From assembly GCF_025685425.1 (NCBI RefSeq), contig NZ_JAGTAS010000033.1:1-45848 (forward strand): a stretch of 45,848 bases of DNA, written 5' to 3'. The notes beneath the pieces were generated by a model. That model searched no databases. It was not told where the DNA came from and saw only the letters and a program-made list of their open reading frames with translations. Within the stretch, counting starts at the first letter, position 1, and every line of letters begins with the position of its first letter. Below, one piece after another: positions 1 through 45,848 of the stretch. Both the position numbers and the translations under genes were made by a program. The DNA comes from Terriglobus albidus (GTDB lineage Bacteria; Acidobacteriota; Terriglobia; Terriglobales; Acidobacteriaceae).

Positions 1-113
1 GTCAAACGGGCATGATGGTGATAGTCCATCTGGCCTCCGAAGATTTTGGATTGCTCTCACAATCAGCTTCTTCGTTCTCGGTCAGATGGACAATAACCTA
101 TTGAAACTTCACA
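1..113 (-). mobile_element. 5' end of an IS481-like insertion sequence (left copy, runs off the window)
   Basis: Positions 1-113 are the reverse complement of 45722-45834 at the other edge of the window. Read on the minus strand the element begins TGTGAAGTTTCAATAGG at 113, and an ATG at 29 opens a frame reading MDYHHHARLT before the window ends. That start resembles the N-terminus of IS481-family transposases (M-x-x-H-x-N/H-A-R-L-T). The TGT terminus also fits that family. Homology between the two copies stops exactly at 113, which defines the IS end. The adjacent host DNA is the remaining half of a GCGGCTTTAGCCGC hairpin. Only the 5' end is present, so completeness and activity cannot be judged. 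Confidence 0.75.
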
Positions 114-256
114 TTTAGCCGCTGAGGTCAAATTTCCGATATCGGCCTCAGCGGCTAAAGCCGCATGTATTTAGTGCCGGGACGGGACGGCTGAAGCCGT
201 CCCCTTAAGCAAGGCATTCGCACCATGCGGTGCGAAACGGTTGCGCGCCGCGCAAC
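114..256. repeat. Hairpin-repeat cluster 1 (family A, partly destroyed by the IS)
   Basis: Beside the IS end lies the right half of an A1 hairpin (TTTAGCCGCTGAGGTC), then an intact inverted A1 (CTCAGCGGCTAAAGCCGC, about 148-165), an A2 hairpin (GGGACGGCTGAAGCCGTCCC, from 184), the fixed linker CTTAAGCAAGGCA, and the third hairpin TTCGCACCATGCGGTGCGAA ending at 235. A further 8-bp stem (GTTGCGCG/CGCGCAAC) spans 240-256. The cluster lies 3' of the Rieske oxidoreductase gene and may help end its transcript, although no U-tract is seen. Confidence 0.85.
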
Positions 257-310
257 GACTCCACCACCCTTCCCGACCTGCTTCCGAACTCGGGGCCGTC
301 TGCATGCTCC

Positions 311-1852
311 TCAGGCGGCGCGCTTGGTATCCTGCTCGGCGCTTTTCAAGGGGGCGATTGCCGGCCCATTCAACACGTGGCCGTCTATTGCGAAGCGGGA
401 TCCGTGGCAGGGGCAGTCCCAGGTCTTCTCCGCAGCGTTCCACGAGACGATGCAGCCCAGATGCGTGCAAACGGCGGAGTAACGATGCAGCCGTCCATCA
501 GGCTCGCGATAGCATGCAATGGGTTTGCCGCCTTCCCGAATGACCGCACCCTCACCAGGCGCGATGGCCTGAGGGGACTCCGCGTCTCCTCTCGATAGCC
601 ATTTGACGTATTGAGCCGCAACATTCAGGTTTTCGCGCGTCCATTCTCCCAAGGCACCGAGAGTCTTGCGGGATGGATCGTACAGTTTTGCCCATGGATT
701 CTCGCGGCCCCGGATGAGGTCATTGATCAGCATCCCTGCAATCGTGCCGTGGGTCATACCCATGCCGCTGTCGCCAGTTGCTATATAGATATTCTGGTCG
801 CCGGGGTTTCGGCCGATGAACGCAAGATAATCGTCGGGTTCCAGTACTTGTCCCGACCAGCGGTATGCGATGTCTTTGATCTGCGTGAAGCGCTCACGTG
901 TCCACTCTTCCAGCGCCCGGAAGTGTGCGTTTGGATTATCTTCTTGCCCCGTTTTGTGGTCTTCGCCACCGACAATGAGAAGCTCCCATCCCGTTTCGCC
1001 GGAGAGACGTTGCGTCCTAAGGTAGTGATAGGGATCGAGAGTATCCCAATACAAGGCGTCCTGAATGCTTCCCTGCGGGACGCGTGCACCTAAAACGTAG
1101 GTTCGATACGCCATCTGCTTCGTGTGAGGCACGAACAGATTATTCACAGGCGAGTTGGTTGTAATGACCACCGACCCGGCTTCGATCGTGTATCCATGTT
1201 CCGTCCGCACCTGCACTGGAAATCCATCGCAGACGTCGACGGCTTTGGTGGAGGTAAACAGTTCACCTCCTCTCCGTTGAATCGCAGCAATTACTCCGCG
1301 GAGATATCTGAGAATGTGGAACTTGCCTTGATTCGGGAAGCGAAGACACGCGCCTGTAGGAAACGGAAGGGGAGCGTGCGGCAGCCGCTCGGGATTCAAG
1401 CCAGCTCGCCATGCAGCCTGAAATTCCTTATCGATGTAGGCATCGTCACCATCGACAGAGTTGAAAAGATAGCCGTCCAGGCGAACAAAGTCGCAGTCGA
1501 TCTGTTCTTCCTGCACAATCCGTTCGATCAGCGCAATTGCAGCCGTGTGGCTTTCCGCGGCGAGTTTCGCGCCCTCAGGTCCGTGCAGGGATTCGAGTTC
1601 CTGATAAGAGTCGTCAATTTCATTCGAGAGGTGTGCGGTCGTTCTGCCGGTCTCCCCACCGCACAGCGGACCATCGTCAATGACGACTACCTTCGCACCT
1701 TCACGCGACAGCAGGTAAGCCGTGGTCAAACCCGCGATCCCGGCCCCGACTACGCAGACATCGGTCACAATACTGTCCTGTAGCGTACCCACAGACGGAA
1801 GTTCGACGCCATCTATCCAGAGAGGTCGAGTTGTACCGGAGTCCAGATCCAC
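311..1852 (-). CDS. FAD-dependent oxidoreductase with C-terminal Rieske [2Fe-2S] domain
   Basis: This encodes about 513 aa. The N-terminal part has a dinucleotide-binding fold (DVCVVGAGIAGLTTAYLL) followed by the GGGETGRTTAH-type segment of DAO/GlpO-like FAD oxidoreductases. The C-terminal about 100 aa form a Rieske domain with CTHLGC and CPCHGS. With the chosen start, C462/H464 and C480/H483 would be the cluster ligands and C467/C482 the usual disulfide pair. The likely role is a soluble flavin oxidoreductase passing electrons through the Rieske centre; the substrate is unknown. The frame stays open to an ATG at 1975, but that extension reads through a CCCATGTCC/GGACATGGG repeat hairpin. I therefore prefer the GTG at 1852, just before the family-like DSGTTRPLWID; no strong Shine-Dalgarno supports either start. 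It appears monocistronic. Confidence 0.85.
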   Translation of the reverse strand: MDLDSGTTRPLWIDGVELPSVGTLQDSIVTDVCVVGAGIAGLTTAYLLSREGAKVVVIDDGPLCGGETGRTTAHLSNEIDDSYQELESLHGPEGAKLAAESHTAAIALIERIVQEEQIDCDFVRLDGYLFNSVDGDDAYIDKEFQAAWRAGLNPERLPHAPLPFPTGACLRFPNQGKFHILRYLRGVIAAIQRRGGELFTSTKAVDVCDGFPVQVRTEHGYTIEAGSVVITTNSPVNNLFVPHTKQMAYRTYVLGARVPQGSIQDALYWDTLDPYHYLRTQRLSGETGWELLIVGGEDHKTGQEDNPNAHFRALEEWTRERFTQIKDIAYRWSGQVLEPDDYLAFIGRNPGDQNIYIATGDSGMGMTHGTIAGMLINDLIRGRENPWAKLYDPSRKTLGALGEWTRENLNVAAQYVKWLSRGDAESPQAIAPGEGAVIREGGKPIACYREPDGRLHRYSAVCTHLGCIVSWNAAEKTWDCPCHGSRFAIDGHVLNGPAIAPLKSAEQDTKRAA

Positions 1853-1950
1853 GATGGATAGGATGGAATTCTGCCTGGAAAAGTGGCCCGGATTGTAAGG
1901 AATGTTGGTGCCGGTGCGATCCGGCGGATGCGATGGAGCCCATGCACCGG

Positions 1951-2205
1951 GTGCCCCATGTCCGCTAGGGGACATGGGTATTCGCGCTATGCGCGAACTG
2001 GGTGGGAGCCGTGGGCTTTTAGCCCACGGTGTATAGGCTCAATAGAAATGGGCTTTAAGCCCTGGGTTCCTCTGTCCATCAAGAAAAGGCCCAGGGAGAA
2101 TTTGTCAACACGCTCTAAGTTTGACCTCAGCGGCTAAAGCCGCCTTCTTTCAGACGTCAATGCGGGACGGCTGAAGCCGTCCCCTTAAGCAGGGCGGACA
2201 GGGCG
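1951..2205. repeat. Hairpin-repeat cluster 2 (families D, C and A)
   Basis: In order: a D-like hairpin CCCATGTCC/GGACATGGG (1955-1978), the TTCGCGCTATGCGCGAA hairpin (about 1981-1997), a C-type hairpin around CCGTGGGC/GCCCACGG (about 2009-2029), a shortened C core (GGGCTTTAAGCCCTGGG and CCCAGGG), then A1 (2123-2143) and A2 with its CTTAAGC linker (2164-2190). It separates the 5' end of the Rieske oxidoreductase gene from the 3' end of the DUF262 gene. Confidence 0.85.
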
Positions 2206-2246
2206 GGCGAAGCTCTCAAATTCCCATTGAGAATGGCTCATTCAAC

Positions 2247-3404
2247 CTATATCTTCGCTTCTTTCAACGCGCGAAGAAGTACTCTTTGACGGGTTTCCCT
2301 TCGCGCCGGGTGGGTTGTTTGCTTGGTAGCTGCAGCTTGGTACTCCGAAACATCTCGTTTCAGCTTTCCTGGTGATTCCTCGCCATCGAGTACTTGGGAC
2401 GCAGCAAATATTCTCTTTCGCAGCTCCTCATCGCTATAGGTATCGAGAAGATCAGTTGATACAAGTGTAGTGATAAGTGTATAGAACTGAGGTTGATCCG
2501 TCGCCAACTTAGTCTCTGCAAGTGCAGGATTGGACCTATATGCCGCCTCTAGGAAACCAAAAGCACGCCGCATGCGGACGAGTTCATACTCTTTGAGTTT
2601 CTTATTCTTATCCTTGGCTGGATTGATGAACGCCTTCAATATCTCGGCGGGTGCACGATGCTGGTAAGTTCTCGCGAATAGAGCTATCTCGGTGAGGCGC
2701 TCCCACATTCGATCCACCTGAGAATTTTTGTCAGGTAGCCGCTTTATGATGTTTAGCCTCTGTAAGACATAAGAGTAGCTATTGGCCCTAGCCCGGTAAT
2801 AAGCAGATCGCTTTTTAAGTTCTTTCACAGCGAATAGACTAAATACCTGTTTGAAAAGAGGATCATTTCCTAACGCCTTAACAACATCAAATCGACTGAC
2901 CTTTACGCCCTGCTGATTGATATCGATGAAGAGATCCACAACTTCATCAAAAGAAGCCTCCTCGTCATCCAGATCAATCTCGATAGTAGGAATGGCGTAT
3001 TCTCTGAAACTCCGAACGAGGCTGTCATCCAATTTCTCAAACGTGACACCTTTGCCGTTCAGGTCAATTTCAAAATTTGCATGCTCGCGGGCCGGCTTTC
3101 CGTAGAAGTAGTGCTCAAGGTTGCTCAGCTTCATTCCCGTTCGCCTATTACCAACGAACAAAATCAAGCTCTCAAGACGCTGCTTTCCGTCGAGGATGTT
3201 GTAGTTGAATTGAGCCCCTGCGTCCTGTTTGTACAAGAACACAGCTGGAATCGGACGTGCCTTCACCATGTTTTCGATGAGCTTGCGGCGTAACGCGATG
3301 GTCCAAACAGAACCACGCTGGAATGGAGGAATCAGATTGATCTTCTTTTCGTTGAAGTAACCGATGATCTGGTCAATCTTCATCTCACGATTCGCGTATT
3401 TCAT
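2247..3404 (-). CDS. DUF262 domain protein (GmrS/ParB-like NTP-binding fold)
   Basis: This encodes about 385 aa. The N-terminal half has DUF262 hallmarks: PPFQRGSVW, then NILDGKQRLESLILF (the DGQQR-type motif), and VDLFIDINQQGVKVSRFDVVKAL. DUF262 proteins include the GmrS half of the type IV enzyme GmrSD and many defence-island proteins, where the domain binds or hydrolyses nucleotides. The C-terminal half is helical and shows no HNH (DUF1524) motif, so this is a stand-alone N-terminal module. The ATG at 3404 has GGAG 5-6 bases upstream; an earlier in-frame ATG at 3497 lacks this. The DNA is visibly richer in A+T than its neighbours and hairpin clusters lie on both sides, suggesting acquisition by transfer. 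No restriction or toxin partner is adjacent, so a defence role is inference. Confidence 0.8.
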   Translation of the reverse strand: MKYANREMKIDQIIGYFNEKKINLIPPFQRGSVWTIALRRKLIENMVKARPIPAVFLYKQDAGAQFNYNILDGKQRLESLILFVGNRRTGMKLSNLEHYFYGKPAREHANFEIDLNGKGVTFEKLDDSLVRSFREYAIPTIEIDLDDEEASFDEVVDLFIDINQQGVKVSRFDVVKALGNDPLFKQVFSLFAVKELKKRSAYYRARANSYSYVLQRLNIIKRLPDKNSQVDRMWERLTEIALFARTYQHRAPAEILKAFINPAKDKNKKLKEYELVRMRRAFGFLEAAYRSNPALAETKLATDQPQFYTLITTLVSTDLLDTYSDEELRKRIFAASQVLDGEESPGKLKRDVSEYQAAATKQTTHPARRETRQRVLLRALKEAKI

Positions 3405-3599
3405 AGTTCTCCGGATTGAGGGTCTGGATGCGGGCTCATCATGCCCCATTTGTGACCAAGATTGATTGGTGAAGTATATTACGCCACCCTGCTTCAACCC
3501 TTTGAGTTACGGCGAAAAATTTGCCGATATTTCGTTGTTGACTTCGCCCGGGACAAATTTCACTTCGTTACTTCGCCCTTAGTGCGTATCGACCCAATT

Positions 3600-3832
3600 C
3601 GCGATAACCCCTGCCCCGGGCGCCCATGTCCCTCGGGGACATGGGCTCGCCTTACCCTTCTCAACCGATGTTAGGGATATAGAAATACGGTCGCGCCAAG
3701 CGCGATACCCCACCCTTCGCGATGAAACCGCGAAGAATGGGGCAACGAGTGTCTACTGCGGCCGGATTCATCGATACGTCCCAGCAAACCTTAAGCACCG
3801 AAATCTCGCCCAGCACGGACGAGATTTCGGTG
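3600..3832. repeat. Cluster of intergenic hairpins (D-like and unclassified)
   Basis: The 451 bp between the DUF262 start and the next stop codon hold no convincing gene. They contain a GCCCATGTCC/GGACATGGGC hairpin (3622-3646), a short TCGCG/CGCGA stem (3691-3705), a 14-bp stem with one mismatch, CCCCACCCTTCGCG/CGCGAAGAATGGGG (3708-3742), and the long terminator-like hairpin listed separately. Confidence 0.6.
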
Positions 3833-3838
3833 GTTTGC
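3784..3838 (-). terminator. Long hairpin just 3' of the secreted propeller gene, probable terminator
   Basis: A perfect 13-bp stem pairs CACCGAAATCTCG (3796-3808) with CGAGATTTCGGTG (3820-3832). A second stem, GCAAACC/GGTTTGC (3784-3790 with 3832-3838, sharing one base), can extend it across a short bulge. It starts 18 bp past the stop codon of the minus-strand gene ending at 3856. No U-tract follows on the minus strand, so it could instead be a stabilising 3' structure. Confidence 0.5.
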
Positions 3839-3855
3839 CCTGCCCCTTCTTCAGA

Positions 3856-6800
3856 CTAAGGCGCGGTGATGGACACGTTATCGAAGGTTGCCGAGCACAA
3901 CTGAGCGTTGTTCCGGCTGCTGACGACCAGTCCGATGTACACGCTGCTCGCCATCGAGATAGTGACCGTGCCCTGCTGGGTCCACGTCACTCCATCCGAG
4001 GAGTAGTACCCGGTGAAGGTGCTGCCGTTGCGGACGACACGAACCCAGTAGGGAGCCACGAGGCCGGCGGTTCTGCTGCCGCTCGTGCTTCCACCGGTGG
4101 ACGTGCGAGTGACCCATGTAACGCCATTCGACGGCGTGACATTGATGTTCGCCATCGCCGAGCCCGTGGCGAGCGTTTCGCGGATCATCACACCTGCCTG
4201 CGCTCCGCTGTTGGTGTTGCTCATGCTGACCACGCGGGCAGTGATGGTGTAGCTGGTGCCCGCTGTCTGATACGCATAGTTGAACTGATCGGCGGTACCG
4301 CTGATGCTGCTGCCGGAACCGTTCACCGTATACGTGCCACCGCTATCGGTGGCGCTACCGGCGAGGCTGACGCTGCCGATGTCCTGATCCGCCCAACCCG
4401 TCGGCAGACCCGTGGCCGCATTGACCACCAGAGTGACTGTTGCCGAGTGCGACAGTGTACCGCTGGCGCCCGTGATCGTGAGTGTGTAGGTTCCCGCCGG
4501 CGTTGTCGACGAAGTCGAGACCGTCAGCGTCGAGCTTCCCGAGCCGTTAATTGACGTCGGGCTGAAGCTGCCGGTGGCTCCGCTAGGCAATCCACTGACG
4601 CTCAGGTTCACCGTGCCAGTAAAGCCGTTCACCGCGGCGATGGTTGTGGTGTAGGTGGTGCTATTACCCTGTGTCACTGTCTGCGAACCCGGCGTATCCG
4701 AGATGCTGAAATCAGGTGGACCCTGCACCACCAGCATCACGGTCGCCGAGTGCGTCAGGGTGCCGCTGGCGCCCGTGATCGTCAAGCTGTAGGTGCCCAC
4801 TGGAGTTGTCGTTGCGGTCGAGACCGTCAGCGTCGCACTGCCAGAGCCGGAGACCGACGCCGGACTGAAGCTGGCGGTAGCTCCGGTGGGCAACCCGCTG
4901 ACGGCCAGGCTCACTGTACCGGTGAAACCGTTCACAGCACTGATCGACGTTGTGTACGTCGTGCCATTGCCCTGCGTCACTGTCTGCGAACTCGGTGTAT
5001 CCGAGATGCTGAAGTCCGCCGGAGCCTGCACGATCAACGTCACTGTCCCGGTGTGCGTCAGGGTGCCGTTAGTGCCCGTAATCGTCAGGGTGTACGTACC
5101 TGCGGGAGTTGTCGTCGCTGTTGTAACGGACAGCGTCGAGCTTCCCGAGCCGGAGACCGACGTGGGGCTAAGACTGGCGGTGGCTCCGGTTGGCAGTCCG
5201 CTCACGCTCAGATTCACCGTATCGGTAAAGCCGTTCAGTGCGTTGACCGTCGTGGTGAAGGTGGTGCTGTTCCCCTGCGTTACGGTCTGCGAACTCGGTG
5301 TATCCGAGATGCTGAAGTCAGGCGTCGGAGTGCCGACAGTCATCCTGTGAATGACGATCGAGTTTTGGTTGTAATTGTCCTTGCTGATCAGGTAGTCGCC
5401 ATTACTCGCCTGGTAAGCCCGAATGCCGTACATGGAATCCACATCGTTGCCCACCGCCACGTTGGAGTTGGCAGTGGTCATCGTGAGGTCGTTGGCGCCG
5501 GTCGTCAGATTATAGGCATCGATATCGGGCACGGTGTGGACATACGAGATGAACAGATAGTTGCCGGCCGCTGCGCGCCCCTTCGGATTCTGCGTCGTCT
5601 TCAGATTGATGACCTGGTTGGGAGTAGTGGTGTTGCCGGCCATCCAACCGTGGTACACCTCGACCCGGCCGCCCAGTGAGGTCCAATCAGTGCCGTTCCC
5701 GTTCATCAGGACCATCGTGTCGGTGGACGGAATGTACTCAATGCCGGCCAGCGGCGCGATCGTCGACGGAGTCGGTGTGGTTGTCGGCGTTCCGTAGATC
5801 GGCTTGCCGTTGGCATCAAAACCCGTCAGCGGGTAATGGGTGATCGCGTTGGTCTTGTCCAGGCCCACCCAGATATCGCCGTTCGTATCGAGACAAAACC
5901 CGTTTCGGACACGGGCCAGGGTATTGAAATAGTTGGTGTAGCCCGCCGGGCTTGTCTGGCCCGGCAGGGTGCCGAAAGGCACCGACGCATACTGGCCGGT
6001 GGGAAAGTAAGAAAAGATGAAGAGATCAGGATTCTGGCCAGTGGACGCGAGGATGCGATGGCCGTTGACGCTGGTCATGATGCCGAAGTCGAATCCCCGG
6101 CTGTTGTTGGTCACGTCCACGCGCGGATCCGTTGGATAGTCGAGCGCATCGACACTGTTGCCAACGTATCCTCCGCCGCCTGTACCTGAGAAAACATCCT
6201 GGCCACCGTATAAGTAGGCGCCGTCGGTACTGGGATCGAACGCGGCATTGCCTTCGAAGTTCAGTGCCTGCAGGGTGTACTGCAGTACTCCGGAGCTGTT
6301 GTAGGCGTGAAGATCGGTCTTGCCGTTGCGCCCCAGATCCCAGGTTCCTCCCCAGGGATTGTTGAGGACGTACAGGTTTCCAGCGCTGTCTTTCCCGATG
6401 CCGACGATGCGTGTGAAACGCTGGCTACCGGTCTGTCCCTTGACTCCGGCGGTGGTGTCCAGATATCCGCCCTGTACACCGAAGGTTCCAACCAGTGTCG
6501 GCGTGCTCGACAGGTTGCCGTAGATCTGAATGTTCATGTTCGGCCCCTGATCGCCGACCATCAACTGGTTATTGGCGCTGTCAAAGTACAACGCTGAAGG
6601 CCGCGCGCTGGAACCCATGCTGATCGTGTTCAACACGGTCCCCGACGAAGAGAATTCCTGGATCGTCCCCTCGTTCATTTGTGCAACCCATACGTTTCCC
6701 GATCCGTCGACCGCAATCGCGCCGGGATCGGTGAGGGTCCAGTCCGATTGCCACACACCGGCCGTCGTATAGCAACGCACCAGGTTGTCTGGATGGTCGC

Positions 6801-7287
6801 TGACATAGACCAACGTGCCCGTGTCGGCGATTCCCGTGATGACGTCCGCGCGTTTCTCGGTCTTATCTGTACTCGCCGCCCATGTCAGGTCACGCACGTG
6901 AGTACTGCGGTTGTAACGGCCAATATAGCCGCTTCCTCCGAGGCTGCTGTTGTATTGCAGCGCAGCGAAGAGATTGGTGCTGTCGCCACTGATCGCCCCA
7001 CCCATCGTTTCGCCATGCGCGCCGATGGTGCCTGTCTTTTGGGCGTTCTGATAGATGTTGATGCTTCCCTGGCTCTCGTCCCACATGGAAGCGGTATAGA
7101 GGACGCCTTCAGGCGCCACCCACATGGACCGCATGGCATTGCCCACATACGTGGGTACAGTCGAATACGTGTTACCTACCCACGTTGTTGTGTAAGTCAC
7201 TTGAGCAGGGCTGATCGTCGCGCTTATCAGCAGCAGGAAAAGACAGGCGATGGCGAACAATGCCGGCCAACCTCGTTTCGGAAGCAT
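3856..7287 (-). CDS. Secreted protein: beta-propeller region, three Ig-like repeats, lectin-like C-terminus
   Basis: This encodes 1143 aa. A signal peptide (MLPKRGW, then a hydrophobic stretch ending ATISPAQ) is followed by about 620 residues resembling an NHL/SMP-30-type propeller (VYVSDHPDNLVRCY, GSGNVWVAQMNEGTIQEFS, DSAGNLYVLNN). Next come three near-identical repeats of about 101 aa starting DFSISDTPSSQTVTQGN (residues about 655-955). The C-terminal domain, about 958-1143 (GLPTGWADQDIG to FDNVSIT), resembles DUF1349/concanavalin-like domains. This architecture suits an extracellular carbohydrate- or surface-binding protein; no catalytic residues can be named. GGAG lies 6-7 bases before the ATG. 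The 5' leader on the minus strand can form a stem (7301-7334). It is monocistronic. Confidence 0.85.
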   Translation of the reverse strand: MLPKRGWPALFAIACLFLLLISATISPAQVTYTTTWVGNTYSTVPTYVGNAMRSMWVAPEGVLYTASMWDESQGSINIYQNAQKTGTIGAHGETMGGAISGDSTNLFAALQYNSSLGGSGYIGRYNRSTHVRDLTWAASTDKTEKRADVITGIADTGTLVYVSDHPDNLVRCYTTAGVWQSDWTLTDPGAIAVDGSGNVWVAQMNEGTIQEFSSSGTVLNTISMGSSARPSALYFDSANNQLMVGDQGPNMNIQIYGNLSSTPTLVGTFGVQGGYLDTTAGVKGQTGSQRFTRIVGIGKDSAGNLYVLNNPWGGTWDLGRNGKTDLHAYNSSGVLQYTLQALNFEGNAAFDPSTDGAYLYGGQDVFSGTGGGGYVGNSVDALDYPTDPRVDVTNNSRGFDFGIMTSVNGHRILASTGQNPDLFIFSYFPTGQYASVPFGTLPGQTSPAGYTNYFNTLARVRNGFCLDTNGDIWVGLDKTNAITHYPLTGFDANGKPIYGTPTTTPTPSTIAPLAGIEYIPSTDTMVLMNGNGTDWTSLGGRVEVYHGWMAGNTTTPNQVINLKTTQNPKGRAAAGNYLFISYVHTVPDIDAYNLTTGANDLTMTTANSNVAVGNDVDSMYGIRAYQASNGDYLISKDNYNQNSIVIHRMTVGTPTPDFSISDTPSSQTVTQGNSTTFTTTVNALNGFTDTVNLSVSGLPTGATASLSPTSVSGSGSSTLSVTTATTTPAGTYTLTITGTNGTLTHTGTVTLIVQAPADFSISDTPSSQTVTQGNGTTYTTSISAVNGFTGTVSLAVSGLPTGATASFSPASVSGSGSATLTVSTATTTPVGTYSLTITGASGTLTHSATVMLVVQGPPDFSISDTPGSQTVTQGNSTTYTTTIAAVNGFTGTVNLSVSGLPSGATGSFSPTSINGSGSSTLTVSTSSTTPAGTYTLTITGASGTLSHSATVTLVVNAATGLPTGWADQDIGSVSLAGSATDSGGTYTVNGSGSSISGTADQFNYAYQTAGTSYTITARVVSMSNTNSGAQAGVMIRETLATGSAMANINVTPSNGVTWVTRTSTGGSTSGSRTAGLVAPYWVRVVRNGSTFTGYYSSDGVTWTQQGTVTISMASSVYIGLVVSSRNNAQLCSATFDNVSITAP
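4425..5330 (-). repeat. Three tandem about 303-bp repeats inside the propeller gene
   Basis: Three consecutive copies of an about 303-bp unit encode the Ig-like domains starting DFSISDTP. Each has the order SQTVTQGN, NGFTGTVNLSVSGLP, ATASFSP, SGSGSSTL, TPAGTYTLTITG. The copies are very similar at protein and DNA level, which implies recent duplication or gene conversion. Confidence 0.85.
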
Positions 7288-7597
7288 AGGGGCTCTCCTA
7301 AGCCTTCGGCACTTTCATTCATGGCCGGAAGGCTTTAGCACGGTGATGTTGTAAATTCCACGAGCCTTCTAATGTGCGCTGTAAAGGCGAGTCAATATGG
7401 AAGCCTTAGCTAACTTCCCGGGTGAAATGCGTTTCATTTTGCGTTGGTTCTTCTTGCCGGAATTTGCTTATTTCATGGAAGGAATTCCCAACAGCAGCGT
7501 GGATCTTCTTGAAGTGCGCGTTCTTCAAGGAGACGCTTCATCAGTCCCGCTACAAGAACGGGGTTTGTTTCGCAGAGTAAAACTCAATGCGGCTGAG
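7288..7597. other. Gap without a convincing gene: leader of the propeller gene
   Basis: This is the 5' region of the minus-strand propeller gene. It contains an 11-of-12 bp inverted repeat AAGCCTTCGGC/GCCGGAAGGCTT (7301-7334) directly upstream of the ribosome-binding site, where it could influence translation. I could not match it to a known riboswitch. A short plus-strand frame from 7397 runs into the hairpin repeats and looks spurious. Confidence 0.4.
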
Positions 7598-7599
7598 AC

Positions 7600-7852
7600 G
7601 GTGGGAGCAGCGGGCTTCAGCCCGCTGATAAAAGCATCAAAAGAAATTGGGCTTTAGCCCTGGGCCTTCTCTATGCGTCAGGAAAAAGGCCCAGGGCTAA
7701 AGCCCATCTCTATATTGAGCCGATAGTCCGCGGGCTGAAGCCCGCGTCTCCCACCCAATTCGAGCTTCGCTCGAAGGTCCGATGTCCCATGAGGGACACC
7801 ACCCCAACGAACTTGTTCGTTGGGGACTCCGGACATGGGACACCCGATGCAT
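7600..7852. repeat. Hairpin-repeat cluster 4 (complete family C element plus nested family D)
   Basis: The best-preserved C element lies at about 7602-7757. It starts GGTGGGAGC and ends CTCCCACC. Inside are an AGCGGGC-TTCA-GCCCGCT hairpin, a central 20-bp inverted repeat (AAGGCCCAGGGCTAAAGCCC and its complement), and a CGCGGGC-TGAA-GCCCGCG hairpin. After it come TTCGAGC/GCTCGAA and a D hairpin CCCCAACGAAC/GTTCGTTGGGG, itself enclosed by TGTCCCATG/CATGGGACA arms. The cluster ends just before the 3' end of the winged-helix regulator gene. Confidence 0.9.
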
Positions 7853-7879
7853 GGGTAATCTCGAACATGTCGCGACAGC

Positions 7880-9619
7880 TCAGGATTCCATATGCAACGT
7901 TCGCCGGCCTTCGAACGATTCGAACACGGCCTCGGCGGCTTGGCTTCTATCCTTCACCTCATCCAGCAGCCCCGAAAATTGCGGGAATACGCGAATCGAA
8001 TCCAGCCACGGATCGGACAACATCGCCGGGTGGCAGGAGAAACCGCTCGCAACCACGCGCTCAAGCAGCTTGAGGGAGGCATCTCTCTGATTCAGGTGAG
8101 CCAGGTGGCGGGTAAGGTAATAGAGTCCTTCGGGGTCGCTGAACCCTGATGAGACGATGGCTTCTACCGCAGCGACACTTCCGGCCTCGTCGCCTTCGAT
8201 CAACCTGCGGGCGGCCCTTGCGAAGTGCCCCATCCTGGTCGCGACCTTTTCCTCGAGTGAGCGCAACGCCTGGATTGCGTCCTGTCTTCGTTCCGTTTCC
8301 GCCATCGACAGACCTACGATGTACGGATCGTTTTCGATCTTCCCATTCGCGGTGCGTTGATAGTCTCTTTGCAGAAACCACGTGTGCTGGACGCTGGTCC
8401 GGATCTTCGGATCAAGAGCGATGGCGCGACGGTGCGCCGCCACGGAGGCGTCAAGTAAGCCGCAATAGCGCAAAGGGCTCACCAAACCGGCAAACAGTTC
8501 CGGATCTGCCGCATCCCGGGCACGGGAGAGAAGGCGCTTCATGGCGTCGGCCGCACGCCCCAGATCGACCTCCAGTTGTGCATAGCCCTTATGTGCGATA
8601 CCGAGATCTGGGTTCAGATCGAGAGCCTGCCGGAAGGCCGCTTCCGCCCGCCGTTGCTCCGCGGGGGTCTCGGAAGAGATGAACTTTGCCATGACGTGGT
8701 GCATTCTTCCCAGCCGTGCCCACGCCGGTGCGTAGCAGGGATCGGCATCCACGCAGCGCAGATACAAGTCTCGCGCCGTCTCCCACTGTTTGGGGTCGTT
8801 ACTGAATTGATTGGCGCGCAGAAAATACTCATAGGCCTTTGCGTCGGCCGGCACGTCTTGCCGCAGGATGCGCTGCTCTGTGGCCGAGAGCCGCAATTCC
8901 AGCGCGTTCACAACGCACTCCGTGATCTCGTCCTGCAGGCGGAAGACGTTGCCGATCGAAGTCTGCATCGATTGCGAGCACAGCAGGGTGCCGCTTGCTG
9001 CGTCCGTCAGTTGGGCGACGATGCGGATCTCATCGCCTGCGGCGAGCAGCGTTCCGGTCACGATCAGATCGACATCCGCCTCGGCCGCGATCTTCCTGAA
9101 GTCGGGATCCGCCGCTGAAAATCGCGATGCCGCCAGGCTGGAGCGCACCACCAGCGACTTGAGGGTGGAAAGCGATGTCGCCAACGCGTCCGGAAGGCTG
9201 AAGGCCAGAAAATCCGTGGCCGGATCAGACCGGAGGATGCGGAATGGCAAAACGATCAGCCGCGTCAGCCTTTTCGGCGCCGCGGGAGCCGCTGTCTCCA
9301 CGGGCATAAGAAACCGGTAGCCCCGGCGCGGCAGCGTTTCAATGAAACGAGGCGTGCCGGCGGTGTCGCCAACTGCCTCGCGGATCTGCCGGATACAGAA
9401 GTTCAGGCCCTGCTCAAAGTCGACAAAGGTATCGTCACGCCAGACGCGTTCCCGGATCTCCGCGCGCGTCAGCACCTCGCCACTGCGGCTGACCAACAGC
9501 GCCAACACACGGAATGGCTGCGGCGGCAGCTTGATGCGGTCCCCATTGCGGCGCAACTCCCCGGACGTCATATCGAGTTCGAAGGCATCGAAGCGAAGGG
9601 TCTTAGCGAAGTCACTCAT
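7880..9619 (-). CDS. Winged-helix (CadC/OmpR-type) regulator with TolB-like and TPR regions
   Basis: This encodes 579 aa. Residues about 5-110 form a Trans_reg_C winged helix (FDAFELDMTSGELRRNG, PFRVLALLVSRSGEVLTRAEI, IETLPRRGYRF). Residues about 115-245 resemble the TolB/FlgO-like domain common in such regulators (LIVLPFRIL, DLIVTGTLLAAGDEIRIVAQLTD). The rest is TPR-like helical repeats (EYFLRANQF, AEAAFRQALDLNPDLGIAHKGY, AHRRAIALDP). I see no membrane segment, unlike CadC. It would bind DNA directly and sense a ligand or partner through the TPRs; the target is unknown. It is divergent from the peroxiredoxin remnant/MBL-rhodanese genes, so these are candidate targets. A bulged inverted repeat (9691-9715, GAGTTTC/GAAACTC) in the shared spacer could be an operator. 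Confidence 0.85.
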   Translation of the reverse strand: MSDFAKTLRFDAFELDMTSGELRRNGDRIKLPPQPFRVLALLVSRSGEVLTRAEIRERVWRDDTFVDFEQGLNFCIRQIREAVGDTAGTPRFIETLPRRGYRFLMPVETAAPAAPKRLTRLIVLPFRILRSDPATDFLAFSLPDALATSLSTLKSLVVRSSLAASRFSAADPDFRKIAAEADVDLIVTGTLLAAGDEIRIVAQLTDAASGTLLCSQSMQTSIGNVFRLQDEITECVVNALELRLSATEQRILRQDVPADAKAYEYFLRANQFSNDPKQWETARDLYLRCVDADPCYAPAWARLGRMHHVMAKFISSETPAEQRRAEAAFRQALDLNPDLGIAHKGYAQLEVDLGRAADAMKRLLSRARDAADPELFAGLVSPLRYCGLLDASVAAHRRAIALDPKIRTSVQHTWFLQRDYQRTANGKIENDPYIVGLSMAETERRQDAIQALRSLEEKVATRMGHFARAARRLIEGDEAGSVAAVEAIVSSGFSDPEGLYYLTRHLAHLNQRDASLKLLERVVASGFSCHPAMLSDPWLDSIRVFPQFSGLLDEVKDRSQAAEAVFESFEGRRTLHMES

Positions 9620-9748
9620 CGAAATCTCACTTCTTGCTCATCTCGAATGCATGGATAAGTTGTTGAGGCAGAAGTACAAGTGATTCATCGAGTTTCCGCG
9701 GAGCGGCGAAACTCCAACGCGCAAAGCTGACTGGGAGGCCCTAAAAAC

Positions 9749-9955
9749 ATGAGAATCAATGACATAGCTCCCGACCTTGAAGCCGCGACCGTGCATGGAA
9801 CCATCCATCTCCGCAACTGGCGAGTCTGCATCACCGGCCTCGGCTATCTGGCAGGACTGAGGCCTGAGTTCCAGAAGCGGAACTGCAAGATTATCGGATT
9901 CAGTATCGATCCGGTCAACAATCTCTATCTGCGCTTTGCGGCGCAACCTTCCTAA
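9749..9955 (+). pseudogene. Truncated 1-Cys peroxiredoxin (AhpC/TSA) remnant
   Basis: The 68-aa frame reads MRINDIAPDLEAATVHGTI, then LRNW, then VCITGLGYLAGLRPEFQKRNCKII, then GFSIDPVNN. It matches the start of Prx6-type peroxiredoxins (INDIAPDFEAETxxGTI, VCTTELGYLAGL, KIIGLSIDPV). The roughly 16 residues between the Trp and VCTTEL (normally GDSWxxLFSHPKDFTP) are deleted. The peroxidatic Cys codon survives, but its FSHPKDFTP context and the C-terminal about 140 residues are lost. A good GGAGG Shine-Dalgarno remains, so a short peptide may still be made, without expected peroxidase activity. It probably once formed a redox/sulfur unit with the MBL-rhodanese gene 24 bp downstream. Confidence 0.7.
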
Positions 9956-9979
9956 CCGCACCATTCCGGAGGCATCGTC

Positions 9980-11386
9980 ATGCAAACCGTGCAGATCGAA
10001 CGCTTCTATCTTGGCTGTCTCGCCCACGCGTCTTACATGGTCGCATCCGAAGGTATGGCCGCTGTGATCGATCCCCAGCGGGACGTGGATATCTATCTTG
10101 AAACCGCCGCCCAGAACGGATGGAAGATCAGGTACATCATCGAGACGCATGTTCACGCTGACTTTGTCTCAGGACATCTCGAACTTGCCCAGCACACCGG
10201 AGCACAGATCTATCTTGGCGCCGGGTCTGGAGCTGAGTTTCCTCACATTGCGGTCGAAGACGGAGACAGTATCGAGTTCGGCCAGTGCTCTCTCCGCTTT
10301 CTCCGGACCCCGGGACACACGCTCGAGAGCATCTGCATCTTGATGCAGGATCGCGGTCAGCCGGAACGGCCGGCCGTGATTTTCACGGGAGACACCTTGT
10401 TCGTCGGTGATGTGGGGCGGCCGGACCTTTCACCAACCCACACGCCGCAGCAACTTGCCGCGGCTCTTTACGAAAGTCTTCATAAAAAGCTGCTGACGCT
10501 TCCCGACGATACCGAGATCTATCCCGCCCACGGAGCGGGTTCGCTGTGCGGGCGCAACATGAGCCAGGAGAGCTCGTCGACGATCGGAAAGCAGCGGCAA
10601 TCCAACTATGCATTGCAGGCGCGCAGCAGTGAAGAGTTCATCCATCTGCTCACGGACAATCTGGCTGCAGCGCCTGAATATTTCGCCCGTGAAGTCACTC
10701 TTAACCGCAAAGGCGCGAGCCAGCTTTCGCAGTTGCCGCAGCTTGCGCCACTGCCCGCCGCGGAGGTACGTCACCTGCAAGACGAAGGCGCAGTTGTCTT
10801 GGACACTCGGCCATCGGCCCAGTTTGCCGCGGCGCACGTACCTGGGTCGATTCATATCGCGCTCACCGGCCAATATGCCTCATGGGCAGCACGCATTCTT
10901 GGTCTGGACACGCCGCTGATTATTGTTGGCGAAGACCCCGGCAGCATACGCGAGTCACAGATGAGGCTTGCCCGCGTCGGCATGGAATCTGTCGCGGGAT
11001 ACCTGGAAGACGGCATCACCGGCTGGGCGAAGGGCGGGTTCGACTTCGCTTCGATTCCGCAGGCCGCTGTCATCGATCTTGCCGATTTGCTCAATCAGGA
11101 ACCCGATCACATGACTGTGCTCGATGTGCGAGAGATGGCGGAAGTAGAAGCCGGCGCAATCCCGGATAGCCTCAATATTCCGTTAGGCAAGCTAAAGGCG
11201 CGCCTCGGAGAGTTGCCTTCAGAAAAGCTCATCGTCGTGCACTGCAAAAGCGGTTATCGCAGCTCGATTGCCGCCAGTATTCTGCGCCACGCGGGAATCA
11301 GGAATGTGGTCAACCTGATGGGAGGCTTCGAGGCCTGGAAGGCAGCCGGACTTCCGTCCGCCGTCCCGGTTCCTGCTGTGGCCTAG
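9980..11386 (+). CDS. MBL-fold hydrolase fused to two rhodanese domains (persulfide dioxygenase-like)
   Basis: This encodes 468 aa, with GGAGG upstream of the ATG. Residues 1-about 245 form a metallo-beta-lactamase fold of the ETHE1/glyoxalase II group: THVHADFVSGH (H57, H59, D61), TPGHT (H113), TGDTLFVGDVGR (D138) and PAHGAGS. The usual His after HxHxD is Phe, as I recall for MBL-rhodanese fusions. Two rhodanese domains follow. The first (about 255-350; VLDTRPSAQFAAAHVPGSIH) has no active-site Cys, and the second (about 365-460; VLDVREMAEVEAGAIPDSLN) has HCKSGYRS with C422. The likely role is oxidation of glutathione or other persulfides to sulfite with sulfur transfer by the second rhodanese, in the cytoplasm. 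Confidence 0.9.
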   Translation: MQTVQIERFYLGCLAHASYMVASEGMAAVIDPQRDVDIYLETAAQNGWKIRYIIETHVHADFVSGHLELAQHTGAQIYLGAGSGAEFPHIAVEDGDSIEFGQCSLRFLRTPGHTLESICILMQDRGQPERPAVIFTGDTLFVGDVGRPDLSPTHTPQQLAAALYESLHKKLLTLPDDTEIYPAHGAGSLCGRNMSQESSSTIGKQRQSNYALQARSSEEFIHLLTDNLAAAPEYFAREVTLNRKGASQLSQLPQLAPLPAAEVRHLQDEGAVVLDTRPSAQFAAAHVPGSIHIALTGQYASWAARILGLDTPLIIVGEDPGSIRESQMRLARVGMESVAGYLEDGITGWAKGGFDFASIPQAAVIDLADLLNQEPDHMTVLDVREMAEVEAGAIPDSLNIPLGKLKARLGELPSEKLIVVHCKSGYRSSIAASILRHAGIRNVVNLMGGFEAWKAAGLPSAVPVPAVA

Positions 11387-11440
11387 AGAGCCGAATAACA
11401 GTAGACCTTAGCTCTGCAATATGTCTTGAAAGGAAGAAGT

Positions 11441-11815
11441 ATGAGGATCGAACATCAGGCTTCCCATAGCGTACGATTCAGCATCCAGCGCCGCGAAGAT
11501 TCGGCATCTGGCGTGGTGATCTTCCAACTGTCAGGCCCACTTACCATACGGCACATGTACGGCTCTATCTCTCCCGTTGCTTTGGACCATATTCTGGAAT
11601 CGACACCGAGCAATACGGAATGCGGGGTTCACATCTTCGACCTCAGGCAAGTTCCCTACATGGACTTCGCCGGCCTAAGCCTGATCGCCCATCATTGTCA
11701 GGAGTGTCGATGTAGAGGAATCCATACCATCGTCACCGGAGTAGGTCAGCGCGTCCTTAATCGGTTTAAGGCATCCAGGATGGAGAACGTGCTTCCGATG
11801 ACGTTGGCACACTAG
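11441..11815 (+). CDS. STAS-domain protein (anti-sigma-factor-antagonist fold)
   Basis: This encodes 124 aa. The start is the ATG at 11441 with AAGGA 6-7 bases upstream; an in-frame TTG at 11426 is less likely. The fold is recognised from VVIFQLSGPLTI, then the signature HIFDLRQVPYMDFAGLSLIAHH, and IHTIVTGVGQRVLNRFK. In SpoIIAA-like proteins the signature is D-S-S-G-L with a phosphorylatable Ser; here it is D75-F-A77-G78-L, so phosphorylation at that site is impossible. It lies 54 bp downstream of the MBL-rhodanese gene and may be co-transcribed. A constitutive antagonist or a structural partner-binding role is inference; no anti-sigma kinase is nearby. Confidence 0.75.
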   Translation: MRIEHQASHSVRFSIQRREDSASGVVIFQLSGPLTIRHMYGSISPVALDHILESTPSNTECGVHIFDLRQVPYMDFAGLSLIAHHCQECRCRGIHTIVTGVGQRVLNRFKASRMENVLPMTLAH

Positions 11816-11823
11816 GAGCATTC

Positions 11824-12655
11824 GGGCACCGGTGTCTCCAACGAATGTGTTCGTTGGGGGTGAAGATGCGTTCTATATCAGCCTGGGGCTGAAGGCCAGC
11901 TCTATAGTTCTGAAGGCGAATTTGTCGATAAGTCCTAGCCTTGCCTCAGCGGCTAAAACCATACTCTTTTGCACCTTGTAAGACACGGCTTCAGCCGTGT
12001 CCTTAAGCAAGGCATTCGCGCTCTGCGCGAACGGGTGGGAGCCACGGGCTTCAGCCCGTGGTCTATCGGCTCAATATCGAAATGGGCTTTATCAGCGGGC
12101 TGAAGCCCGCTGCTCCCACCGAAAAGCAAGCGCTTAACTAAAGGGGAAACGAGAAAGAAGTTTCTAAATTCACTGGGGTTTGTCTATCGCTGCTGGGCAA
12201 GCGCTGAAGGCGCGTTCTATACCAGCCTAGGGCAACGCCCTAGGTTCGACGCACCCACAAAGTGTTAAAGGGCTGAAGGCCCGCTCTATAGTTCATTCGT
12301 CTCTATGCCCACAGTCTCGCCCTCAGCGGCTAAAGCCGCGTTGCTTTTGGGTGTCTGTATGGGACGGCTGAAGCCGTCCCCTTAAGCAAGGCATTCGCGC
12401 TATGCGCGAACGGAGCTGCCGCTCGAATGGTTCAACCAACATTCACTGGATCGTCGCTACCGCTCATGATCAACATCGGTGGAAAGTCTTTGCTCACATC
12501 GTTCGTAGGGCCATTTTTTCTTTCCGTCTAATTCTTTCGCTGCTAGTCAATTGGGAACTATGGGGCGGGCCTTCAGCCCTTTAACACTTTGTGGGTGCCG
12601 GATACCTGGGGCGTTGCCCCAGGCTGGTATAGAGCGCACCTTCAGCGCTTCTCCT
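11824..12655. repeat. Hairpin-repeat cluster 5, the longest (families A, B, C and D)
   Basis: More than 800 bp of modules fill the gap after the STAS gene. They include a D hairpin (CCAACGAATGTGTTCGTTGG), B modules (GGGCTGAAGG with CTCTATAG), A units at about 11943-12030 and 12312-12412 (the first with a GACACGGC-type A2 stem), a short C element GGTGGGAGCC to GCTCCCACC (about 12034-12119), further B modules around CCTGGGGC/GCCCCAGG, and an inverted B pair near 12555-12650. No supported ORF is present. Confidence 0.85.
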
Positions 12656-12941
12656 TGGCCTGGGCGTCCTGTTTCTGGTCCGCCCCGGAGCGATGACGAA
12701 GGTCAGTGATTCATGAGAGGCTGTTATCGTCTGGAGTATGGGGCTATCGACCTTTTCCTTCCAAAAGCGATCCAGATCAGATGATCGGTTATCTGCTTTT
12801 GATTCAAATAAATTAGCTCAAAACCAGATGGTACGTGGATGCGTCTTCCCATTTGAGACTGCAGCGCGGGCACAGGATCGAACGATTCTGTGAGACTCTC
12901 GCCGGACGCGGCCCATAAACTGCACTCTTGAGGACCCCCCA
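12656..12941. other. Leader region of the RND operon; no gene or named element
   Basis: The 286 bp before the RND permease contain no supported ORF and no hairpin repeat. They should hold the operon promoter, but I could not pick -35/-10 hexamers with confidence. AGGA lies about 8 bases before the permease ATG. Confidence 0.35.
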
Positions 12942-15900
12942 ATGTGGATTGTTCGCCTTGCGCTTCGACGACCGTACACCTTCGTGGTGCTGTCGTTGCT
13001 GCTGTTTATTCTTGGCCCGGTCATGATGCTTCGGACACCGGTCGATATCTTTCCGAATATCGATATCCCGGTGATCTCGGTCATCTGGAATTACTCCGGT
13101 CTGTCTCCAGAGCAGTTGAGCGATCGCATCGTTCTCAACTTTGAGCGAAACCTGACGACGACGGTCAACGATATCGACCACACCGAGTCGCAAACGCTCA
13201 ATGGCGTTTCGATCATCAAGATCTTCTTCCACCCGAATGTGAACATCGCGCAGTCGGTGGCCCAGGTAACGGCGGTAGCGCAGACGGCTCTGCGCCAGTT
13301 TCCCCAGGGCACGACACCGCCGCTCGTCATCCAGTACAACGCATCCAGCGTTCCCGTGCTGCAGCTTGGCCTTTCAGGACAAGGGTTGAGCGAGCAGCAG
13401 CTCAACGACTTTGGCCTGAACTTCATCCGTACGCAGCTTTCGACTGTTATGGGAGCGCAGATGCCGTATCCCTACGGCGGTAAACAGCGCCAGGTTCAGA
13501 TCGATCTCGATACCCAGAAGATGCAGTCCTTCGGCGTGTCAGCCGCGGATGTGGTCAATACGATCGCGCAGCAAAGCATTATCCTGCCGGCCGGCGCGGC
13601 GAAGATGGGGCACCTGGACTACCAGGTGGAGACCAACAGCTCTCCTTCCACGATTGATGGGCTGAACAATCTGCCCATCAAGACGGTCAACGGCGCCACC
13701 ATCTATATACGGGATATCGGCAACGCGCGTGACGGATTCCCGCCGCAGACCAATATCGTTCGTGTCGACGGACAACGCGCAACGCTGATGACGATCCAGA
13801 AGATCGGCAACAGCTCGACACTGGATATCATCTCCAACATCCGGGCCGCTCTGCCGGCAGTGCTGGCACAGTTGCCGCCGCAGTTGAAGGTCAAGCCGAT
13901 CGCCGATCAATCGGTATTTGTTCGTGGCGCAATCAGCGGCGTTGTTCGGGAAGCAGTCATCGCCGCGGCGCTGACCGCCCTCATGATCCTGGTCTTTCTG
14001 GGCAGTTGGCGTTCGACCATCATCATCGCTGTTTCGATTCCGCTCTCCATCCTCTGTTCCCTGCTCATGCTTGCCGCCCTGGGCGAGACCATCAACATCA
14101 TGACGCTGGGCGGACTCGCACTCGCGGTCGGAATCCTGGTGGACGATGCGACCGTGGAGATTGAGAACATCAATCGCAACATCGAGGAAGGCAAGGAAGT
14201 CGAGCAGGCGATTCTCGACGGCGCTGCCCAGATTGCGGTTCCGGCATTCGTCTCCACGCTCTGCATCTGTATTGTCTTTGTGCCGATGTTCTTCCTCAGC
14301 GGAGTCGCAAGATACCTCTTCGTTCCCTTGGCCGAGGCGGTAGTCTTCGCCATGCTGGCCTCCTACTTCCTGTCGCGAACCATCGTTCCCACGATGGCGA
14401 AGTATCTCCTGAAACCGCACGAAGAGCATGCACAGAAGAAGAGGTCGATCTTCACACGGATGTCCCAGGCATTCGAACGAGGATTCGAACACCTGCGCAG
14501 CGGCTACATGAGACTGTTACATCTGTGTGTCGATCATCGCGTCCCGGTCATGCTGGGGATGGTCGCGTTCTGGGTGATATCGATCGCACTGCTCTATCCC
14601 TTCCTGGGACAGGACTTCTTCCCCAGTATCGATGGAGGCCAGTTCAAGCTTCACGTCCGCGCCCATACCGGCACCAGAATTGAAGACACCGCAGCGCTCT
14701 GCGACCATGTGGAAGAGTTGATCCGCCAGGAGATTCCCTCGGCAGAAGTGACCTCGATTATCGACAACATCGGGCTCCCCTACTCCGGCATCAATCTCAG
14801 CTACTCCAACTCCGCTCCTGTAGGAACCGGCGATGCGGACATCCTGGTGTCGCTCTCGGAAGACCACCATCCCACCGCCGGCTACACCAGGAAGCTGCGG
14901 GAGAAGCTGCTGCAACAGTTCCCCGGGGTTGAGTTCTACTATCTGCCGACCGATATGGTCAGCCAGATCCTCAACTTCGGCCTGCCCGCGCAGCTCGACA
15001 TCCAGGTCGTTGGCCAACAGGTCGAGCAGAATCGTGTGTTCGCGGAGACCTTGATGCGGGAGTTCCGCCAGATTCCGGGAACCGCTGACCTTCGCATCCA
15101 GCAGCCGTTCAATCTTCCTGCCTGGAAGGTGAACGTGGATCGCACCCGCGCGCAGCAGGTTGGTTACAGTGAGCGCGATGTGGTGCAGAACATACTGGTC
15201 GGTCTGAGCGGAAGCTTCCAGACCGCACCGACGTTCTTCCTGAATCCTCAGAACCACGTCAGCTACAGCATCGCGGTGCAAACGCCGGAGTCCAAGGTGC
15301 AGAACCTGTCGGACTTGCAGAACTTCCCCATCGCGTTGAATGGAAGCGGCCGGGACCCGCAGATTCTGGGCAACCTGGCAACGATTGAACGCGGAGCAGA
15401 GCAAGCCACGGTAAGCCACTACAACGCACGCCCGGTCATCGATATCGATGGCGCGGTGGAAGGCACCGATCTGGCAAGCGTCGCCAAACGCATTAACAAG
15501 ATCGTGGCGGATCATCAAAAGGAACTGCCGCGCGGTTCGCAGATCTTTATCCGTGGGCAGATTCAGACGATGAAGGATTCCTTCCAGGGACTTATCCTTG
15601 GACTGCTCTTCTCCGTTGTGCTGGTCTATGCACTGATTGTCGTCAACTTCCAGAGCTGGCTCGATCCGTTCATCATCATCTCGGCATTGCCGGGCGCGCT
15701 TTGCGGTATTGTGTGGTTCCTCTTCCTGACGCACACCCATCTGAGTGTTCCCGCGCTGACCGGATCGATCATGTGCATGGGTGTCGGGACCGCCAACTCG
15801 ATTCTGATGGTGAGCTTCGCGAAGGACCAGATGGTCGCGGGGGAGAACTCGCACGACGCCGCGCTGCAGGCGGGCTTCACACGCTTCCGGCCGGTTCTGA

Positions 15901-16112
15901 TGACAGCTCTTGCCATGATGATCGGCATGGTGCCAATGGCTCTTGGCCTGGGAGATGGCGGCGAGCAGAATGCACCGCTCGGCCGCGCCGTCATTGGCGG
16001 CCTGCTGCTGGCGACCTTCGGAACGTTGACCTTCGTTCCAATGTTCTTCTCCTTCATGCATCGCAACGACAAGCCGGCCGTGGAACCAACGCTGGACGAG
16101 AGTGAGATATGA
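12942..16112 (+). CDS. RND-family efflux permease (AcrB-like)
   Basis: This encodes 1056 aa, the normal RND length. It has an N-terminal membrane helix (RRPYTFVVLSLLLFILGPV), a PVDIFPNIDIPVISVIWNYSG periplasmic start, TM4 GILVDDATVEIENINRNIEEG with the paired acidic residues D401-D402, and a C-terminal SFAKDQ and RFRPVLMTALAMMIGMVPMALGLGDGGEQNAPLG segment. It should form the inner-membrane proton-driven pump of a tripartite exporter. At the position of the AcrB proton-relay Lys (GLSAKNAIL) it reads GVGTANSIL, with A951. The stop overlaps the adaptor start by 4 bp. Having the permease first in the operon is less common than adaptor first. Substrate is unknown. Confidence 0.93.
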   Translation: MWIVRLALRRPYTFVVLSLLLFILGPVMMLRTPVDIFPNIDIPVISVIWNYSGLSPEQLSDRIVLNFERNLTTTVNDIDHTESQTLNGVSIIKIFFHPNVNIAQSVAQVTAVAQTALRQFPQGTTPPLVIQYNASSVPVLQLGLSGQGLSEQQLNDFGLNFIRTQLSTVMGAQMPYPYGGKQRQVQIDLDTQKMQSFGVSAADVVNTIAQQSIILPAGAAKMGHLDYQVETNSSPSTIDGLNNLPIKTVNGATIYIRDIGNARDGFPPQTNIVRVDGQRATLMTIQKIGNSSTLDIISNIRAALPAVLAQLPPQLKVKPIADQSVFVRGAISGVVREAVIAAALTALMILVFLGSWRSTIIIAVSIPLSILCSLLMLAALGETINIMTLGGLALAVGILVDDATVEIENINRNIEEGKEVEQAILDGAAQIAVPAFVSTLCICIVFVPMFFLSGVARYLFVPLAEAVVFAMLASYFLSRTIVPTMAKYLLKPHEEHAQKKRSIFTRMSQAFERGFEHLRSGYMRLLHLCVDHRVPVMLGMVAFWVISIALLYPFLGQDFFPSIDGGQFKLHVRAHTGTRIEDTAALCDHVEELIRQEIPSAEVTSIIDNIGLPYSGINLSYSNSAPVGTGDADILVSLSEDHHPTAGYTRKLREKLLQQFPGVEFYYLPTDMVSQILNFGLPAQLDIQVVGQQVEQNRVFAETLMREFRQIPGTADLRIQQPFNLPAWKVNVDRTRAQQVGYSERDVVQNILVGLSGSFQTAPTFFLNPQNHVSYSIAVQTPESKVQNLSDLQNFPIALNGSGRDPQILGNLATIERGAEQATVSHYNARPVIDIDGAVEGTDLASVAKRINKIVADHQKELPRGSQIFIRGQIQTMKDSFQGLILGLLFSVVLVYALIVVNFQSWLDPFIIISALPGALCGIVWFLFLTHTHLSVPALTGSIMCMGVGTANSILMVSFAKDQMVAGENSHDAALQAGFTRFRPVLMTALAMMIGMVPMALGLGDGGEQNAPLGRAVIGGLLLATFGTLTFVPMFFSFMHRNDKPAVEPTLDESEI

Positions 16113-17356
16113 GCGAATCAAAGCAAAATCAAATGGGTGGCGGGCAGCAGCATCCGGAGCAGATTCCGCAGCAAGGGAGCTCCCGCAATGTCGTCCTTGG
16201 TCTAATCTTCGTCCTGCTGCTGTTGGTGATTGGCGCCGTGGCCGGCGTGCTCACACGCGGCAAAGATAACAAAGAGCTGGAGAGATACACCGCAGCCAAT
16301 GCCGCCCCGACCGTGGATCTGGTCGCCCCCAAGCGGCAGGGCGCGGGCAAAGAGATTGTGCTTCCAGGCAACATGCAGGCGTTCACCCTGGCCCCGATCT
16401 ACGCCAGAACCAGTGGCTACGTTCGTTCATGGACGCATGACATCGGCTCTCATGTAAAGCAGGGCGAACTGCTTGCAGTGATCGAGACGCCGGAGCTCGA
16501 CCAGCAGCTTGCACAGGCGAAAGCTGACCTGGAAAGTGCAAAGACGAATGCCAGCATCGCGAAGGTTACCTCCGACCGATATCAGGATCTCGTGAGCAGC
16601 AACGCCGTCTCGCAGCAGGACACCGATAATGCCGTGAGTGTGACCCAGCAGCGAAATGCCGCGGTGCAGGCAGCCGAAGCCAACGTTCGCAGGCTGCAGG
16701 AGCTGGTCGGCTTTGAGCGCATCATCGCTCCTTTCGACGGAGTGATTACGGCCCGCAACCTGGATGTGGGCCAACTGATCACCGCTTCGGGAAGCACCAT
16801 GATTGCCGGCTCAGGAAGCAACGTTGTCAGCCGTCAGGTCTTTGACCTGTCAGATATTCGCAAGTTGCGCGTCTTCATCAATGTTCCCCAGATGTACACG
16901 CCCGATGCCACTGTTGGCATGACAGCCTCGCTGACGCTGCCGCAATATCCCGGAAAGACCTTCACCGGAAAGCTTGTACGTACTGCCAGCGCTGTTGATC
17001 CCGGCACGCGGACATTGCTCGTGGAAGTGGATGTCGACAACAAAACCGGAGAGCTGCTGCCGGGAAGCTACACGGAGGTTCACCTGAAGTCGAACGGTGA
17101 GATCCCGGTGCTGCTGATTCCTGTCACTGCCCTGATCCTGAACGCGGAAGGACAACAGGTAGCCACGGTTGATGCGCAGAACAAGATCCACATGGTTAAA
17201 GTCATCACCGGCCGTGACTTCGGCACCACGGTGGAGGTTCTGAGCGGATTACGAGAGGACCAGAAGGTTGTCTCCAATCCCCAGGACTCACTTGCCGAGG
17301 GCGATGTTGTTCGCGTTGTGGTGCCGAAGCAAGACAATGCAGGAGGCGCGAAGTGA
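16109..17356 (+). CDS. RND periplasmic adaptor subunit (membrane fusion protein)
   Basis: This encodes 415 aa and starts within the 3' end of the permease gene. One N-terminal membrane anchor (residues about 26-48, VVLGLIFVLLLLVIGAVAGVL) is followed by a barrel-sandwich half (GYVRSWTHDIGSHVKQGELLAVIETPELD), a coiled-coil hairpin (about 125-195, LDQQLAQAKADLESAKT to AAEANVRRLQELVGFE), the second lipoyl half (IIAPFDGVITARNLDVGQLI), a beta-barrel and a membrane-proximal domain (VLSGLREDQKVVSNPQDSL). It bridges the permease and the outer-membrane factor encoded on either side. Confidence 0.93.
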   Translation: MSESKQNQMGGGQQHPEQIPQQGSSRNVVLGLIFVLLLLVIGAVAGVLTRGKDNKELERYTAANAAPTVDLVAPKRQGAGKEIVLPGNMQAFTLAPIYARTSGYVRSWTHDIGSHVKQGELLAVIETPELDQQLAQAKADLESAKTNASIAKVTSDRYQDLVSSNAVSQQDTDNAVSVTQQRNAAVQAAEANVRRLQELVGFERIIAPFDGVITARNLDVGQLITASGSTMIAGSGSNVVSRQVFDLSDIRKLRVFINVPQMYTPDATVGMTASLTLPQYPGKTFTGKLVRTASAVDPGTRTLLVEVDVDNKTGELLPGSYTEVHLKSNGEIPVLLIPVTALILNAEGQQVATVDAQNKIHMVKVITGRDFGTTVEVLSGLREDQKVVSNPQDSLAEGDVVRVVVPKQDNAGGAK

Positions 17357-18807
17357 CACGCAGGACAAGTCTGGCTGCCGTAGGAATGCTTGGCGCTGCC
17401 CTGGGTATGGGCGGCTGCAAGGTCGGCCCTGCCTACAAGGCGCCGGCAGTGCAGGCGCCCCCGGCTTATTCGGAGAACGGCGCCAATGGTGCGCCAAAAG
17501 GTAATTGGAGCGCTGCCGCTCCCGCCGACGATAAGAACCGCGGGCAATGGTGGACGGTCTACGGCGACACGGAACTGGATCATCTCGAGGAACAATGCGC
17601 CAGTGCCAACCTGAGCATTGCTGCTGCCTCACAGGCATACGAGCAATCGCATGCGCTGGTGCAGAGTGTGCGCTCGGCACTCTTCCCGTCTGTGTCGATC
17701 GGGGCTTCGGCCTCACGCAACCGGATCTCGTCTTATCGGCCACTGCGTCCGGTGACCGCTCCCAACTATTACTGGGATTTCCTGATTCCCCTCTCGATAA
17801 GCTGGGAGCCTGATATCTGGGGCCGTGTCCACCGCCAGATTGAGTCCGCCTCTGCCACCGCACAGGCCTCCGCCGCCGACCTCGCGAATACGCGTCTCAG
17901 CCTGCAGGGAACGCTTGCCGCGACGTACTTCCAGATCCGCGGGATCGACCTGCAGACCAAGCTGCTGCAATCAACGGTAGATGCCTACACGCAGACGCTG
18001 TCGCTGACAGAAAACCGCCGCAAAGGCGGCCTGGCATCCGAGAGCGATGTCGAACAGGCGAAGACACAACTGGAACAGACGCGCGCGCAGATGATCGATC
18101 TTGGCGTGCAGCGCGCAAAGCTGGAACACGCGATCGCCGTTCTGATCGCAGTTCCGGCACAGACCTACAAGCTAGCCGAAAAGCCATTGGCCGGTGATCC
18201 TCCCGCGATTCCTGTTGGCATTCCCTCAGAACTGCTACAGCGCCGGCCGGACATCGCCACAGCCGAGCGCCGTGTCGCCGCGGCGAACGCGCAGATTGGT
18301 GTTCAGAAATCGGCGTACTACCCGAACATCACGCTAGGTGCGAACGGCGGTGTTGAAAGCAGCGACATCACCACGTTGATGAATACACGCTCGACGCTGT
18401 GGAACGCAGGCCCTTCGGCAAGCGAGATTCTTTTCGATGCGGGCCGCAGGAAAGCAAACGTAAAGGCTGCGGTGGCGGAACGCGAACAGGCCGCGGCTCT
18501 CTACCAGCAACAGGTCCTCTCGGCCTTCCGCGATGTGGAAGATCAACTCTCGTCTCTCCGCATCCTGGCGGATGAAGCCCAGGTACAACAACGTGCCGTG
18601 GCAAGCGCCGAACGCTCAACCGAGCTTTCCATCCTTCGTTACAAGCGCGGACTCGCACCGTATCTCGAAGTCCTGACCAACCAGACGATCCAACTCTCCA
18701 ATGAACGCGTCGCCGCCGGTTTGGTCGCCGACAGAATCATCGCCAGTGTCGGTCTGCAGATCGCGATTGGCGGCGGATGGAACGCGACGCAATTGCCGAA
18801 GGATTAG
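17353..18807 (+). CDS. Outer-membrane efflux lipoprotein (NodT/OprM family)
   Basis: This encodes 484 aa. The GTG start overlaps the adaptor stop by 4 bp and is preceded by AGGAGG. The signal peptide ends in a lipobox (ALGMGGC), so the protein is lipidated at about C22. It contains KVGPAYKAP typical of NodT lipoproteins and two internally related helical repeats (YEQSHALVQSVRSALFPSVSIGASASRNR; ELLQRRPDIATAERRVAAANAQIGVQKSAYYPNITL). It forms the outer-membrane exit duct for the pump. Confidence 0.93.
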   Translation: MTRRTSLAAVGMLGAALGMGGCKVGPAYKAPAVQAPPAYSENGANGAPKGNWSAAAPADDKNRGQWWTVYGDTELDHLEEQCASANLSIAAASQAYEQSHALVQSVRSALFPSVSIGASASRNRISSYRPLRPVTAPNYYWDFLIPLSISWEPDIWGRVHRQIESASATAQASAADLANTRLSLQGTLAATYFQIRGIDLQTKLLQSTVDAYTQTLSLTENRRKGGLASESDVEQAKTQLEQTRAQMIDLGVQRAKLEHAIAVLIAVPAQTYKLAEKPLAGDPPAIPVGIPSELLQRRPDIATAERRVAAANAQIGVQKSAYYPNITLGANGGVESSDITTLMNTRSTLWNAGPSASEILFDAGRRKANVKAAVAEREQAAALYQQQVLSAFRDVEDQLSSLRILADEAQVQQRAVASAERSTELSILRYKRGLAPYLEVLTNQTIQLSNERVAAGLVADRIIASVGLQIAIGGGWNATQLPKD

Positions 18808-18827
18808 AGCAACCTCTTTGGGGACGA

Positions 18828-19092
18828 TAAACCGTGGACTAAAGTCCACGGCTCCCACCCGTTCGCGCATTAGCGCGAATGTATTGCTTAAGCGCATGGC
18901 TTCAGCCATGCCGTACCAGAGCCTAGAAGAGGCGCGGCTTTAGCCGCTGAGGTCATAGCTTTGGTACCTCAGCGGCTAAAGCCGCTTGCTTTAAGATGCC
19001 GATATGGGACGGCTGAAGCCGTCCCCTTAAGCAAGGCATTCGCGCTATGCGCGAACGGGAGCATCAACGGGATGAAGCCCACTGCTCCCACC
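18828..19092. repeat. Hairpin-repeat cluster 6 between convergent genes (families C and A)
   Basis: In order: a C-type hairpin CCGTGGAC-TAAA-GTCCACGG ending CTCCCACC, the TTCGCGC/GCGCGAA hairpin, a variant A2 stem (GCATGGC-TTCA-GCCATGC), an intact inverted pair of A1 hairpins separated by TCATAGCTTTGGTAC (about 18936-18985), a standard A2 plus linker and third hairpin, and a C end CTCCCACC. The intact A1 pair is the undisturbed counterpart of the sequence at the two IS481 insertion points. Confidence 0.88.
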
Positions 19093-19162
19093 TAAACTCT
19101 GCCATATCGATATGCCGCACTCTCAATTGACGCGAACAAAGCCAACGAACGCATTGAATGGC

Positions 19163-20236
19163 TTATGCTCTCGCCTCATACACGATATTGAAAGGTGTTT
19201 CCGTGGCCCGCCGGAAATGGGTGAACCCTGCGGCGGTCGCCACTTCGCGGATGCGCGCCTCGCCGGCCTGCGCGCCAAGACATAGTCCCACTTCCTGTGA
19301 TCGGGAGCAGGGCGTGCAGAGAAGCGTCGAAAAGGAATAGTAGACCCGGCCCACTGGAGTCAAATTGTCTTTGAGTTCGTCGTTGGCAAAAGGCTCGACA
19401 ATCATCCAGGTACCACCTGGAGCCAGAGATTGCCGCACATGTTTGGCTGCTCCTACTGGATCACCCATATCATGGAGGCAATCGAATACGGCGACAAAGT
19501 CGTAGTCTTTGCCGGGAAACTCCTTGGCTTTGGCCGCTTCGAAGTGCACCCGGCCGGACAGACCTTCCTTGTGCGCCTTCTCGCGCGCGGCTTCAACAGA
19601 TTTGTCGTGATAATCGAATCCAAAGAACTCCGATTTCGGAAAGGCTTTGGCCATCAGGATGGTTGATGATCCGGTGCCACATCCAACGTCGGCTACCCGC
19701 GCTCCTTGTTCAAGCTTTGCCTGGACACCCTGAAGTGCAGGTATCCAGGAACTGATGAGGTTCGCAGCATACCCCGGCCGAAAGAACTTCTCGCATCCAT
19801 GAAAGACGCCTTCAACATGCTCACCCCAACCCATTCCAGCCCCGGTGCGAAAGGAATCCGCAATTCGTGGCACTGCAGCCAACGAACCCAATGCCAGTTC
19901 AAAGGCGCCGGGCAGATAAGCTGGGCTATCCTCTGTGGCGAGGGTGAACGCCTGTTCCGGAGTAAGGCTGAACCGCTCAGTCGATGCATCGTATGTAACG
20001 TATCCGCCTGCCGCCTGTGACGCCAACCATTCGCGCAGGTATCGCTCGTCTGTTCCTGTCTTTTTTGCCAGCTCAGCCGACGTTGCGGGTGCATCGGAAA
20101 GTGCCTTGTACAACCCGAGCTTTTCGCCGATCACGACCATGCCGGCGTGCACGGCAGCACCCAGATCGCCTACGAACTTTCCGAGAAAGGCATTCAGTTC
20201 ATCCATATTGATGGCAGGAGCCTGTGTCGTCGCCAT
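19163..20236 (-). CDS. Class I SAM-dependent methyltransferase with N-terminal winged helix (Rv2258c-like)
   Basis: This encodes 357 aa. The N-terminal region (MDELNAFLGKFVGDLGAAVHAGMVVIGEKLGLYKAL, TSAELAKKTGTDERYLREWL) matches the helical/winged dimerisation domain of Rv2258c-like methyltransferases. The catalytic domain has motif I VADVGCGTGSS (about residues 183-193), an acidic motif II FFGFDYHDKSVE, and DFVAVFDCLHDMGDP. It should methylate a small molecule; the substrate is unknown. AAGGAGAT precedes the ATG. It is convergent with the RND operon and monocistronic. Confidence 0.88.
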   Translation of the reverse strand: MATTQAPAINMDELNAFLGKFVGDLGAAVHAGMVVIGEKLGLYKALSDAPATSAELAKKTGTDERYLREWLASQAAGGYVTYDASTERFSLTPEQAFTLATEDSPAYLPGAFELALGSLAAVPRIADSFRTGAGMGWGEHVEGVFHGCEKFFRPGYAANLISSWIPALQGVQAKLEQGARVADVGCGTGSSTILMAKAFPKSEFFGFDYHDKSVEAAREKAHKEGLSGRVHFEAAKAKEFPGKDYDFVAVFDCLHDMGDPVGAAKHVRQSLAPGGTWMIVEPFANDELKDNLTPVGRVYYSFSTLLCTPCSRSQEVGLCLGAQAGEARIREVATAAGFTHFRRATETPFNIVYEARA

Positions 20237-20369
20237 AAGAATCTCCTTTGCAATAAGAGGGTGTCCGCCCGGGCGAGAGTGGGAGCAGCAGCCGGTTCGA
20301 GGCCGTAATTGTGCGCCGGTTACGGAGGGAAAATCAAGCTTTGGTCAACCCGTATGGGGGAGATTCGAG

Positions 20370-20642
20370 CGAAGCTCCCGTTCGCGCATAGCGCGAATGT
20401 CTTGCTTAAGGGGACGGCTTCAGCCGTCCCGCATAGAGGTCAATGAGATGGCGGCTTTAGGCGCTGAGGGCAAGATTGGGGCGTATTGACGAATCCCACC
20501 CTCACTGCAGAACTATAGAGCGGGCCTTCAGCCCTTTAACACCTATGAGCACCTAACCTGGGGCGTGCCCCAGGCTGGTATAGAGCGCGCGTTTCCACCC
20601 CAATGAACAAGTTCATTGGGGACCCCGGCCTTCAGCGCTTCT
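20370..20642. repeat. Hairpin-repeat cluster 7 (families A, B and D)
   Basis: A reversed A unit (TTCGCGCATAGCGCGAA, GGGACGGCTTCAGCCGTCCC, degenerate A1 GCGGCTTTAGGCGC) is followed by a B pair (GGGCCTTCAGCCC; CCTGGGGCGTGCCCCAGG). Within the second B arm sits an inserted D hairpin, CCCCAATGAAC/GTTCATTGGGG, that splits the usual TATAGAGCGCG from CCTTCAGCGC. The interruption shows D modules inserting into B modules. Confidence 0.85.
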
Positions 20643-20671
20643 CTTGCCCAGATGTTCGGTGCTGGTAACCC

Positions 20672-22060
20672 CTAAGAGACTCCCACATCTTCAGCCACCA
20701 ACGGAAGCCACACCTGAAACCGGGTATCCCCAGGACAAGACTCAACATGAATCTCGCCCTGGTGATTCCGGACAATCCGTAGCGCCGTATCGAGCCCGAG
20801 TCCCGTTCCCTCGCCGATGCCCTTCGTTGTGAAGAACGGCTCAAAGATATGCGAGCGAATCTCCGCGGGGATACCTGGACCGTTGTCGCCGATTTCGACA
20901 ATCACCATCTCGCCTTGACGCAGTGTCCGTAGCCGCAGCTCGCCTTTACCGGCCATCGCCTCAATGGCGTTGAGGATAAGGTTCGTCCACACCTGGTTGA
21001 GCTGGCTTCCGAACGAATTCACCAGCAGCGGAACCGGCTGGTAGTCGCGTATGACGGTGATGCCTTCCCTGACCTTGTGATCGAACATCGCCAGAGTCGA
21101 TTCAAGGCTGCGCGCGATATCGATATCCTGCACCGGCGCCTGGTCCAGGTAGGTGTATTCCTTGACGGCGCCCACCAGTTCCGAGATACGTGCGGTGCTG
21201 GTCACGATCGCGCGGGAGAGCACAGCAAGCTCGGCGCTCGCGGCAAGCCGCATTACCGCCGCATGCACAGCCCCCGGATCAAGCTTGAGCAGTATGGAGC
21301 GCAATGCCTCCGGTTGAACCTGGCACCTTGCCAACGCGGAAGAGGATTGCCAGGTCTCATGTTCTCCCGCCAATTGCAGGACCGATGCGATCTGGTCCTC
21401 CAGATCACCCAACGCCAGCGGATCTGGATCGCAGCCGGGTTCGAGCTGCTTTTCGAAGTGCACCAGCTCCAGCCGCTGCTCCTCAGAGAGCGTGCAGCGG
21501 CCAAGTGCAAACGAAGCGAACTTCAATCGATCCAGATGTTCTTTTAACTGGCTGGCAGCGCGTGTGGCGGCAGCCGCCGGATTATTCAGCTCGTGCGCCA
21601 AACCTGCCGACAATCTGCCCAGAGAAAACAGCCGGTCCTTCTGCTGCTCGATGCGGGTGCCTTCGCGGATGCGGTCGGACATCATCGCCACCAGACGCGC
21701 GGTAAACTCCGGCATCTTCGGAATCAGTTCGGAATACATCGAAACAGGAAACCGCAACAGCCGTGCCCTGGTCAGCGCGATGCCCGCGACCGTGAACTCT
21801 CTCATCCGAGAGAAGGGATATACTCCTTCGACCTCGCCGGCTGAGGCAGGCATGACAACGGTGTCACCGCCGAACTCGCCTCGCCACTGAAACTGCCCCT
21901 CCAGAAAAACAAACAGCCACGCCGGAGGGTCGCCTCGCCGTACAAACGGCTCTCCCGCTTCAACATGAATCTCTTCTGCGTGACTCAGAAACCACTCGAG
22001 CTGGTCATCAGGCAGGTTCGCGAAGGCAGAGATGCCTCCGAGCACAGATCGGTCAATCAC
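20672..22060 (-). CDS. Sensor histidine kinase with N-terminal cyclic-nucleotide-binding-like domain
   Basis: This encodes 462 aa with a GTG start. Residues about 5-120 form a cNMP-binding (CAP-like) fold (LGGISAFANLPDDQLEWFLSHAEEIHVEAGEPFVRRGDPPAWLFVFLEGQF). The dimerisation/phosphoacceptor helix has GRLSAGLAHELNNPAAA with H156. The ATPase domain shows an N-box (LNQVWTNLILNAIEAM), G1 (IGDNGPGIP), an F-box (IFEPFFTTK) and G2 (GTGLGLDTALRIVRNH). There is no transmembrane segment, so it is cytoplasmic. No response regulator is adjacent; the nearest receiver, at 42.3 kb, lacks a phosphoacceptor Asp. Confidence 0.92.
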   Translation of the reverse strand: MIDRSVLGGISAFANLPDDQLEWFLSHAEEIHVEAGEPFVRRGDPPAWLFVFLEGQFQWRGEFGGDTVVMPASAGEVEGVYPFSRMREFTVAGIALTRARLLRFPVSMYSELIPKMPEFTARLVAMMSDRIREGTRIEQQKDRLFSLGRLSAGLAHELNNPAAAATRAASQLKEHLDRLKFASFALGRCTLSEEQRLELVHFEKQLEPGCDPDPLALGDLEDQIASVLQLAGEHETWQSSSALARCQVQPEALRSILLKLDPGAVHAAVMRLAASAELAVLSRAIVTSTARISELVGAVKEYTYLDQAPVQDIDIARSLESTLAMFDHKVREGITVIRDYQPVPLLVNSFGSQLNQVWTNLILNAIEAMAGKGELRLRTLRQGEMVIVEIGDNGPGIPAEIRSHIFEPFFTTKGIGEGTGLGLDTALRIVRNHQGEIHVESCPGDTRFQVWLPLVAEDVGVS

Positions 22061-22126
22061 AGGAACCTCTTTTCACGGGAAGAGAAACTGGAGCAAAGTC
22101 CATTCTCTTACATCCGGCCGTAATCG

Positions 22127-22409
22127 TTACTGTGCATCCAAATCCGTCCGCTCCCGCACGACCTCCAGATGATCGCCTGCGTCCTTCATCTCATACAACT
22201 TCCCACGCGCGCCACGAAATGGCCGATGCAGCACCAGCATCAGCTTTCCATCGAAGGCATCGAAGAGCATGCCGTGACCACTGTCCTCATAGACCAGCGG
22301 AGAGAGCTGCTCCCACGGCCCTTCGATCTCGCCCGACTTCGAGCGCGCGATGGTCTGAATGTATTTGCCATCGAGCGAGTAGCTGGACCACAGCGCTCGA
22401 ATCGTCTTT
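22127..22409 (-). pseudogene. C-terminal remnant of a GH43-type glycoside hydrolase
   Basis: On the minus strand an open frame of about 93 codons ending at TAA 22127-22129 reads TIRALWSSYSLDGKYIQTI, ARSKSGEIEGPWEQLSPL, VYEDSGHGMLFDAFDGKL, MLVLHRPFRGARGKLYEM. This matches the C-terminal blade of GH43 arabinanase/xylosidase-like enzymes (LWSS..DG, SG...GPW.Q, GHGM.F..FDG.L....H.P). Upstream the frame meets a stop near 22415 and intergenic-type sequence, so the N-terminal catalytic part is gone and there is no start codon. It is a decayed fragment, not a functional enzyme. Confidence 0.7.
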
Positions 22410-22495
22410 TTTGTTTGTCATTTCGCAGCGACCGCAGGAAGCGGGGAAATCTGCTTCTCTCCCCATAACGTTCATGGCAGCAAGAATTGAGTATC

Positions 22496-22803
22496 TATAG
22501 AACGGGCCTTCAGCCCTTTAAGTTCTTGTGAGCACTGTAACCTGGGGCGCTGCCCCAGGCTGGTATGGAGCGCGCCTTCAGCGCTCTATCAGCGGGCTGT
22601 AGAGGCTGCGGAAAAACTCCGTAAGCGAGATTGATCGGCTCAATTTCGGGGATAGAAAATCATCACCCAACATCCACGGATCGCTTATAGGGCATTCTGA
22701 CGCGATCTATTTGCACTTTTTGAAAAATCGACTTTTCCGCAGTCTCTGAAGCCCACTGAGCACTCCAGCCAGCAAAGCTGGCTAGGGACCGCGCTGCTCC
22801 CAC
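22496..22803. repeat. Hairpin-repeat cluster 8 (families B, C and D) interrupted by a MITE-like insert
   Basis: B modules (GGGCCTTCAGCCC; CCTGGGGCGCTGCCCCAGG; GCGCGCCTTCAGCGC) are followed by a C hairpin AGCGGGCTG that is split by the 145-bp insert and resumes as AAGCCCAC. A D hairpin (CCAGCCAGCAAAGCTGGCTAGG) and the C end GCTCCCACC follow. Confidence 0.85.
22602..22746. mobile_element. 145-bp MITE-like element with terminal inverted repeats, inserted in a C hairpin
   Basis: The left end GAGGCTGCGGAAAAACTC (22602-22619) and the complement of the right end, GAGACTGCGGAAAAGTCG, form imperfect terminal inverted repeats. The interior has no ORF. The host hairpin normally reads AGCGGGCTGAAGCCC; here it is broken after GGGCTG. 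No clear target duplication longer than 2-3 bp is visible. It is probably a non-autonomous derivative or remnant of an IS with such ends; the parent transposase is not in the window. Confidence 0.6.
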
Positions 22804-22870
22804 CCGTTACAACATACAAACGTTCGTCATCGATTCAAATCGATCTTCTCGACGACAACCAAAGAAGAGC

Positions 22871-23461
22871 TTAGAAACGAACGACGACACCTGAGCTCAA
22901 TCGCAAACTATTCTGCACCGTTGTCGTGCCATTCGATAGAGCTGTGCGGAGCCAGCCTGCTTCGAACGGACGCACCGCGACGCGCGGTGAAATACGATAA
23001 TCCATGCCTCCGCCAATCATCACCGCAACTCCATTGGCGGTGGTCGTTGCTCCATTGGGATTGGGAAACAGGCTGTTGCTTCCATGCACCGGACCGGCCA
23101 TCACCTGACCGTAGGTCTTGAAGCGTCCATGCGGAGACACGATGGAGTAACGCGGACCGAAGACGGCCGTCATCAGATCCAGGCCCGCGGTCGTATGCGG
23201 CATCTGCCCCGTGTGCAAGCGGGAGATATCCGCAGCGAGACCCAGGCGATGGGTGAACGGCTTCTCGATCTGCACGCTGCCGCCCTGCATCCAGAACCCG
23301 TAGGTAGAAACCGTGTTGGCGTGCGCGGCATTGAAGTTAACCGCGATCTCCAGCGAGCTGTATTTCGGTATGCCAGATTCGGCGTGTGCTTCTTGCTCCA
23401 CGCCCAGTCCGGTAAAGATACAAACTGCAACGAGCAATATTTTCAGAATGTTTCGACGCAT
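22871..23461 (-). CDS. Small outer-membrane beta-barrel protein
   Basis: This encodes 196 aa. A signal peptide (MRRNILKILLVAVCIFTGLGVEQEAHA) is followed by alternating amphipathic strands (SLEIAVNFNAAHAN, GSVQIEKPFTHRLGLAADISRLH, RFKTYGQVMAGPVHGSN, GVAVMIGGGMDYRISPRVAVRP). The last residues, SGVVVRF, end in Phe, the usual BAM-recognition signature, so an 8-strand barrel is likely. It starts 14 bp after the stop of the 2402-aa surface protein, so the two are almost certainly co-transcribed and may act together in display or anchoring of that protein (inference). Confidence 0.8.
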   Translation of the reverse strand: MRRNILKILLVAVCIFTGLGVEQEAHAESGIPKYSSLEIAVNFNAAHANTVSTYGFWMQGGSVQIEKPFTHRLGLAADISRLHTGQMPHTTAGLDLMTAVFGPRYSIVSPHGRFKTYGQVMAGPVHGSNSLFPNPNGATTTANGVAVMIGGGMDYRISPRVAVRPFEAGWLRTALSNGTTTVQNSLRLSSGVVVRF

Positions 23462-23475
23462 ACTATTTTCCCTTG

Positions 23476-26400
23476 CTATTGCACGTTGAGCTGCAGATCT
23501 GTGGAATGCGAGTCAGGGCCGGCCGTCACCGTGACGGTTATGGTGTAATTCTTTGCAGCCTGGCCGAAGAATCCGTTGCCCGATCCGCATCCGGTCAAGC
23601 CGGCCATCGCCGCGAGTGTTCCCACAACAACGAACAGGATTGCCAGATGTCCGATCAGCTTTCTGCGTGCCCGGCGGAACCGGTACGCAAACGGAAGCAG
23701 CAGAGCTGCCCAGGCTACCGGCGGCAGACCATTGCTGTGACCAGCTGGTTCAGGGGCCACCGCGGCCGTCTGTCCCGGAACATGGAAGATGAGCGAGACA
23801 TTATCCAGTGTCGTCGTAGCAGGAACCTGCCATGAGGTTGCACTCAGTTGCGTCCACGGCTTCGTGGCCAGCTCCGCGGTTGCACCCTGCGGCAAGCCAG
23901 TAACGGTAAGCGTCGCCGCAACCGGGAAGCTGGTTCCAGTGGTCGGAGCAATGGCTACCTGGTACGTCGCCGAGTTACCGGGAATAACTGTTTGCGATGC
24001 GCCGCTCCCTACCGCCTTGAGCGAGAAGTCGATGACGCTCTGCGTGACGACGTTGGCCGTTGCCGCCACGTAGTTCGCATCTCCGCTATAGACGGCGGTG
24101 ATGGAATGGCTTCCGGTTGCAAGAGCAGAGGTGGTCAACGATGCAACACCGTTGCTCAGAGCCGCTGTTCCCAACAAGGTGCTGCCATCCATAAAGCTGA
24201 TGCTGCCCGTAGGCTGCGTTGTCGTAGAGACAACGGCAGAGGTCAAGGTGACGGTGTCCTGCAGCATGCTCGTATTCACGCTGGAAGTAAGCGTGATCCC
24301 CGGCGCACCCTTTGCGGCGTTTCCACTCTCCGGCAGCAGCGCGGAGATGCCGCCGTCCGCGGTAATGCTCATGATGCCGGACCGCAAGCCATTGCCGGTG
24401 GGTGTGAAGTTGATCGTGATCGTGCAGCTTGCCTGTGCGGCCAGAGTTGCCGGGCAGGTTGTGGTGAACGGGAACTCTGTCGCATTCGTTGTACCGATCG
24501 CCAGATGAGTCAGCGGAAGAGCCGAGCCCGTGTTCCGGATCGTCACCGTCTGCACCGTCCCGGTACCCACCGATGTCACCGAGAAGCTGACCTGAGGAAC
24601 GGAGATATCAATCCCAGGCGGAATCGCAGACGCCGAGACCGCAACTACACCGACAGTTGAGGACGACGTCGAAGCTGTGTTTGCCTGAATCGCCTGGGCT
24701 GCCTGTGCGTGCGGCCGCATCACGCTGCCACCCGTAACCGCGATACTTGTTCCTGAAGAGAACGTCACCGTTCCCGTAATGGCGCCAGTGCTTGCCGGTG
24801 TCACCGTAATATCGATCGTGCAGGAGGCGCCATTGGCCAGCGACGTACCGCAATTATCCGTCTCAGTGAACTGACCGCTGGGCGTAATCACCAGGTTGTT
24901 CAAGGCCTGGCCGGTATTATTCGTCAGCGTTGCCGTCTGTGAGGTGGAATGCTTACCGATGGTCTGCACGCCGAAGTTCATCACCGGCGGAGTAAGAGTC
25001 AAACCATAAGGACTGCCATCCCCCGCAAGCGAAACCTGCTGCGTACCTCCGCCGGCGTTGTCGGTGATGGTCAACACTCCAGTGCGATGCCCTAACGCCG
25101 TCGGCACAAAACGCACCGTCAGCGTGCAGAAGCCTCCCACCGGCACCGTCGCACCGCAGTTGTCTGTCTCTGTAAAGTCGCCCTGGATGTTGAAGCCGCC
25201 AATCTGCAGCGGAACATTCCCGCTGTTGGTCAGCGTCACACTCAGCGCCGTTCCCGTAGCCTGCGAGGTCGACACATAAGGATAGCTTCCGAATGCCAAA
25301 CTGGTCGGGAAGACGGTGACGCCCGCCTGTTGCCCAACACCGCTCACTGAGATCAGATGGATGCCATCCACATTGTTCGCGATCTGAATAACTCCCGTCC
25401 GAGTTCCGATGGTCGTCGGGGTCATCGTGACGCTCAGGATGCAGTAGCCGCCCACCGGCACAGCGCTCGCGGTGCAGGTATCTGTCTCAGCAAAATCTCC
25501 GGTTGCATTGATTGCCGTAATCTGCAGCGGCGTCGATCCTGTATTCCATACCGTTACCGTCTGTGCCTGGCTGGCAGTGCCTACAGGCAGGCTGCCGAAG
25601 AAGACCGTTGAAGGCAAAATCGCTATACCAGGAAGCGTTCCCTGGCCGCTCAGCGCCACGACCGTCGAGACCTGACCGGACGCATCGCTGAACTGCAGTG
25701 AGCCATACAAAGATCCCGTCGCAGTCGGCGCAAAGCTCACGCTGATCAGGCAGGAGCCACCTACCGGCAACACCGCCGGGCACTGATCTGACTCAACAAA
25801 GTTGTTCGACACGGCGATCGGGTTCAGAGTCAGCGGCGTCGTACCCGTGTTCTTCGCCGTCACGGTCTGCGCCATGCTGACGGTGTTGACGACCTGCGCG
25901 CCAAAGAGCAGGAACGACGGTGTCATCGTAACGCCCGCATTCGTGCCCTCTCCCTGCAGCGTCACCATCTGCGAACCCGCCGTATCACTGATGGCGACCG
26001 TGCCCTTCAACAATCCGGTGGACGCGGGTGTGAAGGTGACATTGATGCTGCAGCTTGCGCCTGCCGCGATCTGTCCCGTGCAGTTGGTCGTATCCGCGAA
26101 GTTCGAGGTCGTCGTTACGGAGTTAATCGTTACCGGACCGGTGCCGGTATTCGTAAAGATCACGGTTTGCGCCAGCGAGGACGTATTGACCGGCCTGCCG
26201 CCAAACAGCAGGTCTGCCGTGCTGAGAGTTGCTCCGGGAACCAGACCGGTACCCGTCAATGAGATTGTCTGCGAACCCTTGCTGTCACTTACGGTCAGTA
26301 CACCGGATTCAGCCCCCGCAATCTTCGGTGCATACACCACGTTGATCGTGCAGCTTGCACCTGCATCCAGTGAAGCCGGGCAGTTATTGGTCTGCGCGAA

Positions 26401-29400
26401 ATCGCCGGCGATGCCGAAGCTAATTCCAGTAAGAGCCGCATTGCCTGTATTGGTCAGCGTCGCCGTCAACGGCTGGCTGGTAGAGCCGACCAGAGTTGCC
26501 GGAAATGCCTGAGCGCCTGGAGTCAACGACACACCCGCCTCTGTTCCCGTACCGGAGAGATTCACGACCTGGCTTTGACCGCCCGCATTATCCGTCAACG
26601 TAAGAGTTCCCGTCCGGCTGCCGATTGCAGTCGGCGTAAAGTTCACGGTCAAGCTGCAGTTGCTGCCTGCCGGCACCGTCGCGCACTTACCCGTCGTTGC
26701 GAAATCGCCTGTCGTCGCAATGTTTGAGATCACGAGTGGAGCCGTGCCTGTATTGCGGATCGTCAGCGTTTGCCCCGTGCTAGGCGTGGAAACCACTTCA
26801 CTGCCAAAGCCCAGTGCAGCCGGGGAGACCTGGATGCCGGGCGCGGTTCCGATACCTGTCATCGGCACAGTCTGCGCGACATTCGACTGAGCATTGGTGA
26901 TGGTCAAAGCCTCCGCGCGCGATCCGGCGACCGTCGGTGTGAAGGTCACATTCACGCTGCAGTTCGCCTGCGGCGCAATCACAGTACACGCGCTTGCCGC
27001 GTGGAAGTCACCGTTTGCCTGAATGCCGGTGATAGTCACCGGAAATGCATTGGGATTGGTAATGATGAGCGTCTGCGCAAGGCTAGTGGTGCCAACGGGC
27101 TGATTGAGGAAGTTCAAAGCCGTGAGGCTGAGGTTCAGTGCCGCACCCACGCTCGTGACGCTCTGCGTCACCTGTGAAGCCGCAAGATAGTTGCTGTTCC
27201 CTGCCTGGTTCGCTTCAACAACGACTGGGCCCACACCTGCGATCGTCAACTGACTGCCGCTGATTGACCCAGGACCAGAAAGGACGCTGAAGATAACCGG
27301 ATTCCCCGATGCTCCGCCGGTTGCGGACAACGAAAGCACTCCGCTTCCATAGATCACCTGGGCCGGCAAGGCGGCAAAGGTAATGCTCTGCGCCGCCGGT
27401 GCAATCACCAGAGTTCCGGTTACGGTGCCGCTGTAGTTGGCATCGTTGATGGTGGCCACCATGGTGTAGCTGCCGGCAGCCGTTGGAGCCGTCGCGCCAC
27501 CGTTATAGGTCGTGGTCACTGAGAGGCCCGAGGGCGAGGTGGTCACCGTGCCCGTTTGGGTAGATCCGGTATAGGTGAGGTTCAGATTGCTGAGCGTCAC
27601 TGTTGCGGTCGCTTGGTTCACAGCGAACGTCTGCGCGCTACCGGTCACGGCTGCGTAGTTCGTACCTGCAGTGGCGCTCGCCGTCAAAGAGCAGATACCC
27701 ACGCCAACGTAGCGCACGGTGCCGCCAGTGAGCGTGCAGACGCTGGTGGTGTTAGAAGTTACTGACGTTGTTCCATCGCCCGTGTAGCTGAACGTCGGAA
27801 TGAAATCATGATCGTAGATCCCGCTGGCCGGAAGATTCGAGATACTGATCGTCGGAGTCGCCTGGCCAACTGAGAAAGTCTGCGCTGTACCCGTCACCGC
27901 CGCGTAATTCGTGCCTGCCGTCGCGCTGGCTGTCAAAGAGCAGATACCCACGCCAACGTAGCGCACAGTGCTGCCGATGAGTGTGCAGACGCTGGTGGTG
28001 TTAGAAGTTACCGACGTTGTTCCATCGCCCGTGTAGCTGAACGTCGGAATGAAATCGTGACCGTAGATCCCGCTGGCTGGAAGATTCGAGATACTAATCG
28101 TAGGCGTTGCCTGGCCAACTGAGAAGGTCTGGGCCGTGCCGGTAACGGCTGCATAGTTGGTGCCTGCCGTCGCGCTGGCTGTCAAAGAGCAGGTGCCCAC
28201 GCCAACGTAGTGCACCACACCACTTGTCACCGTGCAGACGCTGGTCGAGTTCGAGCTGACTGAAGTCGTTCCGTCACCCGTATAGCTGAACGTTGGTGTA
28301 AAGCTGCCGCCATAAGTTCCACTGGCAGGAAGATTCGAGATACTGATCGTCGGCGTACCCTGACCGACAGAGAAGGTCTGCGCCGAGCCAGTCACGGCGT
28401 TGTAATTGGTGCCTGCCATCGCACTCGCCGTCAACGAGCAGGCGCCAGTGCCAACGTAATGCACCACGCCGCTGGTTACGGTGCAGATGCTGGTCGAGTT
28501 CGAGCTCACCGAAGTTATGCCATCACCCGTATAGCTGAACGTTGGTGTAAAGCTGCCGCCGTAGCTTCCGCTCGCCGGAACGTTTGAGATGCTGATCGTC
28601 GGCGTTGCCTTTCCTACGGAGAAGGTCTGTGCCGAACCGGTCACCGCTCCATAGTTTGTGCCCGCCGTTGCACTTGAAGTCAGTGAGCAGGTACCGACTC
28701 CGACGTACTGCACCATACCGCTGGACACAGTACAAACACTGGTTGAGTTCGAGCTCACTGAGGTCGAGCCATCACCGGTGTAGCTAAAGATCGGAGTGAA
28801 GCTGCCGCCATAGGTGCCGCTGGCCGGTAGATTCGAGATACTGATTGTCGGAGTCGCCTGGCCAACGGAAAATGTCTGCGCGCTTCCCGTCACGGCCGCA
28901 TAGTTCGTGCCCGCCGTGGCACTCGCTGTCACCGAACAGGTGCCCGTACCAACGTAATGCACCACACCACTGGTCACCGTGCAAACACTCGTCGAGTTCG
29001 AGCTCACCGAGCTCGTGCCATCACCTGTATAGCTGAACGTCGGCGTAAAGCTGCCGCCATAGGTTCCGCTGGAAGGCAGGTTCGAGACACTGATGGTCGG
29101 TGTTGCCTGGCCGACCGTGAAAGTTTGCGCTGTACCTGTGGTTGCGTTGTAGTTGGTTCCCGCTGTCGCACTCGCCGTCAGCGAGCACGTACCTGTACCA
29201 ACGTAGTGCACCACGCCGCTGGTCACGGTGCATACACCGGTCGAGTTGGAACTCACCGATTTCGTACCATCACCGGTGTAGCTGAACGCCGGCGTAAAGC
29301 TGCCGCCATAGGTTCCGCTGGCAGGCAGATTGGAGATCGAGATCGTCGTCGATTGCTTTGAGGACACCGTGATCGACGTCGTCGTCTCCGCATCGTCCGA

Positions 29401-30684
29401 AGTGTTCAGCGTCGTATCGATCTGTGAGGCCGACACCAGGCCGTAGAAAGAGTCGGTATATGTTCCTACGGTCGACGGGATTCCGGTCTGGAAGGTCATG
29501 TCCGCCGAACCGCCGGCGGGAACCGTAAAGGTCCCTGACCAGATCAATGTGCTTCCACTGATTGTTGGATCGGAGATAGCTGCTCCTGCAAAGGTGGAGC
29601 TGCCGTTAATGTAGTTCTCCGCCGCCGGCGAGCTTGCCAGGGCATCGATGAATTCATCCAGAGAAGCATCGGTCGTACCCGAATTGGTGATATGCACCGT
29701 ATAGGTCGCAGTGCCGCCGCTAAGCCCGAATGAGGTTGGCGTCACCGACATTGACAGCAGCAACGTATTGCTTGCGGCTTGAATGGGTGGAATATTTCCC
29801 AGGGACGAGACGGTGGTGTGTTTGATCTGCGAACCGCTATTGATATAAGCAATCGGTTGCACCGACGTCGTGGTGGACGTCGTCCCCGTCACCTGGTAGG
29901 TGTACGTCACCGTGTAGTCGGCGCTGGCGATCGCTGACATGACCGACGTAGGAATCTGCAGCATGTCGGTGTACGTCCCGGTTCCACCGTTGCTGAAGGT
30001 AAGACTGGTTTTGGTAAGCCGGAAGGCGTTCGACGGGAAGCTGCTGCTTGTCTGAGGGCTAAGGGCGAAGATATTGCTCCCGCCAATGCTTCCAGTCGAG
30101 CCGCTAACCGTCACAGTGAAGGTGCTGCCCACCGAAGGTGTAGTCGTCGAAACACTGCCGCTGTTCACCTTATTCGCGCTTGCCGCAATCGTGTCATAGA
30201 CCGTCATGTCGTTCGTGGTCAACGAGGCAAGCAGGTTGGCGGTGGGGGGTCCTAAATAGACGTCGGCCGTGGCTGACTGGGGTGAAGAGATGTTGCAGTT
30301 GCCGCTGGTAAAGCTGGAGCAATCCACATTCAGGAAAAAGTAAGCCGCCTTAGTAGCCCCCGCGGCCAGCGATCCCAGATGCGCCGCGCCGGTGTCGTTC
30401 CCTCCCAGGGAGAGGTAGACGGTGCTCCCGGCGAAATTGCCGAGCGTAACCCAAACATCCGACAGAGCGGTCGAGTTGTTGTTGGTGATGTTGTAGACAG
30501 CGTAAAAACCAGTGGGGTAAGGAGAGGTCTTCGTATCGACGTAGTAGACGCTGCTGAAGTTCTGGGTGATCGTGATGCCATTCTGAGTCGTGGATGATCC
30601 CAGCACTGCATACGCGCTGCTGCTTAGACACACCATCATCCACAAGATCGCCATCAAGCTGATGACGGCTGACTTTCTGATCAT
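23476..30684 (-). CDS. Giant (2402-aa) secreted/surface protein with Ig-like and choice-of-anchor-D repeats
   Basis: A signal peptide (MIRKSAVISLMAILWMMVCLSSSAYA) is followed by an N-terminal domain of about 270 aa, a DUF11-like domain (LSMSVTPTSFGLSGGTATYTV), seven 83-aa repeats (TPTISISNLPASGTYGG; each with two Cys in VCTV and GTCSL), an MBG-like domain (LTYTGSTQTGTVTTSPSG), nine choice-of-anchor-D/ASH repeats of about 100 aa (GVTMTPSFLLFG to VALSGQG) and an Ig_3-like domain (ISFMDGSTLLGTAALSNG). The tail has a hydrophobic helix VAWAALLLPFAY, an RFRRARRK stop signal, a second helix and LTGCGSGNGFFGQ. The likely role is an adhesin or matrix protein on the cell surface. GGGAG precedes the ATG. 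Confidence 0.88.
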   Translation of the reverse strand: MIRKSAVISLMAILWMMVCLSSSAYAVLGSSTTQNGITITQNFSSVYYVDTKTSPYPTGFYAVYNITNNNSTALSDVWVTLGNFAGSTVYLSLGGNDTGAAHLGSLAAGATKAAYFFLNVDCSSFTSGNCNISSPQSATADVYLGPPTANLLASLTTNDMTVYDTIAASANKVNSGSVSTTTPSVGSTFTVTVSGSTGSIGGSNIFALSPQTSSSFPSNAFRLTKTSLTFSNGGTGTYTDMLQIPTSVMSAIASADYTVTYTYQVTGTTSTTTSVQPIAYINSGSQIKHTTVSSLGNIPPIQAASNTLLLSMSVTPTSFGLSGGTATYTVHITNSGTTDASLDEFIDALASSPAAENYINGSSTFAGAAISDPTISGSTLIWSGTFTVPAGGSADMTFQTGIPSTVGTYTDSFYGLVSASQIDTTLNTSDDAETTTSITVSSKQSTTISISNLPASGTYGGSFTPAFSYTGDGTKSVSSNSTGVCTVTSGVVHYVGTGTCSLTASATAGTNYNATTGTAQTFTVGQATPTISVSNLPSSGTYGGSFTPTFSYTGDGTSSVSSNSTSVCTVTSGVVHYVGTGTCSVTASATAGTNYAAVTGSAQTFSVGQATPTISISNLPASGTYGGSFTPIFSYTGDGSTSVSSNSTSVCTVSSGMVQYVGVGTCSLTSSATAGTNYGAVTGSAQTFSVGKATPTISISNVPASGSYGGSFTPTFSYTGDGITSVSSNSTSICTVTSGVVHYVGTGACSLTASAMAGTNYNAVTGSAQTFSVGQGTPTISISNLPASGTYGGSFTPTFSYTGDGTTSVSSNSTSVCTVTSGVVHYVGVGTCSLTASATAGTNYAAVTGTAQTFSVGQATPTISISNLPASGIYGHDFIPTFSYTGDGTTSVTSNTTSVCTLIGSTVRYVGVGICSLTASATAGTNYAAVTGTAQTFSVGQATPTISISNLPASGIYDHDFIPTFSYTGDGTTSVTSNTTSVCTLTGGTVRYVGVGICSLTASATAGTNYAAVTGSAQTFAVNQATATVTLSNLNLTYTGSTQTGTVTTSPSGLSVTTTYNGGATAPTAAGSYTMVATINDANYSGTVTGTLVIAPAAQSITFAALPAQVIYGSGVLSLSATGGASGNPVIFSVLSGPGSISGSQLTIAGVGPVVVEANQAGNSNYLAASQVTQSVTSVGAALNLSLTALNFLNQPVGTTSLAQTLIITNPNAFPVTITGIQANGDFHAASACTVIAPQANCSVNVTFTPTVAGSRAEALTITNAQSNVAQTVPMTGIGTAPGIQVSPAALGFGSEVVSTPSTGQTLTIRNTGTAPLVISNIATTGDFATTGKCATVPAGSNCSLTVNFTPTAIGSRTGTLTLTDNAGGQSQVVNLSGTGTEAGVSLTPGAQAFPATLVGSTSQPLTATLTNTGNAALTGISFGIAGDFAQTNNCPASLDAGASCTINVVYAPKIAGAESGVLTVSDSKGSQTISLTGTGLVPGATLSTADLLFGGRPVNTSSLAQTVIFTNTGTGPVTINSVTTTSNFADTTNCTGQIAAGASCSINVTFTPASTGLLKGTVAISDTAGSQMVTLQGEGTNAGVTMTPSFLLFGAQVVNTVSMAQTVTAKNTGTTPLTLNPIAVSNNFVESDQCPAVLPVGGSCLISVSFAPTATGSLYGSLQFSDASGQVSTVVALSGQGTLPGIAILPSTVFFGSLPVGTASQAQTVTVWNTGSTPLQITAINATGDFAETDTCTASAVPVGGYCILSVTMTPTTIGTRTGVIQIANNVDGIHLISVSGVGQQAGVTVFPTSLAFGSYPYVSTSQATGTALSVTLTNSGNVPLQIGGFNIQGDFTETDNCGATVPVGGFCTLTVRFVPTALGHRTGVLTITDNAGGGTQQVSLAGDGSPYGLTLTPPVMNFGVQTIGKHSTSQTATLTNNTGQALNNLVITPSGQFTETDNCGTSLANGASCTIDITVTPASTGAITGTVTFSSGTSIAVTGGSVMRPHAQAAQAIQANTASTSSSTVGVVAVSASAIPPGIDISVPQVSFSVTSVGTGTVQTVTIRNTGSALPLTHLAIGTTNATEFPFTTTCPATLAAQASCTITINFTPTGNGLRSGIMSITADGGISALLPESGNAAKGAPGITLTSSVNTSMLQDTVTLTSAVVSTTTQPTGSISFMDGSTLLGTAALSNGVASLTTSALATGSHSITAVYSGDANYVAATANVVTQSVIDFSLKAVGSGASQTVIPGNSATYQVAIAPTTGTSFPVAATLTVTGLPQGATAELATKPWTQLSATSWQVPATTTLDNVSLIFHVPGQTAAVAPEPAGHSNGLPPVAWAALLLPFAYRFRRARRKLIGHLAILFVVVGTLAAMAGLTGCGSGNGFFGQAAKNYTITVTVTAGPDSHSTDLQLNVQ
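24325..27155 (-). repeat. Nine about 300-bp choice-of-anchor-D/ASH domain repeats in the giant gene
   Basis: Nine diverged copies of an about 100-aa unit share the order FG-x-x-x-V-x-x-x-S-x-x-QT-x-T-x-x-NTG, GDF, C, AG-x-x-C-x-I-x-V-x-FTPT, G-x-x-x-G-x-L-x-I-x-D, GTG. Each carries two Cys that could form a disulfide. Divergence is greater than in the 83-aa array, so this block is older. Confidence 0.8.
27612..29355 (-). repeat. Seven tandem 249-bp repeats in the giant gene
   Basis: Seven head-to-tail copies of an 83-codon unit (TPTISISNLPASGTYGGSFT, then FSYTGDGTTSVSSNSTSVCT, ending TFSVGQA). The two copies nearest the C-terminus share GIYGHDFIP/GIYDHDFIP and are nearly identical, the mark of the most recent duplication. 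Such arrays change copy number readily by slippage or recombination. Confidence 0.9.
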
Positions 30685-30988
30685 GAAAAAACTCCCCTAT
30701 AGCAGCCCCTCGGGCTGTCAAACTCTCGACTCAGCCTTTTCGTTTGCGGGAGAGTTTCGTCCGCTGCAGAAAATGTCAGTTCTTACTGGGAGAGATCGGC
30801 TGTGATGCCCTGTTGCATGAGGGTTCGAGGAGGAGAAGTTCAGGATTTTGTCCCGAAACGGTACACTTGCGGTGCTGCTAAAGCAGGCTCTGGAACTTAT
30901 ATCGACAAAATTCGGCATACGGCAATACGCTTGTTGCGCAAGAGAGGGGAGACTCTCAACACACTGCCCTCAGCGGCTCCGTAAGAAC
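30685..30988. other. Leader/promoter region of the giant surface protein gene; no gene
   Basis: This gap is free of hairpin repeats. On the minus strand a TTGACA (30717-30722) and a TATAGG (30696-30701) lie 15 bp apart, a possible suboptimal promoter. The sequence CAGCCCCTCGGGCTG between them can form a small hairpin. Short plus-strand frames here show no family features. I could not match the leader to any riboswitch. Confidence 0.3.
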
Positions 30989-31465
30989 TTAGTGGGAACT
31001 GCCCTTGCCGGGTTCACTCAGCTTCAACCGATAACGGCACTTTCTGCGATGGCCACTCTGATAAATGACGCAGTCTTCGGGAACATCGACAATTTCAATG
31101 AATTCCGCTCCTGCACGCTCACAGGTGCGACGTGATGGAATGTTGTCCGGATCGCAGGTGATCCAAAGCGGATCAATTCCCAACCCACGGGCGATACGCA
31201 TTAAGAGACGCAGCGCGCGTGATGCACAACCATGGCCTCGATAGGCAGGCTCAACAAAGTAACCAACGTGCCCGGCATATCGTTCGACATGCGGTTCGGA
31301 GCCCAATCTGAGATTGATCCTTCCGACCTCAGCTCTCGTACGGAGATCGACCATGCGGAAGAAGTAGGCAGGTACCTTGTGAACCGGATGGAGAGACACC
31401 CTATCGAGCTCAAGGCCCAGCCAGCCATCGATGAGGGGGTGACCCGTTAGCGGAATCGGCGGCAT
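30989..31465 (-). CDS. GNAT-family N-acetyltransferase
   Basis: This encodes 158 aa. Acetyl-CoA-binding motif A is visible as VGYFVEPAYRGHGCASRALRLL (R/Q-x-x-G-x-G/A type), preceded by strands VGRINLRLG and followed by LWITCDPDNIPSRRTCERAGAEFIE, typical of the RimJ/RimL-like side of the superfamily. The acceptor is unknown. It starts 13 bp after the murJ stop codon and is most likely in the same transcript, though the function need not be linked. Confidence 0.85.
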   Translation of the reverse strand: MPPIPLTGHPLIDGWLGLELDRVSLHPVHKVPAYFFRMVDLRTRAEVGRINLRLGSEPHVERYAGHVGYFVEPAYRGHGCASRALRLLMRIARGLGIDPLWITCDPDNIPSRRTCERAGAEFIEIVDVPEDCVIYQSGHRRKCRYRLKLSEPGKGSSH

Positions 31466-31478
31466 GCGCTGATTATAG

Positions 31479-33059
31479 TTACCCGCGACGCCTGATCAAC
31501 CGTGTCACGGCGCCCATATTGCCGACACCGATCCACTGGGTCACGGTGAGGTAAACCGCCGCAAACGTCACAAGCACGGTCGGTCCAACCAGCAGCGGAG
31601 CATGGAAAGGTAGAACCCGTTTCATTCCCCACCCGGCAACTGCAGCCACAATTGCAACCAGCCATAACTTAGCGGTACGCGATCTGGACGAAGGAACCGT
31701 GCCGATCTGGCGGTGTAGCGCCCGGCGCAGTAAAAGAAATTCAAGCCAGCCGGCGATGCCGGCAGAAAGAGTGAGGCCCGCGCTGCCCCAACGCAGGTCG
31801 ATCCCAAGAAGAGGCGGCAGTCGGAGTGCGCAAAGATATCCAAGACCAAGTGTGAGCGTCACCCGGATCAAAGCAAATCTCAATGGCGTACGCGTATTCC
31901 GAAGAGCATAAAAAGCGGATGAGTAGAGACGTCCAGAAGTAGAAGCAAGCAGACCGACTGCAGAACCCGCCAGAATCGCCCAGACGAAGAGAACATCACC
32001 ACCCTGAAAGTGGCCGGTGCGGTAGATCGTCGATACTACGACGTCTCCCAGCACAACGAATGCCACCGCAGACGGTATGACGAAAAACGCAATCTGTTGC
32101 AGGCCCTGCTTCAGCCGATTGCGAAGGGCCTCCGCGATCTCGGCCTGTGTGCCTAAAGCACTGGACATCGCCGGCAGCTCCGCCGCCGAGACCGCCATTC
32201 CGAACAGACTAACCGGCAGCGTGTAAAGCGTTTGCGCATATCCCAGCGCGGCCACAGCTCCGGTGCCGAGAAAGCTGGCCAGCCATGAGTCAATATAGGC
32301 GCTGATCTGAACAACCCCTCGGCTGAGAAAGACCGGGAAGAAGTTCTTCGCGACCGTGCGGACATGGGCCGTCGCCAGCTTGAGCCGCAGACGCAGCGGC
32401 ATCAGCAAGCGAATCACCGTTGGCAGCTGCACGGCGAACTGCAATGCACTGCCCACGACCGAACCAATCGCCAGCAGCACAGCCAGGCGGGATTCGGAAT
32501 GATGACCGCCTCCCCAAAGCAGGGTTGCGATTAAGGCAAGGTTCCACATCACTGGAGCAGCGTACGACAACAGGAACCGGCGATGGCTGTTCAGAATGCC
32601 AAGGCACCACGCCGAGAGCACCAGCAGCGCCGCGCCGGGAAAGAGGATCTGCACCAGGTGAATGGTCAGCAGCCGTTTCTCCCCATGAAAGCCAGGCGCA
32701 ATCAGGTCGATCAGCCACGGCGTAATCAGGATTCCGGCAACGACGAAGATCGTTCCCACAAAAAACAACAGAGAAAAAATGGCCTCCGCCAGCTCTGAGG
32801 CTTCTTCGTGCCGATCCTCAGCATTCAGGCGCGCATACACCGGGATAAACGACGCCGAAAGCACGCCCTCACCAAAGAGATTCTGAAGGAAGTTAGGGAT
32901 GCGAAATGCGGCCCGAAAAGCATCGGCAGCATCGGAGTTGCCGAAGTAATGCGCAAATATCCGGTCGCGCACTAATCCGACGACGCGGCTCAACAAAATG
33001 CCCGTGGCAACGGCCAGTGCGTGTGTCTTGCTGGAACTGCTGCGAACCTGTGTCTTCAA
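31479..33059 (-). CDS. murJ: Lipid II flippase MurJ (MviN)
   Basis: This encodes 526 aa, typical for MurJ, with about 14 hydrophobic helices. Family hallmarks near the N-terminus are TGILLSRVVGLVRDRIFAHYFG, ADAFRAAFRIPNFLQNLFGEGVLSASFIPVY, and later FFPVFLSRGVVQISAYIDSWLAS and GLLASTSGRLYSSAFYALRNTRTPL. It moves lipid-linked peptidoglycan precursor across the inner membrane. The only available start is a TTG (33057-33059). A consensus TATAAT on the minus strand (33066-33071) ends 6 bp before it, so the transcript may be leaderless. Confidence 0.95.
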   Translation of the reverse strand: MKTQVRSSSSKTHALAVATGILLSRVVGLVRDRIFAHYFGNSDAADAFRAAFRIPNFLQNLFGEGVLSASFIPVYARLNAEDRHEEASELAEAIFSLLFFVGTIFVVAGILITPWLIDLIAPGFHGEKRLLTIHLVQILFPGAALLVLSAWCLGILNSHRRFLLSYAAPVMWNLALIATLLWGGGHHSESRLAVLLAIGSVVGSALQFAVQLPTVIRLLMPLRLRLKLATAHVRTVAKNFFPVFLSRGVVQISAYIDSWLASFLGTGAVAALGYAQTLYTLPVSLFGMAVSAAELPAMSSALGTQAEIAEALRNRLKQGLQQIAFFVIPSAVAFVVLGDVVVSTIYRTGHFQGGDVLFVWAILAGSAVGLLASTSGRLYSSAFYALRNTRTPLRFALIRVTLTLGLGYLCALRLPPLLGIDLRWGSAGLTLSAGIAGWLEFLLLRRALHRQIGTVPSSRSRTAKLWLVAIVAAVAGWGMKRVLPFHAPLLVGPTVLVTFAAVYLTVTQWIGVGNMGAVTRLIRRRG

Positions 33060-33065
33060 ACTACG

Positions 33066-33071
33066 ATTATA
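33066..33071 (-). promoter_or_regulatory. Candidate -10 element (TATAAT) for murJ
   Basis: A perfect TATAAT on the minus strand ends 6 bp before the TTG start of murJ, which would place the transcription start at or next to the start codon. The -35 side (GGCAAT at 18 bp spacing) is weak. Confidence 0.45.
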
Positions 33072-33104
33072 AAAAACTCTTGCTGTTCTATTGCCAGAGG
33101 GGGC

Positions 33105-33425
33105 TTCGCTCCTCCGACAGATCCGGACCTCAGCGGCTAAAGCCGCACATCTTTCCCCCTTGAATCGGCACGGCTAAAGTCGTGCCCGTAAGCAAAACCA
33201 AGCGCCTTTGGCGCTAGGCAAATAGACCCCGCAAGACATCGCCTCACGAGGCAATTCCTACGGCACCCCCTGATAGAGATGAAGTGCTTCGAGCACGCTC
33301 AATCAGCCGTTGCGCGTGGCGCGACCAGTTCGCACCGAAGGTGCGAATGCCTTGCTTAAGGGGACGGCTTCCAGCCGTCCCGTATGAAGCTGTAAGGACG
33401 TGCGGCTTTAGCCGCTGAGGTCGGA
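33105..33425. repeat. Hairpin-repeat cluster 9 (two facing family A units)
   Basis: A forward A unit (A1 from about 33129; A2 variant GGCACGGC-TAAA-GTCGTGCC with a G-T pair) faces a reversed A unit (TTCGCACCGAAGGTGCGAA, GGGACGGCTTCCAGCCGTCCC with an enlarged loop, and GCGGCTTTAGCCGC, 33333-33421). It lies between the murJ promoter and the 3' end of the ADOP permease gene. Confidence 0.85.
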
Positions 33426-33484
33426 TTTCCTTTTCTGGTTGCCCTTGAAAAGAAACAACACCGCGACTGAACGATCGTGCTGTT

Positions 33485-36076
33485 CTATTCCGTCCGCAAT
33501 GCATCCGTAGGATTCAGCGAAGCTGCCCGATGCGCCGGCAGACAGCTCGCCACCATCGACACCGCACCAAGCAAGACCGCTACACCTGCCAGCGTGATTG
33601 CATCCCATGCCTGCACCCCATAGAGCAGCTTTTGCAGAGAGACGGCTGCGCCAATGGAACATACCAGTCCAATCACCAGCCCACAAAGCGTCAGCCATCC
33701 GGCCTGCCGCAGCACCAGCCCATAGACTGCGCGACGCTGTGCGCCAAGCGCCATACGTACACCAATCTCTCGCGTGCGCCGGCTCACGGAGTACGCGATC
33801 ACGCCATACAATCCGACAACGCCCAGCGCCAAAGCCATCAAGGCGAAACCTGCAACCAGCCAGGCAGACGAGCGATGCAGATAGGTGGATGGAGCATCGT
33901 GAATCTTCTGCTCCATCGTCATCGGGTTGTAAAGAGCCATCCCCTTGTCCAGATCGTGCAAGGTCGCCGTCAGTGACGACAGCATCGAGCTCTCGTCCTG
34001 CGAGGTGCGCGCCAGCACCACAAATCCATTGAAGTAAGGCGACTGATAGAAGGGCATATAAGCTGCCCCTCGTGGTTTAGCGTCGAGCTGCCCTTCCTGA
34101 ATATCGTTAATGGCTCCGATGATCAGCAGTGGATTCTTGCTATCGAATGCAATGCGCTTGCCAATCACGTCTTCTCCGGGAAAGTACTGCTTCGCGAGAG
34201 TCTGGTTGACGATGACAACCTTCGCCGGTTCTTCCGCAGCGAAATACCGGCCGCTGATCAGCCGCGTTTTCAGCGTATTCATGTAACCGGAGGTTACATA
34301 CCGCACTGCCACTTCTTTGTGGACGTCGTTGTCCGGCCGGCCGGGAATCGTAAATGAAGATGTCCAGTCCGCATCTTCAATCGGCAGCTTGGTGGTAATG
34401 CCGACCGCCTGCACACCGGGCAGCGCCTGCACGCGCCTTTCAACCTCATGCGCCAGGGCCGCTCTTAGCTCGTCCTTGTTGTACTTCTCAGACTCTGCCT
34501 GTATGTGCACCGTGGCGATGTGGTCAGACTGCAATCCTGTGTCGGTATGTAAAAGCTTGTAGAAGCTCTTGCCCAGGAGCCCTGCTCCCACAAGCAACAC
34601 CATTGCAGTTGCCAGTTCGACCACCACCATGTTGGCGCCAAATCTCCGCCACAAGGTGCTCGATGAGCTTCTGCTGCCTTCGGTCAAACCTTCACGGATA
34701 TCCATCACGCGAAACAGAGCCATCGGAGTGAGAGCGAAGAGCGCAGCCGCAGCGATCGCCAGAGCTCCGGCAAACAGCAGCACGTGGCCATTGAGACCCA
34801 GGCCGCGGAGGAACGGCATGGCCGCCAGCATATCTTTAGGAATAAGCAATGTGAGCATGTGCATGCCCTGCTGCGCCATCGCGAGGCCGAGCACGCTTCC
34901 AATCGTCGTCAGCAGCACTCCCTCGGTAATGAACTGAAGTGCGAGCCTGCGCTGCGATGCGCCAAGCGCTCCACGTACCGCCACCTCGCGCCTTCTGCTC
35001 TCTGCCCGCACCAGCAGCAGACTTGCCACGTTGATGGCAGCAATCAAAAGCAACAGCCCTGCGCCGCTTAGCATTACCACCAGGACGGGCCGTATGTCAC
35101 CCGTGATGACCTCCGCAAGCGGCAGCATGTACGCCTTCTGATCGCGATTGGAGTCCGGATACATCTTCTCAAGATTCTCAGCAACGGCCTTGATATTCGC
35201 GAAGGCTGCGCCGAAGGTGACTCCATCTTTCAGGCGCGCCACACCATATAGCCCATGACATCCCCGGCAGGTGCTGGTCGCTTTTAGAATCGACCAGAAG
35301 TCAGCCGGCTCGGCAGGCGAGAAGCTGAACTCGCGTGGCAACACGCCGACGATGGTGTAGGTATCTCCGTCCAGGACTACCGGCTGCCCAATGATCTTCG
35401 GATCGCTGCCATAGCGTCTTTGCCATGCGGCATAGCTGAGCAGGGTGGTGCGCGGCGTCTCCGGCTTGTCCTCACCGTCGTAGAAATCGCGGCCAAGTAC
35501 AGGCTTTACACCAAGCGTGCGGAAGAAGCCTGAGCTCACCCGCGCTCCATCGGTCTGGCGAAGTCCATCGCTGGTCTTCATCATGAATCCGAATGGCTCA
35601 AACACATCCAGCGAGCGGAAGACGGTGTTCTGACGCTTCCAGTCAAGATAGTCGGGATACGAGAGATGGAACCGCGGGCCAAGCGGAATGCTCTCGAAGA
35701 GCATAACCAGGCGATTCGGTTCCTGATAAGGCAGAGGCTTGACCAGCGCCGCGTCGACAAACGCGAAGATCGCCACGCTGGAACTAAGACCAAGCGCAAG
35801 AATCAGAACGGCCGTGAGCGCAAAACCGAGATCCTTACGCAATTGGCGCAGAGCGAATCGCAGATCCTGGATGCGGTTGTCGAGCCATTCCATCCGCCCC
35901 TTCAGATAGAAGCGCTCACGAGCAGCCTGCGCATTGCCGAAGCTGGCGCGAGCTCTGCGATAGGCCTCTTCCTCGGTGAGCCCCTCGCGCCGCAATTCAT
36001 CGGCTTCGAGGGCTAGATGGGCTTTTATCTCATCATCGAAATCCTGTGTGCTCCGCCTGCGCTTAAACATGCCCAA
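33485..36076 (-). CDS. Orphan MacB/FtsX-like ABC permease, acidobacterial duplicated type (ADOP)
   Basis: This encodes 863 aa. The N-terminus carries the cytoplasmic ADOP segment (FDDEIKAHLALEADELRREGLTEEEAYRRARASFGNAQAARERF), then two permease halves, each a MacB periplasmic core followed by an FtsX domain (QLRKDLGFALTAVLILALGLSSSVAIF; LLIAAINVASLLLVRAESRRREVAVRGALGAS; ALGVVGLYGVIAYSVSRRTREIGVRMALGAQ). No ATPase gene is nearby, as is usual for ADOPs, which are paired with PadR regulators. Transport or mechanotransmission roles are unproven. It starts 16 bp after the PadR stop, so the two form an operon. Confidence 0.93.
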   Translation of the reverse strand: MGMFKRRRSTQDFDDEIKAHLALEADELRREGLTEEEAYRRARASFGNAQAARERFYLKGRMEWLDNRIQDLRFALRQLRKDLGFALTAVLILALGLSSSVAIFAFVDAALVKPLPYQEPNRLVMLFESIPLGPRFHLSYPDYLDWKRQNTVFRSLDVFEPFGFMMKTSDGLRQTDGARVSSGFFRTLGVKPVLGRDFYDGEDKPETPRTTLLSYAAWQRRYGSDPKIIGQPVVLDGDTYTIVGVLPREFSFSPAEPADFWSILKATSTCRGCHGLYGVARLKDGVTFGAAFANIKAVAENLEKMYPDSNRDQKAYMLPLAEVITGDIRPVLVVMLSGAGLLLLIAAINVASLLLVRAESRRREVAVRGALGASQRRLALQFITEGVLLTTIGSVLGLAMAQQGMHMLTLLIPKDMLAAMPFLRGLGLNGHVLLFAGALAIAAAALFALTPMALFRVMDIREGLTEGSRSSSSTLWRRFGANMVVVELATAMVLLVGAGLLGKSFYKLLHTDTGLQSDHIATVHIQAESEKYNKDELRAALAHEVERRVQALPGVQAVGITTKLPIEDADWTSSFTIPGRPDNDVHKEVAVRYVTSGYMNTLKTRLISGRYFAAEEPAKVVIVNQTLAKQYFPGEDVIGKRIAFDSKNPLLIIGAINDIQEGQLDAKPRGAAYMPFYQSPYFNGFVVLARTSQDESSMLSSLTATLHDLDKGMALYNPMTMEQKIHDAPSTYLHRSSAWLVAGFALMALALGVVGLYGVIAYSVSRRTREIGVRMALGAQRRAVYGLVLRQAGWLTLCGLVIGLVCSIGAAVSLQKLLYGVQAWDAITLAGVAVLLGAVSMVASCLPAHRAASLNPTDALRTE

Positions 36077-36092
36077 GCCTCCTCGCCAACTA

Positions 36093-36437
36093 CTAACTGC
36101 CGAGTATCAATTCCATGGCACGGCTTAGCCGCTGCCATTCACTGGCCTTCTGCACAAGTTGTTCCCTCCCCTTGGCCGTAAGGGAGTAGAACCGTGCCTT
36201 GCGGTTGTTCTCGCTCACACCCCATTTAGCGCTGAGCCACTTCTTGTCCTCAAGACGCTGCAGGGCCAGGTACAACGACCCGTGGTCGACAAAGAACACC
36301 TGTTCCGACTGGCGCTGGATGGAACGGGCGATACCCTGGCCATGGCAAGGGCCCATGACAAGCGTCTTCAAGATCAGCAGGTCCAGCGTTCCCTGCAGTA
36401 ACGCGATACGGTCTTCTGATTCGTTTTGGGTAGGCAT
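36093..36437 (-). CDS. PadR-family transcriptional regulator
   Basis: This encodes 114 aa, standard for short PadR proteins. The winged helix is clear: LLQGTLDLLILKTLVMGPCHGQGIARSI, VDHGSLYLALQRLEDKKWLSAKWG, NRKARFYSLTAKGREQL. I take the ATG at 36437 (MPTQNESEDR); an open extension to 36611 lies in non-coding-like DNA. It should repress its own operon with the downstream ADOP permease and may also act on the divergent esterase promoter, sharing the 209-bp spacer. Confidence 0.92.
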   Translation of the reverse strand: MPTQNESEDRIALLQGTLDLLILKTLVMGPCHGQGIARSIQRQSEQVFFVDHGSLYLALQRLEDKKWLSAKWGVSENNRKARFYSLTAKGREQLVQKASEWQRLSRAMELILGS

Positions 36438-36481
36438 CCGACAGAAGAATGTCACCGGTTTGGGTCGGATGTCAACAGGAA

Positions 36482-36511
36482 GAGTTAAAAGTTGAAGGTT
36501 AAAAGTTAAAG
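36482..36511. repeat. Short GTTAAAAGTT-type direct repeats in the divergent spacer
   Basis: The A+T-rich run contains GAGTTAAAAGTTGAAGGTTA, then AAAGTTAAAG, an imperfect tandem of GTTAAA units. It sits between the divergent PadR and esterase genes and may be part of a promoter or UP-like element. Function is unknown. Confidence 0.4.
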
Positions 36512-36646
36512 CGTTAATTCCTGGGTCGTTTACAAGACTTGCCGCCTGAACGGAGGTCATATCGACCCATGAGGCATCGTCAAGTCTCAGCTTGCAACTT
36601 TTGACCAGCAATGGCTATTGTGGACACGACCCACGAGGGATAAGTC

Positions 36647-38212
36647 ATGAAGATCCGTAGCGCCCTGCTCAAAGGTGTGGCTCTTGTTTGCTTCTCTGCG
36701 GGATGCCTCCATGCTCAGGCGCCTGTTCCTAAAGTGAAGACAGTACAGGGCAAAGCTGCAGGCAAGTGGATTCGCGACGGCAAAGAGATGGCTTTCCTTG
36801 GTCTGCCCTACGCTGCTCCTCCTGTCGGTAGTCTCCGCTGGAAAGCACCTGAGGCTCCATCCGCATGGAGTGGTACACGCGATGCGACCAGGTTCGGCAA
36901 TCGTTGCCAGCAGTGGCACGTCTGGGACGACTACATCTTCACCGATGCCGGTCCCTCTGAAGACTGTCTCTACCTCAATATCTACACACCTGGGACGGCA
37001 AAGCCGGGCAGCAAGCTTCCCGTCATGGTCTGGATCCATGGTGGAGGCTTCCTCGCCGGTGCAGCATCGGAGCCGCGCTACACCAATCCTGCACTCGTGG
37101 CGAAGGGCGTCATCGTCGTCACACTGAACTACCGCCTGAACGTCTTCGGCTTCCTCGCCAGTGAAGACCTGGCCAAAGAACAAGGCGGCCACGCCGGCAA
37201 CTACGGCCTGATGGATCAGCTCGCCGCGCTGCGCTGGGTGAAGACCAACATCGCGGCCTTTGGAGGCGATGCCAACAACGTCACCATCTTCGGTGAAAGC
37301 GCCGGCTCCTTTGCCGTCAGCGCTCTCACCGTGGCGCCCTCGGCACGTGGGCTCTTTCACAAAGTCATCGGAGAGAGCGGAGCCTTCTTCGGCAGCACCA
37401 TTCCCATGACCGCCGCCAGTGAACGCCCCAAACGAGATCAGGCTTTCGTCTCCGCGCTCGGTGCAAACAATCTCGAAGAGCTACGCGCCATGCCCGCCGA
37501 TAAGATTCTGGAAGCCACACAGAAGCAGCGCGGCATCGGCTTCTCCGCGGTCGTCGACGGGAGCTTCCTTCCCGAGCCCCTGCCGGACGCCTATGCTGCA
37601 GGCCATCAGGCACATGTCCCCTCCATCATCGGCTGGAACCGCGATGAACGCGCCGGTACGCTCTCCAAAGATATGACCGTCGAAAAATGGAAGGCCTATG
37701 CCAAAGAGCACTACGGTGCAAAGGCCGACGAGTTCCTCGCAGCGTATCCTGCAAACACGGATGAGCAGGCCATGCACTCCGCGGATGACTTCACTACCAA
37801 CGGCTTCATTGCCATGGGCGCATGGAGATGGGTTGAGGCGCAAAGCAAGACAGGACAATCACCGGTCTATCGCTTTCGCTTCGATCGCCCCGCTCCGGCA
37901 GAGCCTCTTCACCCCACGGGCAAATACGCTTTCCACTCCACTGAGCTTGAATATGTCTTCGGCACACTCGACGTTCGCCAGGGTGCGACATGGCAACCGG
38001 CCGATCGTAAGCTGAGCGATGAAGTTGTGACGTACTGGGCTAACTTCGCGCGTACGGGCGACCCGAACGGAAGCGGCCTGCCTGCGTGGCCTCGCTATGA
38101 CAGAGAGAAGAAGCTGATTCATCTCGACGAGCCAATAACAGTCACACCGGATACGACACGCGCCGAGTTCGAGTTTCTGGAGAGCGAGTCAACAGCGCAG
38201 ACGACACGTTGA
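36647..38212 (+). CDS. Type-B carboxylesterase/lipase, secreted
   Basis: This encodes 521 aa. A signal peptide (MKIRSALLKGVALVCFSAGCLHAQ) is followed by the type-B esterase order: GLPYAAPPVGSLRWKAPE, EDCLYLNIYTP, oxyanion-hole HGGGF, nucleophile elbow FGESAGS (S218), and the late His region FHSTELEYVFG. It hydrolyses esters outside the cytoplasm, plausibly acyl groups on plant polysaccharides given GH92, GH27 and the GH43 remnant nearby (inference). GAGGG lies upstream of the ATG. It is monocistronic. Confidence 0.92.
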   Translation: MKIRSALLKGVALVCFSAGCLHAQAPVPKVKTVQGKAAGKWIRDGKEMAFLGLPYAAPPVGSLRWKAPEAPSAWSGTRDATRFGNRCQQWHVWDDYIFTDAGPSEDCLYLNIYTPGTAKPGSKLPVMVWIHGGGFLAGAASEPRYTNPALVAKGVIVVTLNYRLNVFGFLASEDLAKEQGGHAGNYGLMDQLAALRWVKTNIAAFGGDANNVTIFGESAGSFAVSALTVAPSARGLFHKVIGESGAFFGSTIPMTAASERPKRDQAFVSALGANNLEELRAMPADKILEATQKQRGIGFSAVVDGSFLPEPLPDAYAAGHQAHVPSIIGWNRDERAGTLSKDMTVEKWKAYAKEHYGAKADEFLAAYPANTDEQAMHSADDFTTNGFIAMGAWRWVEAQSKTGQSPVYRFRFDRPAPAEPLHPTGKYAFHSTELEYVFGTLDVRQGATWQPADRKLSDEVVTYWANFARTGDPNGSGLPAWPRYDREKKLIHLDEPITVTPDTTRAEFEFLESESTAQTTR

Positions 38213-38221
38213 TAGCTAGGA

Positions 38222-38757
38222 ATACGATGTAACCCACGCAATGGGTGGGATATTCGGGTTCCCGCAACTGGGTGGAAGCAGCGGGGTCCCCAATCAGCTT
38301 TGCTGGTTGGGGTGTTCAGCGGGGTCCCTAACCAGCTTTACTGGTTGGTGTTCAGCGGGCTTCAGTCACTGATAAAGCGCTGAAGGCGCGTTCTATACCA
38401 GCCTGGGGCAACGCCCCAGGTTTGACGCCCACAAGATGTCAGAGGGCTGAAGGCCCGCCCTATATAAGGGCTTCAATCCGACCGTATCGTTCGATGGTTC
38501 ACGAACAGTTTCGTTTGTGACGATTGGGGATTATAGATCGGGCCTTCAGCCCTCTTACCGTTTCCCTATCTCCATACCTGGGGCGTTGCCCCAGGCTGGT
38601 ATGGGTCGCGCCTTCAGCGCTCAAGACATCTTTCTTGCTCAATAAGGAACAAGCTTTAGCCTGGCTTTCTCTTTCTACAGGGGAAAGCCCATGGCCAAAT
38701 CCCGTTTCAGTATTGAACCGATGGACCGTGGGCTTAAAGCCCACGGCTCCCACCCAA
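38222..38757. repeat. Hairpin-repeat cluster 10 between convergent genes (families D, C and B)
   Basis: The 554-bp gap after the esterase holds two D hairpins with different stems, CCAATCAGCTTTGCTGGTTGG and CCAACCAGCTTTACTGGTTGG (38290-38347), nested in C-type AGCGGG sequence. Next is a B pair facing an inverted B pair (GCGCTGAAGGCGC, CCTGGGGCAACGCCCCAGG, GGGCTGAAGGCCC; 38370-38620), then a C hairpin CCGTGGGC/GCCCACGG ending GGCTCCCACC at 38757. No gene is present. Confidence 0.88.
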
Positions 38758-38766
38758 TCCCACTCA

Positions 38767-41088
38767 CTAATGCGCATCCGACATCGACGGCGGCGCCTCG
38801 CCCGTATCCCAGCGTGTCGGCTTATCCGTCATTACCAGCTTCAGCTCTCCACCCGCGGCGAGCTGTTCATGCGTGAACCACGAACGCTGATAGGGCTTGC
38901 CATTCCATGTCGCGCTCGCAATATAGATGTTGCTTGGCGACAGGTTCTCCGCCACCACCGAGAACTGCTTGCCGTTGCCGAGCGTGATCGTCGAACGCGG
39001 GAACGATGGCGAGCCGATCAGATAGACATCCTGCGCCGCTACCGGAAAATAGCCCATGCGGTTGAAGACATAGAACGAGCCCATCGCACCCGAATCGTCA
39101 TTACCCGGCAGACCGCCTGTGCCTGAGTGATAGCTGGCGTCCAGCACAGCATGAATCGTCTTCGCCGTGCTGCTCTGCTCGCCGATCCAGTTGTAGAGAT
39201 ACGGCGTCAGGAACCCGGGCTCATTGCCGACGTCATAACGATAGCGGAAGCGATGCTCTCCGGTTTCGGAGAAGAACAGGTCGAGCCGCTTCTTGAAGGC
39301 CACGTCGCCGCCAATCGTCTTGATCAGCTCACGCACATCCTGCGGTACATAGAGCGAGTAGGTCCAGGTGCTGGCCTCGTAGAAGTTATCCGTGTACCAG
39401 GTACCCACGAGGCGGGGATCGAAGTGCTCCTTCCAGCTTCCATCCGCATGCTTCATCCAGATGAAGCCCTTGATGTCGCCGCCCTCGGTGTGATCCACCG
39501 CTTCGGGATACCACAGCTTCTTCCAGTTACTCGACCGCTCCGCGAAGAGCTTCGCATCGGCATCGTGATGCAGTCCCTTTGCCATCAGCGCGACGGCATA
39601 ATCGTTCGCGGCGTACTCCATGGAGCGCGAGCCTGGACGGTCCGGGCCGCCTGCGGGATCAGAGTGCTCGATCGAGAGATATCCCAGCTTCTTCCACTCC
39701 TCCATGTCGCCGCGTCCGAAGCGAATGGGATCAGCCGACTCCACATCGGCATCATGCCGCATGGCCTTGTAGACACGCTCCCAATCCAGACCGGGAACAT
39801 GCTTTAGAAAGGCATCGGTAAACATCATCTCCGCATCGGAGCCGCCCTGTGTCCTTCCCGCAAAGTTGCCGGAGCGTCCATCGACGAAGAAGCCATCGTG
39901 ATCCTGAATCTCCAGCAGTGACTGCAGAATGCCGGTCACACGCTTCGGTGCGATTAGCGTCAGCAGCGGTGTCGAAGAACGGAAGGTATCCCAGATGCAA
40001 TAGAAGTCGTCGTAATAAGGAAGAGTGCTCTTCCACAGTGGATTCTCGCCGGTGCGATCCACAGGCATCAGCATGGAGTGATACAGGCCCGTGGCAAACT
40101 GCTGCCTCTCATCCGCCATACCGCCCTCTACCTTAATTGTCGCCAACGCCTTATCCCAGGCCGCAACCACAGCCTTGCGTGTGCCCTCGAAGTCGAAGCC
40201 TGCGACCTCAGTCATCGCATTCTTCTTTGCCTGCTCAATCGAGACAAACGACACGCCGACCTTCACCATCACCGGCTTTGAGCCGGGAGCAAAGGTCAGA
40301 TACGCGCCCGTGCTGACGATCGGCGCCGGAGGCTTAGGCAGCGTCTTCATCGTGAACGGCATCTTGTAGCTCGCCGTCTTCGCTCCGTCCTGCGGAGCCT
40401 TGCCATCCTCCCAGGTGCCACTGGTCATCGCCGGAGTATCGGTCACCAGGTAGAAGTAAACACGCATCGGCGTGGTCTGGATATTCCATCCAATCACCGA
40501 GGCTTGCTCGCCGGCGATCTCCGTCGGCGACAGCACCTGCACCTCGGTTGAGTACACGATCTGGCCTTCGTCATAGCGATGCGGCGAATCATGCAGCTTC
40601 ATCAGCAGATGTCCGACATCCACCAACAGCGTACGCTGCTGCCCGTCAGGATAGGTAAACCGGTAGACAGGCGTACGCCGCGCCGTCGTAATCTCCGCGC
40701 GAATACCTGTGTCGCCCAGGCCCACCGCATAATAGCCAACCTCGGCGTGCTCATCTTTGCGCGGCACCGAGCTGTGCGCCGGATCAGCCTTACCAAGCAT
40801 CGGCTGCACCGAGATATTGCCGTACTTCGGTCCGCCACCAGTACCCGAAACATGTAGCTGTGAGAAACCGTTCAGATTGCCGATCGCGGCCCAACCGGCA
40901 TTGCCCTCATTGGTGCCATAGTCAGGCCCGGGCTTGGCCATACCGAAGGGCAGCGTGGGCCCAACGAAGACATTCCCGCCCTTATCAGCGCCAAGCATGG
41001 GGTCGATCTCAGAGGCCTTCTGTGCCCACAGAGCGGCAGACATACAAGAAACAAAAACAAGAGTATTGCGGAGAAGATGTCGTATCAC
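38767..41088 (-). CDS. GH92 family alpha-mannosidase, secreted
   Basis: This encodes 773 aa and starts with GTG. The signal peptide is MIRHLLRNTLVFVSCMSAALWAQ. GH92 signatures are clear: IDPMLGADKGGNVFVGPTLPFGM at the N-terminus, GFSQLHVSGTGGGPKYGNIS, YDVGNEPGFLTPYLYNWIGE, and the acidic GLPGNDDSGAMGSFYVFNRM segment (about residues 660-680) followed by GYFPV. GH92 enzymes are calcium-dependent exo-acting alpha-mannosidases that trim N-glycan or fungal/yeast mannans. A TATAAA on the minus strand (41096-41101) ends 7 bp before the GTG, so the mRNA may be leaderless. Confidence 0.94.
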   Translation of the reverse strand: MIRHLLRNTLVFVSCMSAALWAQKASEIDPMLGADKGGNVFVGPTLPFGMAKPGPDYGTNEGNAGWAAIGNLNGFSQLHVSGTGGGPKYGNISVQPMLGKADPAHSSVPRKDEHAEVGYYAVGLGDTGIRAEITTARRTPVYRFTYPDGQQRTLLVDVGHLLMKLHDSPHRYDEGQIVYSTEVQVLSPTEIAGEQASVIGWNIQTTPMRVYFYLVTDTPAMTSGTWEDGKAPQDGAKTASYKMPFTMKTLPKPPAPIVSTGAYLTFAPGSKPVMVKVGVSFVSIEQAKKNAMTEVAGFDFEGTRKAVVAAWDKALATIKVEGGMADERQQFATGLYHSMLMPVDRTGENPLWKSTLPYYDDFYCIWDTFRSSTPLLTLIAPKRVTGILQSLLEIQDHDGFFVDGRSGNFAGRTQGGSDAEMMFTDAFLKHVPGLDWERVYKAMRHDADVESADPIRFGRGDMEEWKKLGYLSIEHSDPAGGPDRPGSRSMEYAANDYAVALMAKGLHHDADAKLFAERSSNWKKLWYPEAVDHTEGGDIKGFIWMKHADGSWKEHFDPRLVGTWYTDNFYEASTWTYSLYVPQDVRELIKTIGGDVAFKKRLDLFFSETGEHRFRYRYDVGNEPGFLTPYLYNWIGEQSSTAKTIHAVLDASYHSGTGGLPGNDDSGAMGSFYVFNRMGYFPVAAQDVYLIGSPSFPRSTITLGNGKQFSVVAENLSPSNIYIASATWNGKPYQRSWFTHEQLAAGGELKLVMTDKPTRWDTGEAPPSMSDAH

Positions 41089-41095
41089 AGACGTC

Positions 41096-41125
41096 TTTAT
41101 ACTCCACCCACGTTAACGATGTCGC
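41096..41125 (-). promoter_or_regulatory. Candidate promoter for the GH92 gene
   Basis: On the minus strand GCGACA (41120-41125) and TATAAA (41096-41101) are 18 bp apart, and the start codon GTG is 7 bp beyond the -10. If used, the transcript would begin at or next to the start codon. Confidence 0.4.
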
Positions 41126-41187
41126 TATTGGAGCGATACGGTGGAAACAGGAGTCCGTCACGCATTCTCCACAGAATCCCACCGAAG

Positions 41188-41215
41188 GGTAAGAGCGCTG
41201 AAGGCCCACCCCATA
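41188..41215. repeat. Single family B remnant
   Basis: GAGCGCTGAAGGCCCACCCC followed by ATAG is a degenerate B module 3' of the TetR gene. The rest of this short gap is the GH92 promoter region. Confidence 0.55.
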
Positions 41216-41272
41216 GTCCTCCCTTATAGGGTGGCGCGGGTCGCTCGAATCCGCTTTTCGCGCGGAAGCCAA

Positions 41273-41857
41273 TCAAGGCTTCGCGAGCAGCGTCCCGAAG
41301 GCAAGCTTGAGAAAATTATCCAGCGGCGCGTTGGAGCGTTCGGCCTTGGCTCGCATCAGAGCGCCTTCATACGCGTCCAGTAATAGCCCGGCGAGTTCAT
41401 CTGGCTTTGCGGTGCGTGCGAGGTCGCCGCGTTCCATCGCCTCTTCGAGCAGAGAGGCGAGACCCTGCCGCCATCCGGCAAAGGCCTGTTTCAGAGCGGC
41501 CTGGATGGTGTCGCTGTGGTCGGCCATCTCCAGGCTCATGCCACCCATCAGGCAACCGCTGATTCTGTTCTGCGGGCCGTAGGTGGCGATCAGCTCTTCG
41601 AAGTAGTGGCGCAGGCGTTTGAGGGGAGCTCCCTTCCCTTCCACAACGATGCGCTGCCAGCGCGCCTGCTCTCCGGCGCCGTAGCTCTCGAGGACGGCTT
41701 TGCCGAAGGCTTCTTTGCTGGGGAAGTAGTGATAGAACGAGCCCTTGGGGATACCGGCCTCGTCCAGCAGCTCTTTCATGCCGGCGGCGCCATAGCCAAC
41801 CGACCGCATCTGTCTGAGTCCGACCTCCAGCAAGCGCTTCCGTGTTCCCTCCACCAT
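41273..41857 (-). CDS. TetR-family transcriptional regulator
   Basis: This encodes 194 aa. The N-terminal HTH is typical (RKRLLEVGLRQMRSVGYGAAGMKELLDEAGIPKGSFYHYFPSKEAF). The C-terminal half (GCLMGGMSLEMADHSDTIQAALKQAFAGWRQGLASLLEEAMERGDL) resembles the AcuR/NemR-like ligand domain. GGGAGAG lies about 6 bases before the ATG, and a TAGAC/GTCTA operator-like inverted repeat lies directly upstream of it. No oxidoreductase or efflux gene is divergent from it, so apart from autoregulation the target is elsewhere. Confidence 0.9.
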   Translation of the reverse strand: MVEGTRKRLLEVGLRQMRSVGYGAAGMKELLDEAGIPKGSFYHYFPSKEAFGKAVLESYGAGEQARWQRIVVEGKGAPLKRLRHYFEELIATYGPQNRISGCLMGGMSLEMADHSDTIQAALKQAFAGWRQGLASLLEEAMERGDLARTAKPDELAGLLLDAYEGALMRAKAERSNAPLDNFLKLAFGTLLAKP

Positions 41858-41871
41858 GAATCGACTCTCCC

Positions 41872-41887
41872 TAGACCAACCAGTCTA
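41872..41887. promoter_or_regulatory. Probable TetR operator
   Basis: TAGACCAACCAGTCTA has 5-bp inverted arms (TAGAC/GTCTA) around a 6-bp centre. It is 14 bp upstream of the tetR start, between promoter and ribosome-binding site. It resembles TAGAC-N-GTCTA operators of NemR/AcuR-type TetR repressors (family knowledge); autorepression is inferred. Confidence 0.6.
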
Positions 41888-42031
41888 ATCTTTCGATGAA
41901 TTTCCGGGAAACTTCGATTCGAAGAGGGGGTGGCGGGCGCGACGGACGATCCTCTGGTATGCTTAACAAGTTGGCTCGTGCGCGTGTTCCAGGCCCGCGG
42001 TGTTGCAGCCGGCATCCTCACAATCAGGAAT

Positions 42032-42108
42032 CGGGGAGTGGCTCAGCCTGGTAGAGCACCTGCTTCGGGAGCAGGGGGTCGGAGGTTCGAATCCTCTCTC
42101 CCCGACCA
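42032..42108 (+). tRNA. tRNA-Pro (anticodon CGG), CCA encoded
   Basis: This is a 77-nt cloverleaf. The acceptor stem is CGGGGAG/CTCCCCG, the D arm GCTC-AGCCTGGTA-GAGC, the anticodon arm CCTGC-TTCGGGA-GCAGG with CGG at positions 34-36, and the T arm GAGG-TTCGAAT-CCTC, with discriminator A and CCA at 42106-42108. No integrase or attachment-site duplication is seen beside it. Confidence 0.95.
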
Positions 42109-42327
42109 TTCACAGAATGAAGAATATACGGGAGTCTTCTCTGTGCCTCCATAGTAGAGGCTTGGGGTCGACGCGTCAGGCATAGACGCACCCGCGGTCT
42201 CTCTGTGGAGCAATAGTGGCGAAGTCTCTTGTCTAGAGACACTGCTGGTCTTCCGAAGGCTCGCTATCGAACATTTGGCCGAACGAGTCGTCCCGTTCTC
42301 CAGCTCATCTCGTATCTCTTGCTGCTC

Positions 42328-42741
42328 TTATTGGTCCGGAATTTGCTGGTCGCGTTTGAGGATTTCGGCGGTGGCTTCTCTTCTGAGGGACTGCAGACAA
42401 TCAAGCAGCTTTCTTGGATCGAGGCTGTCTACATGATGCTCTCTGCTATGGCGCCCGTGCTGGTCGCAGTCGGCGGCTCCCCCTGCGGATGTGATGACCA
42501 CGTTTATGCCAGCGACAATTTGCCGGAGCCTGTCGATGAGGGCTCTACATTGTCCGCCATCGCTTATGGCCGCGTTAAGCACCACTCCATCGACATTGGG
42601 AAAACGTCTCAGAGATACCAGTGCCTCCTCGGCGTCATATGCCGTGATGACATTTAGCTTGGCACTTTCGATCACCAGCTTTCGGGTAGAGATGCTCCCC
42701 GGATAGTCGCGATCGACAACGATGAAACATGGCCTGTCCAT
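42328..42741 (-). CDS. Degenerate response-regulator receiver-like protein
   Basis: This encodes about 137 aa from the ATG at 42741; the frame stays open to 42852, partly in repeat DNA. A receiver fold is recognised by CFIVVDRDYPGSISTRKLVIES, NVITAYDAEEALVSLRRFP and INVVITSAG. The strand that should end in the phosphoacceptor Asp reads GVVLNAAISD, with N56. The conserved Lys near the end is also absent (VDSLDPRKL). It therefore probably does not accept phosphate and may work by protein-protein contact. There is no output domain. The opposite-strand frame is a shadow. Confidence 0.65.
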   Translation of the reverse strand: MDRPCFIVVDRDYPGSISTRKLVIESAKLNVITAYDAEEALVSLRRFPNVDGVVLNAAISDGGQCRALIDRLRQIVAGINVVITSAGGAADCDQHGRHSREHHVDSLDPRKLLDCLQSLRREATAEILKRDQQIPDQ

Positions 42742-42861
42742 CTGGCGTTCGACGCGAGATGTTTCCGCTGGGGTGCCTGTCTGGTTACTAGCAACCACGG
42801 CGTATCGACAAATTCCAGATAGCCGATACTCTGGGTGCCCCATCCATCGCATCGCAATGGA

Positions 42862-43202
42862 TGTTCGAGCGAAGCTCGATTCGGTGGGAGCATCGGGGTC
42901 CCCGGCCAGCGTTGCTGGCTGGGGTAAAGGCGTGGGCTTTCAGCCCACGGTGTATCGGCTCAATATGAAATGGGCTTTAGCCGTGGCTTTTTCCTCGCGT
43001 ACAGAGGAGGCCCAGGGCTGAAGCCCGTCTATTTTTACGCCTGTATCAGCGGGCTGAAGGCCGCTGAACACCCCATCCAGCAAGGCTGGATGGGGACCCC
43101 GCTACTCCCACCAGTTTCAGTCATCCTCTGTCAGATCAACTGAATTTGTCGATACGCCGTGGTTACTAGTTGGTCTCCAGCGAATAGGTTCGCTGGAGAC
43201 CG
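42862..43202. repeat. Hairpin-repeat cluster 12 (expanded C element with nested D hairpins)
   Basis: A C element runs from GGTGGGAGC (about 42884) to CTCCCACC (about 43111). Nested D hairpins near each end have different stems: CCAGCCAGCGTTGCTGGCTGG and CCATCCAGCAAGGCTGGATGG. Inside are CGTGGGCTTTCAGCCCACG, a diverged GGCCCAGGGCTGAAGCCC core and AGCGGGCTGAAGG. A separate D hairpin TCTCCAGCGAATAGGTTCGC, then TGGAGA, lies at about 43175-43200. Confidence 0.87.
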
Positions 43203-43226
43203 ATCAACTCAAACTTATCGATATCC

Positions 43227-43568
43227 CTAGTCGAGCTGCATGACTGCTAGTTCGTTGCCGCTTGGGTCGGTGAAGTGGAAGCGGCGGCCGCCGGGAAACT
43301 GGAAGGTTGGCAGGGTTATGGCGCCTCCTGCCTGTTGTACGCGGGTTTCCATAGTGCTGATGTCGTCGGTTTGGATGATGGGCAGCGGGGCTTTGGTGCG
43401 GTGGCTGTCGTCGGTGTTGAAGCCGCCGTCAAGTCCAGCTTCGGAGAACGAGGTGTACGTCGGTCCCCAGTCCTGGAAGGACCAGCCAAAGAGGTCGCCG
43501 TAGAAGGTCTTCATGGCTGCTGTGCTGGTGGCGGGGAGTTCCAGATACGCAAGCTTCTTAGTGGACAT
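43227..43568 (-). CDS. VOC-family (glyoxalase-like) protein
   Basis: This encodes 113 aa, one VOC module: KLAYLELPATSTAAMKTFYGDLFGWSFQDWG at the start, an ISTMETRVQQAGGAI middle, and GGRRFHFTDPSGNELAVMQ at the end. Metal-ligand positions are only partly present (E near LELPA, E in GNELAV). Related proteins are small enzymes or binding proteins of unknown substrate. AGGAGAG precedes the ATG. Confidence 0.88.
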   Translation of the reverse strand: MSTKKLAYLELPATSTAAMKTFYGDLFGWSFQDWGPTYTSFSEAGLDGGFNTDDSHRTKAPLPIIQTDDISTMETRVQQAGGAITLPTFQFPGGRRFHFTDPSGNELAVMQLD

Positions 43569-43814
43569 AGCTCTCCTGAGTAGCGCGATGTTTGCGCGCC
43601 GCTCTCGCAGGTGAGCCTCCGTCCGGTCTGCGGCGAGAAGAGCGCGAGCCGGGTAGAGGCCGCTGGATTGCGGCCTCGCGAGGAACGTTGTCAGTGTACT
43701 CGGATTTGTTGATCGACGGGTGCATCGATAAGTTCGAGATACCGTGCGTTGGACTATGGGGCATGCGGTTGGTCTTTCGTTTCTCCACGTTCATTGAGGA
43801 TGGGATACAGGAGA
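43569..43814. other. Gap upstream of the VOC gene; no gene
   Basis: This is the 5' region of the minus-strand VOC gene. I see no supported ORF and no hairpin repeat until about 43815. Short frames on both strands lack family features. Confidence 0.35.
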
Positions 43815-44125
43815 GAGAAGCGCTGAAGGCGCGTTCCATATCAGCCTGGGGCAACGCCCGAGGTATCGGGTGCATTGAACGATGAAGGGCTGAAGGCGCG
43901 CTCTATAGTTCGGAATCCCAGGAGCCTTTACAGGTCGAGGTTATCCAATACATTGACCTCAGCGGCTGAAGCCGCTTGTTTGCTGCTTCTCTACGGGACG
44001 GCTGAAAGCCGTCCCCTTAAGCAAGGCATTCGCACCTCTGGTGCGAACCGGCTGCACTGTGTGCAGCCGGCAATCGGGTCCTTCGCTCAACCCCAGTCAG
44101 CAAAGCTGGCCGGGGACCCCATTCA
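43815..44125. repeat. Hairpin-repeat cluster 13 (families B, A and D)
   Basis: A B pair (GCGCTGAAGGCGC with CCTGGGGCAACGCCC; GGGCTGAAGGCGCGC with CTCTATAG; 43819-43909) is followed by an A unit (A1 with a TGAA loop; A2 with TGAAA loop; CTTAAGCAAGGCA linker; TTCGCACCTCTGGTGCGAA; about 43954-44048), a GCTGCAC/GTGCAGC hairpin, and a D hairpin CCCCAGTCAGC/GCTGGCCGGGG. This is the only cluster flanked by two gene 5' ends. Confidence 0.85.
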
Positions 44126-44201
44126 CCCAGGATGACAAACAAGATGACTGGAAAAGCTCGTGTTCAAGCGCTTGGCCGGCGCGGTTGGCGGAAACCGGCT
44201 C

Positions 44202-44308
44202 AGCATTTTCCCTGTAGGTGTAGTCCAGAGCATCCGCGTCTAGGGCGTTTCCGCAATGAAAACGCCGCTGCACGTCCCTTCGGGGTACCCAGCGACAGGG
44301 AAAATGCT
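44202..44308. mobile_element. 107-bp MITE-like palindromic element abutting the GH27 start
   Basis: A perfect 14-bp inverted repeat AGCATTTTCCCTGT (44202-44215)/ACAGGGAAAATGCT (44295-44308) bounds a non-coding segment. Inside is a second stem GGCGTTT/AAACGCC. It ends 15 bp before the GH27 ATG, so it lies in the 5' leader and could form a large hairpin there or bring promoter signals. It differs from the TGAA-loop repeats. Confidence 0.6.
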
Positions 44309-44323
44309 CTACGATGGCGTCGC

Positions 44324-45496
44324 ATGAAATTTCTACGTTTGCTCCCCTTTGTCGTCGCGCTGCCGCTTGCCGCGCAGCAGCGCGTTGCCCTCACACCGCC
44401 CATGGGCTGGAACAGTTGGAATCACTTTGCGGGACGTGTTACGGATGCCGATGTCCGCGCGGCCGCTGACGCCATCGTCTCCAGCGGTATGAAAGATGCC
44501 GGCTACATCTACGTGAATATCGACGACACGTGGGAAGGCAAGCGCGACGCCAACGGTGTTCTGCATACCAATGAGAAGTTCCCCGACATGAAAGCGCTGG
44601 GAGACTACATCCACTCCAAGGGTCTGAAGTTCGGCATCTACTCTTCGCCCGGGCCGCAGACCTGTGCCCGCTACGAGGGTAGCTATCAGCATGAAGAGCA
44701 GGATGCGAAGACCTGGGCTGAGTGGGGTGTCGACTACATCAAGTACGACCTCTGCAGCTATCGCACCATCATGCGTGAAGCAGCCGCCAAAGATCCCGCC
44801 AACGGCGAGAAGATCCAGTCGGAGCTGATGCGTCAGGCGTATCAGAAGATCTCCGATGCCATCCGCAAGACTGGCCGTCCCATGGTGCTCTCACTGTGTC
44901 AGTACGGGTGGGATGAGGTGTGGACGTGGGCGCCGGCACTGGGCGGCAACCTGTGGCGGACTACTGGCGACATCAGCGACAGCTATCTCTCGATGTCGCA
45001 GATCGGTTTCTCACAGGCGGGTCTGTCGAAGTATGCCGGGCCGGGACACTGGAATGATCCTGACATGCTGGAGATCGGCAACGGTCGCTTGACGGCGGAG
45101 GAGTATCGCACGCATATGAGCCTGTGGTGCCTGCTGGCCGCTCCCCTGCTCGCCGGCAACGATTTGAGCAAGATGACCGATGAGACCAAATCGATTCTGC
45201 TGAACAAAGAGGCGATTGCGATCGATCAGGATACGCTGGGCAAACAGGGTGATCGTATCTGGGCTAAGGGTGCGCTCGAGGTGTGGGCAAAACCGTTGAG
45301 CAATGGCAAGGTTGCTGTGGGTTTGTTCAATCGCAGTCTTGAGGCTGCGCCGGTGAGTGTTCGCTTTGCGGATGCGGGCGCGAAGAGCTCGGCTAAGGTG
45401 CGTGATGTTTGGGCGGGGAAGGATCTGGGGACGAAGCAGGGGTCTTATACCGCGAACGTGGCGCCGCATGGTGTGGTGTTGTTGGTGTTGGAGTAG
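44324..45496 (+). CDS. GH27 family alpha-galactosidase, secreted
   Basis: This encodes 390 aa from the ATG at 44324. Upstream in-frame sequence to 44132 passes through the MITE-like element and is not expected to be translated. The signal peptide is MKFLRLLPFVVALPLAAQ. The mature start VALTPPMGWNSWNHF is diagnostic of GH27. The catalytic nucleophile is D142 in YIKYDLCSY and the acid/base D216 in WRTTGDISDS; GHWNDPDMLEIGNG follows. A C-terminal beta domain ends the protein. It removes terminal alpha-galactose (galactomannan, raffinose-type) or related sugars. A strong terminator follows at once. Confidence 0.94.
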   Translation: MKFLRLLPFVVALPLAAQQRVALTPPMGWNSWNHFAGRVTDADVRAAADAIVSSGMKDAGYIYVNIDDTWEGKRDANGVLHTNEKFPDMKALGDYIHSKGLKFGIYSSPGPQTCARYEGSYQHEEQDAKTWAEWGVDYIKYDLCSYRTIMREAAAKDPANGEKIQSELMRQAYQKISDAIRKTGRPMVLSLCQYGWDEVWTWAPALGGNLWRTTGDISDSYLSMSQIGFSQAGLSKYAGPGHWNDPDMLEIGNGRLTAEEYRTHMSLWCLLAAPLLAGNDLSKMTDETKSILLNKEAIAIDQDTLGKQGDRIWAKGALEVWAKPLSNGKVAVGLFNRSLEAAPVSVRFADAGAKSSAKVRDVWAGKDLGTKQGSYTANVAPHGVVLLVLE

Positions 45497-45508
45497 AGGT
45501 GTGAGGAG

Positions 45509-45546
45509 AACCGGGGTCCCGCGTTGCGGGACCCCGGTTTGTTTTT
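45509..45546 (+). terminator. Rho-independent terminator of the GH27 gene
   Basis: A perfect 14-bp stem AACCGGGGTCCCGC (45509-45522)/GCGGGACCCCGGTT (45526-45539) with a 3-nt loop is followed by TGTTTTT. It lies 12 bp after the stop codon. This is the only classic intrinsic terminator in the window. Confidence 0.92.
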
Positions 45547-45639
45547 AAAGGATGAGAAGCAGATCCATTCGGGATGACAAAGAAATGCTTGCCTCCAGAG
45601 ATTCTTCACAGGTCCAGGCATCGTCTGTCCTGTACATCC

Positions 45640-45721
45640 GATTCGCACCGAAGGTGCGAACGTTTTGCTTAAGGGACGGCTTCAGCCGTCCCTACGGAGG
45701 CGCATTGGTCGCGGCTTTAGC
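45640..45721. repeat. Hairpin-repeat cluster 14 (family A, cut by the right IS copy)
   Basis: A reversed A unit has TTCGCACCGAAGGTGCGAA, the linker TTTTGCTTAAG, A2 GGGACGGCTTCAGCCGTCCC, and then GCGGCTTTAGC, where the A1 hairpin stops and the IS begins. Confidence 0.85.
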
Positions 45722-45848
45722 TGTGAAGTTTCAATAGGTTATTGTCCATCTGACCGAGAACGAAGAAGCTGATTGTGAGAGCAATCCAAAATCTTCGGAG
45801 GCCAGATGGACTATCACCATCATGCCCGTTTGACAGTGCGTGGTCGAG
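45722..45848 (+). mobile_element. 5' end of an IS481-like insertion sequence (right copy, runs off the window)
   Basis: The element starts TGTGAAGTTTCAATAGG at 45722. An ATG at 45806 opens MDYHHHARLTVRGR, resembling the N-terminus of IS481-family transposases, and continues past the window edge. The 113 bases shared with the left edge match in inverted orientation. Host DNA immediately before it is GCGGCTTTAGC, half of an A1 hairpin. Confidence 0.78.

Follow-up and report, generated by a model that had tools for sequence, protein, structure and literature searches.

A multi-hairpin intergenic repeat of Terriglobus albidus is very probably the end sequence of a RAYT-type Y1 transposase cassette

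In a stretch of 45,848 nucleotides from Terriglobus albidus (called the window below), a composite unit of consecutive hairpins, Family A, recurs between genes, and its stems differ from copy to copy by paired substitutions. What is this repeat, and what keeps its hairpins? A first-pass annotation of the same DNA offered two answers: the structure itself is under selection, or the hairpins are required by a machinery that mobilises them. The second is now strongly supported, by a RAYT-family Y1 transposase gene flanked by the unit. We consider it very likely that Family A, a composite REP/terminal inverted repeat, forms the ends of the cassette of a RAYT-type Y1 transposase, an HUH enzyme acting on single strands, and that the scattered copies, often head-to-head, are its non-autonomous REPIN-like derivatives. 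On this reading, an abundant intergenic repeat of this bacterium gains a likely enzyme.

Copies and anatomy of Family A

The unit was found, in full or in part, at all 10 places that the first-pass annotation had named (one range and nine other positions), and these hold 11 units, the place at 18936 being a head-to-head pair (Table 1). The window contains 9 occurrences of an 18-nt linker pattern with up to three mismatches, where shuffled sequences give an expectation of 0.02. A covariance model of the unit gave one weak partial match in the window at 7606-7661, within hairpins of another family (family C). All 11 units lie outside the gene calls, which were our choice among the open reading frames and cover 84% of the window, leaving 16%.

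Table 1. Family A units and accompanying elements in the window
Positions	Strand	Feature	Basis
1-113		Insertion-sequence end, not Family A; sits in the A1 hairpin loop	Junction with A1, shared contig ends
114-127	-	Truncated inverted A1, head-to-head partner of the 146-236 copy; adjoins the insertion-sequence end	
146-236	+	Full unit: A1, spacer, A2 (184-203), linker, A3 (217-236, TTCGCACC form)	
240-256	+	Fourth hairpin, GTTGCGC/GCGCAAC	
2125-2201	+	A1, spacer, A2 and linker, without A3	
11944-12031	+	Unit with A2 GACACGGC, A3 TTCGCGC and degraded A1; family C hairpins follow	
12321-12410	+	Full unit, A3 of the TTCGCGC form	
18862-18952	-	Full unit, A2 GCATGGC; left half of head-to-head pair	
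18967-19055	+	Full unit; right half of head-to-head pair, centre GAGGTCATAGCTTTGGTACCTC	
20381-20469	-	Full unit, A3 of the TTCGCGC form	
33128-33215	+	A1, A2 (GGCACGGC, one mismatch in the partner arm), linker variant, other third hairpin AGCGCC TTT GGCGCT	
33329-33420	-	Full unit, A3 of the TTCGCACC form; tail-to-tail with the 33128-33215 copy	
43957-44047	+	Full unit, A3 of the TTCGCACC form; fourth hairpin next, at 44048-44070	
45642-45721	-	Unit whose A1 is interrupted by an insertion-sequence end of the type seen at the window start	
12200-12244	-	Acido-Lenti-1	Rfam
22541-22585	+	Acido-Lenti-1	Rfam
38376-38420	-	Acido-Lenti-1	Rfam
38577-38621	+	Acido-Lenti-1	Rfam

From 5' to 3', the unit consists of CCTCAGCGGC-TAAA-GCCGC (A1), a spacer, A2 (an 8-bp stem with a TGAA-type loop), the linker CTTAAGCAAGRCA and usually a third hairpin, A3. 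The spacer measures 19-21 nt in 86 of 90 copies and is mostly variable in sequence, its last bases usually being TAC or TAT. The third hairpin is also variable and usually begins with TTCG; the TTCGCGC and TTCGCACC forms dominate, as the first-pass annotation had them, and ATCGCGC and unrelated hairpins exist besides. Its description of linker and loop as fixed did not hold strictly, since GGCATT alternates with GACATT and the loops are TAAA, TGAA or TGAAA. Nor is a three-part design supported as the defining feature: in relatives the common core is two hairpins, with the third absent, replaced or placed after another linker, and within the window the 2125 copy lacks A3 and the 33128 copy has a different third hairpin. 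A further, fourth hairpin comes after TTCGCACC-type tails in 18 of 39 cases and after TTCGCGC-type tails in 6 of 52. The core is A1, spacer, A2 and linker, and the third hairpin is a variable add-on.

In the whole genome (6.1 Mb in 58 contigs), a 17-nt linker pattern with up to two mismatches matched 96 times, against once for the reversed pattern. The covariance model that the first-pass annotation had suggested was built from 90 copies, spanning A1 to the start of A3 only, and was searched against the source genome and others, 61 genomes in all. In the source genome it found at least 150 copies, the best 150 of 3208 candidates having been scored and all 150 passing. Among these 150 listed copies, 109 have a neighbour within 400 bp, and the 55 close pairs comprise 31 head-to-head, 22 tail-to-tail and 2 same-direction pairs; inverted doublets thus predominate (53 of 55), and Family A copies cluster as REPINs do. 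Random placement gave 1.8 close pairs (maximum 7 in 500 trials), and placement confined to intergenic DNA like that of the window gave 5.6 (maximum 13). The model ends are 13-26 nt apart in 22 of the 31 head-to-head pairs, and a centre like GAGGTCATAGCTTTGGTACCTC is common to several of them.

The assembly is broken at both window ends by an insertion sequence, ends of this type being found at window positions 1-113 and 45722-45848 and at the ends of contigs C22, C26, C28, C31, C32, C40, C41 and C53. At nine of ten junctions the insertion is in the A1 loop (GCTAAA or its complement), and the tenth is TCTAGT; an eleventh row, from genome G002, was taken for a chance match and not counted. The insertion sequence probably belongs to the IS481 family, a call made on a 42-residue fragment from the other kind of contig end, and both kinds would be ends of one element, because their terminal bases are similar. 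IS481 elements favour NCTAGN targets. The position of nine of the ten junctions seen might suggest that this element itself spreads the unit, an idea that we find scarcely credible and rejected: only A1 is touched, and such an end lies within 120 nt upstream in just 6 of the 104 collected copies. Family A units look like targets of the IS481-type element.

Covariation of the stems

That changes on one arm are mirrored on the other, as first noted from the window, was confirmed by measuring covariation over 90 copies against 500 shuffles. The sample was drawn from 104 collected rows, leaving out 7 without a recognisable A1, 4 with A1 cut by the insertion sequence, 1 overlapping duplicate, 1 broken copy and 1 with an extra base in A2. 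Stem cells were paired in 98.4% of cases versus 93.0% in the shuffles, and 48 cells were changed on both sides versus 10.6, a number that none of the 500 shuffles reached; when the partner was slid by 1-3 columns as a control, doubly changed cells numbered at most 7. The count of further pair types was less clear (13 versus 10.9, with 13 of the 500 shuffles reaching 13). Four of the five covariation measures were reached by no shuffle, and the fifth, the number of pair types, is weaker. We read the stem changes as non-independent events, most of them from about six A2 stem types.

Real covariation in intergenic copies, several of which lie downstream of stop codons, is what would be seen if Family A were a structured RNA element (sRNA, mRNA stabiliser, attenuator or terminator) with stems kept by selection on the transcript. 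Yet no Family A unit of the window matches Rfam at the gathering score, the only Rfam matches of the window being a tRNA and Acido-Lenti-1. The consensus after A2 has no T-run, and the window copies lie on either strand, between convergent, tandem and divergent genes. The stem cells of the 90 copies contain 6 GT wobbles and 19 mismatches beside 48 compensated Watson-Crick changes, whereas selection on RNA would tolerate G-U, and because of these numbers a DNA palindrome fits better than an RNA helix. A transcript would also leave the inverted pairs and the transposase flanks unexplained. We rejected a structured RNA as the identity of Family A and regard it as improbable.

The same scarcity of wobbles among many compensated cells could come from mutational palindrome correction, in which template switching between the arms during replication gives mirrored changes and covariation needs no function. 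GC-CG swaps make up 34 of the 48 doubly changed cells and wobble intermediates are few, as copying of one arm onto the other predicts. This process leaves the copy number, the near-fixed spacing, the inverted pairing and the association with a transposase unexplained, and we regard it as possible but rather unlikely as the explanation of the covariation. It is compatible with Family A being a transposase end and could act alongside.

A Y1 transposase gene between inverted units

The genome contains 10 matches to Y1_Tnp. One of these genes, on contig C37 (35104-35541, minus strand) and so outside the window, lies between two inverted Family A units. Its protein matched the NCBIfam model for REP-associated tyrosine transposases (NF047646) at 112.4 bits, above the cut-off of 80, and the solved E. 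coli TnpAREP (PDB 4er8) with an E-value of 1.6e-10; by Pfam it shows only the Y1_Tnp domain. In its family the first histidine of MPDHIH is invariant and the second is present in at least 90% of rows, and the tyrosine of YIAQNP is invariant in 18 of 18, which gives both the HUH motif and the tyrosine that we take to be the catalytic residues. Among five gene copies from three genomes, dN/dS was 0.05-0.15 in all 10 pairs; the gene is under purifying selection. Judged by its sequence, it is a RAYT.

Among the other Y1 genes, one on C48 and one on C28 have family B hairpins at their ends, family C is found at the ends of the C34 gene and CCCAGGTCCC..GGGACCTGGG at those of the C32 gene; at the ends of the remaining ones no match to the hairpin families of the window was noted. 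Family C (CAGCGGGC/GCCCGCTG, and CCGTGGGC/GCCCACGG with CTCCCACC) occurs in the window at 7608-7775, 12042-12112, 18832-18851, 38726-38763 and 42919-43095 and resembles the ends of the C34 gene (L035), the second to match the RAYT model. Hairpins of the type GCCCATGTCC/GGACATGGGC at 1955-1978 and 3622-3646 of the window resemble the CCCAGGTCCC/GGGACCTGGG ends of the C32 gene (L037).

Close copies of the C37 gene (88-94% identical) are present in two other species, three times in G002 and once in G015, and have Family A ends as well. The G015 copy has two whole ends and each G002 copy has one, its other end being cut in a hairpin loop (A1 once, A2 twice) by the same foreign sequence, and more than one inserting element seems to target hairpin loops. 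This foreign sequence starts with CAGTTTGCGGAAAAAC (L141, L142; transposase copies near 5756761, 5760046 and 5797322).

Inverted hairpins also make up most of the ends at 20 transposase loci drawn from 20 genomes (43-100% identity). Only G000, G002 and G015 showed the linker CTTAAGCAAG, the others having a tail such as CTTCCGAAAG; one locus with a tail of the latter kind (L110) has its own TCGCGC/GCGCGA hairpin next. An inverted A1 with up to two edits lies upstream of the gene in 13 of the 20. At the other side of the gene, the stop codon TAA falls inside the A1 loop in 8 of the 20 (CTC AGC GGC TAA, with C-termini LSG or LRG), and in 7 an A1-like stretch is read in another frame, frame 0 in six and frame 1 in one; three of these 7 are loose matches with 4-5 edits, and most of the frame-0 loci have PQRLKP-like C-termini. 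In the remaining 5, A1 was not found in the range searched, and the proteins of two loci (L109, L113) hold PQRLKP or PQGLKP further in. The DNA is kept while the reading frame changes, which speaks for the importance of the hairpin and not of the peptide: a DNA hairpin is retained although its own gene reads it in different frames.

Inverted ends are widespread beyond these loci. An exact inverted match of at least 12 nt between the two flanks was present at 45 of 54 distinct acidobacterial loci, the genome studied here included (47 of 57 before removal of three loci present twice; 58 were tried, one having too short a flank). Shuffled flanks gave such a match in 0.4% of cases and flanks of different loci in 34%, the latter presumably due to conservation of A1. 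When stems were compared across relatives, a palindromic hairpin was present at 77 of 116 sides, a figure that is no test of covariation because the hairpins had been picked for palindromicity.

The number of repeats follows the gene. The transposase score correlated with repeat number with a rho of 0.69 over 61 genomes and of 0.69 in 19 genomes of the genus, phylogeny being ignored, and correlations across types were also positive (0.57-0.59). At least 10 listed repeats were present in 18 of the 21 genomes whose transposase match reached 90 bits versus 6 of 40 others (Fisher 9e-8, with both cut-offs set after seeing the data and the kinship of the genomes ignored), and within the family in 17 of 20 genomes with a strong match versus 5 of 17. 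All these repeat counts are lower bounds, up to 78 best candidates having been scored in each genome.

Could the transposase have landed by chance between two repeats that something else had spread? In the source genome at least 150 repeats stand against a single such gene, and G012, an assembly in 720 contigs, has at least 24 copies, the best as good as those of the source genome, and no close transposase. Repeats without a strong transposase match also occur in G004 (at least 37), G017 (at least 22), G023 (at least 31) and G051 (at least 58); G006 has at least 37 copies and a transposase gene only in two pieces; and in G019, G026 and G031 the gene is accompanied by few repeats among the matches listed (4, 2 and 1, respectively). 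Against chance stand the matching ends that the gene has of its own in relatives of many genera, its stop codon or C-terminus formed by A1 in many of them, and the co-occurrence of repeats and gene. On these grounds chance landing was rejected, and we hold it to be somewhat less probable even than a structured RNA.

If Family A is the end of the transposase cassette, movement may proceed as follows. In single-stranded DNA, for example at a replication fork, A1 and A2 would fold as hairpins, which the transposase would bind; its tyrosine would cut near the conserved CTTAAGCAAG tail, and the paired unit would be moved or copied in trans into intergenic DNA. We infer movement by the transposase. 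Orthologous gaps in G002, G012 and G015 (identity about 83-90%) hold different sets and orientations of repeats, and repeats do turn over between species; in these gaps, whose alignment is unreliable base by base, no clean empty site and no precise excision or insertion was visible. In the three species with the cassette, at least one of the genes close to it is shared, so the transposase gene may be mostly inherited in place.

Two further repeats were seen alongside. A repeat of about 107 bp (L024:1323-1428) is matched many times among the hits listed for each of G002, G012 and G015, and once, at 79%, in the window at 44207-44310. Seven 249-nt tandem repeats (27564-29357) lie in a 2402-residue reading frame of the window (23476-30684, minus strand); in G002 the orthologous stretch can be aligned in many registers, and the repeat number may differ.

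Acido-Lenti-1 and comparison with known systems

The family B hairpin of the window is Acido-Lenti-1 (Rfam RF01687) at the gathering score. Rfam classes this family as an sRNA, and it is entered as a probable RNA in a table of PMC2864571. It was found in inverted orientation on both sides of an IS200/IS605-type Y1 gene at 9 of 19 loci (Acido-Lenti-1 loci include L239, L240, L241 and L251) and on one side at 3 more, flank matches being counted at an E-value of up to 0.01 and some lying below the gathering score; at 7 of the 19 it was not found. Three or more copies were present in 24 of 25 genomes with the gene versus 8 of 36 without it, with phylogeny ignored and with copy counts that are lower bounds (up to 83 best candidates scored in each genome). 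Acido-Lenti-1 is probably the transposon end of another Y1 transposase, which suggests that at least one Rfam family consists of transposon ends mistaken for RNA. A similar check may be in order for other RNA candidates that were proposed on covariation alone.

More broadly, we put at about even chances the view that Acidobacteriota have, throughout the phylum, a class of RAYT elements whose ends consist of two hairpins at a set spacing, with no GTAG needed for recognition and with the inner hairpin doubling as the 3' end of the transposase gene. The same view holds that certain acidobacterial families listed as 'structured RNA', beginning with Acido-Lenti-1, would not be RNAs but Y1 transposon ends that fold as single-stranded DNA. 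In Family A, nature provides a test case for how a transposase acting on single strands reads two hairpins when no GTAG guides it.

The first-pass annotation knew no named element of this design. In kind, Family A falls among the REP, REPIN and TIR repeats of RAYTs; as a family, it was not found described in the literature searched. With IS200/IS605 elements it shares a Y1 transposase and end hairpins, which in those elements are recognised as single strands. It differs from them in having inverted units as ends and at least 150 dispersed units to one gene in the source genome.

As REPINs and RAYTs are portrayed by Bertels and Rainey (PMC3116915), they and Family A share a RAYT-type transposase, many dispersed short palindromes and intergenic inverted doublets with a short spacer. 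In contrast to the single REP described there, half of a Family A doublet contains two to four hairpins and lacks a GTAG foot, and its A1 overlaps the 3' end of the transposase gene. In 90 copies, the A2 foot was GTAC in 22, ATAC in 11, CTAC in 8, GTAG in 1 and GTGG in none, and the A1 foot is CTCA; the GTAG or GTGG at the 5' foot of the hairpin, by which the GTAG class of REPs is recognised, is not characteristic of Family A.

In TIRtrons and TIRYTs, as presented in PMC3733652, a tyrosine transposase likewise lies between inverted repeats that are also dispersed in the genome, and the C37 gene is bounded in just this way. The motif GGGGWSAS, reported there in the majority of cases and not in all, is absent from the Family A consensus, the nearest stretch by inspection being GGGGACGG on the reverse strand. 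The same source sets apart a sharply delimited group of TIR-associated transposases in Acidobacteria (T. saanensis, K. versatilis, A. capsulatum and G. mallensis), with which Family A was compared by description, the named species not being among the 80 of 483 loci listed. In the classification of PMC6006769, TnpAREP proteins have the same HUH-Y1 core as the C37 transposase, genes of subclass 2.6 and class 3 are reported to be flanked by atypical structures repeated in the genome, and 20 of 26 TIRYTs fall into subclass 2.1, which has a C-terminal HTH; the C37 transposase differs from this subclass in showing only Y1_Tnp by Pfam. We place Family A outside both described classes because it has neither the GTAG foot nor GGGGWSAS. 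In operation it resembles a REPIN/RAYT system and in layout a TIRtron: it is RAYT-associated, REPIN/TIR-like DNA without a GTAG foot.
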